A stretch of 64,000 nucleotides of DNA from Oscillospiraceae bacterium (lineage in GTDB: Bacteria; Bacillota; Clostridia; Oscillospirales; Acutalibacteraceae): the NCBI GenBank assembly GCA_015066225.1, contig SVOT01000002.1, positions 248,001-312,000 of the forward strand, given 5' to 3'. Shown here in pieces: positions 1-64,000 of the stretch. The position numbers and the translations under genes were made by a program. The notes below the pieces were generated by a model. The model did no database searches. It was not told where the DNA came from and saw nothing but the letters and a program-made list of their open reading frames with translations. The stretch's first letter is position 1; each line of letters starts with the position of its first letter.

Positions 1-983
1 AGAAGACCGTAGTCAACAACGCTGTATGCTTTTGAAACGCCAACCTTTTCGATGAAGGTGCGAAGTGCCTTTGCGGGGTATCCCCTTCTTCTCATACCGC
101 AGATGGTAGCCATTCGTGGGTCATCCCAACCGCTGACCAGGTTATCTGTAACAAGGCGGATATTTCTTCTTTTACTTGTGATGCAATAGTTAAGGTTAAG
201 ACGCGCAAACTCAATCTGTCTGGGGGGCTCCTCAAAGCCAATCTGCTCAAGGAACCAGTTGTAAAGAGGTCTGTGGTTTTCAAACTCGAGAGAGCAGAGA
301 GAGTAGGTTACGCCTTCACGTGCGTCGGAAAGGGGGTGTGCAAAGTCATAAATGGGGTAAACGCACCATTTGTCGCCTGTCTGATGGTGGTCAACGTGCA
401 TAATTCTGTAAATAGCGGGGTCACGCATATTCATATTGGGTGACGCCATATCAATTTTTGCGCGAAGCACCTTTGCACCGTCGGGAAATTCGCCGTCGGT
501 CATTCTCTTGAAAAGGTCAAGGTTTTCTTCAACGCTTCTGTCACGGTAGGGGCTGTTTTTGCCGGGCTCGGTAAGGGTGCCTCTGTATTCACGCATTTCT
601 TCTGCGGTGAGGTCGTCAACGTAAGCCTTGCCGTCCTTAATGAGCTTTATTGCACATTCATAAAGAAAATCGAAATAGCTTGAAGCATAAAGGCACTTCT
701 CCCATTTGAAGCCAAGCCACTCAATATCCTCCTTGATGGATTCGACGTATTCTAGGTCTTCCTTAGCGGGGTTTGTGTCGTCAAGACGAAGGTTGCAGAC
801 ACCGCCGTATTTCATAGCGGTTGTGAAGTCAATGCAGATTGCCTTTGCGTGACCGATGTGAAGATAGCCGTTTGGCTCAGGGGGGAAACGTGTCTGAACT
901 CTTGTGTTGACACCCTCTGCCAATTCTTCATCAATGATATCGTGGATAAAGTTTGATAAATTTTCTGTTTTGATTTCGTCCAT
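1..983 (-). CDS. glnS: Glutamine--tRNA ligase (3' end beyond window)
   Basis: Charges tRNA-Gln with glutamine in the cytoplasm. This frame is absent from the ORF track because it runs off the left edge; I translated it by hand for about 327 codons. It shows a class I synthetase N-terminus with the HIGH signature as YLHIGHAKA near residue 40, followed by LRLDDTNP and later WLGFKW, typical of GlnRS. The ATG at 981-983 follows an AAGGAG ribosome-binding site. The gene lies 11 bp behind gltX on the same strand, so the two are probably one transcript. The KMSKS-region motif and the anticodon-binding domains would lie outside the window. A non-discriminating GluRS is unlikely because gltX is next door. 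Confidence 0.95.
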
Positions 984-994
984 AATTTATCTCC

Positions 995-2659
995 TTAAAG
1001 TGATTTGAGAACGTTGTTGATTCTTGCTTCGATTTTTTCTTTTCCGAGAAGGCTCATAATTGAGCAAAGGTCGGGAGTGTTTTTTCTTGAGGTTACCGCA
1101 AGGCGGATAACGGTTGAAACGTCACCCACGTGACCCTTGAAAAGCTCGGGGTTCTTTTTGTATTCTTTAACGTTTGGTGTGAAGCCGAGGGGCTCGCAAA
1201 GGTCCTTGATTTTTGAGAACCAGACGTCTTTGTCATCTTCGGTGCTGTAAACCTTGAGGTAGCTTTCAAGAATTGCCTTGGCATCCTCTTTTTGAATGTT
1301 TTCGGGGAGCTCAAAGGCGGGAGCATAGAACTCGTCAAACATATATGAGAAATATTCTTTAACCTCGCTCCATTTTGCAATATCCTTTCGGGGCTTGGGA
1401 CTTTCCCTGTCAATGTTGACCATCGCTTTTGATTTTTCGGGGTCAGCGGTGAAAACGTTGAAAAAGTCTTCATCGTATTTTTTTGCCCATTCTGCGATAT
1501 AGCTGTAAACATCTTCTGCATTCATAACAGAAATAACGTTTTTGCTGACATCGTTGAGCTTTACAAGGTCAAAAAGGCAACCGCTGGGGCTCATTTTTTT
1601 CAGGTTGAAGGGGAAGCTGAAGGCGTCTGCCTTGGGATTTGCTCTGCGCCAATCCTCGAAGTTTGAGTTGAGAAGAGTGAGAAGGTACTCAATAAGGCTT
1701 TCTTTCGGGAAGCCCTCTTCAACAAAATAGCTGACAGCCGCTTCGGGGTCCTTACGCTTTGAAAGCTTGCGTTTTGTGCCGTCTTCTTCATCAATTTTCA
1801 TAACCTGAGGGGTGTGGGCGTATTTTGGCACCTTGAAGCCACAGGCCTTGAAAAGAGCGATGTGCTTTGGCACGGATGAAATCCATTCCTCACCACGAAT
1901 AACGTGGGTTGTTCTCATAAAATGGTCGTCACAAGCGTGTGCGAAGTGATATGTGGGGATGCCGTCTGATTTGAGAAGCACCTCGTCGATGATGTTTTCG
2001 GGCATTTCAATTTTGCCGCGGATTATATCGTCAAAGGAAATTCTCTTATCCTCCTGCCCGTCGGAACGGAAGCGGAGAACATAGGGCTTGCCCTCTTGTA
2101 TATTCTTTTCAATTTCCTCCAAAGAAAGGTCACGGCATTTTGCCCATTTGCCGAAATAGCCCCAGATAAGTGCATCGCCCTTTTCCTGCTCGCTACGGAT
2201 TTGGGAAAGCTCATCCGCCGTGCAGAAGCAGGGATAGGCAAGACCTTTTTGCACCAATTCCTTTGCAACAATGTGATAAATCTCAGCACGTTGGCTTTGG
2301 GTATAGGGGCCGTAATCACCCTTTTCTGTGTTGAAGCCCGTAACACCCTCGTCGAAATCAATGCTGAAGGAGTTAAAGCCGTTGATTATTGCGGAAACGC
2401 CGTCGTCAATTTCACGCTTTTTGTCGGTATCCTCAACACGGAGATAGGCAACGCCGCCCGTAGCCCTTGCGGTGAGCACGTCAACGAGTGCGCCGAAAAG
2501 ACCGCCGATGTGAAGATAGCCTGTGGGCGAGGGGGCGAAACGTGTAACACGTGCACCCTCCTTGAGATTTCTTTCGGGGTATTTTTCTTCAAGCTCTGCA
2601 ACAGTACCCGTAACGTCGGGGAACAGAAGCTCGGCAAGTTTGTTTGTGTCGTAATTCAT
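995..2659 (-). CDS. gltX: Glutamate--tRNA ligase
   Basis: Charges tRNA-Glu with glutamate. At 554 residues it is longer than the roughly 480-residue E. coli type and matches the longer clostridial form. Class I signatures are visible: FAPSPTGYLHIGG around residue 48 and KRKLSKRKD around residue 297 (the KMSKS loop). A Cys/His-containing insert (YPCFCTADEL) lies between them. The C-terminal third is the helical anticodon-binding region and ends in a typical EARINNVLKSL. The start is ATG at 2657-2659, preceded by TTGGAG. It is the first gene of a probable gltX-glnS operon. Having both synthetases suggests direct glutaminylation rather than sole reliance on the amidotransferase route. Confidence 0.97.
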   Translation of the reverse strand: MNYDTNKLAELLFPDVTGTVAELEEKYPERNLKEGARVTRFAPSPTGYLHIGGLFGALVDVLTARATGGVAYLRVEDTDKKREIDDGVSAIINGFNSFSIDFDEGVTGFNTEKGDYGPYTQSQRAEIYHIVAKELVQKGLAYPCFCTADELSQIRSEQEKGDALIWGYFGKWAKCRDLSLEEIEKNIQEGKPYVLRFRSDGQEDKRISFDDIIRGKIEMPENIIDEVLLKSDGIPTYHFAHACDDHFMRTTHVIRGEEWISSVPKHIALFKACGFKVPKYAHTPQVMKIDEEDGTKRKLSKRKDPEAAVSYFVEEGFPKESLIEYLLTLLNSNFEDWRRANPKADAFSFPFNLKKMSPSGCLFDLVKLNDVSKNVISVMNAEDVYSYIAEWAKKYDEDFFNVFTADPEKSKAMVNIDRESPKPRKDIAKWSEVKEYFSYMFDEFYAPAFELPENIQKEDAKAILESYLKVYSTEDDKDVWFSKIKDLCEPLGFTPNVKEYKKNPELFKGHVGDVSTVIRLAVTSRKNTPDLCSIMSLLGKEKIEARINNVLKSL

Positions 2660-2815
2660 AAAAACTGCTCCAATTTAAGTTTGCATAATTCAACACCTTA
2701 TTATTGCAGAAAAATCGAAAACTATCAATAGTTTTACGCAATTTTTTTGATGATTACTTGTAATTATACATATTATTTGGTAAAATTTTTAAAGAATGTT
2801 GAGGGGGCGGATAAT

Positions 2816-3589
2816 ATGGAGGTTTCTGAGGTCAGGGTTTTAGCCCGCAGAGCAAACGGGATACTGATTGTCACACCTGTGCCGATGTTGTTTACCGGGC
2901 TTCTGTTTTTTTATTGTTTTCTTGTTGCGGTTCGGGTAATTGTGCCCGATAAAGAAGTTTTGTTAGCTGTATATATGGGTGCAGCCTCTATTTTCGGAAG
3001 CAGAAGAAGGTACAGTTCACTGCACTGGGTTAAACAAAATTTTGAGCTTGCGTGGTGTGAGCAGTTCGGTGGCGAATGTGATTATACAAGCACTGATGCC
3101 GTGACGAGAATAATAGACCGCTACAATGAAATGCTGTGCTATTGCGTGATTGTTTACGGCGTGTTATTTTTGTTGTTTTTGATACCGTTTGTTGAGCGGC
3201 TGTTGACGCCGAAAATTATGATTGAATACGATGATTACGGGCTTTATATTTACCAAAGGGGAAAGGTTACTCTTTTGAAGTATAAGGAGCTGTGGAGCAC
3301 ATATTCCACAAAGGATGTTGAAAGCATAAGTCTGTGTTATCACCGAGGGCTCTGGGGACTTTTTAGTGTGCTCGCCAGTGAGCTTCTGTGGAGCTTTGTT
3401 AAGACGGGTTCAATAAGAATTGAAACCCCCGATGGATTTATAGTTCTTCACGGAGTATATCACGTTAGGGATGTTGAATTTGAAATAAAAAAGATGATAA
3501 GGGAGCACAGAAAAAGGTTCATTGAGGAGCTTGAAAGAAGCGTTGAGGAAGAACGTATGCATAAATTGCAGCAAAGACTTGATACGTAA
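2816..3589 (+). CDS. Membrane protein with PH-like C-terminal domain, function unknown
   Basis: The ORF track starts at 2747, but the better start is ATG at 2816, six bases after the purine-rich GAGGGGGCGG, giving 257 residues. Two hydrophobic segments near residues 20-50 and 100-125 look like membrane spans. The remaining 130 residues (IMIEYDDYGLYIYQRG onward) are beta-rich and end in a basic amphipathic helix. This resembles the YcxB-like C-terminal domain found in many Firmicute membrane proteins, but I cannot confirm the family by eye. It is divergent from gltX and sits 22 bp before a histidine phosphatase. No function is assigned. Confidence 0.75.
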   Translation: MEVSEVRVLARRANGILIVTPVPMLFTGLLFFYCFLVAVRVIVPDKEVLLAVYMGAASIFGSRRRYSSLHWVKQNFELAWCEQFGGECDYTSTDAVTRIIDRYNEMLCYCVIVYGVLFLLFLIPFVERLLTPKIMIEYDDYGLYIYQRGKVTLLKYKELWSTYSTKDVESISLCYHRGLWGLFSVLASELLWSFVKTGSIRIETPDGFIVLHGVYHVRDVEFEIKKMIREHRKRFIEELERSVEEERMHKLQQRLDT

Positions 3590-3611
3590 TTTGAATAAGA
3601 GGGTGTGAAAA

Positions 3612-4226
3612 ATGAAGCTGTACATAATCCGTCACGGTGAAACCTTCGGCAACCTTAACGGCGACGGCTTTTCCGAAACCGATTTGACGCCAAAAGGCGA
3701 AAGACAAATTGAATTGCTTGGCGAAAGGTTCAGAAACGAAAGAATAGATAAATTCTATGTCAGCCCCTTGGTTAGGGCGGTTAAAACCGCAAACGCCGTG
3801 AGAGAGCATCACAAAAGCACCCCTATAATTATTGATTCACTTCTTCTCGAAAAGGGCACAGACCCCGGGTATATAGGGCTCGCAGACGAAAAAATAAAAA
3901 AGCTTTGCCCCGATGCACAAATTAATCACCGAACTCCGTTGGGAGAGGAAAACGACGAAAAAGCATATAGCAGAGCAAAGCGCATTATAGAAAAAATCAA
4001 AGAAGAAAACGATTTTGATAGCACGGTTGTTGTAATTGCCCACGGCACCTTTAACAGCTACCTTGTTCTGGCGGCTCTCGACTTTCCGCTGAAAGAAAAC
4101 TTCAATTTTTCACACGTTAACACGGGTGTTACGCTTGTGCAGACAATTAAAGAAAACGGGATTGTGAAAACAAAGCTGAAATTTCTTAACGACTACTCAC
4201 ATCTCGATGAAAAACCGCAACTGTAA
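3612..4226 (+). CDS. Histidine phosphatase family protein (phosphoglycerate mutase-like)
   Basis: Cofactor-independent histidine phosphatase superfamily, cytoplasmic, 204 residues. The phospho-acceptor motif IIRHGE lies at residues 4-9, and the second catalytic histidine is in VIAHGTFNS near residue 145. The SPLVRAVKTA segment supplies the usual phosphate-binding arginine. Members act on small phosphorylated sugars or metabolites (GpmB, CobC, PhoE types), and the substrate cannot be told from sequence. The ATG at 3612 follows GAGGGTGTG. It is probably cotranscribed with the membrane protein 22 bp upstream and ends at a clear terminator. Confidence 0.9.
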   Translation: MKLYIIRHGETFGNLNGDGFSETDLTPKGERQIELLGERFRNERIDKFYVSPLVRAVKTANAVREHHKSTPIIIDSLLLEKGTDPGYIGLADEKIKKLCPDAQINHRTPLGEENDEKAYSRAKRIIEKIKEENDFDSTVVVIAHGTFNSYLVLAALDFPLKENFNFSHVNTGVTLVQTIKENGIVKTKLKFLNDYSHLDEKPQL

Positions 4227-4230
4227 AGCC

Positions 4231-4257
4231 GAAAGAGCAGACCACGTCTGCTCTTTC
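4231..4257 (+). terminator. Hairpin terminator after the histidine phosphatase
   Basis: A perfect 12-bp stem GAAAGAGCAGAC / GTCTGCTCTTTC with a 3-base loop starts four bases after the stop codon and is followed by CGTCATTTTATTTT. The T-run is imperfect but the stem is strong. Confidence 0.75.
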
Positions 4258-4356
4258 GTCATTTTATTTTGGTTGAGATTTTGTTATAGAGCGAAGATTT
4301 GATGAACGAAGGCGTATGAAAGCGATTTGAGAAGCCGATAAATTAAGATGCAGAAT

Positions 4357-4410
4357 GTGTTTTGTTTACCCCGAAGGTGTATAAATATACTCCGAGTGGG
4401 TAAAAAACAC
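4357..4410. repeat. Long imperfect inverted repeat between terminator and rnpB
   Basis: GTGTTTTGTTTACCC on the left pairs with GGGTAAAAAACAC on the right, and inside them GTATA/TATAC forms an inner stem. The whole is a 54-base near-palindrome. It lies in the 160 bp between two terminator hairpins where no gene is visible. It could be a relic mobile element or an extra transcription stop. Confidence 0.5.
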
Positions 4411-4414
4411 ATAG

Positions 4415-4446
4415 AAAAAAAGAGCAGATTTCATCTGCTCTTTTTT
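4415..4446 (-). terminator. Terminator of rnpB (bidirectional stem)
   Basis: AAAAAAAGAGCAGAT / ATCTGCTCTTTTTT with a 3-base loop. Read on the minus strand it directly follows the RNase P RNA gene and ends in a run of T, so it serves rnpB. The symmetric A/T flanks would also work in the other direction. Confidence 0.8.
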
Positions 4447-4471
4447 CCGTTCTGCGCTAAATTTATCGCTT

Positions 4472-4817
4472 ATCGGTAAAACTGTAAGCCGGGTTCTGTC
4501 GTTTAAGGCAATCATCTATCTACGCCATTTGTTGCCAAATGGCTCAAGCCACCCGTCGGGGTTGCGAAAAATTCGCGGCACGGCTCCACCCCTGTCGGTG
4601 TTGCATCGGGTAGGGTTTACATGGCCGTGATGTCTCCACCACGCCGGTGAGCTCTTACCTCGCCTTTCCACCCTTACCGAAAAAATTCGGCGGTATCTCT
4701 CTGTTGCACTTTCCCTAAGGTTTCCCTCGGCTGCCGTTAGCAGTTACCCTGCCGTGAGATGCCCGGACTTTCCTCATCTATGCTGAAAGCATATCCGCGA
4801 CTGCCCATTTTACCGAG
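4472..4817 (-). ncRNA. rnpB: RNase P RNA, type A
   Basis: Catalytic RNA that removes 5' leaders from pre-tRNAs. On the minus strand the 5' part contains GAGGAAAGTCCGGGC (conserved P4/J region) and the 3' part contains GACAGAACCCGGCTTA, which are the universal hallmarks of bacterial RNase P. The P1 helix can be read directly: CGGTAAAA at the 5' end pairs with TTTTACCG at the 3' end (4474-4481 with 4808-4815). The length of about 345 nt fits type A. A sigma-A-like promoter lies immediately upstream and a terminator immediately downstream. Ends are inferred from P1 and could be off by a few bases. Confidence 0.95.
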
Positions 4818-4821
4818 GAAG

Positions 4822-4850
4822 ATTTTACAATAAAAAGCTGCTTTCGTCAA
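4822..4850 (-). promoter_or_regulatory. Promoter of rnpB
   Basis: On the minus strand TTGACG and TAAAAT are separated by exactly 17 bp, and the -10 box ends about 7 bp before the P1 helix of RNase P RNA, so transcription would start at the mature 5' end. Confidence 0.8.
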
Positions 4851-4897
4851 GAGGTAAAAAGAGGCGTTTTTTCAAAAAACGAGTCGACAAAATGATA

Positions 4898-4926
4898 TTG
4901 CAAGTAATGGAATCTTATAGTATAAT
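4898..4926 (+). promoter_or_regulatory. Promoter of the Nudix gene
   Basis: TTGCAA and TATAAT with a 17-bp spacer, 45 bp ahead of the ATG at 4971. It is divergent from the rnpB promoter. Confidence 0.65.
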
Positions 4927-4970
4927 GTATTTGTGATATTATATAATTCCACTTGTTAAGAGGTGTAACA

Positions 4971-5522
4971 ATGGAGCTTGAAGAAAAGAAAATTTCTTCC
5001 GAAGAAATTTTTGACGGTGTGGCAATACACCTTTTTAAAGATGAAATATTGCTTCCCAACGGCAATAAAGGCGTGAGGGAGATTATACGCCATCCCGGTG
5101 CGGTGTGTGTTCTGCCCGTTACCGATGGGGGCGAGGTTGTTTTCGTTAATCAGTTCAGATACGCTATGAACAAGGTTACCCTTGAGGTGCCTGCAGGCAA
5201 GCTTGAAAAGGGTGAGGACCCGAAAGAAGCCGCTCTTCGTGAGCTTTCTGAGGAAACGGGGCTTTCAGCGGGAAGGATTTTTCCCATAGGCGAGCTTTAT
5301 ACAACACCCGCACTTATTGACGAGGTCATTTATATGTACATTGCAACTGACCTTGCAGAGGGAGTACAGCACCTTGACACAGACGAGTTTGTCAACGTTT
5401 TAAAAATGCCGCTTGAAAAAGCTGTTGATATGGTAATGGCGGGCGAAATAAAAGATTCTAAAACTCAGATATGTGTTTTAAAAGCAGATAAGCTTTTTAA
5501 AGCTTCGGGGGAGGTTAAGTGA
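4971..5522 (+). CDS. Nudix hydrolase, ADP-ribose pyrophosphatase type
   Basis: Hydrolyses nucleoside diphosphate sugars, most likely ADP-ribose to AMP and ribose 5-phosphate, in the cytosol. The complete Nudix box GX5EX7REUXEEXGU is visible as GKLEKGEDPKEAALRELSEE plus TGL around residue 80. The upstream LEVPAG is typical of the ADP-ribose pyrophosphatase branch (NudF/YqkG), and 183 residues is the usual length. The track start at 4953 is a TTG; ATG at 4971 behind AAGAGGTG is better. The stop codon overlaps the start of the FN3-repeat gene (TGATG), so the two are translationally coupled even though their functions look unrelated. Confidence 0.93.
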   Translation: MELEEKKISSEEIFDGVAIHLFKDEILLPNGNKGVREIIRHPGAVCVLPVTDGGEVVFVNQFRYAMNKVTLEVPAGKLEKGEDPKEAALRELSEETGLSAGRIFPIGELYTTPALIDEVIYMYIATDLAEGVQHLDTDEFVNVLKMPLEKAVDMVMAGEIKDSKTQICVLKADKLFKASGEVK

Positions 5523-7567
5523 TGATAAAGGCTAAAAAAATAATATCACTTGTTCTTGCGGTGTTGTGTTTTTGCTCCGCTTTTGCGGTGAACTCCTTTG
5601 CCGCCGTTAAAAAGAAATCTTACGATGGTAAATACGGTAAGGTTATTCCTGTTAAGGAGGATTACAAAACCACCTGTAAATCATACTCTGCAAACGGGGT
5701 AACGGTAAAAATCCCCTTTGCCTTTAAAAGCAAGGGCTATGAAAAGAACGTTTATTTCAACGTATCTGTTTATTCCGATAAGGAGAAAAAGGACAAGGTT
5801 TTCGAGGTTGAGCAGAGCTTTCCGGTAAAAAACCTCAATGCGACTCTCTCCCTTGATTTTTCAAAGGATGACAGCGGAGTGTATTACGGTCAGTGCTACA
5901 CCTACAGAGTCAGCGGTGATGATGAAATCATAGACAGCGATACAATAAAAAGCTTTTCAATAAAAATCAATAAGGTCGGCAATGCCACAACCGAAATAAT
6001 CGGTGCCAATGCCTATGTAACGGGCAACAGCATAGAGTGGAAAAGCATTAAATATGCCGACGGTTACTATGTTTACAGAAAGCAAGCCGGCGAAGGCTGG
6101 AAAAAGCTGGATGAAACAGAGGATTGCAGCTATTTTGATGAAACTGCTGTTATCGGTGAAGAGTATTTTTACACCGTCAGAGCTTATGACACAAGCAACT
6201 CATATAAAAGCGGATACAACAAAAACGGAGTTTCGTTGATGTTTATTGAACCCGTTCAGTTTGACGGCGACGGTGAAATTCTTTCAGACGGTCAGATAAA
6301 GCTCGAATGGTTACCCGTTGAAAATGCGGATACCTACAGAATCTATCGCAAAAACGATGACGGAAAATATAAACGCCTTGCTATAGTTGATGCAGACGTT
6401 ACGGAGTTTGTTGACAAATCTGAAAAAGAAAACGGCGAGGTTTATTCTTATAAGGTAAGAGCATATAACGGCACTAATGCAGGTCTTTTATCAAAGCGAC
6501 TTGACGTTGAAATGTTCGGCCCCTTTACTCCGTCTGTTCATTGTGACGGTAATATTGTTGACATAACCTGGGATGAGGTTGAAGGCGCAGACTATTATTC
6601 ACTTTTCAAGAAAAAGGGCAATGGGGAATGGTTGCCCCTTGCCGGCGGCAGCTTGTTGACGCAGTATTCTGATGAATACATTGAAAAAGGCGAAAAATAC
6701 TCATATACCCTTGTGGTTGAAAAGGACGGCAGGGTGAGTAGCTATGATTCAAAAGGCGCGAGTGTTTATTGCCTTAAAGAACCCAAAATAACATCTGTAG
6801 GCTCTACAATAAAGGATTCCATACTCATAAAATGGGGCAAGGTCAGCGGGGCGAAAAGCTATAACGTTTATCGCAAGGCTGAGGGCGGAGAATATCAGCT
6901 TGTCGGCAACACAAAGCTCACAAGCTTTTATGACACAACAGATAAAAAGAATAATCTCAAATACACCTATCATGTTGAAGCGGTGGGACAAAACAGCATC
7001 AGCCAAAGCGGGAATAACACAAAAACCCACCTGTATATGACAGCACCCGAGCTTGTATCCGTTAAATGGGACGGCGACGGCAATGCTCTGAAATGGGAGC
7101 GTGTTGCGGGTGCAACCTCATACAGTATTTACAGAAAAGCTCCTGATGGAAGCTATAAAAAAATCGCTGATACAACAAAGAATCTTTTCTATGTTGACAC
7201 AACTGCTAAAAAAGGCGGTAAATACTATTACACCGTCAGAGCTATGAACGGCAAGGTCAGCGGTGCTTATGAAAGCGGTATTGGTGTTAATTGCCTTGAT
7301 ATTCCCGAAATAACAAGCATTAAAAACGATAAATCCGGCAACACAAAAATTGTGTGGGGTAAAATCAGCGGAGCCGATGGCTATTACGTTTATAGAAAAA
7401 CAGAGGGCGGAAGCTGGAAAAAGCTGACAAAGACAACCTCGCTTTCATACACAGACAAGTCACAGCGCAAGAACGGCGAAAAGTATATTTACACCGTTAA
7501 GGCATACAACAAAAACGGCACATCGCTGTATGATAAAGTCGGTGAAGCAATAGTATATAAAAAGTGA
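5522..7567 (+). CDS. Secreted fibronectin type III-repeat protein (6 repeats)
   Basis: Predicted exported surface or extracellular protein of 681 residues. A signal peptide occupies residues 1 to about 28 (basic start, IISLVLAVLCFCSAFA core). Residues 30-165 form a domain shared with the large protein at 14902-17934 (YDGKYGKVIP ... SGVYYGQCYTY). Six FN3-like repeats of about 85 residues follow, each with a core such as W-x-x-V-x-G-A-x-x-Y-x-V-Y-R-K and ending in Y-x-Y-T-V-K-A. No LPXTG motif, SLH domain or catalytic domain is visible, so anchoring and ligand are unknown. The start codon overlaps the upstream Nudix stop. A strong terminator follows. Confidence 0.88.
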   Translation: MIKAKKIISLVLAVLCFCSAFAVNSFAAVKKKSYDGKYGKVIPVKEDYKTTCKSYSANGVTVKIPFAFKSKGYEKNVYFNVSVYSDKEKKDKVFEVEQSFPVKNLNATLSLDFSKDDSGVYYGQCYTYRVSGDDEIIDSDTIKSFSIKINKVGNATTEIIGANAYVTGNSIEWKSIKYADGYYVYRKQAGEGWKKLDETEDCSYFDETAVIGEEYFYTVRAYDTSNSYKSGYNKNGVSLMFIEPVQFDGDGEILSDGQIKLEWLPVENADTYRIYRKNDDGKYKRLAIVDADVTEFVDKSEKENGEVYSYKVRAYNGTNAGLLSKRLDVEMFGPFTPSVHCDGNIVDITWDEVEGADYYSLFKKKGNGEWLPLAGGSLLTQYSDEYIEKGEKYSYTLVVEKDGRVSSYDSKGASVYCLKEPKITSVGSTIKDSILIKWGKVSGAKSYNVYRKAEGGEYQLVGNTKLTSFYDTTDKKNNLKYTYHVEAVGQNSISQSGNNTKTHLYMTAPELVSVKWDGDGNALKWERVAGATSYSIYRKAPDGSYKKIADTTKNLFYVDTTAKKGGKYYYTVRAMNGKVSGAYESGIGVNCLDIPEITSIKNDKSGNTKIVWGKISGADGYYVYRKTEGGSWKKLTKTTSLSYTDKSQRKNGEKYIYTVKAYNKNGTSLYDKVGEAIVYKK

Positions 7568-7583
7568 AGTAACATAAACAGAA

Positions 7584-7611
7584 AGACCGTAAGGCTAGAG
7601 CCTTACGGTCT
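7584..7611. terminator. Bidirectional terminator between convergent genes
   Basis: A perfect 12-bp stem AGACCGTAAGGC / GCCTTACGGTCT with loop TAGA is followed by TGTTTTG on the plus strand. It serves the FN3 gene and probably also the convergent membrane gene that ends at 7631. Confidence 0.85.
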
Positions 7612-7630
7612 GTTTTGTTGTTCGGAAATA

Positions 7631-8311
7631 TTATTTTACTCTGTCGAGCATGCCCTTTTTGTACATAAACAAAGCACCGCCTACGGAAGCAACAATACCA
7701 ACGAAAAGGAGTGTGCTTGCGCCCATTGTGGGGGCAAATACAAGGACAATAATCATAATTATAATGGGGAAGAAAGAAATTCTCCAATGCTTGATGAAAT
7801 AGCCTGCACCGAGAGCACCGAAAAGCGCAGGAAGAACCTGTGCGAAAGCGGGTTTCAAAAGCTCATTGTCGGAGAATGATTGAAGGAATGGTGCGAAAAT
7901 AATAACACCGATTGCAAGGATGATTGTTGTAACAATAGATGATGTTGCAATAGCGATTGTTGAAACAACCTCGCCCTCTTCTGAGTTTGCTTTAACGTCT
8001 GCACCCTCCATTGCGTTGATTGCACAAGGAAGCTTGAGGTTTGCAATGTTACCTGTAACGAATGAAAGGTATGTACCGCCTGCGCCCAGCATAGGTGTGT
8101 AAACGATAACCTCAACTACAGCAACTGTCCAATAAGTCGGGATAAGCTTGAGAAGACCTGAAAGAATGCCGTTTATAGACGGAAAAACATCAAGGTAAAG
8201 GCAAATTGCCACGGGGAACATAAGAAGTGCACAAAGTGCGGTGATTGTTGAAATTCTGCCCCATGAATGAACACGGTCAATATAGGGCTTGTTGTTTTTG
8301 TTTTTAGCCAT
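7631..8311 (-). CDS. Integral membrane protein, partner of DUF5058-like protein
   Basis: A 226-residue protein with about five to six hydrophobic helices. The start is taken at ATG 8311 (MAKNKNN), preceded by GGAGGGG, instead of the track's 8326. It begins 2 bp after the upstream DUF5058-like gene and is certainly cotranscribed and probably in a complex with it. Small glycine-rich motifs (GALGAGYF) and the paired arrangement suggest a two-component transporter, perhaps for a small solute, but no substrate or catalytic motif is visible. I do not recognise the family with certainty. Confidence 0.8.
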   Translation of the reverse strand: MAKNKNNKPYIDRVHSWGRISTITALCALLMFPVAICLYLDVFPSINGILSGLLKLIPTYWTVAVVEVIVYTPMLGAGGTYLSFVTGNIANLKLPCAINAMEGADVKANSEEGEVVSTIAIATSSIVTTIILAIGVIIFAPFLQSFSDNELLKPAFAQVLPALFGALGAGYFIKHWRISFFPIIIMIIVLVFAPTMGASTLLFVGIVASVGGALFMYKKGMLDRVK

Positions 8312-8313
8312 TT

Positions 8314-9150
8314 TTAACCCCTCCATTCAAACATTGCAATGTCTTCGGGAAGAACATTGAAGAATATAATTGCGGCAATCATTGCAATAATCATACCGAT
8401 AGGCATAACGAAAGGCTCCAACCAAGTAAGCTTGAGCTTTTTTGCAAGAAGCTCAAGAGCGATTGAAACTACAACAGCCACAACAAGAGTAATTATTGAA
8501 AGAACACCTGCACCGTCGCCAAAGGTTTCGGGTTTACCGCCACCGATTATTGCGCGGGCAATAAATGCACCGATAAGGCCGATGAAAATTGCGGGGGTTG
8601 CAAAATCGTTGATGAAGCCGTTGAGACTTCTTTTTTTCTTGCCGTCTGCAGGAGTAGCTTCTGTTGCTTCAGCGGTGGGTTCTTCTTTTTTCTTGCCTGC
8701 TGCAAGGAATTTTTTGTGAAGAGGCTTTGCAAGGAAGGGAAGCACCACAAGTGAAAAGCAAATGCCAAGCGTCATAACCCACGCAATACCGGCGTAAACC
8801 TTGGGGTCTTCAACGGGGACAGCCATACCACCCTGGTGACCGAATGCCTCCATTGCGGCTTCTGCAGCGGTTGTTTCATACATCAGGTTACCGATAACCG
8901 AAAGGCGGACCCAGGGAATAACGGGACCCAATGCGGGAACAAGTGCAATAATTGTTGCAAGAATGGAAAGCGCAGAGGGAATTGTAAACAGTGCGCTTGA
9001 TGTAATAGCGTTGCGCAGCTTGGATTTGTCCAACCCGAGAGCTCTGCCTTGTTTAAATGCTTTAACAAGGAAAAAGATAGACTGGGCGAGAACAAAAAGG
9101 ATAACCGCACCGGCTATAAGATATAGCCCAAGGGAATACTTGAAATCCAT
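8314..9150 (-). CDS. DUF5058-like integral membrane protein
   Basis: A 278-residue membrane protein. The track ORF begins at 9213 inside the neighbouring phosphodiesterase gene. The real start is ATG at 9150 (MDFKYSLG), behind AAGGTAGTGA. There are two blocks of helices, residues 10-75 and 100-145, then a charged loop rich in Lys/Glu/Ala (KKKEEPTAEATEA) and a second block from about 185 to 270. The N-terminal block (AFKQGRALGLDKSKLRNAI, then WVRLSVIGNLMYE) matches my memory of the DUF5058 family. With the 226-residue partner it probably forms a heteromeric transporter. The substrate is unknown. Confidence 0.78.
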   Translation of the reverse strand: MDFKYSLGLYLIAGAVILFVLAQSIFFLVKAFKQGRALGLDKSKLRNAITSSALFTIPSALSILATIIALVPALGPVIPWVRLSVIGNLMYETTAAEAAMEAFGHQGGMAVPVEDPKVYAGIAWVMTLGICFSLVVLPFLAKPLHKKFLAAGKKKEEPTAEATEATPADGKKKRSLNGFINDFATPAIFIGLIGAFIARAIIGGGKPETFGDGAGVLSIITLVVAVVVSIALELLAKKLKLTWLEPFVMPIGMIIAMIAAIIFFNVLPEDIAMFEWRG

Positions 9151-9206
9151 ATTTATCACTACCTTTTCAAAATATGCTAACAGTTTAACAGTATAATCCG
9201 AAATTG

Positions 9207-9686
9207 TCAACAAATTGACAATTTTTTGTGGATAAACATTGTGCCGTTGTCGGTGATGTCAATAACACCGTAGCAGCCGTCCTTTATGCTGCCGGGGTTA
9301 AAAAGCTGAACGCCAAGCTCGGTGTTGTTTTTGTGCAGGGGCGTATGTGTGTGTCCGAAAAGGGCAATAGTGTATTTTTCATAGAAAGAGTCCTGCTCAA
9401 GCTTTGTTAAGCCGAATTTTACGTATTCGTTGTGACCGTGGGTTGCAAGTATTTTTTCACCACCGATTGTGCGTATGTCTTTGTCGGGGAAATCGCAATA
9501 AAAATCACAGTTGCCACGCACACAAATAAAAGCTTTTTTGTCACCGAAAGCCATTTTTGCTTCTTCTATATCGGTATAGCCGTCACCGAGAAAATATACA
9601 ATTTCGGCGGTTGGCTCCGCTTTTATGGCGGCAAAAAGATTGTATTTATTTTTGTGTGAATCGGATATTACGAGAATTCGTACCAT
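9207..9686 (-). CDS. YfcE/MJ0936-type metallophosphoesterase
   Basis: A small calcineurin-like phosphodiesterase of 159 residues, cytosolic. All five metal-binding motifs are present in order: DSH near residue 9, GDG near 36, GNCD near 59, THGH near 85 and GHTH near 112. This compact architecture is the YfcE group, which hydrolyses phosphodiester bonds of uncertain natural substrate with Mn or Ni. The end overlaps the non-coding N-terminal extension of the DUF5058 ORF, which supports the shorter start of that gene. In many Firmicutes this family sits near rph/rdgB; that context is absent here. Confidence 0.9.
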   Translation of the reverse strand: MVRILVISDSHKNKYNLFAAIKAEPTAEIVYFLGDGYTDIEEAKMAFGDKKAFICVRGNCDFYCDFPDKDIRTIGGEKILATHGHNEYVKFGLTKLEQDSFYEKYTIALFGHTHTPLHKNNTELGVQLFNPGSIKDGCYGVIDITDNGTMFIHKKLSIC

Positions 9687-9752
9687 ACATAAACACCACC
9701 AAATGAAAATATAATGTTACAGACATTATATTATTTAAGGTGGGGGATTTCA

Positions 9753-10004
9753 ATGGATAATCAGAAAAACGGTAGCATCGATGTTAACGAATTGCTGAAA
9801 AAAGCGGCTTCGGGTGAGCTTTCACAAAATCCCGACAGAAGAGAGATTGATAATTTTATTGACAATAATCTTTCGTCGTCACAGGCTTCTGCCATAAAGG
9901 ATATTCTCGGTGACGAGGAAAAAACCAAGGCTATTCTCAACAGCGATGCGGCGAAGGCCTTGTTTAAGAAGTTTTTCGGGGGTCAGAGCAATGGCGGATT
10001 TTGA
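9753..10004 (+). CDS. Small helical protein, first of a three-gene cluster
   Basis: 83 residues from ATG 9753 (MDNQKNG), preceded by TAAGGTGGGGG. The track start at 9714 lacks a ribosome-binding site. The sequence is wholly predicted alpha-helical and polar, with a C-terminus ALFKKFFGGQSNGGF, and has no signal or membrane segment. It overlaps the next gene by 14 bp. I recognise the style of conserved short clostridial proteins but no named family. The tight overlap of three such genes argues for a shared function. Confidence 0.75.
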   Translation: MDNQKNGSIDVNELLKKAASGELSQNPDRREIDNFIDNNLSSSQASAIKDILGDEEKTKAILNSDAAKALFKKFFGGQSNGGF

Positions 10005-10371
10005 TATAAACTCTATTTTATCCTCCCTTTCCTCAGAGGATATAGAAAACCTGAAAAAAACCGCCGCCGAGGTTTTGGGAAATATGGGTGGAAAACAAGA
10101 ACAGCCACGGGAAAAATCCCCACCCGAAAAGCCTAAAGCCCCCGATATAGGGTTGAATGCGTTGGGCGATTTGGGTATGCCGGATTTGTCACAGCTCACA
10201 CAGCTTCTGCCAATTTTTCAAGCGTTGAACACCAAGGATGAGAGAATGGATTTTATCAATGCCCTAAGACCGCTTCTCTCGGATGATAAAAAGAAAAAAG
10301 CCGACGAAGCAATGAAGCTTGTCAGACTTTTGTCGGTTATACCCTTGCTCAAGGAAAGGGGCTTGATGTAA
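9991..10371 (+). CDS. Small helical protein, second of the cluster
   Basis: 126 residues from ATG 9991 (MADFDINSIL); the start lies within the 3' end of the previous gene, so translation is coupled. Residues 1-30 are an amphipathic helix, residues 34-60 a Pro/Glu/Lys linker (REKSPPEKPKAP), and residues 65-126 a helical domain with ALRPLLSDDKKKKADEAMKL. The stop codon overlaps the next start (TAATG). No catalytic motif is visible and the function is unknown. Confidence 0.78.
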   Translation: MADFDINSILSSLSSEDIENLKKTAAEVLGNMGGKQEQPREKSPPEKPKAPDIGLNALGDLGMPDLSQLTQLLPIFQALNTKDERMDFINALRPLLSDDKKKKADEAMKLVRLLSVIPLLKERGLM

Positions 10372-10754
10372 TGGGCGAATATACATACACAGAGCTTATG
10401 AAAATGCAGAACGACGCAATACGCCGTGTTGAGGATATGCAACGCCGGGCAAGGCAGAGCGCAGGACTTGAAGCAGAAAAGAAAAAAGAAGAGCCTAAGG
10501 TGATTGTGCGTGATGAGCCCCGCAGAGTTCCCATGCCAAATGATTATCTTGAAAAACTCAAGGAGCTTGCAGAAGAGTCGGGGAAGCCTCATAATAATCA
10601 GGCTGCTGAAGCCCCGAAGCCACAGAAAAAAGATAGCTTCGGCGATTTTGAAATGGATAGCGACACGGCGCTGTTGCTATCCCTCGTTATGCTCCTTTCA
10701 GAAGAAAAGGCAGATGAAACCCTTATAATGGCACTTTTATATATGCTCACATAA
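10371..10754 (+). CDS. Small protein with hydrophobic C-terminus, third of the cluster
   Basis: 127 residues. Residues 1-50 are a charged, probably coiled-coil helix (MQNDAIRRVEDMQRRARQ), the middle is a Lys/Pro-rich linker, and the last 35 residues are Leu/Met-rich (ALLLSLVMLLSEEKADETLI), which could be a membrane-associating helix pair or an oligomerisation patch. The ATG overlaps the stop of the preceding gene. The 3' end overlaps the convergent membrane gene by 8 bp. It could serve as the membrane tether for the other two cluster proteins, but that is inference only. Confidence 0.78.
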   Translation: MGEYTYTELMKMQNDAIRRVEDMQRRARQSAGLEAEKKKEEPKVIVRDEPRRVPMPNDYLEKLKELAEESGKPHNNQAAEAPKPQKKDSFGDFEMDSDTALLLSLVMLLSEEKADETLIMALLYMLT

Positions 10755-11562
10755 CCTTTTCGGCAATCATATCTTCTGAGATTTCTGCTGTAAACAATGC
10801 TTTTGTCAATCGGTAATAGGGGATGACATAAAATAGAGGTAAAATGAAAATACAGCTCATAAACCACGGGAAAAAGGATATATTCAAAGCGGCTTCGTTC
10901 AAAAGAAAGCTATCTGTTATAAGGGTGCTTTTTTGGATTGCGATTTTTGGGGAAGTCTTTTCTTCAATAAACAAAAAGCCTGCCGCAGAATATCGGAGCA
11001 GGGTGAATCTCCACATAAAAAACGCAAACCAAAAGAATAGTATCAGCCCCGTTTCAAGGATTTTAAAGGAAAGGTCCGGTAAAGCAGAGAAGCTTTTGAG
11101 GTATTGCACCATAAGAAAACACAGCCCTACGGGAGTCGTGTAATATAAAAGCCAGCCTGTTTTAAGTGCTGTGAGGCGACAGTGAAAGGCAAAGCAGCTA
11201 AAGGCTTTCGTGGGGTGAAGAAATTTAAAAATATCTGTGAATGTCGGCGTGTGTGTTGAAGAGTAGTTTTTTAAAAAAAGGCTTTCGCCCATTTTCAAAG
11301 CAGAGAATAAAGCAAAACCGAAAAACACAGATAAAGAAACCGCTGTAACAAATACTGTTAAAATAATAGTATTGTTATAGCGGTTTGTCAGTGCTTCCAA
11401 AAGGTCACCGCTCACAAACAGATATACTCCCGCAAATGGAAAAGCAATGCACAGGATTTGTAACAGAAATGACACAAGAAATGCTGCTGTGACGATAACG
11501 GTGTATTTAAGTAAAAGAATTTTTGCTTTTATTTTATATTTTCCCAAAAGAGTCACCACCAT
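10747..11562 (-). CDS. Polytopic membrane protein of unknown function
   Basis: 271 residues with about six hydrophobic helices spread across the length and short basic loops. No recognised transporter or enzyme motif is visible. The annotated ATG at 11562 has a weak upstream ribosome-binding site; GGTGGTGA just inside the reading frame would better serve a TTG start at about 11544, so the N-terminus is uncertain. It faces the three-gene small-protein cluster and overlaps its end by 8 bp. Confidence 0.65.
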   Translation of the reverse strand: MVVTLLGKYKIKAKILLLKYTVIVTAAFLVSFLLQILCIAFPFAGVYLFVSGDLLEALTNRYNNTIILTVFVTAVSLSVFFGFALFSALKMGESLFLKNYSSTHTPTFTDIFKFLHPTKAFSCFAFHCRLTALKTGWLLYYTTPVGLCFLMVQYLKSFSALPDLSFKILETGLILFFWFAFFMWRFTLLRYSAAGFLFIEEKTSPKIAIQKSTLITDSFLLNEAALNISFFPWFMSCIFILPLFYVIPYYRLTKALFTAEISEDMIAEKVM

Positions 11563-11591
11563 TTTTAATAGTATTGACCCGTAAAAAGGGA

Positions 11592-13070
11592 TTAATCATT
11601 GATTTTTCTTTTTATGTTTTCTGCCACGTAGTACGGAATGGCAAGGTCGCCCGTTCCAACGCCGATTTCTATGTGGGGCTTCATTTCTGCGTGGTAATCG
11701 GAGCCGCCCGATAAAACGAAAGAAAAGCTTTCAGCTATGGTGCGGTATTGGGTTATCTGCTCGGGGGAGTATTCTGTGTAATACCCCTCAATGCCGTCAA
11801 GACCATAGCCTTTGAATTTTTCAAGTAGGGCGCGAAGCTCACTATCATCAAAGCCCGTCTGGTTAAGGTGGGCGAGAAAAGCAAGCCCGCCTGCGGCTTT
11901 TATTGTTTTTATGGCTTCTTCTGCGGTGAGCTCGTTTTTCTCAGTGTATGCAGGCTTGCCCATAGCGATATATTTTTCAAAGCATTCCTTGACGGTTTCG
12001 CAATAGCCCTTGTTCACCATAAGCTGTGCAATGTGAGCCCTGCCGATAAAATCCTTGCCCGAAAGCTCGGCACATTCCTCAATGGTTACCTCAAAGCCGA
12101 GGCTTTGCAGCTTGCGGCAGGTTTCTTCCATTCTTTTGCGGCGACAGCTACGAAGCTTTTCAATAGTATTCAAGAGGATTTCGTTTTTGCAATCCACAAA
12201 GAGCCCTATGATATGGGTTTCTGTTTCCTCGGCGGCAGAAAATTCAATGCCGGGGATGAAGTCAATTCCAATTTCTGCGGCGGCTTTTGCAGCCTCATCT
12301 ATTCCGTCAACGCTGTCGTGGTCTGTAAGAGCTATAAGCGAAACTCCCTTTTCCTTTGCGTGGCGTACAAGCTCCGTCGGGGTCAAAGTGCCGTCTGAAC
12401 AGGTTGAGTGAGTGTGCAGATCGATTTTTCTTTCATCAAAAAGATATTTTTCAACCTCTTTGAGATTTTCAAGCGTGAACGCATTGTGCTCTTCAAGAAG
12501 CTTTCTTCCCTGGTGGCCATAGGCTACAAGAACGCAATCAATCCCCAGAGCATTTGCGGTTTCAAGGTCGTGAAGAGTGTCACCGATGAAAATTGCTTCA
12601 TTGGGGTGAATGCTCAAGGATTCGAATAAATCCCTTGCACGTTGAATTTTACTGCCCGCCAACGTGTCGGAAGCCCCTAAAATACGGTCAAAGCAATCGC
12701 TTATGCCGAATTTCTCAATAAGGTCAGTGGCTTCATCAATCTGGTTTGCGGTTACTATGTATTGGTGCGCCCCCATATCCTTCAGCTTGTGAAGAAGCTC
12801 GTGGGCACCGTCAGCAAGCCGGGTCTGGTCCATATGGGTTGCGTAATCTTTATGAAAATCGGCAGAAATTTCCTCGAAATTCAATTCCTCGGGGGGCAGA
12901 ATGTGGCGATAGAAGCCTATAATCGGTGTTTCAACGTATTCATAATATTGCTCAAGGGTGATGGGGGCTTTGCTTTTTCTTAACAGCATATCGTTAACAC
13001 AGCACAAAGCGTTTCGCACATCGTCAATAATTGTGCCGTTGAAATCCCAGAAAATGTGTTTGTAGCGCAT
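11592..13070 (-). CDS. HAD phosphatase - PHP phosphoesterase fusion protein
   Basis: A 492-residue two-domain enzyme. Residues 1-210 are a haloacid dehalogenase-type phosphatase: WDFNGTIIDD at residues 9-18 (motif I, with Asn where most members have the second Asp), GASDT and then GDTLHDLETA near 165 (motif IV). Residues 213-492 are a PHP domain with HTHSTCSDG, LTDHDS, PGIEFSA and HLNQTG metal ligands. This domain resembles the RNase AM/TrpH group, which acts on 3',5'-nucleotide bisphosphates or short RNA ends. The fusion suggests consecutive or complementary dephosphorylation, an inference. DxN-type motif I occurs in a known branch of these HADs, so inactivity should not be assumed. Confidence 0.9.
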   Translation of the reverse strand: MRYKHIFWDFNGTIIDDVRNALCCVNDMLLRKSKAPITLEQYYEYVETPIIGFYRHILPPEELNFEEISADFHKDYATHMDQTRLADGAHELLHKLKDMGAHQYIVTANQIDEATDLIEKFGISDCFDRILGASDTLAGSKIQRARDLFESLSIHPNEAIFIGDTLHDLETANALGIDCVLVAYGHQGRKLLEEHNAFTLENLKEVEKYLFDERKIDLHTHSTCSDGTLTPTELVRHAKEKGVSLIALTDHDSVDGIDEAAKAAAEIGIDFIPGIEFSAAEETETHIIGLFVDCKNEILLNTIEKLRSCRRKRMEETCRKLQSLGFEVTIEECAELSGKDFIGRAHIAQLMVNKGYCETVKECFEKYIAMGKPAYTEKNELTAEEAIKTIKAAGGLAFLAHLNQTGFDDSELRALLEKFKGYGLDGIEGYYTEYSPEQITQYRTIAESFSFVLSGGSDYHAEMKPHIEIGVGTGDLAIPYYVAENIKRKIND

Positions 13071-13139
13071 AGAAAAATCTCCTTAACGGACTGCAGGGTA
13101 TTTTAAACATATTTTATCACAAATCACCTTTTAAAGCAA

Positions 13140-13400
13140 TTAAAAAAGGAGAGATCCTGCAATTAATCCGATAATAAATGCCAGACACAAAAATCCTGCG
13201 GATTTTAAAAATGCAGTTTTCCCAAAAGACTTGATTTTGGGGGGAGTGCCTGTTTTTTCAAGCTCCTTTCGGGCGTTTTCACGCAATTTTCCCTCGGAGA
13301 GCCCGCTGTATTCGGGCTTTACAAAAAATATTGCTTTTTCAAAATATCCGTTTTCTGTTTCTGTTAATTCCAGCACCTGTTTATTAACACCTTTTATCAT
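13140..13400 (-). CDS. Small tail-anchored membrane protein, unknown
   Basis: 86 residues: a soluble N-terminal part, then one hydrophobic helix (GFLCLAFIIGLIAGSLLF) at the extreme C-terminus, a tail-anchor layout. ATG at 13398-13400 follows AAAAAGGAG with good spacing, which supports a real gene. The upstream 500 bp contain repeated TTCGAC motifs that may regulate it. No family is recognised. Confidence 0.7.
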   Translation of the reverse strand: MIKGVNKQVLELTETENGYFEKAIFFVKPEYSGLSEGKLRENARKELEKTGTPPKIKSFGKTAFLKSAGFLCLAFIIGLIAGSLLF

Positions 13401-13959
13401 AAATATATACTCCTTTTTCTGTTTTTTTCTTTATTTATGATGTGAAAAAATGCAGATAATTATTCGTGTCGTCACAAAAAAGAAAAAGGACAGAATTTCG
13501 ACGGTGATACGAAAAGCAACAGGTGTCATTTTTGTCGTTTGGACAGGTGTTTGGCAAAAATGACTATACAAAAAATATACAATTTGTATAATCGACATTA
13601 CGGCGAAAATGTTCAAAAGTGTGTTCAAAATGTTTACAACACATACCCGAAACCCATTATAAATAGAGGTTTTCGACATTTTTGAAAGTGTTTTCGACAA
13701 TTCTTTCACTATGGCAAAATATACTAAATGTTTTAGTCTCTTTACAAATTATACAGAATGGAAACAGATTTTTCGACGAAAAAATAAATGTTCGTTGGTA
13801 GTTTTTACCATTGGAAATGAGTACAAAAAAACTGAAAATTTATGTTCAAAACATAGAAATTAGCGCAAAAAAAAGATTTGACTTGACAAGCTATTTACTA
13901 TTTTTAAACTTTGTTATATTGTAGTAACGTAAGATAAATTCACACGGCGAGGTGAGATA
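13401..13959. promoter_or_regulatory. AT-rich intergenic region with repeated TTCGAC(A/G) motifs
   Basis: 560 bp between divergent genes. The listed ORF 13431-13709 (minus) has no ribosome-binding site and low-complexity codons, so I do not call it. TTCGACA occurs at 13672-13678 and 13693-13699 (21 bp apart), ATCGACA at 13591, TTCGACG at 13497 and 13772, and TTTGTCG at 13531. Read on the minus strand, TGTCGAA is the core of the Spo0A box. Whether these drive the 86-residue protein or ogg is unknown. Confidence 0.4.
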
Positions 13960-14772
13960 ATGAAATTTTATGCAGAGGGCGAGAATTTTGTTTTGCAAAA
14001 CGTGGAATGCCTTGATATTGCCCTTTCTTTGGATTGTGGTCAGGCATTTCGCTGGGTAGTTGATGGCGACGGTGTATGGCAAGGGGTTGTAAAGGGCAAA
14101 GAGCTGAAAATCAGCCAGCAGAAAGACAGGATTGTTTTGTATAACACCACACAGTATGATTTTGAAAATCTGTGGGAGAGTTATTTTGATTTAAAAAGAG
14201 ATTATAAAAGTATAATTGATTCCTATGATGACGAGAAGCTTGCGATTGCCTGCAAGGAATATAACGGCATAAGAATTCTCAAGCAGGATGAGTGGGAGGC
14301 GATCTGCTCCTTTATAATTTCCGCAAACAATAATATTCCGCGAATAAAAGGGATTATTGAGCGTTTCTGTGAAAATTTCGGTGAAAAAATAGGTGAGAGA
14401 TATTCCTTTCCGTGTGTTGATACGGTAGCCCGTCTCAGCGTGGACGACCTGGCAGTTATTCGTTCCGGCTTCAGAGCAAAATATATTATTGATGCCGCCC
14501 AAAAGATTGCTTCCGGCGAGGTTGATATTGAAAAAATTAAAGAAATGGATTTTGAATCCGCTAAAGCCGAGCTTCTCAAAATAAAAGGCGTTGGTGAAAA
14601 GGTGGCTCAATGTGCTCTTTTATACGGCTTCGGCCGAATGGAGGCTTTCCCCATTGACGTTTGGGTCAAACGAATAGTGTCCGAGCTTTACCCCAACGGG
14701 CTTCCTGAATGTATAAAAGGTAGTGAGGGAATAGCCCAACAGTACCTCTTCCATTGGCGTAGAAATGTCTGA
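13960..14772 (+). CDS. ogg: 8-oxoguanine DNA glycosylase (OGG1-type)
   Basis: Bifunctional glycosylase/AP lyase that removes 8-oxoguanine from DNA. 270 residues. The N-terminal beta domain contains LDCGQAFRW, the OGG1/AlkA-like fold entry. The helix-hairpin-helix is IKGVGEKVAQC near residue 207-217, with the catalytic lysine in GEKVA, and the GPD-loop aspartate follows in FPIDVWVKR near 232. The C-terminus ends in AQQYLFHWRR, as in clostridial OGG proteins. ATG 13960 follows GAGGTGAG. It is a single-gene unit divergent from the small tail-anchored protein. Confidence 0.93.
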   Translation: MKFYAEGENFVLQNVECLDIALSLDCGQAFRWVVDGDGVWQGVVKGKELKISQQKDRIVLYNTTQYDFENLWESYFDLKRDYKSIIDSYDDEKLAIACKEYNGIRILKQDEWEAICSFIISANNNIPRIKGIIERFCENFGEKIGERYSFPCVDTVARLSVDDLAVIRSGFRAKYIIDAAQKIASGEVDIEKIKEMDFESAKAELLKIKGVGEKVAQCALLYGFGRMEAFPIDVWVKRIVSELYPNGLPECIKGSEGIAQQYLFHWRRNV

Positions 14773-14859
14773 TTTGGCGCATATGGCTTTTTTCTGCCCA
14801 CTCGACGTATACCAAAGACGTATACCAAATACGTCGTCGGATGCACAAGCAACGAAAAA

Positions 14860-14894
14860 ACAAGGTGTTTTCCAAATCGGAAAACACCTTGTTA
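14860..14894 (-). terminator. Terminator of the 1010-residue FN3 gene
   Basis: A perfect 14-bp stem AACAAGGTGTTTTC / GAAAACACCTTGTT. On the minus strand it is followed by TTTTTTCG, a classic intrinsic terminator 8 bp beyond the FN3 gene stop. Just downstream (14806-14842) GACGTATACC is repeated twice and then followed by an inverted TACGTCG, a small unexplained repeat. Confidence 0.85.
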
Positions 14895-14901
14895 ATTTTA
14901 T

Positions 14902-17900
14902 TTATTCTGCAGGAGCTTCGGGCTCTGTGGGAACCTCAGGCTCTACGGGATCTGCGGGCCAGCAGAATTCTGCACCGATTTCGTTTATTGTGCTGGTAAG
15001 TCCCCCGGCGGTGGCAACAACTGTATAGACGTATTCAACACCCTGTTCAATGGTGTGGTCATCATAGGTTGTTACGGATGTGTCGGGGAAGATAAAATCA
15101 ATTATCTCCCACTCGCCGCCGGCAGTTTTTCTGAGAATATCGTATTTCTGAATGTTTTTGTTTTCAACTGCATCCCAGGATATTCTGGCAACTGTTTTTT
15201 CAATACCGTCTTCAATAACGGTTGCCTGCTGAGCGATTATGCCTGCAACAGCAGCGATTGGCTCATAAACAGCGGTTGTTTTGCCATCTTCGTTATAGAG
15301 GCTGTCTCTGTCAGAGGCAACAGCCTTCACTGTATAAGAATATTTAACCTCGGCATCAACGTCAACGTCTGTAAAGGTGTATGCTTCAGAGGTAACCTTG
15401 TCGGCAGAAACAGTGCCGATTTTAACCCACTTTGTCTGTGCGCCGAAGCGTTTGTAAACAACATATTCTTCAGCGAATTCAACGGGTGTGAACGTGATGT
15501 TTACACGAGCACCGTCATCGTCGAAAACGGGCTCCAACTCAAATTCAACAGCCCTGAGCGGGTCGTGGGGATAGGTGGCGGTTGCGCTGTTTTCGAAAGC
15601 AACCTTACCTTCTTTATATGTTTTTATTGTGTAGGTATATGTGTTTCCGGGGAGAATAGCCTGGTCTGTAAGCTGTGTGATTTGCTCGTCGCCATTCTGC
15701 AACACAGCAATCATAACGCTTTCATCATCGGCAGCTGATTTGTAGATTTCTATGAAATCGTAATCGTCGCCATATGCCCAGTCAAGGGTTACAAACGCCG
15801 AGTTATTTTCACCCTCGGGGGTAAAGGTTGCTGTGAGCTCGTCAACCTCGGCATAGTTTTTAGCACCGAATGCATCGTAGTCGCTGAGGAAACCGTCGGA
15901 TTCTGCAACAACCGTGTAAAGGAAGGCGGTTGTTTTAGCTTCATCCGATGTGTCGGTGTATGAGTTCAGGGAGTATGAACCGATAGCTGACCACTCCGCG
16001 TCGGGCGTTCTTCTGTAGATATAGTAGGTATCGGCACCGGGAATCTTGTTCCAATTGAGCTCAACACCATTTTCTGTGACAAGTGCATTTTCAATAACGG
16101 GTCTTTCCAGGGCAACCATTTTAACTGTGTTGTATTTACTCAAAGAATCACCGTTGATTGCTTTGACACAATACTCATAAGCGGTATTGCCTGAAATCTT
16201 TGTATCGTGGAAATTGAGAGCGGTTATGTTTGTTGCGATTCTCTTCCACGAGGTATTGACAGCATCTCTTCTGTAAACGTGGTAGGTTTTTGCACCTGTA
16301 ACCTTTTTCCAGGAAACGTTGATTCCGACTTTTGCACTATCGGTAGTTTTGTTGGCTGCAGAAAGAACGGGCTTTGAAAGGAACATCTGAGAGGTGCCCT
16401 TTGAGTTGTAGCTGCTGACTACCTTTCCGTTAACAGCTTTAACGGTGTAGGTGTAGGTTTTGCCGGATTCCTTCTTTACTTTGTCGGTGTATGAAACCTT
16501 TGAACCGTCGGTAATATCTGCAATTTTAGTCCAGCTTTTTTCACCGCTGATTTTTCTGTAAACCCTGTAGCCTTTGGCACCGCTGACTTTCTTCCAGGTT
16601 ACCTTTGCTCTCTCTGATGAGTCAAACTTAACCTCGCCCAGAACGGGTGCAGAGAGGAATTTTGCAGAGATTCCGTTATCGTTGTATGCACCGGGGTTTG
16701 TGTCGGCACAGGCTCTTACCATATAGGTATAGGTCTTGCCGCTCTTTACGGTCTTGTCAATGTATGATTTTGCGGTGGTTGTTCCGATTTTTTCCCAACC
16801 GTCGCTTGATTCACGGTAAACTGCATAGTAATCGGTTGTGGAGTTGGGGTCACTCCAGGTAATTTTTATGCCGTCAATGTGAGATGCCGCACTCTTTAAA
16901 ACCGGAGCCTTGAAGAATGTGAAATCCACACCGTCCTTGTTGAAATCACTGACACTGGAGCCGTTGTATGCTTTGACGGTATATGTGTAATACCAGTCTG
17001 TGCTTTTTGCTTTTTTATCAACGTATGAAACTGTTGAGCCGCTTTTTACGGTAGCGATTTTTTCCCACGTTGAGTCACTTAACGAGCCACCTTTTCTGTA
17101 AATGTAGTAGCCCTTTGCACCGCTGACCTTGCTCCACTGCACTTTTGCGTAGCCCACGGGACCTGAGCCGCCGACCTTTGAAAGCTTTGGCGTTGAAAGG
17201 TAGGTGCAGGACACGCCTGTTTTATTGTAAAGGCTTGGGTAGTCGCCATCATAGCATTTTACGGTGTATGTGTATTTTTTGCCGCTTTTTACAGATTTAT
17301 CTGTGTAGGAGGACTTGTTTTCGCCAAGGGTTTTGATTTTAGTCCACTTGGTTTCGCCGGGGGCTTTTCTGTAAACAACGTATTTTGTGCCTGTTGCCAT
17401 AGTAACCCAGGAAACCTTGACACCGTCTTTTGTGTTTTTAACAGAATTTATTTTAACTGTTTTTTTACCGACACGGTCGATTGTTATTTTGAATTCTCTT
17501 ACAGAGTCGGAGTCTATAACGGGACCGTCATCTCTTTCGACATATGCATAGCATTTGCCGTAGTAAACCCCGCTGGGAGTGTCTTTGAAGCGCCATGTAA
17601 TTTTGTAGGGCTTGTTGCCTGCTTCGCCGAATTCCTCGCTGAGGCTTCTGATGGGCTCTGTGTATTTTTTGTCTGCATAGATTTCAATGGTAAAGCAAGC
17701 GTTCTTTTTACCTTCGCTTATACGCATAAAGTAAAGCTCCGCGCTGTCACCGCTGAAGGAATATGATTTTTTCGGTGCCGCAAGCTTTGAATCCGTGGGG
17801 ATTATCTGCCCATATTTGTTGTTGTAGGCATATTCACGGTCTTCTGCAAAACCCGTAACAGCCAAGGTACAAACAAAAAGCAGGGTTGCAAGAGCAAGCA

Positions 17901-17934
17901 GCAGTGCTTTTTTTGCAAAGCGTGAGTGTTTCAT
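14902..17934 (-). CDS. Large secreted fibronectin type III-repeat protein (9 repeats)
   Basis: 1010 residues, predicted extracellular. Signal peptide residues 1 to about 30 (KKALLLALATLLFVCTLAVTGFA). Residues 31-165 are the same N-terminal domain as in the protein at 5522-7567 (YNNKYGQIIP ... SGVYYGKCYAY ... IDSDSVREF). Nine FN3-like repeats of 85-100 residues follow. The first five are close to each other in sequence (VSGAKGYYIYRK, YTYTVKAYNG) and the last four are more diverged and acidic. The tail is Pro/Glu-rich (EPEVPTEPEAP) with no LPXTG. ATG 17934 follows GGAGG. It is probably an adhesin or glycan-binding surface protein; the function is unproven. Confidence 0.88.
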   Translation of the reverse strand: MKHSRFAKKALLLALATLLFVCTLAVTGFAEDREYAYNNKYGQIIPTDSKLAAPKKSYSFSGDSAELYFMRISEGKKNACFTIEIYADKKYTEPIRSLSEEFGEAGNKPYKITWRFKDTPSGVYYGKCYAYVERDDGPVIDSDSVREFKITIDRVGKKTVKINSVKNTKDGVKVSWVTMATGTKYVVYRKAPGETKWTKIKTLGENKSSYTDKSVKSGKKYTYTVKCYDGDYPSLYNKTGVSCTYLSTPKLSKVGGSGPVGYAKVQWSKVSGAKGYYIYRKGGSLSDSTWEKIATVKSGSTVSYVDKKAKSTDWYYTYTVKAYNGSSVSDFNKDGVDFTFFKAPVLKSAASHIDGIKITWSDPNSTTDYYAVYRESSDGWEKIGTTTAKSYIDKTVKSGKTYTYMVRACADTNPGAYNDNGISAKFLSAPVLGEVKFDSSERAKVTWKKVSGAKGYRVYRKISGEKSWTKIADITDGSKVSYTDKVKKESGKTYTYTVKAVNGKVVSSYNSKGTSQMFLSKPVLSAANKTTDSAKVGINVSWKKVTGAKTYHVYRRDAVNTSWKRIATNITALNFHDTKISGNTAYEYCVKAINGDSLSKYNTVKMVALERPVIENALVTENGVELNWNKIPGADTYYIYRRTPDAEWSAIGSYSLNSYTDTSDEAKTTAFLYTVVAESDGFLSDYDAFGAKNYAEVDELTATFTPEGENNSAFVTLDWAYGDDYDFIEIYKSAADDESVMIAVLQNGDEQITQLTDQAILPGNTYTYTIKTYKEGKVAFENSATATYPHDPLRAVEFELEPVFDDDGARVNITFTPVEFAEEYVVYKRFGAQTKWVKIGTVSADKVTSEAYTFTDVDVDAEVKYSYTVKAVASDRDSLYNEDGKTTAVYEPIAAVAGIIAQQATVIEDGIEKTVARISWDAVENKNIQKYDILRKTAGGEWEIIDFIFPDTSVTTYDDHTIEQGVEYVYTVVATAGGLTSTINEIGAEFCWPADPVEPEVPTEPEAPAE

Positions 17935-18092
17935 AGGATACCTCCATAGTTAGGTCGAAAGGAATTAGATAACTCATTTCACCTTTGGTTATACACATAC
18001 AGTATAATCTAAAAATTTTTCTATTTCAATAACAAATTGTGAATTATATTTGTATAAAAACAACATTTTTTGAACAAATTTGTAAAAAGAGG

Positions 18093-18142
18093 TTGACGGT
18101 TGAGCGTGTATTCAACTATAATATGGTTGAGCAGTTGTTCAA
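18093..18142 (+). promoter_or_regulatory. Promoter with two ArsR-type operators
   Basis: TTGACG at 18093-18098 and TATAAT at 18117-18122 (18-bp spacer). Two 16-bp dyads of the form TTGA-N8-TCAA sit at 18100-18115 (between -35 and -10) and 18127-18142 (just after -10), 27 bp centre to centre. This placement fits autorepression by the downstream ArsR protein and release by metal. Operator assignment is inference. Confidence 0.7.
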
Positions 18143-18155
18143 TTGAGGTGATTAT

Positions 18156-18512
18156 ATGAAAAAAATCTGTTTGGAATGTGACTGTAAGGTTTTGCATAAG
18201 GATAGCGTAGAAAAGGTCAGCTCGCAGATGGCAGACGACGTTAAAATGCAGGATATTGCAGATTTTTTCAGCGTTTTTGGTGACAGTACACGTGTGAAAA
18301 TATTGTGGGCTCTGGATAAAGGCGAGCTGTGTGTTTGTGATATTGCGGCAATATTGGGGATGACCAAATCCGCGATTTCACATCAGTTAAGGGTGTTAAA
18401 GGATAACCGCTTGGTTGCTTCGAGAAAAAGCGGAAAAGAAGTGTTCTATTCCTTGCACGACAGTCACGTAAAAGAAATTTTCGAAAAGGCGGCGGAGCAT
18501 ATAGATGAATAA
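18156..18512 (+). CDS. ArsR/SmtB-family metal-responsive repressor
   Basis: 118 residues, a winged-helix dimer that leaves its operator when metal binds. The alpha3 metal-site motif ELCVCDIA is present near residue 54-61, as in CadC/ArsR, and the N-terminus is Cys-rich (CLECDCKVLH), as in CadC. This favours a soft metal such as Cd, Pb or Zn. The recognition helix follows as KSAISHQLRVLKDN. C-terminal His/Glu (HVKEIFEKAAEH) resemble the alpha5 zinc site. ATG 18156 follows GAGGTG. Its stop overlaps the effluxer gene by 8 bp, so the pair form an operon under the dyad-containing promoter. Confidence 0.93.
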   Translation: MKKICLECDCKVLHKDSVEKVSSQMADDVKMQDIADFFSVFGDSTRVKILWALDKGELCVCDIAAILGMTKSAISHQLRVLKDNRLVASRKSGKEVFYSLHDSHVKEIFEKAAEHIDE

Positions 18513-19401
18513 CCATAGCCACCATCATCACCATTCACACAGCTCACAAAAGAATATAGGAACGGCTTTTTTCTTGAATTTGCTGTTTGTATTTGTGGAG
18601 CTTGCAGGCGGTTATCTGACAGGGAGCTTTGCAATTTTATCTGATGCCATACACGATTTCGGGGATTGTGCAACAATAGGTTTAGCGTGGATTCTTGAGA
18701 AAATTTCTCATAAAAAAGCCGATGAAAAATACACCTACGGATACAAAAGATATTCTTTGATTTCAGGGTTGATGACTTCTGCGGTGCTTGTTGCAGGCAG
18801 TGTGGGGGTTATTATCGGTTCGGTGATGAATTTCTTTGAGATACGCGAAATAAACGGCATAGGAATGCTTCTGATTTCGGTTTTTGGCGTTGCAATAAAC
18901 GGTTTTGCCGCACACAAAACATCTCACGGAAACGGAGCTGGTGAAAAAGCCATAAATCTTCATCTGCTTGAGGATGTGTTGGGGTGGCTGGCTGTTTTTG
19001 TCGGAAGTATATTCGTGTATTTTTTAAATTGGTGTTTTATTGACAGCCTATTATCCTTGATTATTGCTGCATTTATTTTGTGGAACGCCGTAAAAAACGT
19101 TATTGATGTTTTATGTGTGATGCTGGAAAAAACACCGGTCGGTTTTTCTGTTGAAGAATACAGAAAAGCACTAACGGCGGTTGAGGGTGTTGTTGATGTT
19201 CATCACATTCACATATGGTCTCTTGATGGCGAAAAAAACCTTGCAACCGTTCATATAACGCCCGAAAAATCCATTGAAATTCCACATTTGAATGATATAA
19301 AAAAAGAGGTTATCGATGTCAGCAAAAAAAGGGGGATAGAGCATATAACCATTGAGTTTGACTTTGCAGAAGGTGAGGATAGCGGAAATTGCGGTATTTA
19401 G
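18505..19401 (+). CDS. Cation diffusion facilitator (Zn/Cd efflux), CzcD/ZitB type
   Basis: A 298-residue metal:proton antiporter in the cytoplasmic membrane. The N-terminus is His-rich (SHHHHHSHSS), six transmembrane helices follow, and the cytoplasmic C-terminal domain holds VHHIHIWSLDG. Site A residues are seen in LSDAIHDFGD (helix 2) and HLLEDVLGW (helix 5), the usual His/Asp set of zinc CDF proteins. The ATG at 18505 lies inside the arsR 3' end. Regulation by the adjacent ArsR makes metal-inducible efflux the obvious role. Confidence 0.93.
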   Translation: MNNHSHHHHHSHSSQKNIGTAFFLNLLFVFVELAGGYLTGSFAILSDAIHDFGDCATIGLAWILEKISHKKADEKYTYGYKRYSLISGLMTSAVLVAGSVGVIIGSVMNFFEIREINGIGMLLISVFGVAINGFAAHKTSHGNGAGEKAINLHLLEDVLGWLAVFVGSIFVYFLNWCFIDSLLSLIIAAFILWNAVKNVIDVLCVMLEKTPVGFSVEEYRKALTAVEGVVDVHHIHIWSLDGEKNLATVHITPEKSIEIPHLNDIKKEVIDVSKKRGIEHITIEFDFAEGEDSGNCGI

Positions 19402-19448
19402 TAATAAATCCGTAACATTCTGTTAATATGTTTTATAAACTCTTACCA

Positions 19449-19480
19449 AAAAACCGTGTTCAATTTTGGATGCGGTTTTG
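19449..19480 (+). terminator. Terminator after the CDF gene
   Basis: AAAAACCG and CGGTTTT form a short stem around a 16-base loop, followed by GTTTGTTTTTCG, about 50 bp after the effluxer stop. The stem is short, so confidence is moderate. Confidence 0.55.
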
Positions 19481-19552
19481 TTTGTTTTTCGTTGCTTTTT
19501 TCTATATGAGATGTTATTATATATATAATTAGGCGTATGTTTGGTGAATTTT

Positions 19553-20215
19553 ATGATTAATGATAATATTCAGTTGCACAAAGCCGCTTTTGACAAAATC
19601 CCTCAGGAGAAAAGAGACCGTATTGTTCGTGTAGCAATTGAGGAATTTGCAAACAACGGCTTTGAGAACACATCGATACAGCAGATTGCAAAAAAATCTG
19701 AAATAAGTGTTGGCTCGGTGTACAAATATTTTGAAAATAAAGAAACCTTGTTTACTATGGTTGTTCAGAATGGGCTTTCTTCTCTGGAGGAGCTGCTTCT
19801 CAGCCTTGCAGATTCCTCGGAGGATATTCTTGTAAAGGCTGAAACAATCATCAGGGCGCTCCTTGATTTTTCAAAAAAACAGCCGGAGTTTATTAAGCTC
19901 TATTGCAGGCTGACTACCACCGAGAATTCAGACGTCATCGCAGGTTTTTCGCAACGTATTGAGGCAATGTCGGCTTCGGTTTACACAGTTGCCATAAGCA
20001 ATGCACAGCGAACAGGCGACGTCAGAGATGATATCAACCCTGCATTTTTTGCATTTTTGCTTGATAACATTTTTATGATGCTTCAGTTTTCCACCGCCTG
20101 TGACTACTACAAAGAGCGGTTCTTTATTTACACAGGCAAGCAGGCACACGAAAGTGACGAATTAATAGTTGAGCAGACGCTTCGCTTTTTGAAAGCAGCT
20201 TTCAACTTCAAATGA
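19553..20215 (+). CDS. TetR/AcrR-family transcriptional regulator
   Basis: 220 residues from ATG 19553; the track's 19541 is a TTG with no better site, and the ribosome-binding site is weak (TTGGTGA). The TetR DNA-binding domain is clear: RIVRVAIEEFANNGFENTSI, then IAKKSEISVGSVYKYFENKE, residues 20-65. The C-terminal ligand domain is not diagnostic, so the inducer is unknown. The next gene (dockerin protein) starts 29 bp downstream with its own ribosome-binding site and may be cotranscribed. Confidence 0.9.
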   Translation: MINDNIQLHKAAFDKIPQEKRDRIVRVAIEEFANNGFENTSIQQIAKKSEISVGSVYKYFENKETLFTMVVQNGLSSLEELLLSLADSSEDILVKAETIIRALLDFSKKQPEFIKLYCRLTTTENSDVIAGFSQRIEAMSASVYTVAISNAQRTGDVRDDINPAFFAFLLDNIFMMLQFSTACDYYKERFFIYTGKQAHESDELIVEQTLRFLKAAFNFK

Positions 20216-20244
20216 TAACGGTTTATTAAAGAAAGGTGATTACA

Positions 20245-21336
20245 ATGAAAAAAATCCTCTCGATAATTTTAACAATATGCATGCTTATGTCAGCGCTTTG
20301 TATTTCTTCCTATGCTCTTACAGAGCAGGAAATTTACTCTGCATTTGATTTTGATAACGACGGTGACGTTGACGTTAAGGATGCAAGAACGGTTCTTCGT
20401 GTTGCCGCAGGTATCGATGCCCCCATTGAAGGCAAGGTTTATGATATTAACGGCGACGGCTACATAACCTATGAGGATGTTAAAACGGCGCTTTACATTG
20501 CCGCGGGTATCGGCACAGAGGATATTGCCGTTAACAGCGATGAGTACAACCTCAACCTTTTCAAAAAAGAAATTAACAGCATTAAAGAAGTGAGACCCGG
20601 CTTCACAAAAAATGCTACCGCACAGTGCGCATCCATGCTCGTTACAACAAGAAATGCGCCCGATTCCAGTCTTAACGTTACAAATATGGAGTTTGATGAC
20701 TACACAAACAAAACCTGTGATTATATGGAGGATCTTCTTGATGGTGCTGCAGGCTTGCTTATCCCCTCAGCACAGAAGGCTGAGTTAAGGCAAAACATAG
20801 CCGATCTCAGACAAAAGGCTACAGATATGTACAAACCCCAGACAACAAAGAAAACCGTTGCAAAGAGAACAACAACCCACTATACGGATTTCCCCATAAA
20901 CAATCTCGGTTATTCCTGTTACCTCACACTTGACGACATTGAAAGCATCAGGTGTTATGAAGAGGGCGACTATTTCTACAGAGAAGTTACTATGAAAACA
21001 GATACGTACGTTGGTAATGAGTACCCCACAGGCTCTGCGGGCTTCAAGGACAGATACCAGAAAATTTCCTACGGTAAGATTTTCAACATCCCCGCTCTCA
21101 GCGAAACAGACGGTTCTGTTGTTAACAAGGTTACCTTCAAAGACGGTAAAATCACTTTGAAGCTTGATAAACTTACAGGTATGCCTGTTAACGTTGAATA
21201 CTATTATGTTTACGTTACAGATATTGATTCACCTGTTCAGGTTGATGAAAATGGTGACCCCGGCATTGAAATGAACAGCGTAACAACAATGGTTACAAGC
21301 GAGAAGTATGCAATTAATCCTGTGGAGGTGAATTAA
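20245..21336 (+). CDS. Secreted protein with N-terminal type I dockerin
   Basis: 363 residues from ATG 20245 behind AGGTGAT. Signal peptide residues 1 to about 24 ([21 protein letters not shown]). Residues 30-90 hold two calcium-loop repeats of the dockerin type I kind: [20 protein letters not shown] and [20 protein letters not shown], each followed by AAG. The remaining 270 residues show no recognised catalytic motif. Dockerins bind cohesins on scaffoldins in cellulosome-like complexes or act as self-standing calcium modules. An N-terminal dockerin is less usual than a C-terminal one. It ends 1 bp before the cyclophilin gene. Confidence 0.88.
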
Positions 21337-21337
21337 A

Positions 21338-21829
21338 ATGGAAAAAGTAAAGGTTACAATGGAAAACGGCGGCGAGTTTATTATTGAGCTTTGCCCCGAT
21401 CAGGCTCCCATAACCTGTGAAAACTTTTTGAAGCTTGTTAAAAAGGGCTTTTACAATGGGCTCACTTTCCACAGAGTTATTGATGGCTTTATGGCTCAGG
21501 GCGGTGACCCTGAGGGAACAGGTTGCGGTGGCAGCGATGAAAACATCAAGGGCGAGTTCGCAATGAACGGTGTTATGAATATGCTCTCACACACAAGGGG
21601 CGTTGTTTCTATGGCTCGTTCACAGAATCCCAACTCTGCGAGCAGTCAGTTCTTTATCTGCTACGGCGACTGTACCTTCCTTGACGGCCAGTATGCCGCA
21701 TTCGGTAAGGTTACAGAGGGTATGGAGGTTGTTGACGACTTCCTCAAAATCGAACGCAGAATGAGCTTTGGCGGCGAACGCTCCACACCCGTTGAACCCA
21801 TCGTTATGAAAACTGTTGAAGTTTTATAA
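21338..21829 (+). CDS. Peptidyl-prolyl cis-trans isomerase, cyclophilin type
   Basis: 163 residues, single-domain and cytosolic (no signal peptide). Cyclophilin active-site motifs: [19 protein letters not shown] near residue 47-65 with the catalytic Arg in FHR, then [16 protein letters not shown] near 108-123. It starts 1 bp after the dockerin gene and uses that gene's GGAGGTG as ribosome-binding site, so the two are cotranscribed. The length is standard for the PpiB group. Confidence 0.95.
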
Positions 21830-21855
21830 TAGATCAATAAAAAGGAGAAAAAGGA

Positions 21856-23418
21856 ATGAATTCAAAAATCAACGGATTGCTTCATAAGCTTTACGGCACA
21901 AAGCCTGATGACGGCAATCTTCAGCCCAAGGAAGCCCTCGCTTACGGTATAGCAGGCTTCGGTCAGAACTTTATATGCACCATCATCGGTTCATATCTGA
22001 CAATTTTCTTAACAGATGCACTTCTTTTCGGTGCGGATGGTGTTACAATCGGCACATTGACCGGCTCAATGGCTGTTGCATACCTTATGCTCGGTACACG
22101 TATTTTTGATGCCTTCAATGACCCGATTATGGGCTCTATTGTTGACAAAACCCGCACAAAATGGGGTAAGTGCAGACCCTATCTTAAATGGATGGCTTTC
22201 CCCATTGCAATTATGACAATTGCTTGCTTCTTGCCCGTTTTTGAGGCAAAAGCACCTGCAACCTTCATTATTATTGCTATTGTTTACGTTATCTGGTCAG
22301 TTGTTTACACAGTCGCAGACGTTCCCTATTGGGGTCTTTCAACCTGTATGACAAATGACACGGTTGTTCGCGGAAATATGCTTACAATCACACGTCTTCT
22401 TTGCACATTGGGCGCAGGTATTGTTACTGTTTTTGTTCCCATTATTACAGGCGCGGTTACAGCTAAATATAAATACCCCGATACAGCAGAGGGTATTGCT
22501 CAGATTATGGCTGATAAGGGTGTTGATGCTGAGGGTGCAAAGGTATTTGTGGGCACTGTTATCAAGGGTATGGAGGTTGCCAACGCAAACACTCTCAAAT
22601 GGACATATTTCATTGCTGCTGTTGTTCTTGTTGTTGCGGCGGTTCCCATGTTCTTCTATGGCTTCAAGAATACTAAGGAACGCTTTACCGCAAACGACAA
22701 TCCCCCCAGCCTCGGTCACAACCTCAAGCTTCTTTTTAAAAACAGAGAGCTTCTTCTTATCGTTCTTTCAGGTATCCTCGGCGGCGCAAGAATGGTTTAT
22801 ACATATACCGGCGGTCTTTACTTCGCAAAATACGTTCTTCAGAACGAAGGTATGTACAGCCTTATAACTCTTTTAGTTGTTCCCGGCGGTCTTGTAGCAT
22901 CTGTTCTTGTTCCCTGGATGTCAAAGAAATTTACAAAAAAATGGGCATACATTGCAGTTCACCTTTTCGGTGGCGTTGTAATGGCAATTATGTATTTTGT
23001 TGGCTATGATGCTCCTTGGAAGCTTATTGTTGCCGCAATCGCACTTGTTCTTCTCGGTATTCCTCAGGGTGTTAACAACATCATCACCTATGCTATGATT
23101 GGTGACACAGTTGACTACCTCGAATGGAAAACAGGTGAACGTGGTGAGGGTATCTGCTTTGCTATGCAGACACTTATCAACAAAATCGGTATGGCTGTTG
23201 GCGCATTTATCGGCGTTATTTCATTCTCTGCTGCAGGCATCAACTCCGAAACAGGCTTCATTTCAACCGAGGGTGCAAACACTCTTTGGAATATGCTTGT
23301 TCTTTCAGGTGTTATCAGTATGTTTGCTTGTGCAGTTCCCATGTTCTTCTACAGAATTACAGAAAAACGTCAGGCAGAAATGGTTGCAGAAATCGAAGCA
23401 AGAAAAGCTGCAAAATAA
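21856..23418 (+). CDS. GPH-family sugar:cation symporter (MelB-like)
   Basis: 520 residues, twelve transmembrane helices, major facilitator fold. The family signature is in the loop after helix 2: FNDPIMGSIVDKTRTKWGKC followed by RPYLKW, which defines the glycoside-pentoside-hexuronide group. WKTGERGEG in the second half is also typical. It imports mono- or oligosaccharides or glycosides with Na+ or H+. It converges on rhaD, and a rhamnose or rhamnoside substrate is a reasonable guess only. ATG 21856 follows AAGGAGAAAAAGG. Confidence 0.93.
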   Translation: MNSKINGLLHKLYGTKPDDGNLQPKEALAYGIAGFGQNFICTIIGSYLTIFLTDALLFGADGVTIGTLTGSMAVAYLMLGTRIFDAFNDPIMGSIVDKTRTKWGKCRPYLKWMAFPIAIMTIACFLPVFEAKAPATFIIIAIVYVIWSVVYTVADVPYWGLSTCMTNDTVVRGNMLTITRLLCTLGAGIVTVFVPIITGAVTAKYKYPDTAEGIAQIMADKGVDAEGAKVFVGTVIKGMEVANANTLKWTYFIAAVVLVVAAVPMFFYGFKNTKERFTANDNPPSLGHNLKLLFKNRELLLIVLSGILGGARMVYTYTGGLYFAKYVLQNEGMYSLITLLVVPGGLVASVLVPWMSKKFTKKWAYIAVHLFGGVVMAIMYFVGYDAPWKLIVAAIALVLLGIPQGVNNIITYAMIGDTVDYLEWKTGERGEGICFAMQTLINKIGMAVGAFIGVISFSAAGINSETGFISTEGANTLWNMLVLSGVISMFACAVPMFFYRITEKRQAEMVAEIEARKAAK

Positions 23419-23438
23419 CCAATTTGACAACAAACAAA

Positions 23439-23472
23439 AATCCTTTAATCCGAGAAATCGGATTAAAGGATT
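23439..23472. terminator. Bidirectional terminator between symporter and rhaD
   Basis: A perfect 14-bp stem AATCCTTTAATCCG / CGGATTAAAGGATT with a 6-base loop and T7 on the plus strand; A-rich on the left gives T on the minus strand. It ends both convergent units. Confidence 0.9.
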
Positions 23473-23492
23473 TTTTTATTTACTGTAATTTA

Positions 23493-24317
23493 TTAAAGAT
23501 TAAGAAAATCTTTTCTTACCTTGTCGTGGATACCGAAGCTGCCTGCAACGTCCCAAAGGTTCTGGTCTGTGATAGTGTTGATTCTTGCACCGCTTGCGGT
23601 TGCAATCATATAAAGCTGAGCCGCTTTTTCAACTGTCTCGATAAGACCGAAGGCTTCGTCAATATCCTTGCCACAGCCGTAGATGCCGTGAAGACCCCAA
23701 ACAACAAGGCGGTAATTCTTCATTTTTTCAGCTGTTGCAATACCGATTTCGTTGTTGCCGCAAACCATCCAGGGAAGAACACCGATGCCGTCAGGGAAAA
23801 CAATGATGCACTCTGTGCACATCTCCCAAAGGGTGTGGGTGAGCTCTTTTTCATCAAGCTTGTGAATGTGGTTCATTGCAAGAGTGTATGTAGGGTGAGT
23901 ATGCATTATAACTCTGTTTTCGGGGTTAACCCTGAGTCTTGAGATGTGGCTCATAAGGTGGGCGGGGAGCTCGGAGGTGAATCTGCTGCCGTCCTTGTAG
24001 CCCCAAAGAAGCTCGGCGGTTGTGCCGTCTTCTGCAATACGGATAATACCGAGATTTGTTTCGGGGTCAAACTCAACGTTTTTAAAGTATTTGCCTGTGC
24101 CGGTTACAATAAATATTTTGCCGATAAGCTCCGTTGCATCAAAGCCTGTGGGAATTGTGCGGATAACATAGCTGAGGTCAAGGTATTCCGCAACCTCATC
24201 TTCTTCGAGCATATAGCTGATGTTACCGCCGTTTCTTTCTGCCCAGCCCATACGGTACATATTGGCGGTTACTTTTTTCATTTCTTCCACAAAGGGTGCC
24301 TCAAGTATGTTTTTCAT
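23493..24317 (-). CDS. rhaD: Rhamnulose-1-phosphate aldolase
   Basis: Class II aldolase of 274 residues that cleaves L-rhamnulose 1-phosphate to dihydroxyacetone phosphate and L-lactaldehyde. Seen are GWAERNGGNISYM near residue 24-36 (phosphate-binding loop), the zinc ligands in HTHPTYTLAMNH near 140, the catalytic Glu region TLWEMCTECI and a third His in VVWGLHGIYG. Its ATG overlaps the rhaA stop (ATGA), so the two are translationally coupled. No rhaB kinase gene is present in this window. Confidence 0.95.
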   Translation of the reverse strand: MKNILEAPFVEEMKKVTANMYRMGWAERNGGNISYMLEEDEVAEYLDLSYVIRTIPTGFDATELIGKIFIVTGTGKYFKNVEFDPETNLGIIRIAEDGTTAELLWGYKDGSRFTSELPAHLMSHISRLRVNPENRVIMHTHPTYTLAMNHIHKLDEKELTHTLWEMCTECIIVFPDGIGVLPWMVCGNNEIGIATAEKMKNYRLVVWGLHGIYGCGKDIDEAFGLIETVEKAAQLYMIATASGARINTITDQNLWDVAGSFGIHDKVRKDFLNL

Positions 24318-25555
24318 TTTCTGTTCACCAAAATTTCACTTTCATATTTTTTTATTTCTGTAAGATAATCGCTGTCTGTTTCTTCGCGCTTTAAAAACTC
24401 TGCCCATATATCGCCCAGCGGAGCTGTTTTCAATTCTTCAGAAAGAACCATAAGCGATGTGAAATCGCCGTTCTGTTGAAGCTCTTTCATTTTTTCTGAA
24501 GGCATAAGCAAAGCGTTGAGAAGGGCTTTTTGAAGATTTCTGACACCGGTAACCCAGGCAGAAATTCTGTTTATTGAAGCATCGAAATAGTCGGTTGCTA
24601 TAAACACTCTGTCAAGAGCATCGTGGTTGACAATTTCTTTTGCAATTTCTTTTGTTTCGTCATCAAGAAGAATAACGTGGTCTGAATCCCAACGGACAGC
24701 TCTTGTAACGTGAAGTGCGATTTTTTCGTTAAAGAGGAGCAGTGAGGATATTTTATCCGACACAAGCTCTGTGGGGTGGTAGTGACCGTTATCCATAAGG
24801 GGGGTGATTCCCTTGCTTGCAGAGTATGAAAGACAGAATTCTGCGGAGCCAACGGTATAGCTTTCAAGACCTATTCCGAAAACCTTTGACTCAAGAGTTA
24901 CATAAACCTTTGATTTGTCATAGGGTGTGTTGAGGATTTCATCAAGGGATTTTTTGAAGCGTGCACGGGGAGCGAGCCTGTCAGCGGGGATATCCTTGTA
25001 GCCGTCGGGAATCCAGATATTCATAACACAGGGGTATCCGGTTTCTTCTGCAAAATACTCGGCAATTTTAAGACACTGTATGCCGTGCTGCACCCAGAAT
25101 TTTCTTGTTTCTTCGTCGGGCGAGGAAAGGGTAAGGCCGTCTTTAACCATTGCGTGAGAGAAGAAGGTGGGGTTAAAATCAAGACCCATATTTCGCTCTT
25201 TTGCAAAATCCACCCATTTTTTAAAGTGTTTGGGAAGAAGTGCGTTTCTGTCGGCAAATTCACCGTCTTCAAAAATGGCGTAGCTCGCGTGAAGATTCAG
25301 CTTTTTCTTGCCGGGGATGAGTGAAAAAGCTTTATCAATATCTGCCATAAGCTCAACGGGTGTTGTTGCTTTGCCGGGATAGTTACCGGTTGTCTGAATA
25401 CCGCCGGAGAGAGCAGCTTTGCTGTCAAATCCCGTAACATCGTCGCCCTGCCAGCAATGAACGGAAACAGTAACGTTTCTGAGAGCTTCAAGAGCTTTTT
25501 CTGTATCCACACCGTAGGCTGAATAGATTTTCTTTGCCTCTTCGTATCTTGACAT
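24314..25555 (-). CDS. rhaA: L-rhamnose isomerase
   Basis: Converts L-rhamnose to L-rhamnulose; TIM-barrel metalloenzyme. 413 residues from ATG 25555 (MSRYEEAK), behind GAAAGAAGG; the track's 25582 extension has no such site. Conserved blocks: HCWQGDDVTGF near residue 34, NLHASYA, MNIWIPDG, LESKVFGIG and PLMDNGHYHPTE, which carry metal ligands. It overlaps rhaD by 4 bp. The first gene of the rhamnose pair, it probably starts a transcript divergent from the ATPase gene at 25677. Confidence 0.95.
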   Translation of the reverse strand: MSRYEEAKKIYSAYGVDTEKALEALRNVTVSVHCWQGDDVTGFDSKAALSGGIQTTGNYPGKATTPVELMADIDKAFSLIPGKKKLNLHASYAIFEDGEFADRNALLPKHFKKWVDFAKERNMGLDFNPTFFSHAMVKDGLTLSSPDEETRKFWVQHGIQCLKIAEYFAEETGYPCVMNIWIPDGYKDIPADRLAPRARFKKSLDEILNTPYDKSKVYVTLESKVFGIGLESYTVGSAEFCLSYSASKGITPLMDNGHYHPTELVSDKISSLLLFNEKIALHVTRAVRWDSDHVILLDDETKEIAKEIVNHDALDRVFIATDYFDASINRISAWVTGVRNLQKALLNALLMPSEKMKELQQNGDFTSLMVLSEELKTAPLGDIWAEFLKREETDSDYLTEIKKYESEILVNRK

Positions 25556-25676
25556 AACGGACCTTCTTTCGTAAAAATACATACGAAATAAGTATATAAT
25601 TTCTTTGAAAAAAAGTCAATTAATAAGTAACAAAAAATGTAAAAAATCATAATATAACCGGTGAAGGGGTGGTATT

Positions 25677-26762
25677 ATGAAAGACACAATTCTTCCCGTG
25701 TCATTTTTCTTTGGCGTGAATAATAGGAGTGGTTATTGCTCCTTGTTCGGTGAGATTTATGACCCGTATGAAAAAGGTGAACATATTATTTTAAAGGGCG
25801 GACCGGGAACAGGTAAATCGACTTTGATGAGAAAGGTTGCAAAAGAGGCAAAGAGCAAAGGCTATTTTGTTGAACGTGGCTTTTGCAGTGCAGATCCGTC
25901 TTCACTTGACGTTGTTATTGCGCCCGAAATCAACTTTTCGATTGTGGACGGCACCGCACCCCACACGTTTGACCCGAAAATGACAGGTATCAGCGAGCAT
26001 ATTGTGGATTTGGGTGTTGCGTGGGACAGAAAAAAGCTGCAATCCCATATATATGAAATAGGTCAGCTTATGCAGTCGAACTCATTACAGCATAAAAGAG
26101 CTTCGGAGTTTTTACACGTGGCATCGCAGATTGAAAAGGAAAGCGCAGGGATTTGCGGCAGCTTTACAGACACAACTAAGCTGGAACGCTTTGTGAAACG
26201 AATTGCAAGCAGAGAAATACCGGCCAGAAAGGCTGTTAAGCAGGGCAGGCGAATAAAAAGGTTTTTGTCGGCAGTTTCACCCGTGGGTATGAGTGTGCAG
26301 CACGAAACTGTTGTAGCATTATGTGAAAGAATAATAACCCTTGAAGATGAATTTTCAGCAGTTTCCCCCTTTGTTGCGGCATATCTGAGCAATTACGCAA
26401 GGGGCAACGGATACGATGTTATAGAGTGCTTTTGCCCAATATTTCCCACAACAAAAATCGAGCATCTTATAATCCCCGAGCTGAAGCTGGCATTTTTTAC
26501 ACAAAACAGCTACCATTCTTCCATAGATGACGGAGAGAAAACAGTTCACGCAACACGGTTTTATGACAAGGACAGCTTCGCGCGCAACAGAGAAAAGCTG
26601 AATATACAGAAAAAAGCCAAAAGGGAGCTTATAGACGAAGCGGTGCGAAAGCTTGCGCTTGCAAAGGATATTCACGACAAGCTGGAGGCATATTATATAG
26701 AGGCAACAGATTTTGGTGTTATTAATGAAATAGGCGAAAAGATTCTTAATTCCATAAAATAA
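25677..26762 (+). CDS. P-loop ATPase of the PRK06851 kind
   Basis: 361 residues with Walker A GGPGTGKSTLM at about residue 41-51. The sequence style (YFVERGFCSADPSSLDVVIA, FSIVDGTAPHTFDP) matches a conserved Firmicute family loosely described as nucleotide-kinase-related, PRK06851 as I recall it. The first ATPase domain is clear. The second half (FCPIFPTTKIEHLIIPEL) resembles the usual second domain but lacks an obvious Walker A, so one site may be inactive. ATG 25677 follows AAGGGGTGG. The biological role is unknown; sporulation-linked expression is sometimes assumed for such proteins, and I have no evidence for it here. Confidence 0.8.
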   Translation: MKDTILPVSFFFGVNNRSGYCSLFGEIYDPYEKGEHIILKGGPGTGKSTLMRKVAKEAKSKGYFVERGFCSADPSSLDVVIAPEINFSIVDGTAPHTFDPKMTGISEHIVDLGVAWDRKKLQSHIYEIGQLMQSNSLQHKRASEFLHVASQIEKESAGICGSFTDTTKLERFVKRIASREIPARKAVKQGRRIKRFLSAVSPVGMSVQHETVVALCERIITLEDEFSAVSPFVAAYLSNYARGNGYDVIECFCPIFPTTKIEHLIIPELKLAFFTQNSYHSSIDDGEKTVHATRFYDKDSFARNREKLNIQKKAKRELIDEAVRKLALAKDIHDKLEAYYIEATDFGVINEIGEKILNSIK

Positions 26763-26764
26763 AA

Positions 26765-26794
26765 ATTCCCCCGATTGGTTTCAATCGGGGGAAT
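26765..26794 (-). terminator. Terminator of the metG-tatD unit (shared stem)
   Basis: A perfect 13-bp stem ATTCCCCCGATTG / CAATCGGGGGAAT. On the minus strand it is followed by TTTTTA, right after the tatD stop. The plus-strand ATPase gene ends two bases before it and may also use it. Confidence 0.85.
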
Positions 26795-26798
26795 CAGT

Positions 26799-27563
26799 TT
26801 AAACATTAAAAAGCCTTTTTGTGTTTTCGGTGGCAATATTGAGCACTTCTTGTGGGTTAAGTCCCGTTATTTCACCCATCTTTTCTGCCACAAAGGGAAT
26901 CAACGAAGAGTCGTTTCGCTTGCCGCGCATGGGCACAGGAGCCATATATGGGCAATCTGTTTCAAGAAGAAGTCTGTTGGGTGGTAGCATTTCTGCCACC
27001 TCGATAGCTTTTCGAGCGTTTTTAAAGGTCAGTGCACCACCGAAACCGATATACATACCAAGCTTCAAAACTTCCTTTGCCATTTCTACACTACCCGAAA
27101 AGCAATGTAAAACCCCTTGGGGCTTGTGCTTTTTCAGGATTTCAAGAGTGTCGCCGTGGGCTTCTCTGTCGTGGACTATTATGGGAAGATTCAGCTCTTC
27201 TGCAAGAAGAAGCTGTTTTTCAAAAACCTCTTTTTGCTTTTCTTTTGTATCCTGGCGCCAATAATAATCCAGCCCTATTTCGCCGATTGCAACGCATTTT
27301 TCGTGCTGTGCAAGCTCTCTTAGAATATCAAGGTAGTTTTCAGGAAGCTTTTCCACCTCTTCGGGGTGGATTCCGCAGGCAAAATAAATGTAATCGTATT
27401 CTTCGGAAAGCTTCAAAGCTTCTTTTGACGATTCCAAATCTGCGCCGCAGTTTATAACACCGCAAATGCCCGACTCTTTAAGGGAGCCGAGCATATTTCT
27501 GCGGTCATCATTGAACGCTTTGTCTGTGTAATGTGCGTGTGAATCAAAAATGTTTTTATACAT
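26799..27563 (-). CDS. tatD: TatD-family metal-dependent hydrolase
   Basis: Metal-dependent DNase/exonuclease of the TatD (YcfH) branch, 254 residues, cytosolic. Motifs in order: FDSHAHYTDKAF at residue 6 (HxH), IGEIGLDYYW near 95 (Glu), IVHDREAH near 130, LHCFSGSV near 155 and LLETDCPYMAP near 202. It lies 8 bp after metG, the very common metG-tatD arrangement in Firmicutes. Reported roles are 3'-5' DNA trimming and repair, and D-aminoacyl-tRNA deacylation in some relatives. Confidence 0.93.
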   Translation of the reverse strand: MYKNIFDSHAHYTDKAFNDDRRNMLGSLKESGICGVINCGADLESSKEALKLSEEYDYIYFACGIHPEEVEKLPENYLDILRELAQHEKCVAIGEIGLDYYWRQDTKEKQKEVFEKQLLLAEELNLPIIVHDREAHGDTLEILKKHKPQGVLHCFSGSVEMAKEVLKLGMYIGFGGALTFKNARKAIEVAEMLPPNRLLLETDCPYMAPVPMRGKRNDSSLIPFVAEKMGEITGLNPQEVLNIATENTKRLFNV

Positions 27564-27571
27564 ATTTTATA

Positions 27572-29500
27572 TTAACTCAACTGTGTGCCTGCGGGGAGAC
27601 CGTCAACAAAAGCAACCTTAACGTCGTTTTCGCCGATTTCACCTGCAAGAATCATACCGTGGCTTTCAACACCGCAAAGTGTTCTTGGTGCAAGATTTGC
27701 AACAACAATAACCTTTTTGCCGATAAGGTCGTCGGGGCTGTACCAGTTTGCAATACCGGAAGCAACCGTTCGGGGTGTTTTTGTGCCATCGTTAAGTGTG
27801 AGCTCGAGAAGCTTCTTTGCTCGCTTTATGGGCTTGCAATCAACAACCTCACACACACGAAGCTCAACCTTTGCGAAATCGTCATACTGAATTTCTGCAA
27901 GACCTTCAATTTCAGGCTTCTCTTCCTCCGGCTGGGGGAGAGATGCTTCAATCTCTGCAAGAGTTTTTTCAACGTCAAGACGTGAGAAGAGCGGTGTTGC
28001 AACACCAACCCTGTCGCCTGCCTTGATTGCACCGAATTCTGCGAGAGAGTCAAGTGTATTGACATCCGAGCCGATTTGCTCAAGTATTTTTGCACTTGTT
28101 TCGGGCATAAAGGGCTCAAGAAGAACTGCAATAAAGCGGATTCCCTCAAGAAGATTATAGAGAACTGTGCCGAGTCTTGCTTTCTTTTCTTCGTCCTTAG
28201 CAAGAGCCCAGGGCATTGTTTCGTCAATATATTTATTGCAACGCTTTGCAAGGTCAAGCACCTTAGAAAGTGCATCGCTGACCTTGTAGGTGTCAAGAAG
28301 CTTTGCAACCTCGCCCAATGTGGAAAGTGCGGTTTCTTTAAGGTCTGTGTCAATATCCTCAGCAGCTGTGGGAGCCTGAATAACACCGTCGAAATATTTG
28401 TTGTTCATTGCAACCGTGCGGTTAACAAGATTGCCGAGAGTGTTTGCAAGGTCGGAGTTGAATCGCTCGATGATTGTTTCATAGGTGATTGTTCCGTCCT
28501 GTGCGTGGGGCATTTCTGAAAGAAGGTAGTAACGCACGGCGTCAACACCGAAGCGGTTGCAAAGGTCATCTGCATAAATAACATTGCCACGGGATTTTGA
28601 CATTTTGTCGTTACCCGAAAGAAGCCAAGGGTGACCAAACACCTGTTTGGGAAGGGGCTCGCCCAATGCCATAAGCATAATGGGCCAGTAAATTGTGTGG
28701 AAACGAAGAATATCCTTGCCGATAATGTGAACGTTAGCGGGCCAGTATTTTTTGTATAATTCACCGCTACCGTCGGGGTCGTAACCGAGGCTTGTGATGT
28801 AGTTTGAAAGAGCATCAATCCAAACATAAACAACGTGTTTATCGTCAAATGGAACGGGTACACCCCATTTGAACGTTGAGCGAGAAACACACAAATCCTG
28901 AAGACCGGGCTTGATGAAGTTGTTTATCATCTCTTTTTTGCGGCTTTCGGGGTAGATGAAATTGGGGTTCTGTTCAATATATTCTTCAAGCTGCTTCTGA
29001 TATTTACTTAATTTAAAAAAGTATGTTTCTTCTTTTTCTTTTTTTACTTCTCTTCCGCAATCGGGGCATTTGCCGTCAACAAGCTGTGAATCTGTAAAGA
29101 AGCTTTCACAGGGCACACAGTACCAACCCTCGTATTCACTCTTGTAGATATCGCCTTTATCATAAAGAGCTTTAAAGATTTTCTGAACAGCTTTTTCGTG
29201 GTCTTCGTCTGTTGTGCGGATAAATTTATCATAGGTTGTATTAAGGCAATCGCAGATATCCTTGATTTCGCCCGCAACCTTGTCAACATATTCTTTGGGT
29301 GAAACACCTGCCGCAGCAGCGTATTCCTCGATTTTCTGACCGTGCTCGTCGGTGCCTGTCTGGAAGAAAACGTCATAGCCCTGCATTCGTTTAAACCTTG
29401 CCAAAGCATCGGAAAGCACGATTTCATAAGAGTTTCCGATATGGGGTTTTCTAGAGGTGTATGCAATTGCTGTGGTAATGTAATAGGGCTGTTTGCTCAT
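27572..29500 (-). CDS. metG: Methionine--tRNA ligase
   Basis: Charges initiator and elongator tRNA-Met. 642 residues. HIGH motif as PHIGNSYE near residue 19; zinc knuckle CVPCESFF ... CPDCGRE near 127-150; KMSKS intact near 298 (DKMSKSRGNV). The C-terminal 110 residues (FAKVELRVCEVVD ... VVANLAPRTLCGVESHGMIL) are the OB-fold tRNA-binding domain that drives dimerisation. ATG 29500 follows AAGGAGAAAAAACG. It heads the metG-tatD unit. No T-box leader is evident in the 80 bp upstream. Confidence 0.97.
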   Translation of the reverse strand: MSKQPYYITTAIAYTSRKPHIGNSYEIVLSDALARFKRMQGYDVFFQTGTDEHGQKIEEYAAAAGVSPKEYVDKVAGEIKDICDCLNTTYDKFIRTTDEDHEKAVQKIFKALYDKGDIYKSEYEGWYCVPCESFFTDSQLVDGKCPDCGREVKKEKEETYFFKLSKYQKQLEEYIEQNPNFIYPESRKKEMINNFIKPGLQDLCVSRSTFKWGVPVPFDDKHVVYVWIDALSNYITSLGYDPDGSGELYKKYWPANVHIIGKDILRFHTIYWPIMLMALGEPLPKQVFGHPWLLSGNDKMSKSRGNVIYADDLCNRFGVDAVRYYLLSEMPHAQDGTITYETIIERFNSDLANTLGNLVNRTVAMNNKYFDGVIQAPTAAEDIDTDLKETALSTLGEVAKLLDTYKVSDALSKVLDLAKRCNKYIDETMPWALAKDEEKKARLGTVLYNLLEGIRFIAVLLEPFMPETSAKILEQIGSDVNTLDSLAEFGAIKAGDRVGVATPLFSRLDVEKTLAEIEASLPQPEEEKPEIEGLAEIQYDDFAKVELRVCEVVDCKPIKRAKKLLELTLNDGTKTPRTVASGIANWYSPDDLIGKKVIVVANLAPRTLCGVESHGMILAGEIGENDVKVAFVDGLPAGTQLS

Positions 29501-29579
29501 TTTCGTTTTTTCTCCTTATTTATGATTTAGAGTTTACCACCTCTCGAATGGGAGAGGTGGTTTGAGAATCATTATAGTA

Positions 29580-31940
29580 TTATTCGCTCTTTAAGTCAAG
29601 TTTAACCTTGCCGATTCCTTTTGCGTCAACGGTAACGGTAATGTCGCCTTTTTCACCGTTTGTGCGAATCCAGAACGCTCTGTCGCCGCCTATGAGCGGG
29701 AATTCAGAGGGACCGATAAGCTCTGCCGCGCCTTTAACGGTAACCTTTATTGAGCTGTCTGCAAAGGGAACTCTGTTACCGTTCTGGTCTTTGGCAACAA
29801 TTTCGATTCTTGTTGCATCGTAGGTATCCTCTTCTTTAAGAACATAGGAATCAGCCTTAACGTCGATGTGTAGCTCTGTAACAGCAGTTCTCACTACCGT
29901 TGCAACACATTCGCCGTCCTTATAGCCCTCGAAGGCGTAGGTAATCTGCTCGTTACCCCAACCGCCGATATATTTTGTGACAATATCGAACATTCTGTTA
30001 AATGGGATTTTGCCGACTACCATTGCGGCGCCCGCTTTAACGAATTTTGAGGGCGGCAGCTTCCACTGCTTTGTCTGGGCGGCAACAAGTGTATCTGTAA
30101 GGAGTGCCGCTGCTTTGGGGTCAAGACCATCATCTGTAACGAGTGCATCGCCGATAAAATCGGATGCAATCATCGGGGGATGGGGAAGGTTTTTGAATTT
30201 TGAAGAATCGGGGTAAATTGTGCTTGTATATTTACCGTTTTTATAAAGCTTTACGTAATCGCAGTTTGTAAACACCCAAACGTCGCCGATTGTTCCGCCG
30301 GGATGCTCACCGATATCCATAGCGGAGGTAACCTCAAGGAAAGGCTTGTCATCCTGCTGTGAACGGTAGATTGCGGCACCCATTTTGGGAACGCGGAACA
30401 TATCCGTTACACCGTGGTAGCAGATTCTGTCACCGCTGCCGAAGTCCTTGTGGGTGTTGTAGTCTGCCATACACCAGCCGATAGCACCGCTTGTTCTGGG
30501 GTTGCCATAGGCTGAGTTGAGAACTCTTGTGTGGCGAAGGGCGTGCTCTGCTCTTACACCCTCTTTGTCAAAGCTCTTTGTGGGGAACATATGGCCGTTG
30601 TGCTCTGTTACGAGATAGGGAGCAGTAAGGCTTTTTGTGACAAGAGCCGGGGGGAGAAGGTTGATAAAGCTACCTGAATGAATAAAATCGTTCATTGTGT
30701 AAACGTCTTCAAGAAGGTGGCTCATAGGCATATTTCTTACGCCGCCTGTCTGACGTGTATTGTCAAGCTCCCTTGCAAGAGCGTTTGTCTGTGTGTAGAA
30801 TTCGTCGCAATCAAGACCCTCGTTAACACGAACACCCCAAAGAATAACACAGGGATGGTTTCTGTCACGAAGCACCATTCTGCGGACGTTATCGAGGCAG
30901 ATATCTCGCCATTCACCCTCACCAAGGTGCTGCCAGGAGGGCATTTCTGTGAAAACAAGAAGACCGATTTCATCGCAACGGTCAAGAAAATGAACGCTGT
31001 CAGGGTAGTGAGAGGTTCTTACAAGGTTAACGCCCAATTCATATTTGAGCAAGTCAGCATCGGCTTTCTGTACGTTTTTTGGCATAGCGTAGCCAACATA
31101 GGGATAGCTCTGGTGGCGGTTAAGACCACGGATTTTGATTTTTCTGCCGTTGAGGTAGAAGCCGTCAGTTAAGAAACGGCATTCTCTGAAGCCGAAGCGT
31201 ACAGAGATTTCGTCTTTTTCATCAAGCTTTACCTTGAGAGTGTAAAGCTTGGGGTTTTCTGTATCCCACAGTTCAACGTCTGTTACTGCCCACTTTGCGT
31301 TAATAACTCTGCCGCTGAAATCTGTTTTCTTTTCGCCGATAACAGTGTCACCGTCAAGAAGTGTAAAGGTAAGCTCGCCCTTTGCACTTTCAGAAAGAGT
31401 AACGTCAATGTCAAGAACCTTTCTGGGCTGAAGAATGTTGAGAGTTCTCACAAAAGCATTGTCAAGATAAACCTCGCTGACCTCTTCAAGCCAAACCTCG
31501 CGGTAAATACCGCCATATACGAGGTAGTCAACAACGTTGCCGAAGGGCGGGATTTCTTTTCTTTCGGTGGAGTCAAGCTCAACCACCAGAAGGTTTTCGC
31601 CCGATTTTACTTTTTCGGTGATGTCAAAGGTAAAGGGGTTATATGCTCCCTTGTATTCGCCAATAAACTCACCGTTGAGATAAACCTTTGAATAAAGTGA
31701 AGCGCCTTCGAAATGGAGAATAAGGCGGGTGCCTTTTGATTTTTTAACCTTGAAGGCTTTGCGATAACAGCTGACAAACTGGTACGACTTTTCGTCAAAG
31801 TAATTCAAAGGCAATTCAAGATTTGTGTGGGGGATATCTACGGTTTGAAATTTACTGTCGTCAAATGAGGGTTTAATCATTTCCTCTTTGAATGAGGGGG
31901 AGTATTTCCAACCGAAGTTAAGAGATTGAACGTTACGCAT
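29580..31940 (-). CDS. Glycoside hydrolase family 2 (beta-galactosidase-like)
   Basis: 786 residues, cytosolic (no signal peptide). Layout: N-terminal jelly-roll sugar-binding domain 1-165, Ig-like domain about 165-260, TIM barrel about 260-560, and two C-terminal beta domains. The acid/base glutamate is in WGVRVNEG near residue 375, and a plausible nucleophile is the Glu in YLVTEHNGH near 460. HYPDSVHFLDRCDEIG is a GH2 hallmark. The specificity (beta-galactoside, glucuronide or mannoside) cannot be fixed by eye. ATG 31940 follows AAAAGGGTGA. A hairpin (29540-29564, CCACCTCTC / GAGAGGTGG) follows the gene without a T-run. Confidence 0.93.
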   Translation of the reverse strand: MRNVQSLNFGWKYSPSFKEEMIKPSFDDSKFQTVDIPHTNLELPLNYFDEKSYQFVSCYRKAFKVKKSKGTRLILHFEGASLYSKVYLNGEFIGEYKGAYNPFTFDITEKVKSGENLLVVELDSTERKEIPPFGNVVDYLVYGGIYREVWLEEVSEVYLDNAFVRTLNILQPRKVLDIDVTLSESAKGELTFTLLDGDTVIGEKKTDFSGRVINAKWAVTDVELWDTENPKLYTLKVKLDEKDEISVRFGFRECRFLTDGFYLNGRKIKIRGLNRHQSYPYVGYAMPKNVQKADADLLKYELGVNLVRTSHYPDSVHFLDRCDEIGLLVFTEMPSWQHLGEGEWRDICLDNVRRMVLRDRNHPCVILWGVRVNEGLDCDEFYTQTNALARELDNTRQTGGVRNMPMSHLLEDVYTMNDFIHSGSFINLLPPALVTKSLTAPYLVTEHNGHMFPTKSFDKEGVRAEHALRHTRVLNSAYGNPRTSGAIGWCMADYNTHKDFGSGDRICYHGVTDMFRVPKMGAAIYRSQQDDKPFLEVTSAMDIGEHPGGTIGDVWVFTNCDYVKLYKNGKYTSTIYPDSSKFKNLPHPPMIASDFIGDALVTDDGLDPKAAALLTDTLVAAQTKQWKLPPSKFVKAGAAMVVGKIPFNRMFDIVTKYIGGWGNEQITYAFEGYKDGECVATVVRTAVTELHIDVKADSYVLKEEDTYDATRIEIVAKDQNGNRVPFADSSIKVTVKGAAELIGPSEFPLIGGDRAFWIRTNGEKGDITVTVDAKGIGKVKLDLKSE

Positions 31941-31989
31941 TTAATCACCCTTTTCTGTATGATTCCATAATTATATATATTCTATACTA

Positions 31990-33306
31990 TTATAATTGGT
32001 ATGTCAATAAACTTGTTTTGGTGTTCTCGACCTTGCCTTCAATAACAGCATTTAGCAAATCGTTGAGAGCTTTGCCGATATCTGAACCCGAGTAGCCTTT
32101 CTTTAAAAGGTCGTCACCTGTTACGGAAAGCTGTGATATTTTGCAGCATTCGTTGTTTTCCTCTATTTCGCGAAGCCACTGAAGACATTGTTCGGTTTCC
32201 TTCGAAATGTCACGGTAGCTTTCGCTCAAAGCACCCCTGTCACTTTTTTTGATAACAAGAAGTGTGCGTATATCCTCGGGGGTTTTTGTTTTAAGGTGCT
32301 TTTTGAGCTCTGTTTTCGTTTCGGGTGGCTCAAAATCGTGGTAACCCACAAGAAAAGAAACTCTGTTTATTGTTTTTTTATCGAATTTCAGGCGGGTGAG
32401 AATTTCTTTTGCCATTTCGCCGCCCACGGCTGCGTGATTTTTAAATGTGCTGTCGCCTTTGTCGTTTAATTTGTGGGTGGGCACCTTGCCGAGGTCGTGC
32501 AAAAACATCGTAAGACGAAGAATTCTGTCCTGCGGAATGGTATCCACCGTGTGGCAGATGTGCTCCCACACGTCATAGGCGTGTTTTTTACCGTATTGCT
32601 TGAAGCTTATTGCCGGCTTTATTTCGGGTATTATAACTGCGAAAACGTCGGCGTAATCCATAAGAATTCTGAAAGCGTTTTTGCCGCAAAGAAGCTTTGT
32701 GAGTTCAACGGCGATTCTTTCAGCTGAAATATTTTTTAAAAGCTCTTTGTTTGTGTGAATTGCAAAAGAGGTTTCTTTTTCTATCTCAAAGCCCAAAACA
32801 GATGCAAAACGTAATGCGCGCATTATGCGAAGACCGTCCTCGTTAAAGCGTTTGTGAGCATCGCCAACTGCTTTAATTATACCATTATATATATCTGTCG
32901 TTCCGCCGAACAAATCAACTATGCCCGTAGCGGGATTGAATGCAAGGGCATTTACCGTGAAATCACGTCGGGAAAGGTCGTTGGCAATTTTGTCTGTGAA
33001 GTTTATGGATTTCGGGTGACGGTTGTCGTCATAGTCACCATCTATTCTGAAGGTTGTGATTTCAAAGGGCATTTTATCAATAACCACAGTTAAGGTGCCG
33101 TGCTTCAGCCCGGTATCAATAGTTTTGAAATCCGAAAATATTGCTCGTGTTTCTTCGGGCAGGGCAGAAGTGGTAATATCCCAATCCTCGGGTGACAAGC
33201 CCATAAGCGTGTCACGCACACAACCGCCGACGCAGTACGCCTCAAACCCTGCATTTTCAAGACGGTCAAGTATCAGCTTAACGTTTTTGGGAAGATTGAA
33301 AGTCAT
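31990..33306 (-). CDS. cca: CCA tRNA nucleotidyltransferase with HD domain
   Basis: Adds or repairs the 3' CCA of tRNAs. 438 residues, class II. The catalytic head is GGCVRDTLMGLSPEDWDITT at residues 22-41 (the Asp-x-Asp pair in DWDI), followed by RRDFTVNALAFNP and the EDGLRIMRALRFA element. Residues 245-330 contain an HD phosphohydrolase-type domain (LTMFLHDLGKVPTH), as in the HD-containing branch. Many tRNAs in this group may lack encoded CCA, although the tRNA-Pro in this window has it. The 5' flank is AT-rich with an alternating TATATA stretch. Confidence 0.93.
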   Translation of the reverse strand: MTFNLPKNVKLILDRLENAGFEAYCVGGCVRDTLMGLSPEDWDITTSALPEETRAIFSDFKTIDTGLKHGTLTVVIDKMPFEITTFRIDGDYDDNRHPKSINFTDKIANDLSRRDFTVNALAFNPATGIVDLFGGTTDIYNGIIKAVGDAHKRFNEDGLRIMRALRFASVLGFEIEKETSFAIHTNKELLKNISAERIAVELTKLLCGKNAFRILMDYADVFAVIIPEIKPAISFKQYGKKHAYDVWEHICHTVDTIPQDRILRLTMFLHDLGKVPTHKLNDKGDSTFKNHAAVGGEMAKEILTRLKFDKKTINRVSFLVGYHDFEPPETKTELKKHLKTKTPEDIRTLLVIKKSDRGALSESYRDISKETEQCLQWLREIEENNECCKISQLSVTGDDLLKKGYSGSDIGKALNDLLNAVIEGKVENTKTSLLTYQL

Positions 33307-33565
33307 AAAGCTACCTCTCGCATACTATATATAATATATATTATGGTGTGAGTTTTGGCGCCTGTCAACTAAAAATTACAGTTTGACAGAAAAAAGCCTT
33401 TGAAAACCCCTAAAAGTTACAAAGTTGTAATTTTTGTAGTTTTAACCAAAACACATTAGAAAACACTTGTTGTTTTTTATATAAAAACAGGGTTAAGTGT
33501 AATATAATGTTGTTTTGGGTAGAAAACCTTTGTGAATTGTTAACAAAATATGCATTTCCACACAT

Positions 33566-33593
33566 TTGACTTTTAAAGAAACTTGGTTATAAT
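33566..33593 (+). promoter_or_regulatory. Promoter of the 3D-domain gene
   Basis: TTGACT and TATAAT with a 16-bp spacer. Start of transcription near 33600 gives a leader of about 148 nt before the ATG at 33748. The preceding 33307-33565 stretch is AT-rich with no gene that I can see. Confidence 0.7.
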
Positions 33594-33599
33594 ACCTTG

Positions 33600-33740
33600 T
33601 GCCATAGGATAACGGCGATTTTGCCGGCAATATTGGGTTGAAACTTTGGCAATTCAGCACGCTATTGCGGACAAAAAAGCCTACCAACAGCAGCTTTTTT
33701 AAAATAAGAAAGGTAGTAAAAGCTGCTTGTCTAAGGAGAT
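33600..33740 (+). promoter_or_regulatory. Structured 5' leader, candidate riboswitch or cis-regulator
   Basis: The leader can form a long-range helix CCGGCAATA (33624-33632) with TATTGCGG (33663-33670). Near the gene, CCTACC (33680-33685) can pair with GGTAG (33712-33716) while GCAGCTTTT (33690-33698) pairs with AAAAGCTGC (33718-33726). These two helices interleave, so they form either an H-type pseudoknot or exclusive alternatives, and they end 7 bases before the AAGGAG ribosome-binding site. Cell-wall enzyme genes often carry cyclic di-AMP riboswitches, but I do not see that consensus here. The class is unknown. Confidence 0.5.
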
Positions 33741-33747
33741 TAACACC

Positions 33748-35001
33748 ATGACAGTCAGAAAAATAGGCGAAACGGCAGTTCATTCGCCACTTAAAAGAGC
33801 TTCTCTTTTAGTGCTTGCAATTCTGTTTTTTGTTTCAGCAACTGCTTTCGCCACACCGTCAGTAATATATGATGTTACTATTTATGACGGCGACACAGTC
33901 GTTTCTGTTTCAACCGTTTCTACAGATGCGGAGGATGTTCTTGAAAATGCGGGCATAACAATCGATGCCGCAAAGGGTGATGAGGTAAACCTCACAAACT
34001 TCACAGGCACAGAAGGCAGTGTCATTTTTATAAAAAGAGGCGTTAAGGTTACGATTAAAAGCTTTGATGGCTCCTCTTATGCCGTTTACGCTTCAGGCAC
34101 GGTAAGTGATGCAATTGAGGCGGCGGGGATTACGCTCCCGAAGGGCACAGCACTTAACTTTGGTGCGGATGAAATCCTTAAAGACGGTATGAAAATAGAA
34201 ATATATGATATTTTCGATGTTACTATTGCTGTTGACGGCAAAAAGCTTACCGGCAAGGTTTCGGGTAAAACTGTTGCAGATGCACTTGAGGGTATGAATG
34301 TTTCATTGGATGAAAATGATTTCACAAAGCCTGCTCTTGACTCCGAAATTAAAGACGGTATGAAAATCACCGTTAACAGAGTTACTCTCAAAGAGAGAAC
34401 AGAAGAAGAAAAAATCGGATATGATACACAGTACACATATTCCGACTCTCTTTACAAAGACCACACAAAGGTTCTTAAAAAAGGCGAATACGGCTCAAAA
34501 GCAGTTGTGTATGAGGATCGTTACGTTAACGGTAAGCTTGAGAAATCTGTTGTAAAAACAGAAACAGTTCTCAAAAACAGCGTAAGCGAGCTCGTTCAGG
34601 TGGGAACAAGAGTTAATTCAGCTCCTTCTACCCTCCCTGTAGGCACACCCATAAGCGAAATGGCAATGCCCTCATACCTTAATATAGGCTCAAACGGCTT
34701 GCCCACAAGCTACAAATCAGTTATTAATGCAAAAGCAACGGCATATTGCATCCCCGGCGGTATCACCTCAACGGGTAAAAAGGCTCAGACAGGTTACATT
34801 GCAGTTGACCCCAAAGAGATTCCTTATGGCACAGAAATGTATATCGTTTCTGCCGACGGTCAGTATGTTTACGGCTACTGTATTGCGGCTGACACCGGCA
34901 GCTACATTTACGACGTTGACTGGACAGTTGACTTGTTTATGAACTCTGAAGCACAGTGTGTTAAGTGGGGCAGACGTGATATTATAATTTATGTTCTGTA
35001 A
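33748..35001 (+). CDS. Secreted DUF348/G5/3D-domain cell-wall protein
   Basis: 417 residues from ATG 33748 behind AAGGAG (the track's 33727 is a TTG inside the leader). A signal or anchor helix lies at residues 18-38 (LLVLAILFFVSATAFA). Three DUF348-like ubiquitin-fold repeats of about 55 residues follow (YDVTIYDGDT, VTIKSFDGSSY, FDVTIAVDGKKL), then a G5 domain (residues 220-300), then the C-terminal 3D domain with ATAYCIPGGITSTGKK, VDPKEIPYGT and AADTGSYIYDVDWTVDLFM. The 3D domain carries the catalytic Asp residues of lytic-transglycosylase-like Rpf/YuiC/YabE enzymes. It probably remodels peptidoglycan on the cell surface, as YabE-type proteins do. Confidence 0.93.
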   Translation: MTVRKIGETAVHSPLKRASLLVLAILFFVSATAFATPSVIYDVTIYDGDTVVSVSTVSTDAEDVLENAGITIDAAKGDEVNLTNFTGTEGSVIFIKRGVKVTIKSFDGSSYAVYASGTVSDAIEAAGITLPKGTALNFGADEILKDGMKIEIYDIFDVTIAVDGKKLTGKVSGKTVADALEGMNVSLDENDFTKPALDSEIKDGMKITVNRVTLKERTEEEKIGYDTQYTYSDSLYKDHTKVLKKGEYGSKAVVYEDRYVNGKLEKSVVKTETVLKNSVSELVQVGTRVNSAPSTLPVGTPISEMAMPSYLNIGSNGLPTSYKSVINAKATAYCIPGGITSTGKKAQTGYIAVDPKEIPYGTEMYIVSADGQYVYGYCIAADTGSYIYDVDWTVDLFMNSEAQCVKWGRRDIIIYVL

Positions 35002-35053
35002 TTAAAAAGGGGCTGTAAAAAAAGCGCAGACCGCACAAAACTATATAAAACAA

Positions 35054-35088
35054 GGGACTTTTATAGGTTTAAAGCCTGTAAAAGTCCT
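35054..35088 (+). terminator. Terminator of the 3D-domain gene
   Basis: GGGACTTTTATAGG pairs with CCTGTAAAAGTCC around a short loop, followed by TATTTTTTAAT. Confidence 0.85.
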
Positions 35089-35099
35089 ATTTTTTAATA

Positions 35100-35141
35100 A
35101 AAAGGAACAGTAAAAAACAAAGGTTTTTTACTGTTCCTTTT
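35100..35141 (-). terminator. Terminator of the glycerophosphotransferase gene
   Basis: AAAAGGAACAGTAAAAAAC / GTTTTTTACTGTTCCTTTT, a 19-bp perfect stem directly after the minus-strand gene. The stem bases provide T-runs in both directions. Confidence 0.85.
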
Positions 35142-35143
35142 AG

Positions 35144-36421
35144 TTATTTTTTCTTTTTATTTTTCTTGATATCATCGAGAATGAAGCGGGTAAGTCGTCG
35201 GGATGCGTTACCATCTTCAACACAACCGAGCTTATCTAAAAATACCACACGCTTTGCTTCGTATTTTTCAGGGTCAAAGCTGAGAATATTTTCAATTAAT
35301 TCATCGTTGTTACGCGCAATGGGGAAGGGTGTATCCTCCAACGGGTAGTAGAAGCCTCGCTCTGTAACGTAGGAGTCAATGTCTGTTGTGAAAAGGAAGC
35401 CGGGCTTACCCGAAAGGACAAAGTCACAAATCCAGCTTGAATAGTCAGTCATACCGATATCGCTGGCTACCTGCAGGATTTGAATGTCTGCATAATCGTT
35501 GGCATCAATTACAAAATCGGGGAGTTCAATTTTTTGATTCTGTAAAGCTCTGACAGTATGAAAGTGGAATCTTGAAAGTATAATCCATTCCCCGCCAAAG
35601 CGTTTCTCGAGAGCTGCTTTTAATCTTTCGTAATCAACATCAAAATATTCAATGGAGTCGGTGTCATCCCGGAAAGTGGGGGCATAAAGGAAAAGATGCT
35701 TTTCGGGGTCAATGCTGTATTTTTTACAAACCCTGAGTTTGAGCTTTTCTTTGGCAGCATCGCTGAAAAAGAAAACATCGTTTCTCGGGTGACCGTATTT
35801 GAGAAGTGGGTTTGTGGGCCAGTAGGATGTGCGGAAAACCATTTCTTCAAAATCACTGTTTATTAAACAGTAATCGGTCTTTGTTTTTGCAAGCTCGCCT
35901 GCAGCGCGACGTCTTTCGTTTGAGTCGGAATCAGGGTCGATTTTTTTTAGGCCCAAGGAGCCGTGCCACAAGTTTATTAACACCTGTTCATCCTTTTTAG
36001 GGAAATTTTCCCAAAGGAAGCCGTGGGCGTTATCAATCCAGTATTTGCTTTGTGCCATAGCCTTGTAGTATTCATATGAACCGTATCTTACCAGCTTTAC
36101 TCGTTCGTCCTTGGGGAAATGAGCTGATTTTTTTGTTTTTCTAGAATACACCCAAATAATTTTTACCTTGGCTTTTGTTTTAAGAAGGTATCTACAAAAG
36201 TATTTTGGGTTACAGGTGTAATTGTTCTGATATGTTTTGAACATTATCTGGTTGTTTATTACACGTGTGTTTTTGCTCAGTCGCTTCCAAGCCCAATGAG
36301 CAATTTTCAAATCCCACTTTTTCTGAATAGAACCTCTTTTTTTGTGTATTTTTTGGAATAATTTGTATAATAATCTCTTTTCAACTGCAAAAGCAAAATA
36401 TTTGTGAAGCAGCTTTCTCAT
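35144..36421 (-). CDS. CDP-glycerol glycerophosphotransferase family (TagB/TagF-like)
   Basis: Transfers glycerol phosphate (or ribitol phosphate) units from CDP-activated donors onto teichoic-acid-like or capsular polymers at the inner face of the membrane. 425 residues, GT-B fold. Diagnostic segments: NLWHGSLGLKK near residue 150, GHPRNDVFF near 210, LFLYAPTFRDD near 250, and SDIGMTDYSSWICDFVLSGK near 345, which has the His and Ser/Asp residues of the Tag family. The N-terminal 60 residues are basic and amphipathic, suiting membrane association. It stands alone with its own promoter and terminator, and no other teichoic-acid genes are in the window. Confidence 0.92.
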   Translation of the reverse strand: MRKLLHKYFAFAVEKRLLYKLFQKIHKKRGSIQKKWDLKIAHWAWKRLSKNTRVINNQIMFKTYQNNYTCNPKYFCRYLLKTKAKVKIIWVYSRKTKKSAHFPKDERVKLVRYGSYEYYKAMAQSKYWIDNAHGFLWENFPKKDEQVLINLWHGSLGLKKIDPDSDSNERRRAAGELAKTKTDYCLINSDFEEMVFRTSYWPTNPLLKYGHPRNDVFFFSDAAKEKLKLRVCKKYSIDPEKHLFLYAPTFRDDTDSIEYFDVDYERLKAALEKRFGGEWIILSRFHFHTVRALQNQKIELPDFVIDANDYADIQILQVASDIGMTDYSSWICDFVLSGKPGFLFTTDIDSYVTERGFYYPLEDTPFPIARNNDELIENILSFDPEKYEAKRVVFLDKLGCVEDGNASRRLTRFILDDIKKNKKKK

Positions 36422-36479
36422 GGTGAAAGTCCCCTTTAGATGTACTTTATAGTACGTTACAATATTCTCAAGCAGAAAA

Positions 36480-36509
36480 ATTGTAGCACAAATCGAATGG
36501 TAATGTCAA
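36480..36509 (-). promoter_or_regulatory. Promoter of the glycerophosphotransferase gene
   Basis: On the minus strand TTGACA and TACAAT with an 18-bp spacer, 59 bp ahead of the ATG at 36421. The listed plus-strand ORF 36440-36634 covers this promoter and is not called. Confidence 0.7.
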
Positions 36510-36699
36510 TAGATGGCGGATTATCGCGAAAAATGAATAATATACAAGTGAAATGTATAAAAAACCGAATAATATGCAGGCGTCAAAAGGTTTTTTTGGG
36601 AGAGAATATGAAAAAATACACAAAAATTTCATAAGAAACACAGGGTTTTGTTGCAAATGGGCAAAAATAATATAAAAAAGAATAATTTCTGTAAAACGG

Positions 36700-36755
36700 T
36701 TGACTTTTTTAACGCGAAGGTGTATAACTATGCATATCGAATGAATATTTTTACA
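36700..36755 (+). promoter_or_regulatory. Promoter of the arginine operon with possible ARG-box half-sites
   Basis: TTGACT (36700-36705) and TATAAC (36723-36728) with a 17-bp spacer. Overlapping and just after the -10 box is TATGCATATCGAATGAATAT, where TATGCAT fits the ArgR half-site TNTGNAT but the second half is poor. The promoter is well supported; the ArgR site is tentative. The 36510-36699 stretch has no visible gene. Confidence 0.55.
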
Positions 36756-36786
36756 AGAGCACAGCTCTTAAACGGAGGAAATAAAA

Positions 36787-38022
36787 ATGGATAAGAAAAA
36801 TATCAAAAAGGTTGTTCTCGCATATTCCGGCGGTCTTGATACATCAATCATCATCCCCTGGCTCAAAGAGAATTATAATAATTGTGAGGTTATCGCTGTT
36901 TCAGGCGACGTTGGTCAGGGCACAGAGCTTGACGGTCTTGAAGAAAAAGCAATCGCGACAGGCGCTTCAAAGCTCTATATTCTTGATTTGAAGGAAGAGT
37001 ACGTTGAAGAATATATCTGGCCCTGTCTCAAAGCCGGTGCAGAATATGAGCAGTACCTTCTCGGTACCTCTCACGCTCGTCCCTGTATTGCTAAAGGTCT
37101 TGCAGAAATTGCAATCAAGGAGGGTGCAGACGCAATCTGCCACGGTTGCACAGGTAAAGGTAATGACCAGGTAAGATTTGAGCTTACGCTTAAAGCATTT
37201 GCTCCCGAAATGGCAATTATCGCTCCCTGGAGAGAGTGGGATATCAAATCACGTGAGGAAGAAATTGAGTATGCAGAAGCACACAACATTCCCCTTAAAA
37301 TAAACCGTGAAACAAACTATTCAAAGGATAAAAACGTATGGCACCTTTCTCACGAAGGTCTTGACCTTGAGGATCCCGCAAACGAGCCTATGTACAACAA
37401 AGAGGGCTTCCTTGAAATGGGTGTTTCTCCCGAACAGGCTCCCGACGAACCCACATACGTTTCAATCCACTTTGAAAAGGGCGTTCCCACCGCTATTGAC
37501 GGTGTTGAAATGAAGGGTCTCGCAATTGTTGAAAAGCTCAATGAAATCGGTGGAGCAAACGGCATCGGTCTTCTTGACATTGTTGAAAACAGACTTGTCG
37601 GTATGAAGAGCCGTGGCGTTTACGAAACTCCCGGCGGAGCAATTCTTTACAAGGCACATGAGCTTCTTGAAATGATTACTCTTGACCGTGACACATCACA
37701 CTACAAAAAGCTTGTTGCTCAGAAGTTCGGCGAGGTTGTTTACAACGGACTTTGGTTCACACCTCTCAGAGAAGCTCTTTCAGCTTTTGTTGACAAAACA
37801 CAGGAAACTGTTACAGGTGACGTAAAGCTCAAGCTCTATAAGGGTAACATCATTAATGCGGGTATCACATCACCCTATTCACTTTATGATGAAAACGTTG
37901 CATCCTTCGGCGATGACGGCGGTGCATACAACCAGCAGGATTCTGCAGGATTTATTAACCTCTTCGGTCTTTCAATCAAGGTTAAGGCACTTCTCGACAA
38001 ACAGAGAAACGAAGAGAACTAA
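36787..38022 (+). CDS. argG: Argininosuccinate synthase
   Basis: Joins citrulline and aspartate with ATP, the seventh step of arginine synthesis. 411 residues. The N-type ATP pyrophosphatase loop is [10 protein letters not shown] at residue 12-21. [15 protein letters not shown] near 118-132 is the citrulline/aspartate-binding signature. ATG 36787 follows GGAGGAAAT. It is the first gene of argGHCJBDF, and the 75 bp to argH contain no strong hairpin, so it is probably cotranscribed. Confidence 0.97.
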
Positions 38023-38097
38023 TTAGATAAATGCGGCAAAGGTGAAATATTCCTTTGTCGTATTGTTAATATATGAGTTAATTTAGGAGACAGAAAT

Positions 38098-39468
38098 ATG
38101 CAGCTCTGGAAAGGCAGATTTTCAAAAGAAATCGACCCTAAAACAAACGATTTCAATTCATCCATAAAATTTGACAGCCGTATGTATAAAGAAGATATCG
38201 ACGGCAGTATTGCTCACGCAACAATGCTTTGTGCACAGGGCATTATTTCGGGCGAGGACCTTGCTCTTATAGTTGACGGTCTCAAGGCTATAAAGGCAGA
38301 GATTGAGTCGGGGGATTTACTTATAGATCCCAACGCAGAGGATATTCACACTTTTGTTGAGGGTGAACTCACCTCACGAATCGGTTCAGCGGGCAAAAGA
38401 CTTCACACAGCACGTAGCCGTAACGACCAGGTTGCTCTCGATATAAGACTTTTCCTTCGCCACGAATGTGACGATGTATATAATCAGCTCACAGAATTGG
38501 TGGACGTTCTTTGCAAAAAGGCTGAACTGTATGCTTATGCGGTTATGCCCGGCTACACACATCTTCAGCGTGCACAGCCCATTACCTTCGGCCATCATCT
38601 TCTTGCCTATGCAGAAATGCTTATGCGTGACAAGGAAAGGCTCCTTGATGCAAAAAAACGTATGAATTACTGCCCCCTGGGCTCCTGTGCTCTTGCAGGC
38701 ACAACCTACAACACCGACAGGGAAATGACCGCAAAGGACCTTGGCTTCAGCGGTGCAATGCAGAACTCCCTTGACGGCGTTTCGGACAGGGATTTTTGTA
38801 TGGAGCTGGCATCTGCTTTGTCCATTCTTATGGTTCACCTTTCACGCTTTTCTGAGGAGATTGTTCTCTGGTGCTCGTGGGAGTTCAAGTTTATTGAGCT
38901 TGATGATGCTTTCTCAACAGGCTCATCAATTATGCCCCAGAAAAAGAACCCCGATATCACAGAGCTTATCCGTGGCAAATCGGGCAGAGTTTTCGGCGAT
39001 CTGACAACACTTCTCACAATGATGAAGGGTCTGCCCCTTGCTTATAATAAAGATATGCAGGAGGATAAGGAGGCTATTTTTGATGCCTTCGATACAGTTA
39101 AAATGTGCCTTACGGCATTTATCCCTATGCTCGACACAATGACTGCTCTCCCCGAAAATATGAGAAAAGCCGCGGCAGGCGGATTTATAAATGCAACGGA
39201 TTGTGCGGATTACCTTGTCGGTAAGGGTCTTCCCTTCCGTGATGCCTATAAAGCAACGGGTGAGCTTGTTGCACTTTGCATAAACAAGGGTCTTACCCTT
39301 GAAACCTTACCTCTCGAAGAATACAAGGCTGTATGCAGTCTTTTTGACGATGGCGTTTTTGAGGCTATAAACCTTGATAAGTGTGTTAATGACAGAACAT
39401 CTCTCGGCGGACCTGCACCCGAAAACGTGTTGGCACAGGTTAAGAAAATGAAACAGAGGAACAGTTAA
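38098..39468 (+). CDS. argH: Argininosuccinate lyase
   Basis: Cleaves argininosuccinate into arginine and fumarate; homotetramer of the fumarase/aspartase superfamily. 456 residues. The superfamily signature GSSIMPQKKNPD lies near residue 278-289, with the catalytic Ser in GSSIM. The TARSRNDQVALD motif is near 108, and PGYTHLQRAQP near 155 carries the catalytic His. ATG 38098 follows TAGGAG. The stop at 39468 is 2 bp before argC. Confidence 0.97.
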   Translation: MQLWKGRFSKEIDPKTNDFNSSIKFDSRMYKEDIDGSIAHATMLCAQGIISGEDLALIVDGLKAIKAEIESGDLLIDPNAEDIHTFVEGELTSRIGSAGKRLHTARSRNDQVALDIRLFLRHECDDVYNQLTELVDVLCKKAELYAYAVMPGYTHLQRAQPITFGHHLLAYAEMLMRDKERLLDAKKRMNYCPLGSCALAGTTYNTDREMTAKDLGFSGAMQNSLDGVSDRDFCMELASALSILMVHLSRFSEEIVLWCSWEFKFIELDDAFSTGSSIMPQKKNPDITELIRGKSGRVFGDLTTLLTMMKGLPLAYNKDMQEDKEAIFDAFDTVKMCLTAFIPMLDTMTALPENMRKAAAGGFINATDCADYLVGKGLPFRDAYKATGELVALCINKGLTLETLPLEEYKAVCSLFDDGVFEAINLDKCVNDRTSLGGPAPENVLAQVKKMKQRNS

Positions 39469-39470
39469 TT

Positions 39471-40400
39471 ATGACAAAAATATTTGTTGACGGCAGTCAG
39501 GGTACCACAGGACTCAGAATATTTGACCGCCTTTCAGAATTCAAGGATATTGAATTAATTACACTTCCCGAGGAGCTCAGAAAAGACAAGGATGCACGAA
39601 AAGAAGCGCTTAATTCTGCGGATGTTGCATTTCTTTGCCTTCCCGATGATGCGGCACGGGAATCGGTTTCTTTAATAGAAAACGAAAACACCGTTGTTAT
39701 TGACACATCAACAGCCCACCGAACTCTTGACGACTGGGCATACGGCTTCCCTGAGCTGTCACAGTCACACCGTGAAAAGCTCAAAAGCTCAAAAAGAATA
39801 GCGGTGCCCGGTTGCCACGCAAGCGGATTTATTGCCCTTGTTTACCCACTTATTGAAGCAGGCGCTATTGATGAGGATATTCTTCTATCCTGCTTCTCTC
39901 TGACCGGTTATTCAGGTGGCGGCAAAAAAATGATTGCCGAATATGAGGAGGAGCCGGATGTTCTTTTAGAGGCTCCCAGACAATATGCTTTAGGTCAGAC
40001 CCACAAGCATCTTAAAGAGATGGTTAAAATATCGGGTATCAACAATGCTCCCGTATTCTGCCCCGTAGTTTCATCCTTTTATTCGGGTATGGAGGTTACG
40101 GTGCCTCTGTTTAAAGAACAGCTAAAAAACGGCTTCACATTTGAAAAAATCAAGGCACTATATAAAGAAAAATATAACAGCGAGCTTGTAAAATACCAAG
40201 AAGACCTCAGCGAGGGCGGTTTTATTTCCGCGGGCGTTCTTTCGGGTAAGGATAATATGATTGTTTCTGTTTTCGGTAACGACGACAGAATTATACTCAC
40301 CGCACGCTACGACAATCTTGGCAAGGGTGCCTCGGGCGCGGCAATAGAATGCCTTAATATTGTTCTTGGAAACACAGATACTCAAGGCTTGGAAGTTTAA
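39471..40400 (+). CDS. argC: N-acetyl-gamma-glutamyl-phosphate reductase, type 2
   Basis: NADPH-dependent reduction of N-acetylglutamyl phosphate to the semialdehyde. 309 residues, clearly the short type 2 form and not the roughly 345-residue type common in Bacillus. The nucleotide-binding motif is GSQGTTGLR at residue 8. The catalytic Cys is in VPGCHASGF near 112-120, and a His in GQTHKHLKE near 175 completes the site. It begins 2 bp after argH and lies 18 bp before argJ, so it is within the operon. Confidence 0.95.
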   Translation: MTKIFVDGSQGTTGLRIFDRLSEFKDIELITLPEELRKDKDARKEALNSADVAFLCLPDDAARESVSLIENENTVVIDTSTAHRTLDDWAYGFPELSQSHREKLKSSKRIAVPGCHASGFIALVYPLIEAGAIDEDILLSCFSLTGYSGGGKKMIAEYEEEPDVLLEAPRQYALGQTHKHLKEMVKISGINNAPVFCPVVSSFYSGMEVTVPLFKEQLKNGFTFEKIKALYKEKYNSELVKYQEDLSEGGFISAGVLSGKDNMIVSVFGNDDRIILTARYDNLGKGASGAAIECLNIVLGNTDTQGLEV

Positions 40401-40418
40401 TATAAATCGGAGAAAATT

Positions 40419-41630
40419 ATGGAACTTATAAATGGCGGCATTTGTGCCGCAAAGGGCTTTACCGCAGGCGGAATTCATTGTGGTATAAGAAAAAATAAAA
40501 CAAAAAGAGACGTTGCACTTATTTTCAGCGAGAAAAAGGCAAGTGCAGCGGCGGTTTACACAACAAACCTTGTTAAGGGTGCACCATTGGCTGTTACCAA
40601 AATGCATCTTCTCGACGGCAAGGCTCAGGCTGTTATCTGCAACAGCGGCAATGCCAATACCTGCAATGCAAACGGCATTGAGGTTGCACAAGCCATGGCA
40701 AAGCTCACAGCCGACACATTAGGTATCAGTGAGGATGACGTTGTTGTTGCCTCGACAGGTGTTATCGGTCAGCCTCTTGACGTAACACCCATAAAAAACG
40801 GTCTTCCCGCTCTTAAAGAAGCACTCGGGGAAAACAGTTCTGAAGCTGCAGAGGGTATTATGACAACCGACACCGTAAAAAAGGAAATCGCTGTTTCTTT
40901 TGAAATTGACGGTGTGGAGTGTAAAATCGGCGGTATTGCAAAGGGCTCGGGTATGATTCACCCGAATATGGCAACAATGCTTGTGTTCATCACAAGTGAC
41001 GTTGCAATTTCCTCCGAAATGCTCCAAAAGGCACTTTCTGCCGATATTCAGAACACCTTTAATATGGTTAGTGTTGATGGCGACACCTCCACAAATGATA
41101 TGGTAACAGTTCTTGCAAACGGCATGGCAGGCAACAAGGAAATCACCGAAGACGGTGAGGCTTTTGACACATTTATGAAGGCCCTTAACACAGTTACGGT
41201 TCACCTCTGCAGAATGATTGCAGGCGACGGTGAGGGTGCAACAAAGCTCCTCGAATGCCGCGTAACAGGTGCCGCGGACGAAAAAACTGCAAAAACTGTT
41301 GCAAAAAGTGTTATTTGCTCATCTCTTACAAAGGCGGCAATGTTCGGTGCAGACGCTAACTGGGGAAGAGTACTTTGTGCAATCGGCTACAGCGGTGCAG
41401 ATGTTGATGTAACAAAGGTTGATGTTTCTTTTGAGTCTGCAAAAGGAATCATTCCGGTTTGTGAAAACGGCTCGGGTATTGAATTCTCCGAAGAAATAGC
41501 AAAAGAAATACTTCTTGAAAAAGAGATTGTTATAAACGTTGGTCTTAATTCGGGTGATTTCTCTTCAACAGCCTGGGGTTGTGACCTTACTTATGAATAC
41601 GTAAAAATCAATGGCGATTACAGGACGTGA
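40419..41630 (+). CDS. argJ: Bifunctional glutamate N-acetyltransferase / ornithine acetyltransferase
   Basis: Recycles the acetyl group from N-acetylornithine to glutamate, and if bifunctional also makes N-acetylglutamate from acetyl-CoA. 403 residues. The self-cleavage site is intact: KGSGMIHPNMATMLVFITSD near residue 176-195, with cleavage before the Thr in NMAT to give alpha and beta chains. The presence of argJ explains why no argA or argE is needed. ATG 40419 follows CGGAGAAAA. Confidence 0.96.
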   Translation: MELINGGICAAKGFTAGGIHCGIRKNKTKRDVALIFSEKKASAAAVYTTNLVKGAPLAVTKMHLLDGKAQAVICNSGNANTCNANGIEVAQAMAKLTADTLGISEDDVVVASTGVIGQPLDVTPIKNGLPALKEALGENSSEAAEGIMTTDTVKKEIAVSFEIDGVECKIGGIAKGSGMIHPNMATMLVFITSDVAISSEMLQKALSADIQNTFNMVSVDGDTSTNDMVTVLANGMAGNKEITEDGEAFDTFMKALNTVTVHLCRMIAGDGEGATKLLECRVTGAADEKTAKTVAKSVICSSLTKAAMFGADANWGRVLCAIGYSGADVDVTKVDVSFESAKGIIPVCENGSGIEFSEEIAKEILLEKEIVINVGLNSGDFSSTAWGCDLTYEYVKINGDYRT

Positions 41631-41634
41631 TGAA

Positions 41635-42504
41635 ATGGAAAATTTGAATATTACAAATCTTCAGCGTGCAGAGGTTATTACCCAGGCGCTTCCCTATATT
41701 CAGAAATACCACAACAAAATTATTGTTGTAAAATACGGCGGCAACGCAATGATTAGCGAGGAGCTCAAGCTCCAGGTTATGGAGGACTTGGTTCTTTTGT
41801 GGCTTATCGGCGTTAAACCCGTTCTTGTTCACGGCGGCGGCCCCGAAATTTCAGATATGCTCAAAAAGGTGGGTAAGCAAAGCGAGTTTGTTGACGGTCT
41901 TCGTGTTACCGACAAGGAAACAGCAGAAATCGTTCAGATGGTTCTTGCGGGCAAAATCAACAAACAGCTTGTTAATCTTCTTGGCGAGTTTGGCGGTAAT
42001 GCAGTGGGCATCTCGGGTATCGACGGCCACCTTATTGAAGCAAAGGTCAAAGACGAAAGACTCGGCTTTGTTGGTGAAATCACTAAAGTTAATGTTCAAC
42101 CTATTCTTGACCTCATCGAAAAAGAGTATATTCCCGTTGTTTCAACCGTTGGTTGCGATAAAGAGGGCAATGTTTACAACATCAATGCCGACACAGCCGC
42201 TTCATATATTGCGGGTGCTATGAAGGCAGAAAGACTAATTACAATGACCGATATCCCCGGTATTTTAAGAGATGTTAACGACCCTGATTCAATAATCAAA
42301 CGTGTAACCACTGAGGAAGCACGTCAATTATTCCGTGACGGCGTTATTTCAGGCGGTATGATTCCCAAGGTTGAATGTTGTATTGAAGCTATCGAAAAGG
42401 GCGTAAGAAGAGTAACAATTCTTGACGGCAGAGTGCCCCACGCACTTCTTCTTGAATTGCTCACAGATGAGGGTGCAGGTACACTTGTTAAGGGGACAGA
42501 TTAA
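41635..42504 (+). CDS. argB: Acetylglutamate kinase
   Basis: Phosphorylates N-acetylglutamate. 289 residues from ATG 41635 (MENLNITN), preceded by AGGACGTGATG; the track start at 41611 would overlap argJ by 20 bp without a good site. Amino-acid kinase fold: VVKYGGNAM near residue 29, HGGGPEIS near 65, and RVTDKETAEIVQMVL. The N-terminal helix and RAEVITQALPYIQKYH suggest the longer, arginine-inhibited hexameric form. The stop overlaps the argD start (TAATG). Confidence 0.96.
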   Translation: MENLNITNLQRAEVITQALPYIQKYHNKIIVVKYGGNAMISEELKLQVMEDLVLLWLIGVKPVLVHGGGPEISDMLKKVGKQSEFVDGLRVTDKETAEIVQMVLAGKINKQLVNLLGEFGGNAVGISGIDGHLIEAKVKDERLGFVGEITKVNVQPILDLIEKEYIPVVSTVGCDKEGNVYNINADTAASYIAGAMKAERLITMTDIPGILRDVNDPDSIIKRVTTEEARQLFRDGVISGGMIPKVECCIEAIEKGVRRVTILDGRVPHALLLELLTDEGAGTLVKGTD

Positions 42505-43667
42505 TGAATATTAAAGAACTTGATAAAAAATATGTTGCCAATACCTATGCACGCTTTCCTATTGAGCTTGTGTCGGGAAAAGGCAGTAAGCTTTATGACA
42601 GCGACGGCAAAGAGTACATTGATATGGGTACAGGTATCGGTGTAAGTGCTTTCGGCGTTGGCGATGAAAAGTGGGTTGATGCTGTAACTAAACAGCTCAC
42701 AACACTTCAGCACACCTCTAATCTTTATTACACAGCGCCCTGTGCAAGGCTTGCAGAGCTTCTTTGCGAGAAAACAGGCGCCAAAAAGGTTTTCTTTTCA
42801 AACTCCGGAGCAGAGGCTAATGAGTGCGCAATAAAGGCAGCAAGAAAATATGCCGCAGAGAAAAAGGGCGCAGAATATTACAACATCATAACTCTCAACA
42901 ACAGCTTCCACGGCAGAACAATAACAACTCTTGCCGCAACGGGGCAGGATACGTTCCATAAGGATTTTCTCCCCTTGACAGACGGCTTCCTTTATGCAGA
43001 TTCAGGGGATCTTGAAACTGTGGAGAAATATATAAAGGAAGAAAAGGTTGCCGCAATAATGTTTGAAACCGTTCAGGGTGAGGGCGGCGTTGTTCCCCTT
43101 TCACAGGATTTTGTAAACGGTCTTTCAAAGCTTGCACAAGAAAACGATGTTCTTCTTGTTGTTGACGAGGTGCAGACAGGCAACGGCAGAACAGGTGCGC
43201 TTTACGGCTATATGAAATATGGCATAACACCCGATATTGTTTCAACCGCAAAGGGTATCGGCGGCGGTCTTCCCTTGGGTGCTACAATGCTTTTCGAAAA
43301 AACAGAAAATGTTTACGGACCCGGTTCGCACGGCTCAACCTTTGGCGGTAACCCTGTGTCGTGTGCGGGTGCAATAAGCATAATTGAAAGACTTGATGAC
43401 GACTTCCTTTCAGAGGTTGAAAAGAAAAGTCAGTATATTATCAATGAGCTTTCTGCTGTAAAGGGTGTCAAGGGCATAACAGGTCTCGGACTTATGCTTG
43501 GCGTCGAAACAGAAAAAGACGTTAACGAGGTTCTTTCGCTTTGTCAGCAGAACGGAGTTCTTCCCATAAAAGCAAAAAACAAGCTCAGACTTTTGCCGCC
43601 CTTGAACATTCCTTTTGAGGATTTGGAAAAGGCAATCAATATTATTAAAAAGGCTTGCGAGGTATAA
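42504..43667 (+). CDS. argD: Acetylornithine aminotransferase
   Basis: PLP-dependent class III aminotransferase, 387 residues, converting N-acetylglutamate semialdehyde to N-acetylornithine. [18 protein letters not shown] near residue 94-111 binds the PLP phosphate. [12 protein letters not shown] near 213-224 holds the PLP Asp, and the Schiff-base lysine is in [13 protein letters not shown] near 243. Translationally coupled to argB (TAATG). argF starts 2 bp after its stop. Confidence 0.96.
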
Positions 43668-43669
43668 AA

Positions 43670-44653
43670 ATGAACTTAAAAGGCAAAGATTTTTTAAAGC
43701 TTCTTGATTACACAAGTGAAGAAATAGAATACCTTATTAATCTTGCGGCGGATTTAAAAAAGAAAAAGAAAAGCGGTATTCCCCACGATATTCTCAAGGG
43801 TAAAAATATTGCGCTTATTTTTGAAAAAACAAGCACAAGAACACGTTGCAGCTTTGAGGTTGCGGCAAGGGATTTAGGTATGGGTGTAACCTATCTTGAC
43901 CCCGGTGCATCGCAGATTGGCAGAAAAGAGAGCATTGCCGACACTGCAAGAGTGCTCAGCTCAATTTATGACGGCATCGAATACAGGGGCTTCGGGCAGG
44001 AGATTGTGGAGGAGCTTGCAAAATACTCCACTGTGCCCGTGTGGAATGGCTTAACAAATGAATTCCATCCCACACAGATTCTTGCAGATTTCCTCACAAT
44101 AAAAGAGAAATTCGGCAGATTGAAGGGTATTAATTTTGTGTATCTCGGTGATGCAAGATACAATATGGGCAACTCGCTTATGGTGGGCTGCGCAAAAATG
44201 GGTCTTAACTTCACAGCCTGCGCTCCCGAAAAATATTTCCCCGACACAGACCTTGTTGATGAGTGCAGAAAAATTGCAAAGGAAACGGGCGCAAAAATAA
44301 TCTTTGAAGAGGACCCTGTAAAGGCAACAAAAAATGCCGACGTTATTTACACAGACGTCTGGGTTTCAATGGGTGAGCCCGAGCTTGTGTGGGCTGAAAG
44401 AATAAACGACCTTTCAGATTACCAGGTTACAAAAAAGATTATGAAAAATGCAGGGGAAGACGCAATATTTATGCATTGCCTGCCCTCATATCACGACAAA
44501 AAGACAGAAATCGGCAAACGCATTTGCGACAAGTTCAATCGTGATTCAGTTGAGGTTACAAACGAGGTTTTTGAAAGTGAGCAGTCTGTTGTTTTCCAGG
44601 AAGCAGAAAACAGAATGCACACGATCAAGGCAGTGATGTATGCGACTCTTTGA
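43670..44653 (+). CDS. argF: Ornithine carbamoyltransferase
   Basis: Makes citrulline from ornithine and carbamoyl phosphate. 327 residues from ATG 43670 (MNLKGKDF), behind GAGGTATAA; the track start at 43655 lies in argD. The carbamoyl-phosphate loop is [13 protein letters not shown] near residue 52. [12 protein letters not shown] near 132 and HCLPSYHD near 270 (the catalytic Cys) are diagnostic of OTCase rather than ATCase. It is the last gene of the arginine operon. Its 3' end overlaps an opposing small gene by 29 bp. Confidence 0.96.
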
Positions 44654-44957
44654 GAACGTTTGCATCAACTATTTTCAGAAAATCACTGTTATCAAACCTG
44701 TTTAAAATTTCGGAACAAAACCATTCAGGTGCACCGTAGTTTATAAGAACTACGGTGCTGTTTTTATGTATGGAGCACAGCTCGCAGAATGAACGTATAT
44801 TATATATTCTGTTGATTATTTCTTCATCGGAATCGGTCAGGGTTAGCGTAAATGTGAAATGCTTTTCGCTCCAGACGGTGAGCTTGAAAACAACCGTGAA
44901 AAGTATAAATATAATGCCGATAACGGCAAGCGCCATTGTAACTATATCAGATAACAT
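44625..44957 (-). CDS. Small single-pass membrane protein
   Basis: 110 residues: one N-terminal membrane helix ([19 protein letters not shown]), then an 80-residue soluble domain ([34 protein letters not shown]) that looks like a small alpha/beta fold. I have the impression of similar short anchored proteins in clostridia but no named family. The ribosome-binding site GGGAGG lies inside the 3' arm of the terminator stem of the upstream metallophosphoesterase gene. Its 3' end is antisense to the last 29 bp of argF. Confidence 0.7.
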
Positions 44958-44962
44958 AAAAA

Positions 44963-44992
44963 AACCTCCCGCATTATTGTATGCGGGAGGTT
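44963..44992 (-). terminator. Terminator hairpin containing a ribosome-binding site
   Basis: A perfect 12-bp stem AACCTCCCGCAT / ATGCGGGAGGTT with a 6-base loop. On the minus strand the 3' arm ends GGGAGG followed by T7 and then ATG of the 110-residue gene. It therefore looks like both the stop of the metallophosphoesterase transcript and the start site of the next gene. On the plus strand it could terminate the arg operon. Confidence 0.8.
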
Positions 44993-45014
44993 GGGTTTTG
45001 GTTTATTTTATTGC

Positions 45015-46037
45015 TTATTTAACGTCAACAACGATATCCCAATCGGTAATGTTTTTGCCGAGAGCAAAATCTCTTGCACGGAAATAAACTGCATCGGGAG
45101 TAACTTCAACGAAGTAGCCTGTTCCGGGGTTGTTGTATGCACCATCTTTGTTGTTGATGCCAACAGAGGGAACATTGATGCCGATAACATTGTTTTCTTC
45201 GTTAATTACCTGGTAAGAGTTTTTACCAAAGCCTGTGTGAAGGTGGCCTGTGATGAAGATAACGTTTTTGTAGCTTGAAATAATATCGAAAACCTCTTCT
45301 GACTGTTTGCCGATGCTACCGGTAAAGTCGGGATCTTCGGGTACTTCGTATGTAGGAAGCTGACCATAAACGTCGTCGCTGTTTGCTGAGCCCCATGTTC
45401 CGGGAAGACCGTGGCTTTCAGCGAGAGGATAGTGGCAAAGAACAAAAACGGGTTTGCCGGTTTTTGTTGCTTCTTTGAGCTCGATGTTGAGCCACTGAAG
45501 CTGAGCGTCGCTGATGAAGGCATCTTCAAAGTTAGCCTTTTCAGAACCCATAACGAGGAATGTGTAATCTTCAACCATATATTTGAAGTAGATTTCATTC
45601 TGTGCATTCTCTTCAGCGTTAAGGCTGTTCATAAAGTCGAGGAATCTGCCTTTAGCCTGGTCAATATCACGAAGACGGATATCGTGGTTACCTGTGACCA
45701 TAACGTAGTTTTTAACGTTGAAATCACAAATATGGCTGTAAACTCTGTCGAATTCTTCTATCATGCCGTTTTCTGCGATATCGCCAACGATCATAAATGC
45801 GTCGAGCTCGATATCAGAGTTGTTGATGTCTTCAGCAAGAGCCATAAGATTAGCTTCACGCTCGGGCATATAGTCGCAAACCTGAGTGTCGCCTGTTAAA
45901 ACAAAGTCGATAACTGTGTCGGGAGCAATGTTTTTGATAATTTGGTTTGTTGAAGGTGTTACAACGCCGCCGAACAAAGTGAGAATTGATAAAAGAAGTG
46001 CTGCAATTTCCTGGAATAAGCCTTGAATGTATTGCAT
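45015..46037 (-). CDS. Calcineurin-like metallophosphoesterase, membrane-anchored
   Basis: 340 residues. A hydrophobic N-terminus (IAALLLSILTLFGGVV, residues 11-26) may be a signal anchor. Metal motifs: LTGDTQ near 48 (Asp with Thr/Gln where Asp-x-His is usual), IVGDIAENG near 84, TGNHDIR near 115, CHYPLAESHG near 200 and TGHLHTGFG near 263. It is paralogous to the gene at 50077-51039 (shared YNVIF-INGHLH and HGLP blocks). The two phosphodiesterases bracket the GH2 and six-hairpin genes, suggesting a common pathway. The substrate is unknown. Confidence 0.88.
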   Translation of the reverse strand: MQYIQGLFQEIAALLLSILTLFGGVVTPSTNQIIKNIAPDTVIDFVLTGDTQVCDYMPEREANLMALAEDINNSDIELDAFMIVGDIAENGMIEEFDRVYSHICDFNVKNYVMVTGNHDIRLRDIDQAKGRFLDFMNSLNAEENAQNEIYFKYMVEDYTFLVMGSEKANFEDAFISDAQLQWLNIELKEATKTGKPVFVLCHYPLAESHGLPGTWGSANSDDVYGQLPTYEVPEDPDFTGSIGKQSEEVFDIISSYKNVIFITGHLHTGFGKNSYQVINEENNVIGINVPSVGINNKDGAYNNPGTGYFVEVTPDAVYFRARDFALGKNITDWDIVVDVK

Positions 46038-46208
46038 ATAGACCCTACCTTTTCATTATATTTTCCTAGATTATAACACTTTACCCATTTTTCGTCAATG
46101 CTTATTTTGCTATAAAATACAATTATTTAGGATTGAAAAAAATTTTTTCGTATGTTATGATGACTATGTATAATGCTTTAATGCAAATTTTTTTATTTGG
46201 AGATTACT

Positions 46209-47981
46209 ATGGAAAGATTGTTAACAAGATGGGGCAAAGAGCTTGACAAGACCTTGCCTCTCAACGATTATCCCAGACCTCAGCTCAGACGTGACAGCTT
46301 CATTAACCTTAACGGTGAGTGGAACTACGCTATTCTTGACGAGCACAAAAAATTCAACAACTATCAAGGCAAAATAACTGTACCCTTCAGCCCCGAGTGC
46401 ATTCTCAGCGGCGTTGAAAAGGTGCTTCACCCCAATGAGATTCTTTACTACCAGAAGTTCTTTAATTTCAGAAGAACAAACCACCGTGTTCTTCTCCATT
46501 TCGGTGCAGTTGATTATAAATGCGAAATCACACTTAATAACAGCTATGTAGGTGAGCATAAGGGCGGTTACCTTCCCTTTACATTTGATATCACAAGCCT
46601 TGTGCTTGATGGTGAAAATGATTTGAGGGTAAAGGTTACAGACCCCACTCAGACAGGCACCCAGGCACGCGGTAAGCAGACCTTCAAAAGGGGCGGTATC
46701 TGGTACACACCCCAGTCAGGTATCTGGCAGACCGTGTGGATTGAAGAGGTTTGCGAGGGCTATATTGAATCAATGAAGCTCACTCCCGATATTGATAATG
46801 ATGAGCTCAGAATTGAAATAAACTACAACGGAAAGCCCACCGATGAAATGGCAGCTATCGTCCTTGACAAAGGCGAGGTTAAATCTGCCTGCAAGCTTGT
46901 TGACGGCAAGGGCGTTATAAAGCTTTCGGATTATGAGCTGTGGAGCCCTGAAAATCCTTATTTATATGACTTGAAAATTGCCGCAGGCAAAGACAGGGTT
47001 GAAAGCTATTTCGGTATGCGTAAATTCAGCACAGGTACCGACAGCGAGGGCACACCCCGACTTATGCTCAACAACAAGCCCTATTTCTTCAACGGTCTTC
47101 TTGACCAGGGCTATTGGAGCGACGGTATGTACACCGCCCCCTCTGATGAGGCACTTATTTACGACATTCAGACAATGAAGGACCTTGGCTTCAACACACT
47201 CAGAAAGCACATCAAAATTGAGCCCTTGCGCTGGTATTACCATTGTGACAGACTTGGTATGATAGTCTGGCAGGATATGATTAACGGCGGCGGTGCGTAT
47301 AACTTTATGGCTATCGGCACAGCTCCGGCTTTAGCAATGATTTTTAACAATAAGCACGTGGGAAAGGTCAGCGACGGTCCTAACCACTACAAGTATTTTG
47401 CAAGAGAAGACGAGGCGGGCAGACAGGAATTCTATGAGGATTCTGAGGGTATGATTGACCTTCTGTATAACGTCACATCTCTCGCTTTGTGGACCCCTAT
47501 GAATGAGGGATGGGGTCAGTTCGATAGTGTCAAGGCTTGCGAATTCTATCGCAAAAAAGACCCCACGCGGCTTATTGACCACGCAAGCGGTTGGGTTGAC
47601 CACGGTGCAGGTGATGTGAACAGCTTCCATATTTATTTCACACCCTTCCTGTTCCCCAAATATAACAAGGATGACAATCGCCCCATTGCACTTACAGAGT
47701 TCGGCGGTTATTCAATGCAGCTTAAAGACCATTCCTTCAATAAAGATAAGTTCTTTGGCTACAGAAAATATTACAGTCAGGAAAAATTTGATGCCGCAAT
47801 AAAAAATCTTTATGAAAACAGAATTTATAACTGTATGAAAAATAAAGGTCTTTCGGCAATTATTTACACAGAAGTAAGCGACGTTGAGGATGAGTGCAAC
47901 GGTCTTCTCACATACGACCGCGAGGTAGTTAAAATCACTCCCGAGGTTATGAAAGCCGCAAACGAAAAATTGAAATATTAA
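46209..47981 (+). CDS. Glycoside hydrolase family 2
   Basis: 590 residues from ATG 46209 behind GGAG (the track's 46197 is TTG). Compact GH2: jelly roll 1-165 (HKGGYLPFTFDITSLV), Ig-like domain to about 260, TIM barrel to the end with no extra C-terminal domains. The acid/base Glu is in WTPMNEGWGQF near residue 434, and the nucleophile is the Glu in PIALTEFGGYS near 498. GGIWYTPQSGIWQTVWIE is a family hallmark. Cytosolic. Probably cotranscribed with the following two genes. Likely a beta-galactosidase or beta-glucuronidase on imported oligosaccharides. Confidence 0.93.
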   Translation: MERLLTRWGKELDKTLPLNDYPRPQLRRDSFINLNGEWNYAILDEHKKFNNYQGKITVPFSPECILSGVEKVLHPNEILYYQKFFNFRRTNHRVLLHFGAVDYKCEITLNNSYVGEHKGGYLPFTFDITSLVLDGENDLRVKVTDPTQTGTQARGKQTFKRGGIWYTPQSGIWQTVWIEEVCEGYIESMKLTPDIDNDELRIEINYNGKPTDEMAAIVLDKGEVKSACKLVDGKGVIKLSDYELWSPENPYLYDLKIAAGKDRVESYFGMRKFSTGTDSEGTPRLMLNNKPYFFNGLLDQGYWSDGMYTAPSDEALIYDIQTMKDLGFNTLRKHIKIEPLRWYYHCDRLGMIVWQDMINGGGAYNFMAIGTAPALAMIFNNKHVGKVSDGPNHYKYFAREDEAGRQEFYEDSEGMIDLLYNVTSLALWTPMNEGWGQFDSVKACEFYRKKDPTRLIDHASGWVDHGAGDVNSFHIYFTPFLFPKYNKDDNRPIALTEFGGYSMQLKDHSFNKDKFFGYRKYYSQEKFDAAIKNLYENRIYNCMKNKGLSAIIYTEVSDVEDECNGLLTYDREVVKITPEVMKAANEKLKY

Positions 47982-47999
47982 TGTACGTGAGTTGAGAAA

Positions 48000-50063
48000 A
48001 TGGACGCAATAAAAACAGGTAAATATCCGCAAAAGATAGTTGAAAGAATAGAGCTTGACGGAAAAATCAGCTCTGTTGCCGTTACGGAAAACGGCGATAT
48101 TTACGCCTGCTCAGAAAGCGGATTTTTCCGTTACAGAAACGGCGGGTGGCACAAGCTTTTTGCAGACGGCGTTTTCACAAGGGTTTTTTGCGACAAAAAA
48201 GGCAGAGTGTTTGCATCAATAGGCAAAACACTTTATGCCATTGAAGAAACAGGTGCACGCAGAATCAGAGAATTTGATTATGAAATAGCTGATTTGGCGG
48301 GCGAAGAAGCTCTTTATGTTCTCACAAGGCGCTCCCTTTACGTTGAACAGGGCGAGGATTTTTACAATCTTCAGGAAATGGGAATGGATGAAAGAAGCCT
48401 TGCTGTGTTCGGCGATAAGGTTTGCGTTGCAAGTGAATTGTGCCTTCAAAGAATGGAGGGCAAAAGAAGAACCTGGCGTTGCATTTTCCCCGCTCATTCC
48501 ACAATGCCCGAATTGCACATCAACGTGATTTCGTTTGATAAAACGGGTTATCTTCTCGTTGGTGCAGATGAAGGTTTGTTTATTTATGATTACAAAAGCG
48601 GATGGTACAGCCATAAAGAGATGCCTGCACTCCCGCAGGAGAGTGTTTTTGCAATAACAGTTTGTGAAGACGGCAGCTTCCTTTTGGGAACAGATGCGGG
48701 TGCGGTGCACATTAAGAACGGCATAGCAAAATATCTGCCCGCAACAAGGTACGCCTTTGACACAAGCGTTACAGCTGTTGCGGAAAAAGGCGGGGCTTTA
48801 TACACCGCTTCTGAGGGTGGAGTTGTGAAAATAAGCGAAAAGCTTATGACACTTGAAGAAAAATCAAAAATTCTTTTTGAAACCACAGAAAAATACTTCC
48901 CCAGAAAGCACGGCTACGTTACCTGGGTGAAATCCCTTGACGGTAACGATTGCTCACACCCCACAGACAACGACGGTCTTTGGACTCATTCATACCTTGC
49001 AGGTCTTGCAATGTGGTATGCAGTAACAAAGGATGAAGAGGTGCTCAAGGCCGCAAGGCGAACAAAGGATGCGATGCTTTTCCTTACAAGAGCCCCCGAA
49101 ATCAAGGGCTTTACCGCCCGTGCGGTGCGTTTCCCCGATGAAGAAAATTGGGGCACAGATATTGAATCTACTGAAATCGGCAGAGAATGGCACCGTTCCT
49201 CTGACGGCTCATACGAGTGGTTGGGCGAAACCTCAAGCGATGAAATGTCGGGTCACTATGCAGGCTTCTCGCTTTATTATGACTTGTGTGCAGACGAAGC
49301 AGAAAAGAAAGAAATCTGTGAGGCTGTTTGCAATATTACAGACCACATTTTAGATAACGACGGTTACCTTATTGATAAAGACGGCAAACCCACTTCATGG
49401 GCTTGCTGGAATGAAGAAGCTCTAAACACAGACAGTATGTGGATGTGGGAAAAGGGCGTAAATTCTCTTGAAATGCTCAATTTCCTTAAAATTTCTTACC
49501 ATATGTCGGGCAACGAGAGATATAACGAGAAATATATGAGCCTTATAAAGGACCATCATTTTCTTATAAATGCGGCATATCACAAAAGGGCAGACGGGCA
49601 CTCCTGCCACATTGACGACAATCTGGCAATGCTCAACACCCTTTCGTATCTGCGCCTTGAAAATGACCCGGCAATCCGTCAATATCTTCTTATGGGTCTT
49701 GCTTCTCACTATGAATATGAAAAAATCGAGGGTAACCCATATTTTGCCTTTGTTTACAAGGGTTTCACAGGTGCGCCGTGTGACGTGGACGGTTGTGTCA
49801 AGGCTCTCAAGGATTATCCTTGTGATTTGAAAAATTATAAAATGATTAACAGCAATCGCCGAAACATCGAAATGGATAACGAGCCCCTCAAGTGGTATGA
49901 GGAGCCACATATTAAAACTCCGTTTGCGTGGGATGAAAGACCGTTTTCAACGTTGGGTCTGAGACCCTTTAAGATTGACGGCGGTAACGGAATGAGCTAT
50001 GAAAACGGAATGTCATTCATTTTCATTTATTGGCTCGGCAGATTTTTTGGTATCATTGAGTAA
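48000..50063 (+). CDS. Two-domain protein: beta-propeller plus six-hairpin glycosidase-like
   Basis: 687 residues, no signal peptide. Residues 1-290 contain repeated short beta motifs ending in phrases such as GLFIYDYKSGW, GAVHIKNG and GGVVKISEK, like the two-component-regulator propeller (Reg_prop-type) blades. Residues 300-687 look like an (alpha/alpha)6 barrel: TDNDGLWTHSYLAGLAMWYA, GETSSDEMSGHYAGFSLYYD, SWACWNEEALNTDSMWMWEKG. Asp/Glu-rich loops are suitable for catalysis. Sits 18 bp after GH2 and 13 bp before a metallophosphoesterase. The exact glycosidase family is not recognised. The start has only a weak ribosome-binding site. Confidence 0.75.
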   Translation: MDAIKTGKYPQKIVERIELDGKISSVAVTENGDIYACSESGFFRYRNGGWHKLFADGVFTRVFCDKKGRVFASIGKTLYAIEETGARRIREFDYEIADLAGEEALYVLTRRSLYVEQGEDFYNLQEMGMDERSLAVFGDKVCVASELCLQRMEGKRRTWRCIFPAHSTMPELHINVISFDKTGYLLVGADEGLFIYDYKSGWYSHKEMPALPQESVFAITVCEDGSFLLGTDAGAVHIKNGIAKYLPATRYAFDTSVTAVAEKGGALYTASEGGVVKISEKLMTLEEKSKILFETTEKYFPRKHGYVTWVKSLDGNDCSHPTDNDGLWTHSYLAGLAMWYAVTKDEEVLKAARRTKDAMLFLTRAPEIKGFTARAVRFPDEENWGTDIESTEIGREWHRSSDGSYEWLGETSSDEMSGHYAGFSLYYDLCADEAEKKEICEAVCNITDHILDNDGYLIDKDGKPTSWACWNEEALNTDSMWMWEKGVNSLEMLNFLKISYHMSGNERYNEKYMSLIKDHHFLINAAYHKRADGHSCHIDDNLAMLNTLSYLRLENDPAIRQYLLMGLASHYEYEKIEGNPYFAFVYKGFTGAPCDVDGCVKALKDYPCDLKNYKMINSNRRNIEMDNEPLKWYEEPHIKTPFAWDERPFSTLGLRPFKIDGGNGMSYENGMSFIFIYWLGRFFGIIE

Positions 50064-50076
50064 CAGGTGAATAAAA

Positions 50077-51039
50077 ATGTCAGAAAGTATTTTCATAACT
50101 AAATACGTGGCTCAGTTAAAGGCGCTTTCGCCGAAATACGATGTGGTGTATGATGTTTCAAAAGAAAATCCCATCGTTTTCAAAGACAGCGAAAACGTAA
50201 AGCTTTCTTTTGCTATGATTGCGGATACACATCTAATCGACAACGAAATTGCAGAAAAAAATCTTGCAAATGTGTTTGAGGATGTCAGAAATTCCGAAGA
50301 GAAGTTTGATGCACTTCTTATGGCGGGCGATATTGCCGAATATGGCAAAAAGAAAGAATATCAGCGGTTTTTCAGAGCTGTGGATGAGAATAAAGATGTT
50401 TTCCCCCATGTTTTTCTCACTATGGGCAACCACGACGTAAGATTTCAATACAAGCGCAACCAGAAAATCATAATGGATAAGGTCAACGAATGCCTCGGCA
50501 TAAACACCAACGGCAAAAGCTATTATTCTTATGATATAAAGGGCTATACATTTATTGTTATCGGCACAGAGAAAAGGGTGCTTGAAAAGGCGCACATCAC
50601 ACAAGAGCAGATTGATTTTCTTGACAGAGAGCTTCAAAGGGGCACAAAGGACGGAAAGCCCGTTTTCGTAATGTGCCACCAGGCATTTCAAGAAACTCAC
50701 GGCTTGCCCGAGGTCTGGAAAACAGGCGATATGGGTGAACAGTCTGACCAAGTCAGAGCCGTTATGGAAAAATATAAAAACGTTATCTTCATAAACGGTC
50801 ACCTCCACGGCGGAATCTATGAAAAAACATTTGAATATCTCAATAAAGAAAACAATGTTTGCTCGTTGAGTGTTCCCGGCTACAGAAAAGAAAATAACTT
50901 TGGTATCAAGCCCTGCGGAATGGGCTATTATGCCGAGGTTTATTCTGACAAAATCGTTTTCGTTGCCCGCAACTTTATGTTCGGCGAATACGTAAAAGGC
51001 GATTGCGAGTTTGTTGAGTTTGAAATTCAGTTGATATGA
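50077..51039 (+). CDS. Calcineurin-like metallophosphoesterase (paralogue)
   Basis: 320 residues, soluble, without the N-terminal hydrophobic segment of its paralogue at 45015-46037. Metal motifs: MIADTHLID near 47, MAGDIAEYG near 86, TMGNHDVR near 119, MCHQAFQETHGLP near 203 and INGHLHGG near 240. DTH is intact here, unlike in the paralogue. It is the last gene of the GH2 / six-hairpin / phosphoesterase unit and starts 13 bp after the previous stop behind AACAGGTG. It may remove phosphate decorations from the glycan handled by the neighbouring enzymes, which is an inference. Confidence 0.9.
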   Translation: MSESIFITKYVAQLKALSPKYDVVYDVSKENPIVFKDSENVKLSFAMIADTHLIDNEIAEKNLANVFEDVRNSEEKFDALLMAGDIAEYGKKKEYQRFFRAVDENKDVFPHVFLTMGNHDVRFQYKRNQKIIMDKVNECLGINTNGKSYYSYDIKGYTFIVIGTEKRVLEKAHITQEQIDFLDRELQRGTKDGKPVFVMCHQAFQETHGLPEVWKTGDMGEQSDQVRAVMEKYKNVIFINGHLHGGIYEKTFEYLNKENNVCSLSVPGYRKENNFGIKPCGMGYYAEVYSDKIVFVARNFMFGEYVKGDCEFVEFEIQLI

Positions 51040-51040
51040 T

Positions 51041-51353
51041 AAAAAACACCTGCCATAAAGGGAGCGTAAATAAGGGATTTATTAGGTTTAAACTTAATAT
51101 TTTCCGTTAATACTTTATGAAAACACACCGTAGGCGCCAGCCTGACGGTGTGTTTGTCATTTCGTCTGAACGAAAACTATTTAAATTTAAACTGCTTTGC
51201 ACCTTAAATCTTTTAAATTTGGATGCAAAGCAAGATACAAATGGGAGGGCACCCTGACGGGTTCCCTCCCATTTTAACGACGCTATGCGCCAAAGTTAAT
51301 GATTTAAGGCTATTAAATCCCTTGTTTACACTCCCTAAGGCGGGTGCTTTTTT
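51041..51353. repeat. MITE-like noncoding element with 40-bp terminal inverted repeats
   Basis: About 313 bp with no gene. The left end (51041-51081, AAAAAACACCTGCC then GGGAGCGTAAATAAGGGATT) is matched in inverted orientation by the right end (51314-51353, ending CGGGTGCTTTTTT). The inner 22 bp match at 20 positions. Inside are further dyads: 51121-51155 (AAACACACCGT / ACGGTGTGTTT), 51191-51233 (CTGCTTTGCACC / GGATGCAAAGCAAG) and 51240-51276 (AATGGGAGG / CCTCCCATT). It carries no transposase, so it is either a nonautonomous transposon relic or a structured RNA. It also terminates the phosphoesterase operon. Confidence 0.65.
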
Positions 51354-51405
51354 GTGCCGTTTTTCGGATGGAGCGAAGCTCTTTTTGTTCATAAGTTATT
51401 GGAAG

Positions 51406-52002
51406 CTAGTCTTCTCTTTGTTCGGCAAGGTACATTCCCCAATCTGCAAACATTTGAGGTATATCAAAAATATCTTTGCCGTCAGTTTTAATTCTTTCTG
51501 ATTTGCCCGGATTGTTTTCAGTGAAAGTATCCCAAGCGGTTATAAGTTTATCAACACGCTTTAATTCAGTTTTTTCTAAAAGTTCGATATAACTATTTGG
51601 ATTTATCGAATAGATAGTGATAACATTATATTTACCAACCATTATTTCATCATGTGAAATATGGCAACCAAAGCCGAAAGAAGATAATCCATCATTTATG
51701 AGAAGTTTATCAATTCTGCTTAAAATAGTGAAAGCTTGTTCTTGTGTGCAGCCATCAATATAATAAACATCTTTGTGAAAACTATCCACTATACCTGGTT
51801 TTATTTCGGTTTCGTCATATTGCTTTGAGGGGATTTCTAAAATAAAAAATAATGGTTCGTTATGAAACTTTATAAAATCTAATAAAAAGTTTTCAATTTT
51901 ATCAGCATTTATATTTGCAATTATGTAATTATCATTCAGCTCATACTCTTCGTTAATTCTTTCCGGATATGTAACATTGCAACCTTTTCTGAATTTAAGC
52001 AT
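51406..52002 (-). CDS. Orphan protein of unknown function, possibly immunity-like
   Basis: 198 residues from ATG 52002 (MLKFRKGC), behind GAGAGGTGAT; the track's 52083 extension has no site. Soluble alpha/beta sequence with blocks VYYIDGCTQEQAFTILSRID, GFGCHISHDEIMVGKYNVIT and a C-terminal GMYLAEQRED. It is more AT-rich than its neighbours and stands alone next to a MITE-like element, which suggests acquisition. It resembles the orphan immunity or contact-dependent accessory proteins common in clostridia, but I cannot name a family. Confidence 0.7.
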   Translation of the reverse strand: MLKFRKGCNVTYPERINEEYELNDNYIIANINADKIENFLLDFIKFHNEPLFFILEIPSKQYDETEIKPGIVDSFHKDVYYIDGCTQEQAFTILSRIDKLLINDGLSSFGFGCHISHDEIMVGKYNVITIYSINPNSYIELLEKTELKRVDKLITAWDTFTENNPGKSERIKTDGKDIFDIPQMFADWGMYLAEQRED

Positions 52003-52330
52003 AATATCACCTCTCGAAAATATTATATGCATTGAAAAATCAAAAATCAAGGTGCTGTTATTATTGAGAAACCCACCTGACATCTTTACACAAGTATTTG
52101 CGAAAGTGTCATAGTGGGTTACAAACTTTAGATATGAAGATATAAAAACTTAGTATTAACAAGTTAAAGCCCTTATGAATACTCAATGTGGTACGGATGT
52201 TCATAACACAAGTAGTTCTCCGGCAATACATATTCTATCTTTTTTAATGTAACACATTTCCTATTCAATAATGAACCACCGCAGAAATTATAACTAATAC
52301 AACCTTGACAGAAAAATCAATGCGGTATTT
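52003..52330. other. Intergenic region with one copy of an 18-bp repeat
   Basis: No gene seen. CCCTTATGAATACTCAAT at 52170-52187 recurs exactly at 59513-59530, and the match continues imperfectly through TGGTACG (there TGGTCCG). On the minus strand the repeat can pair weakly with the following AATACTAA and is followed by GTTTTT, so it may be a terminator-like element at the end of the ATP synthase operon. Confidence 0.6.
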
Positions 52331-52618
52331 TTATTGGTTTTCTTTTATACTATTTACTGTTAATCTGACAGTATTGTCTTCAATAATACCAAAGCCGTCA
52401 GAAGTTTCGACAGATAAAATCAGTTTATCACCCGTATATGCAGTAACTACACCTGCACTGAGAGAAAAAATAGTATTTGCATGTCCTTTTTTTATTCCGT
52501 AGGAACCTGAAAACTTTCCCTTAATATCATCGGCAATATTCAGCCGTATATTGTCACATTCCGGAATTTCAATTTGTCGGTCAACTGTAAAAATCGTAAG
52601 CGAAAGATTATCTTTCAT
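52331..52618 (-). CDS. atpC: ATP synthase epsilon subunit, lacking the C-terminal helical domain
   Basis: 95 residues from ATG 52618 behind AGGTGA; the track's 52627 is a GTG overlapping the atpD stop. Usual epsilon subunits have 130-140 residues. The beta-sandwich half is recognisable by YGIKKGHANTIFSLSAGVV, aligned with the canonical G-I-L-P-G-H-A-P-L block, but the C-terminal helix pair that inhibits ATP hydrolysis is missing: the protein stops after VRLTVNSIKENQ. There is no frameshifted remnant downstream. Its position as last gene after atpD is canonical. The divergence means the assignment rests partly on context. Confidence 0.82.
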   Translation of the reverse strand: MKDNLSLTIFTVDRQIEIPECDNIRLNIADDIKGKFSGSYGIKKGHANTIFSLSAGVVTAYTGDKLILSVETSDGFGIIEDNTVRLTVNSIKENQ

Positions 52619-52623
52619 ACTGG

Positions 52624-54027
<1,404 letters not shown>

Positions 54028-54864
54028 TTATTTCTCTCCCTTCATTGAGTATTCAGCCGAAATTTCAATAACATCGGCTGTAACTTGACTTTGACGTATG
54101 CAGTTTATCTGCGTTTCAAGCTGTGTGCTGTATTCACATGCAGTATCATAAGCAGAGCGCATAGTTGTAAGAGTTGCAGCCTGTGCGCCTAAAGCAGTTT
54201 CAAGTATTTTTTTATACATAATTGAAGTAAATGTTTTTTCTGCGGTATTATTTATAACTGTATCTTTGTCGGGAACAAATATGAAATTATCACCTTCATC
54301 TTTCCCTTCATCAATAGTAAACAGATCGCATAAAACCGGCTCTTGCTTAATCATATTTATATATTCAGGATATACCATTCTGACTGATGAAACGCTACCT
54401 TCCTTCATAAGAGAGCGTATTTCCTTAAACAACTCGCTCACTTCTGAATAAGAGGGGACATCATTGAATATATAAGCCTTTTTATAGGGGATTCCGTTAG
54501 ACTGAAAGTGTTCTCTGACTTTCTTGCCGCAAGTAAAGATAACAGGTGTTTTTTTCTCTTTTTCAAGTATTCCATCAAAAAAACTGAGAAGGTCTGCATT
54601 AAAAGCACCGCACATACCCTTGTTTGCTGCCATAACTATATAGCATATAGGGGCATCTGCATTATTAAGACAAAATACGCTATTGAACTCTTTTCGATAA
54701 GTCTCATACAGACGACTGCACTGTTTTTCGTATTTTTCATAACTGCTGTAAAGACCGCTTAAACGGGAATATTTGACAGTAGAGGCAGTTTTTATCGCCA
54801 GAGTAGTTTTACGGGTTGAACGGATAACCTGAAGTTTCTTTTTTAAGTTTTGTACTGTTGCCAT
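54028..54864 (-). CDS. atpG: ATP synthase gamma subunit
   Basis: Central rotor shaft, 278 residues from ATG 54864 (MATVQNLKKKL), behind GAGAGG. N-terminal helix VQNLKKKLQVIRSTRKTTLA and C-terminal helix ETALGAQAATLTTMRSAYDT ... LETQINCIRQSQVTADVIEI show the two ends of the coiled coil, and AANKGMCGAFNADLL near 98 lies in the Rossmann-like middle. The length is normal. Starts 2 bp after the stop of the fused alpha gene. Confidence 0.95.
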   Translation of the reverse strand: MATVQNLKKKLQVIRSTRKTTLAIKTASTVKYSRLSGLYSSYEKYEKQCSRLYETYRKEFNSVFCLNNADAPICYIVMAANKGMCGAFNADLLSFFDGILEKEKKTPVIFTCGKKVREHFQSNGIPYKKAYIFNDVPSYSEVSELFKEIRSLMKEGSVSSVRMVYPEYINMIKQEPVLCDLFTIDEGKDEGDNFIFVPDKDTVINNTAEKTFTSIMYKKILETALGAQAATLTTMRSAYDTACEYSTQLETQINCIRQSQVTADVIEISAEYSMKGEK

Positions 54865-54866
54865 AA

Positions 54867-57077
54867 TCAAAACCTCTCAGCAAATTCACCGATAGCTTCA
54901 CTGAGTTCATTTTTTAGTTCATTGTCAAATTTTTCTGCAGTTTTCACCTTATCGGTAAGTTCTGCTTTTTCTTCGGTAAAATATTTATAGAGTTTCTTTT
55001 CAAAATCTTCCATATTTTCCGGAATGATTTTGTCAGCATATCCGGTGCTTACGGCAAAGATAAGAATTGCCTGCAAATAATCGGGAACGGTGTTGTATCT
55101 GTTCTGTTTTAGAGCCTCTGTGAGAAGTCTGCCGGAAGCAAGAGTGGCTTTTGTAGCATCGTCAATATCAGAACCGAACTGCATAAATTCAGCAAGTTCT
55201 CTGTACTGGGCAAGACGGGTGCGCAGAGAAGATGATATCTTTTTCATAACGGGATTCTGTGCCGCACCGCCTACACGAGAAACAGAAAGTCCTACGTTGA
55301 CAGCAGGTCTCTGACCTTCATTGAACAGTTCAGAGTCAAGAAAAATCTGTCCGTCAGTAATTGAAATAACATTGGTGGGAATATATGCTGATATATCACC
55401 TGCAAGTGTTTCGATAATCGGAAGTGCAGTTATTGAACCGCCTCCGAGATCTTCAGAAAGATGAGCTGCTCTTTCAAGAAGTCTTGAATGGAGATAAAAA
55501 ATATCACCGGGATAAGCTTCACGCCCTGACGGACGGTGAAGGAGAAGCGACAGTTCACGGTAAGCTACGGCATGTTTTGAAAGGTCATCATAAATAATCA
55601 GAACGTCCTTGCCGCTGTACATAAAATGTTCAGCTATAGCAGTAGCTGAGAAAGGCGCAATATACTGAAGAGCTGCTGAAGAAGACGCAGGCTCAGCAAC
55701 GATGATTGTATAATCAAGCGCTCCGTGAGATTTAAGCTTTTCTTTGATCTCTGCAACAAGTGTTTCTTTCTGACCTATTGCAACATATATACAGATTGTA
55801 TCCTTACCCTTCTGATTGATGATTGTATCAACAGCAATAGCTGTTTTGCCTGTTTGTCGGTCACCGATAATAAGTTCTCTCTGTCCTTTACCAATCGGAA
55901 CAAGAGCATCAATAGCCTTGATACCGGTATGGAGAGGTTTATTAACCGGAGCACGGTCAAGAATACTCGGTGCCTTGAATTCTATAGGTCTTACTTCATC
56001 ATAAGGGAGATAACCTTCCGCATCAATAGGATTACCGAGAGCATCCACCACTCTGCCAAGAAGGGCATTACCTACGGGAACAGATGCGATTCTGCCGACT
56101 CTTCTTACCGGAGTACCGCTTTCGATATGAGCAAAATCGCCGAAGATAACACAACCGATGCGATTCTGTTGAATATCGAGCACCATACCTCTTTCACCGC
56201 ATTCAAATTCAACGACCTCGCCGTACATAATATCGGCAAGACCATCCATCCAGCATATACCGTCTGAAACAGTAATAACTCTGCCAAGCTGAAATACGTG
56301 AATATGAGGTCTGTAGGACTCAGCCTTTTCCGAAAACTCCTGAATAAGATGACCTACGGTATCTGTTGTCAGGATAGGCTCGTGGTTAAGATTCTGTGAG
56401 AATTGATAAAGCTCCTCGGCAACTGTTCCGTCATATACCGTATCGCCGATTCTCAGTTTGAGTCCGCCAATAAGAGACGGGTCCTCAAGTACCCATAATG
56501 AGGTTTTACCGCCTACCTCGTCAAGCATCGCGGTTGTAACCTCATCAACCTTTTTAACAATAGCCTTATCAAGCGGATAAGCCGACATAAGGGTAACATA
56601 GAGAACATCGTGATGCTTTAAGTATGCCGTATCACCGGGAGTCAGTTTAATCTGCGGAAGAATTGCATCTATTATATTGGTATCAAGATCTCTTATTTCT
56701 TTTTGATATTTTTCATAAGAGAAAAGTTTTACGACATTTTCTCTCATAATTGAGAAAAGTTCTTTACGTGCATCCTCAATCATTTCACGGTGAATTTCGC
56801 GATGAATATGACCGCTAAATTCTTCTATCTGAGCAATTTTTTCATCAAGAACAGCTCTTGCAATTATAGTTTCTTCTGCACTGTTTTCGTCGTATTCTTC
56901 ATGCTGATACTCCTCGAAAACAGGCATAGCTATTTTTTCTGTAGCTTCCACTTCGTCAAGTTCACGATTGATTCTCTCAAAGCGGGAGTTAAAAATAGAC
57001 CTGATCTTTTTCCTTCCGAACAAAAACAGTATAATTGCAAGAATTATAAAGTTTATAATCACATATTGTATTTCCAT
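54867..57077 (-). CDS. ATP synthase b'-delta-alpha fusion protein
   Basis: 736 residues, one uninterrupted frame; a normal alpha is about 500. Residues 1-25 are a membrane helix (IQYVIINFIILAIILFLFG), 26-150 a charged coiled-coil stalk like b/b', and 160-235 the delta C-terminal domain (VTLMSAYPLDKAIVKKVDEV, EDPSLIGGLKLRIGD). From about 240 the alpha subunit follows: its N-terminal delta-binding helix, LGRVITVSDGI, Walker A IGDRQTGKTAIAVD near 405, and the alpha C-terminus. The delta N-terminal helical bundle seems absent. No separate atpH or atpA exists in the operon; a separate b (atpF) does. Starts 4 bp after atpF behind CAGGG. If uncleaved, each of three alphas carries a stalk. Confidence 0.93.
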   Translation of the reverse strand: MEIQYVIINFIILAIILFLFGRKKIRSIFNSRFERINRELDEVEATEKIAMPVFEEYQHEEYDENSAEETIIARAVLDEKIAQIEEFSGHIHREIHREMIEDARKELFSIMRENVVKLFSYEKYQKEIRDLDTNIIDAILPQIKLTPGDTAYLKHHDVLYVTLMSAYPLDKAIVKKVDEVTTAMLDEVGGKTSLWVLEDPSLIGGLKLRIGDTVYDGTVAEELYQFSQNLNHEPILTTDTVGHLIQEFSEKAESYRPHIHVFQLGRVITVSDGICWMDGLADIMYGEVVEFECGERGMVLDIQQNRIGCVIFGDFAHIESGTPVRRVGRIASVPVGNALLGRVVDALGNPIDAEGYLPYDEVRPIEFKAPSILDRAPVNKPLHTGIKAIDALVPIGKGQRELIIGDRQTGKTAIAVDTIINQKGKDTICIYVAIGQKETLVAEIKEKLKSHGALDYTIIVAEPASSSAALQYIAPFSATAIAEHFMYSGKDVLIIYDDLSKHAVAYRELSLLLHRPSGREAYPGDIFYLHSRLLERAAHLSEDLGGGSITALPIIETLAGDISAYIPTNVISITDGQIFLDSELFNEGQRPAVNVGLSVSRVGGAAQNPVMKKISSSLRTRLAQYRELAEFMQFGSDIDDATKATLASGRLLTEALKQNRYNTVPDYLQAILIFAVSTGYADKIIPENMEDFEKKLYKYFTEEKAELTDKVKTAEKFDNELKNELSEAIGEFAERF

Positions 57078-57081
57078 AACG

Positions 57082-57507
57082 TCATACCCTGTGCATAATT
57101 ATATTTTTGGCAAATATTGCTGCTGCAGTTTCCATTTCAGGTGCTACAGATTTGACAATATCTTCATATTCATCAATAATGCTCTCTCTGTATGCCTTTA
57201 TTTCATCAAGACTTTTTCTTTGAGCAGCTTCAATTTCTTTTTTTCCTTCAGAGTGTATTTTTTGTGCTTGTTCTTTGGCTTCTTTTTTATGGACCTCAAT
57301 ATCAAACTCTCTCTGCTTCTGAATGTATTCTTCATTTTCGGCAGTAATCCTTTCGATTTCAGCCTTCTTTTTCCTTGCACCTTCAATTTTTTCTTTTCTG
57401 TTGTCAAGCATTCTTAGCACAGGTTTAAAAAGAAGATTTTTCAATATCAGCATAAGAAGCAAAAAACAGATCACAGTCCAGACTACAACGGAAATCTGTA
57501 TATTCAT
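57082..57507 (-). CDS. atpF: ATP synthase b subunit
   Basis: Peripheral stalk subunit, 141 residues, somewhat shorter than the usual 160-170. One N-terminal membrane helix (VVVWTVICFLLLMLILKNLLFKP) with the typical L-F-K-P exit, then a long charged coiled coil (RKEKIEGARKKKAEIERI). The pattern is repeated in the N-terminus of the fused downstream protein, so the operon encodes two b-type stalks, as in b/b' systems of cyanobacteria. ATG 57507 follows AAGGAG. Confidence 0.93.
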   Translation of the reverse strand: MNIQISVVVWTVICFLLLMLILKNLLFKPVLRMLDNRKEKIEGARKKKAEIERITAENEEYIQKQREFDIEVHKKEAKEQAQKIHSEGKKEIEAAQRKSLDEIKAYRESIIDEYEDIVKSVAPEMETAAAIFAKNIIMHRV

Positions 57508-57541
57508 AAGATTACTCCTTAGATAACATTATAAAACTGTC

Positions 57542-57775
57542 TTAGGCAATTTTCGAAACGAGCATAAATGCAATGAGAAGTCCGTAAATTGTAAGAGCTT
57601 CCATGAGTGCAAGAGAAATGATAAGTGTTGAACGGATATCTTTTGCGGAATCAGGCTGACGGGCAATACTTTCCATAGCCGCTTTGGCTGTCATACCCTG
57701 ACCGATAGCAGGTCCGAGTGTACTGATTGCGATTGCGATTGCTGCTGCGATTGCGATAATAGCTGAATTTGTCAT
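57542..57775 (-). CDS. atpE: ATP synthase c subunit
   Basis: Rotor-ring proteolipid, 77 residues, two helices. [21 protein letters not shown] spans the end of helix 1 and the polar loop, and the ion-binding Glu lies in [13 protein letters not shown] in helix 2. The residue after the Glu is Ala, as in chloroplast and cyanobacterial proton rings, and not Ser or Thr as in Na+ rings such as Ilyobacter. The Gln in GQG is shared by both. H+ coupling is therefore the better reading. ATG 57775 follows AAAGGAG. Confidence 0.96.
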
Positions 57776-57818
57776 TTTTAAATACTCCTTTAGTTGAAAA
57801 TTTATTATTTTTTAAATA

Positions 57819-58487
57819 TTATTCTGTAACTTCATCCAAATAGATTGATACAAGCATTGTGAATACGATTGCCTGTAAGGCGCAAAACAGAAGTGAAAGC
57901 ACCATCATTACAACAGGCGCGCCTATGGGGAGAATGTGATAAAGCTCCTCGGTCACCGTTTCTTCGCCGAAAATGTTACCATAAAGCCTTAATGCCAGAG
58001 ATGCAGGCTTGATTATTTCATCAAGGAGCATCAGAGGAAGCATAAAGAACATCGGTGATACAAAACGTTTAAAATAATGCTTGGTATTGTGTTTTATACC
58101 CGAAATCTGGAGGAACACAAATGTAACGATACCAAGACCCAAAGTTACGGAAAGACTCGCCGTAGGTGCCTTGACATATTCTGTAAGACCTACTCCCGGA
58201 ATAAGTCCTGAATAGTTCGAGAAAATGATAAAGATAAAAAGCGATGATAAAAATGTAAAGTATTTTCTTGCTTTTTTCTTGCCGAGAGTATCTGAAAAGA
58301 AATTATCAAGATACTCAACACCGGTTTCAATAATGTTCTGAAATTTACCCGGGCGTTCCTTGAGATTTTTCTTTACGACAAGAGAAAGAACTGTAATAAC
58401 CGCAAGAATAATCCACATAGTTACGACCTCTCCTGTAACGTCGAGAAAACCAAAAATTTTGAAAAGCACTTCAGATTTTTCACCCAT
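57819..58487 (-). CDS. atpB: ATP synthase a subunit
   Basis: Ion-channel stator subunit in the membrane, 222 residues, five to six helices. The essential arginine is in PASLALRLYGNIFGEE near residue 170, and the Gln-containing helix is FCALQAIVFTMLVSIYL near the C-terminus; FSNYSGLIPG is the helix-2/3 hallmark. The ATG at 58487 overlaps the end of the atpI-like gene by 8 bp and uses AAAGGAGGAAG inside it. No frameshifts are seen. Confidence 0.95.
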   Translation of the reverse strand: MGEKSEVLFKIFGFLDVTGEVVTMWIILAVITVLSLVVKKNLKERPGKFQNIIETGVEYLDNFFSDTLGKKKARKYFTFLSSLFIFIIFSNYSGLIPGVGLTEYVKAPTASLSVTLGLGIVTFVFLQISGIKHNTKHYFKRFVSPMFFMLPLMLLDEIIKPASLALRLYGNIFGEETVTEELYHILPIGAPVVMMVLSLLFCALQAIVFTMLVSIYLDEVTE

Positions 58488-58806
58488 CTACTTCTTCCTC
58501 CTTTCTCTTTTCTTTACTGCGAAGAGTTTCATTAAGGGTGAGAAGCTTCTTAGTAAAAATAAACATCGGTACTGTTATACCCAAAACAGCACCAACTAAA
58601 AGATACATCGGGTCGTAGTTCGTTTTTTTACTGATAAAATATACAATAACAAGAAATGCTATCTGTACTATCTGCCGCAACACCGTTGTAGCAGAATATT
58701 TATCAGGGATTTTTTCGAGAACAGTTTTCGATATGAGGTAATTTACGAATGCCACACCTACACCGACTACCGCCACAACAACCGCACCGATAATATTCGA
58801 AATCAT
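58480..58806 (-). CDS. ATP synthase subunit I-like membrane protein
   Basis: 108 residues, four hydrophobic segments (IIGAVVVAVVGVGVAFVNYL, IVQIAFLVIVYFIS, YLLVGAVLGITVPMFIF) and a strongly basic/acidic tail (RSKEKRKEEEVDG). Position first in the operon and topology fit AtpI, the assembly factor that helps build the c ring, although sequence identity cannot be judged by eye. ATG 58806 follows AAGAAGGTGA. The operon promoter is 34 bp upstream. Confidence 0.8.
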   Translation of the reverse strand: MISNIIGAVVVAVVGVGVAFVNYLISKTVLEKIPDKYSATTVLRQIVQIAFLVIVYFISKKTNYDPMYLLVGAVLGITVPMFIFTKKLLTLNETLRSKEKRKEEEVDG

Positions 58807-58839
58807 AAGTTCACCTTCTTGATCCTACTTCGTTTTTTA

Positions 58840-58868
58840 ATTATATTATTTTATTATCGTTTTTTCAA
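58840..58868 (-). promoter_or_regulatory. Promoter of the ATP synthase operon
   Basis: On the minus strand TTGAAA and TATAAT with a 17-bp spacer, 34 bp ahead of the first start codon. The 58870-59090 stretch beyond it is AT-rich with no gene and includes CCCCCCC and A-runs. Confidence 0.75.
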
Positions 58869-59097
58869 GTAAAACACAAATTTTTTAGAGAGGTTTTGAT
58901 TATGGATGAAAACAAAAAATTAATAAATATTATAAAAAGTTGTTTTAATTCTAAATTATAAAAATAAATTCCACTTTTGTAAAAATACTATACTTTTTGT
59001 CCCCCCCAAAAAAAGTTACCCCGCAAACAAAAAAATAATTTATAATAATGTCATCAAAGATTCAAGCAGGCTTTTTACCTGCATAGGAGGTGCACAA

Positions 59098-59391
59098 ATG
59101 GGGCACAGAATACGTGACGGTGACCTTTATAAAAGCGCTGTGATTGCGGATAAGAGCTTCACCACACGCTACGGATATTCTACTGAATCTGAGCGTGAAA
59201 AGTGGGAGCCGACTCCGATATATCCCGATTTTATTTCCGGGCCTGTTTACACGGCAAAGGGAATTCCCTTTGCAACGGCTTATCAGGATGTGTGTGAGCA
59301 TTATGTCGCCAAACCGAACATTAACAGTGAAAAATGGTGCGATAAAGGCTGTAAGAGCACTTCACAAAAAAATGTATCCCGATTGGGCTGA
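59098..59391 (+). CDS. Conserved-looking small protein, possibly frameshifted at its C-terminus
   Basis: 97 residues. ATG 59098 follows AGGAGGTGC, an excellent ribosome-binding site, and a TATAAT lies at 59042. The N-terminal 80 residues (RIRDGDLYKSAVI, TPIYPDFISGPVYT, TAYQDVCEHY, WCDKGC) resemble, from memory, a small Cys-containing clostridial family. The last residues change character at an A7 run (59366-59372). In the +1 frame the sequence continues as MYPDWAEMINKSVVSNLSER to a stop at 59458, which reads like genuine protein. One A fewer would join them into about 119 residues. This could be a disrupted gene, a phase-variable gene or a sequencing error. Confidence 0.65.
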   Translation: MGHRIRDGDLYKSAVIADKSFTTRYGYSTESEREKWEPTPIYPDFISGPVYTAKGIPFATAYQDVCEHYVAKPNINSEKWCDKGCKSTSQKNVSRLG

Positions 59392-59487
59392 AATGATAAA
59401 CAAGTCAGTCGTGTCAAATCTTTCCGAAAGGAATGCGACGATACATAAAAACTATTAAATTATATACAAAACTCTATTTTAAGCAAA

Positions 59488-59530
59488 AAAATTGAGCACT
59501 CACAGGTCAAATCCCTTATGAATACTCAAT
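59488..59530 (-). terminator. Terminator at the end of the tRNA-Pro repeat array
   Basis: On the minus strand ATTGAGTATTCATAAGGG pairs, mostly with G-U tolerance, with CCTGTGAGTGCTCAAT, followed by TTTTTTTGC. It closes the array on the side away from tRNA-Pro, and its left arm is the 18-bp repeat shared with 52170-52187. Confidence 0.6.
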
Positions 59531-59531
59531 A

Positions 59532-60161
59532 TGGTCCGAGTGGCGAGACTTGTGGGCTCTGCCCACAAATTTGCTTCGCAAATGCCCGATTGTGTTCGGC
59601 TTCGCCGAGGGAGTTCAAGTCTCGCCAAAAACTTTGAGAAAACAAAAAAACAAAGAGCAACCAAAAGGTTACTCTTTGTTTTTGGTCCGAGTGGCGAGAC
59701 TTGTGGGCTCTGCCCACAAATTTGCTTCGCAAATGCCCGATTGTGTTCGGCTTCGCCGAGGGAGTTCAAGTCTCGCCAAAAACTTTGAGAAAACAAAAAA
59801 ACAAAGAGTAACCAAAAGGTTACTCTTTGTTTTTGGTCCGAGTGGCGAGACTTGCAGGAGTGCTACGCACAGCCTGCAAGCAGTCTTATTGTATGTCCCT
59901 CGTGTCTCCGCCAAGGCGAACCGACACGAGATGGACTATTTCGTTCAAGTCTCGCCAAAAACTTTGAGAAAACAAAAAAATAACAGATAACCATTGGTTA
60001 TCTGTTATTTTTGGTCCGAGTGGCGAGACTTGTGGGCTCCGCCCACAAATTTGCTTCGCAAATGCCCGATTGTGTTCGGCTTCGCCGAGGGAGTTCAAGT
60101 CTCGCCAAAAACTTTGAGAAAACAAAAAAATAACAGATAACCAACGGTTATCTGTTATTTT
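59532..60161 (-). repeat. Four tandem structured units derived from the tRNA-Pro 3' end
   Basis: Units begin at 59532, 59683, 59834 and 60012 (151, 151, 178 and 150 bp). Each starts (plus strand) with TGGTCCGAGTGGCGAGACTT, identical to the 3' end of tRNA-Pro. It then has a core closed by an 11-bp stem GGCGAGACTTG / CAAGTCTCGCC, a spacer CAAAAACTTTGAGAAAAC and a terminator-like stem. The cores hold mini-hairpins with 3-base loops (TTTGCTTCGCAAA, CGGCTTCGCCG, GGGCTCTGCCC). The third unit has a different, longer core with the same closing stem. Terminator stems are CAAAGAGTAACC in units 1-2 and AACAGATAACC in units 3-4, each still perfectly or nearly paired. Listed ORFs here are spurious. Confidence 0.85.
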
Positions 60162-60237
60162 TGGTCCGAGTGGCGAGACTTGAACTCACGGCCTCTTGAC
60201 CCCCAGTCAAGCGCGCTACCAACTGCGCCACACCCGG
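60162..60237 (-). tRNA. tRNA-Pro (GGG anticodon), CCA encoded
   Basis: 76 nt. Acceptor CCGGGTG pairs with CACTCGG, then discriminator A and CCA. The D arm contains GCGCAGTTGGTAGCGC. The anticodon arm is CTTGA-CTGGGGG-TCAAG with GGG at 34-36. The T arm contains GTTCAAGTC. All parts are canonical. It stands alone; its 3' side opens directly into the repeat array, and the first array hairpin would be its terminator. Confidence 0.95.
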
Positions 60238-60393
60238 ATAGCGAATGATATAATATCACACCCGTTAGGTTTTTGCAAGTGTTTTTTTGAAAATTTTCAA
60301 ATTAATTTTCAAGAGGTGGTTTTCCGACTCATGTTTTATATTGTAAATCCTTTGAATAGTATTAAATGAGTATAATTTTAAAGGATGATTATT

Positions 60394-61419
60394 TTGATTG
60401 ACGTTTTGGTTTCTTCCCCTATTGCATTGTTTTCTTCGGCTTTGACGTTGTGCGTTATTTTTGTAAACGGGCTCACGGATGCACCAAATGCTGTTTCCAC
60501 GGTTATTTCAACACGGTGTCTTGGCTTGCGCCCCGCTCTTTTTATGTCGGCGGTGTTCAATTTCCTGGGGGTGAGCGTTATGAGTGCACTCAATAACTCT
60601 GTTACTATGACAGTTTCAAACATCGTTGATTTCGGTGATGATTCATATTCATCATCGGTGGCACTCAGTGCCGCGCTTTTTGCCATTGTTCTTTGGGCAA
60701 TACTCGCCTGGTATTTCGGCATACCTACAAGTGAAAGCCACGCACTTATAGCGGGGCTTACAGGTAGCGCCGTGGCAATAAACTCGGGCTTTGGCGGTGT
60801 TAACGCCGGTGAATGGTTTAAAGCAGTAAAGGGTCTTGGGGTTTCCTGTGCTTTCGGTTTTTTTGCGGGACTTTTGATGTGCAGAATTATTATTGCTGTT
60901 TTTCGCAACGTCAAAAGAAGCAAGGCGGACAGGTTTTTTAAATACGGTCAGATTTTTGCCGCCGCATCAATGAGCTTTATGCACGGCGCACAAGATGGGC
61001 AGAAGTTTATAGCCGTTTTGATGCTGTGTTCCTCGTTTTCAGGTGTGGCTTCAAAGCTTTCGGGCAGCAATACATATATAATCGCCTTGTGCTCTGCTGT
61101 TATGGCGTTGGGCACACTTGTGGGCGGCAAAAAAATAATAAAATCTGTTGGTATGGATATGGTAAGGCTTGAAAAATTCCAAGGCTTTTCTGCAGATTTG
61201 TCTGCTTCGTTGGCTCTTTTGCTCAGCACCTTGTGGGGCTTCCCTGTTTCAACAACCCACGCAAAAACAACTGCTATGATGGGTGCGGGTGCCGCCGTTG
61301 ACAGGCGAAGCATCAACGGTGCAGTGATTAAAGATATTTTGCTGACGTGGGTGCTGACCTTTCCCGGGTGTGCACTTTTGGGATTTTTTGCAACTAAAGT
61401 TTTTTTGAAATTATTTTAA
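60394..61419 (+). CDS. Inorganic phosphate transporter, PiT family
   Basis: Low-affinity phosphate (or metal phosphate) symporter, about 341 residues, ten or so membrane helices. The duplicated PiT signature is seen as VNGLTDAPNAVSTVISTR near residue 23 and SFMHGAQDGQKF near 197, with a second-half VSTTHAKTTAMMG. The track ATG at 60385 touches the ribosome-binding site AAAGG, so a TTG start at 60394, nine bases after AAGG, is more likely. The PhoU-like DUF47 partner often found next to pit is not present. Confidence 0.92.
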   Translation: MIDVLVSSPIALFSSALTLCVIFVNGLTDAPNAVSTVISTRCLGLRPALFMSAVFNFLGVSVMSALNNSVTMTVSNIVDFGDDSYSSSVALSAALFAIVLWAILAWYFGIPTSESHALIAGLTGSAVAINSGFGGVNAGEWFKAVKGLGVSCAFGFFAGLLMCRIIIAVFRNVKRSKADRFFKYGQIFAAASMSFMHGAQDGQKFIAVLMLCSSFSGVASKLSGSNTYIIALCSAVMALGTLVGGKKIIKSVGMDMVRLEKFQGFSADLSASLALLLSTLWGFPVSTTHAKTTAMMGAGAAVDRRSINGAVIKDILLTWVLTFPGCALLGFFATKVFLKLF

Positions 61420-61420
61420 A

Positions 61421-61458
61421 AAAGACCGACGAAAACAAGCGTTTCGTCGGCTCTTTTT
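61421..61458. terminator. Bidirectional terminator between phosphate transporter and mannosidase
   Basis: AAAGACCGACGAAAAC / GTTTCGTCGGCTCTTT with loop AAGC and a T6 run on the plus strand; on the minus strand AAGA-rich flank gives T. It lies exactly between the two convergent genes. Confidence 0.85.
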
Positions 61459-64000
61459 TAATAATCCTTGCCCCAGTTTTTTCTTTCAAAGAACTTTTTG
61501 TCGTGAAGAACACGTTTTCTGCGTCTTTCAACATATCTGAATTTTTCTTTGAGTGTCATTTTAAAGGTAAAAGGCCTTTCCTTAACCTTGTCGCAAAGAG
61601 GAGCTGCAAGCCTTGCAGAGGGGGCGTTAACAACTGCGGCGCTGAGAATAACAATATCCTCATCCTTAGGAAGTGTGACGGTTGTTTCACCGCCGAGGGG
61701 AAGCTCTGCTTCAAAGAAATACATTATTTTAGCTGTAGCATCCTTGCCGTTTTTGTGGCAATGGGTGAGCTCAAGCGCAACCTTACAATCCTTGATTTTT
61801 GCAGTTTCCCTGAAGTCGTACATATCCCAACGGGCAGGTCTTTCGAAAATATCATATATTTTAATTTTTTCGCACCTTTCACCAACACCGAAGGTAGCTG
61901 TTTTGTCGCCTTTCAAAGATGCGCAAAGAAGTACAAGCCTTTCGCCCTCGGGCACAGAAAGCTTCTGCTCCTTTGCGACAACGGCGTTTTTCTCGCCCTT
62001 GTTGATTTTGTAGCAAATCCCGCCAAACGTAATCTCTTCGGGTGTGATTTCATAGGGGAGAGTGTATTCTCTGTCGCCCATATCATTTTGCTTTGTGATG
62101 AGCTTTGTGTCAAAGGGCAAGTCGACCTGTATGCAATTCAGCGGTTTTGCATTTGTATCGTTTTTCTTGAGCGTGAGGGCAAATGATTTTATTTCATAGG
62201 GGGCAAAGGATGTAACCAATTTGCCGTCAACAACCGTTGCATCGGCAATGTGCTCCTCGCTTGCGAAAACCTCACGGGCCTTTTCGATTCCGTCGCCAAG
62301 GGTGAGGGTAAAGCTTTTAATCTCATTTTTTGTGCCCTCGCCGAGGCGGACAATTATTTCTTCGGATTCCTCTGCTTTTTTCATTGCTCGAAGAATGACG
62401 GAGTTATCAGAAACAGAGCCGAAGGAATAGCTTGCACCAAGCTCGCCGTCATGTCTTGTGCAGACGTATGCTGACATTGGCTGTGTGAAAAGCCTTGCCT
62501 GGAGCTGTGTGGGTGCGCCGACCTTACCCTTGTGGCTGAAGATACCGAACGAGTAACGGTTAAGCCCTAGATCCATCATTGATTGCATTGAGTCGATTCG
62601 GTAGTTATCCTTGGGTGTGTGAACAACCGTAAGGCGAAGGGTGTTGTTGTCGAATTTATCCCAACCGTATTTGCATTCGCTGAGAACAGAAATGCCGAAA
62701 TCGCCGTTTTTGTCGGTTAAATCCGCCCATTTCTGTGCGGGTACCTCGTAAAGCTGCTTTGTCATATTCCCGCGCTCAATTGCACCTAATCCCAGGTCGT
62801 ATGTTGCTTTTTCGTTTTCAGCGGTGAAGGAGAAAACATTTTTAGCCATTGTTCTGAGTGATTGCCACTCGATTTCGGCTTTTATTTCTACTGTTTCGCC
62901 GCCGTCTGAAAGTGAAATTATGTTGGTGAAAATGCTTCGGTCATCCTTTTGGGTAACCTTGAGGGATACCCTTGAAGCACCGTTATCATATTCTTCAATT
63001 TTTATAAGCTTCGGGCTTCTGTCGGGGCGTTTGTCAGCCTCTTTGAAATTCATTTCCCAAGCGGGCCAATCCCAAGAGCCTGTGTAGTTAAAAAGACCGA
63101 GGCTGACAGGTGCCTTGAGAAGCTCCTTGTTGTTTAAGGTTTTGTCGATTATTGAAGAAATATCGCCGTTTTTGTTAAGTGTAACAATGTATTTTTCGTT
63201 TTCGAGAGTGTTGTTTTTTAAAGAAATGACACTCTCGCCGTTGTAGGGTGTTTCGCTTTCTCTGACGTGATATATTTTTGTGCCGAGGCTTTCGACGTCT
63301 GCCGAGAAAACAATTTCTGAAAGACCGTTTTCAAGCTTTTTGCATTGACTTTTTACTTCTTTTTCACCGTCAAAAACTCTGACATAGTTGGCGGAAATGT
63401 TACTGAGCAGAACAGTTACACTGCCGTGGCGGTCAGCCTCAATGGGGTTGAAAACGGCAACAGGTGTACCGGCTGCTCCGTCTGTTTTCATAAGAGCAGT
63501 AATCGCCGAAACAGAGGCTTCAAGCTCGCTTTGAAATTGGTTTATTGAAACGTACAGATCATTCCATGAGCGTTTGTAAACACGCTGGCATGATGTGCCC
63601 GGCATATCGTCGTGGAAATGGTGGGCAATCACACGCTTCCACGAACGTGTCAGGCTTTCGCGGTTGTATTTATATGAGCCAAGCCAATCGCCGATAACGG
63701 AGCCACGCTCTGCCATATCCGCCATATCCTCGGCGTGGCGGTTCCAACGCTTGCTCATAACCCTTGAGGTGTAGCCGCCGATGGCGTGCTCGCTCATAAC
63801 AAGCTCGTTGCTCCAAAGGGGAAGCTTTTCTCTCTGCTCGGGTGTGAGCTTTGTTTCAATGTCACGGTACAGTTCATCTGCTTTTGCCTGATAAACCTCA
63901 ATATCGCTTGTTGCGTTTTCTTTCATAGCTTCTTCAACGTAGGCAACAGAGCATTCCTTGGGTGCACCGCCACGGTCACCTGTTCCGTGGAAAACGGTTG
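61458..64000 (-). CDS. Alpha-mannosidase, GH38 (5' end beyond window)
   Basis: The frame stays open past the track's Met at 63926: the preceding codons read VFHGTGDRGGAPKECSVAY, so the true start is outside and at least 847 residues are visible. GH38 features: YTSRVMSKRWNRHAEDMAD and HHFHDDMPGTSCQRVYKRSW, matching the helical-bundle and metal-proximal HDxxPG segments of class II alpha-mannosidases. A long C-terminal beta-sandwich half follows (FNYTGSWDWPAWEMNFKEAD). The catalytic Asp nucleophile would be upstream of the window. Cytosolic by lack of visible signal, which is not decisive. Probably processes mannose from N-glycans or mannans. Confidence 0.92.
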   Translation of the reverse strand, partial: TVFHGTGDRGGAPKECSVAYVEEAMKENATSDIEVYQAKADELYRDIETKLTPEQREKLPLWSNELVMSEHAIGGYTSRVMSKRWNRHAEDMADMAERGSVIGDWLGSYKYNRESLTRSWKRVIAHHFHDDMPGTSCQRVYKRSWNDLYVSINQFQSELEASVSAITALMKTDGAAGTPVAVFNPIEADRHGSVTVLLSNISANYVRVFDGEKEVKSQCKKLENGLSEIVFSADVESLGTKIYHVRESETPYNGESVISLKNNTLENEKYIVTLNKNGDISSIIDKTLNNKELLKAPVSLGLFNYTGSWDWPAWEMNFKEADKRPDRSPKLIKIEEYDNGASRVSLKVTQKDDRSIFTNIISLSDGGETVEIKAEIEWQSLRTMAKNVFSFTAENEKATYDLGLGAIERGNMTKQLYEVPAQKWADLTDKNGDFGISVLSECKYGWDKFDNNTLRLTVVHTPKDNYRIDSMQSMMDLGLNRYSFGIFSHKGKVGAPTQLQARLFTQPMSAYVCTRHDGELGASYSFGSVSDNSVILRAMKKAEESEEIIVRLGEGTKNEIKSFTLTLGDGIEKAREVFASEEHIADATVVDGKLVTSFAPYEIKSFALTLKKNDTNAKPLNCIQVDLPFDTKLITKQNDMGDREYTLPYEITPEEITFGGICYKINKGEKNAVVAKEQKLSVPEGERLVLLCASLKGDKTATFGVGERCEKIKIYDIFERPARWDMYDFRETAKIKDCKVALELTHCHKNGKDATAKIMYFFEAELPLGGETTVTLPKDEDIVILSAAVVNAPSARLAAPLCDKVKERPFTFKMTLKEKFRYVERRRKRVLHDKKFFERKNWGKDY

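Follow-up and report, generated by a model that had tools for sequence, protein, structure and literature searches.

A covarying leader RNA, restricted to one genus of uncultured gut Clostridia, upstream of a gene for an SpsB/YabE-like protein

The window analysed here, a stretch of 64,000 nucleotides from an Oscillospiraceae bacterium, carries on its forward strand a gene (33748..35001) whose 417-aa product contains DUF348, G5 and 3D domains (Pfam PF03990, PF07501 and PF06725). This bears out a preliminary description made from the sequence alone, which had placed a leader before a cell-wall 3D-domain gene. With DUF348 repeats, G5 and 3D (Sps), the predicted protein has the layout common to the SpsB/YabE subfamily, the firmicute counterpart of actinobacterial RpfB, and on domain content we class it as SpsB/YabE-like; Pfam reported one DUF348 stretch in it, and SpsB has been described with two or three such repeats (PMC1084345). 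The tatD-rnmV-ksgA neighbourhood usual for the subfamily (PMC1084345) is absent around the gene, whose neighbours encode a tRNA nucleotidyltransferase and a CDP-glycerol glycerophosphotransferase. Orthologues were found in 22/22 genomes of the genus. All comparison genomes belong to this one genus and, where named, are metagenome assemblies; the named orthologue records come from such assemblies assigned to Clostridia/Oscillospiraceae, and for four of the five the sample was ruminant gut. RpfB/SpsB-type proteins act in peptidoglycan remodelling, with links to resuscitation and to survival in stationary phase, and one would therefore expect their output to be tightly controlled.

Upstream of the gene lies a sigma-A-type promoter, TTGACT-16-TATAAT (33566..33593, forward strand), which matches the consensus at 11 of 12 positions; a promoter of similar kind stands at the corresponding place upstream of every genus leader (22/22). 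From it we infer a transcription start at about 33600 and, as described before, a leader of 148 nt that runs up to the ATG at 33748 and contains an AAGGAG ribosome-binding site. Two further conserved DNA motifs precede the promoter on the same strand. The first, GTTACAAAGTTGTAAT (33416..33431), has the form GTTAC-n-TGTAAT and resembles a WalR/PhoB-family box. It is found 148-150 bp before the -35 element in 19 of the 22 genus genomes; the remaining three carry a variant that ends in C, at -158 to -169. Related TGTWAC repeats occur 138-171 bp before the -35 element in four other genera of the family. We regard it as a putative WalR-type box that may bind a regulator of the WalR/PhoB family. The second, TTGTGaattgttaACAAAA (TTGTG-n-ACAAAA, 33530..33548), sits just upstream of the -35 element and is seen in clear form, 36-37 bp before it, in at least 10 genus genomes and in G023.

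To determine the fold of the leader, we gave RNAalifold a sequence-only alignment of 20 leaders from the 22 genus genomes. In the consensus a long hairpin (P2) is followed by another (P3), and in a further helix (P1) the 5’ tail of the transcript would pair with the start-codon region. On the forward strand of the window, P2 spans 33614..33681 and comprises a GGC/GCC base, a UUUG/CAAA helix and middle and top stems, with its apical loop at 33643-33652, while P3 spans 33689..33727 (33689-33698 with 33718-33727). The nearly invariant parts of the leader fall outside the two hairpins: they are the 5’ tail, the linker, the start region and the stretch that ends in the Shine-Dalgarno sequence (33727-33738). 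The 5’ tail UGCCAUAGGAUA (33600..33611), the possible 5’ strand of P1, is identical in 19-20 of the 20 leaders at each position except 33606. The single-stranded linker between P2 and P3 (33682..33688) reads UA-n-AAC, with UA and AAC nearly invariant, and no covarying partner for it was found in the genus leader alignment. The segment after P3 (33728..33738), which ends in the Shine-Dalgarno sequence AAGGAG (33733-33738), is unpaired in the consensus, and the start-codon region AACACCATGACA (33742..33753) is predicted to be the possible 3’ strand of P1.

Folded alone, the window sequence lay just modestly above chance when compared with shuffles (z = -1.4 for 33600-33760, -1.8 for 33600-33731, -2.6 for P2 and -2.2 for P3), and we therefore built the case on the comparison of genomes; most individual genus leaders gave z = -2 to -5.7. 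As a null we simulated alignments matched to the data in tree, column rates and substitutions, with each column evolving independently, a simplified version of the R-scape idea. The RNAalifold energy was -36.8 kcal/mol; the tree-matched simulations averaged -1.5 (s.d. 1.4, minimum -7.9), and none of the 200 came as low. The paired fractions of the P2 UUUG helix, the P2 middle, the P2 top and P3 were each reached in 0/300 simulations, and that of the GGC/GCC base of P2 by 1% of simulations. Taken together, the 34 pairs of P2 and P3 were 92.2% paired over the 20 genomes, with two-sided changes in 28 of them, values that none of 500 shuffles attained by any measure; sliding the register by 1-3 columns made the paired fraction collapse to 37-48%. 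P3 alone was 93.5% paired and showed two-sided changes in eight of its 10 pairs. In an R-scape-like test over all pairs no single pair was significant (best structure pair E = 0.7), the 20 sequences being too few, and for that reason we used tests at the level of helices and of the whole fold. The covariation, which thus exceeds that expected from phylogeny, makes it almost certain that the leader is structured and argues for a cis-acting RNA element, one that occupies a fixed place between the promoter and the start codon of a single orthologous gene. It also upholds two helices of the preliminary description, the long upstream one, which is P2 (33614-33681), and GCAGCTTTT/AAAAGCTGC near the ribosome-binding site, which is P3 (33690-33698 with 33718-33726).

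Twenty of the 22 genus genomes have kept the leader. A covariance model of the 20 leaders gave one credible match per genome in 20/22 genomes, in each case before the orthologue of the window’s gene, at 82-162 bits; as the model was built from these same leaders, the matches show uniqueness and are not independent support. Weak matches on the opposite strand reflect the symmetry of the P2 hairpin. Outside the genus we searched 300 genomes of the family, 394 of the order and 391 of the class, drawn as overlapping sets, with filters that can lose weak matches, and found nothing convincing. In the two genus genomes without a match at the gene (G019 and G009, 47-50% protein identity) the 5’ tail is absent, and single-sequence folds, judged by eye, have a long hairpin joined by a short linker to a second one, with the Shine-Dalgarno sequence after it. 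Orthologues in two other genera (loci L044 of G023 and L047 of G036) have strongly folded leaders of their own (z = -3.1 and -3.7), which share no sequence similarity with the genus leader.

Helix P1 stands on different ground. The 5’ tail is complementary to the start region, with 97% of cells paired. The P1 columns scarcely vary (one two-sided change; p = 0.09 in the simulation test), so that covariation is silent on this helix. In one genome (G004) both strands have changed together, to GGAAA/UUUACC. The duplex is interrupted and, in several genomes, the window’s own included, not above shuffles; in the window’s genome it is worth -3.7 kcal/mol, which 63% of shuffles equal or better, and the conservation of each strand could have a separate cause. 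In the computed ensembles the Shine-Dalgarno sequence and the AUG are partly occluded, being mostly 0.4-0.75 unpaired. The start region itself is well kept: although a pattern search shows the combination AAGGAG-n-ACCATG to be rare in the genus genomes (four sites in G000; 1 to 12 per genome), 19 of the 20 aligned orthologues begin with ACCATG, a context specific to this gene, and ACA follows as the second codon in 18 of 18, so that the region seems constrained beyond protein sequence. We treat P1 as hypothetical, and translational control through it as possible but rather doubtful.

Several other pairings were considered and set aside. A GACAA/UUGUC helix beside the Shine-Dalgarno sequence gave p = 0.13 with no excess of pair types. 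The 5’ tail can also be paired to the P2 loop (UUGCCA/UGGCAA), but mismatches occur in several genomes, there is again no excess of pair types, and the p-values are post hoc. An anti-Shine-Dalgarno pairing, UUUUUG/UAAGGA, was not above the null. More generally, no conformation competing with P2 or P3 had an excess of pair types in the 20-leader alignment. The forward strand of the window’s leader contains no terminator-like site and no U run after P3, which speaks against transcription attenuation by an intrinsic terminator of the kind known from rpfB. Nor is any short open reading frame conserved in position and length across the genus leaders, as a leader-peptide attenuator would require; a 32-codon upstream frame seen in G008 and G020 is truncated to a few codons in G000. 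With neither an intrinsic terminator nor a conserved upstream reading frame, the leader probably acts on translation initiation or on the stability of the mRNA.

The leader belongs to no known Rfam riboswitch or leader class: the Rfam search gave no match in the window at the gathering score or at E values up to 10, nor in 15 orthologous loci at E values up to 0.5. The earlier statement that it fits neither the cyclic di-AMP nor the cyclic di-GMP riboswitches therefore holds. The nearest functional parallel is the 5’ UTR of rpfB in Mycobacterium tuberculosis, which is likewise structured, about 130 nt long, narrow in phylogenetic range and placed before the DUF348-G5 counterpart gene (PMC6009663); we claim no homology of the RNAs. 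It is an RNA switch that terminates transcription through an intrinsic terminator with a poly-U tract (PMC6009663), whereas the leader in the window has neither a terminator-like site nor a U tract. In Corynebacterium, a ydaO/yuaA cyclic di-AMP riboswitch (RF00379) reportedly controls a gene for a cell-wall peptidase (PMC9960051), which indicates that genes of this type are under RNA control elsewhere. As in the window, a leader RNA there precedes a cell-wall enzyme gene, but RF00379 does not match the window’s leader even at permissive thresholds. The closest formal likeness is to the orphan cis-regulatory motifs of genomic surveys (PMC2864571, PMC11109978), in which, as here, covarying hairpins occur together with unpaired but conserved stretches close to the Shine-Dalgarno sequence and which keep to one gene family. 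A search of the main text of two surveys (PMC8040213, PMC11109978) turned up no motif for 3D- or G5-domain genes. The leader is thus best read as an undescribed orphan cis-regulatory motif of a familiar kind.

As for function, we consider it likely that the leader regulates the downstream gene, and with less assurance we favour a genus-restricted, cis-acting structured leader that would adjust the output of the SpsB/YabE-like protein from its own mRNA. In one possible scheme P2 and P3 would form the scaffold of a three-way junction holding the Shine-Dalgarno sequence, the 5’ tail would fold back onto the start codon to form P1, and a trans-acting factor or ligand would shift the state of P1 or of the junction. 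The preliminary description had also proposed a structured, regulatory leader; its structural part stands on the covariation and regulation appears probable, but the mechanism it offered, two interleaved helices forming a pseudoknot or switch near the ribosome-binding site (CCTACC/GGTAG versus GCAGCTTTT/AAAAGCTGC), does not. The window sequence does allow both helices, and the letters of CTACC/GGTAG (33681-33685/33712-33716) are indeed present, yet only 31% of cells are paired across the orthologues, below the shuffle mean, and the 5’ arm falls within the conserved P2 base and linker. The alignment of orthologous leaders suggested at the time thus gives covariation for P2 and P3 and chance level for CCTACC/GGTAG, a pairing private to the window’s genome, and we hold the interleaved switch to be highly improbable.

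Four other readings were weighed. The probabilities that we attach to the explanations are judgements; the readings overlap, and the values do not sum to one. In a riboswitch proper, P2, P3, the linker, the tail and the nucleotides flanking the Shine-Dalgarno sequence would together form the binding pocket of a small molecule (a cell-wall precursor, a muropeptide or a second messenger, for instance) and so control translation. Covarying helices with nearly invariant unpaired segments right at the ribosome-binding site would suit this, as would the RNA switch on the M. tuberculosis counterpart gene rpfB (PMC6009663), but confinement to one genus and one gene is unlike most metabolite riboswitches, Rfam gives no match and covariation speaks for no competing fold, so that a riboswitch seems unlikely to us. 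The same narrow range is what a lineage-specific target site for an RNA-binding protein would lead one to expect, and short conserved single-stranded motifs do adjoin the hairpins; repression or activation of translation by a protein bound to the tail, the linker or a hairpin loop (for instance a KH-domain protein like KhpA/KhpB, or an autoregulatory factor) is in our judgement also improbable. A strong pair of hairpins might instead sense no signal and passively keep the ribosome-binding site open while shielding the mRNA from exonucleases. The retention of the hairpins despite sequence drift and the unpaired Shine-Dalgarno sequence in the consensus agree with such a passive role, which leaves the near-invariance of the 5’ tail and of the linker unexplained and which we consider doubtful. 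Finally, the tail may have nothing to do with the hairpins and be a DNA-level operator or an initially transcribed sequence: it begins at the inferred +1, right after a conserved promoter with further conserved motifs upstream, and P1 is weak. Against this, G004 alters both P1 strands together and the covarying P2 and P3 would go unexplained, and we think it an unlikely account.

A bolder version of the favoured cis-acting leader is a new class of riboswitch or RNA sensor responding to a cell-wall signal, in which the mRNA would fold its 5’ end onto its own AUG and so gate access to the start codon of an RpfB-like gene; we regard this as a long shot. RpfB/SpsB-type genes in Actinobacteria are under RNA switches, and a covarying leader on the firmicute counterpart that matches no known class would suggest that RNA control of RpfB-like function arose more than once. 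At present the leader is one more orphan motif with a well-supported structure, and a concrete element to test.

Parts of the leader also recur elsewhere. A second CCATAGGATAA in the genome (L061) was rejected as another copy of the leader, the rest of which is absent there. In another genus (G032), a weak match in the family search (27.8 bits) was not counted: it has mainly the start context AAGGAGATTAACACCATGACA in common and lies before a gene that presumably encodes an acidic DUF1292-like protein. At this locus (L015, ~1501-1522) the start context shared with the window’s gene extends over 21-22 bases. In nearly all 22 genus genomes one other gene per genome (e.g. G000:C3:440016-440036) has a conserved start context resembling AAGGAGGTACTTnAAACCATG.
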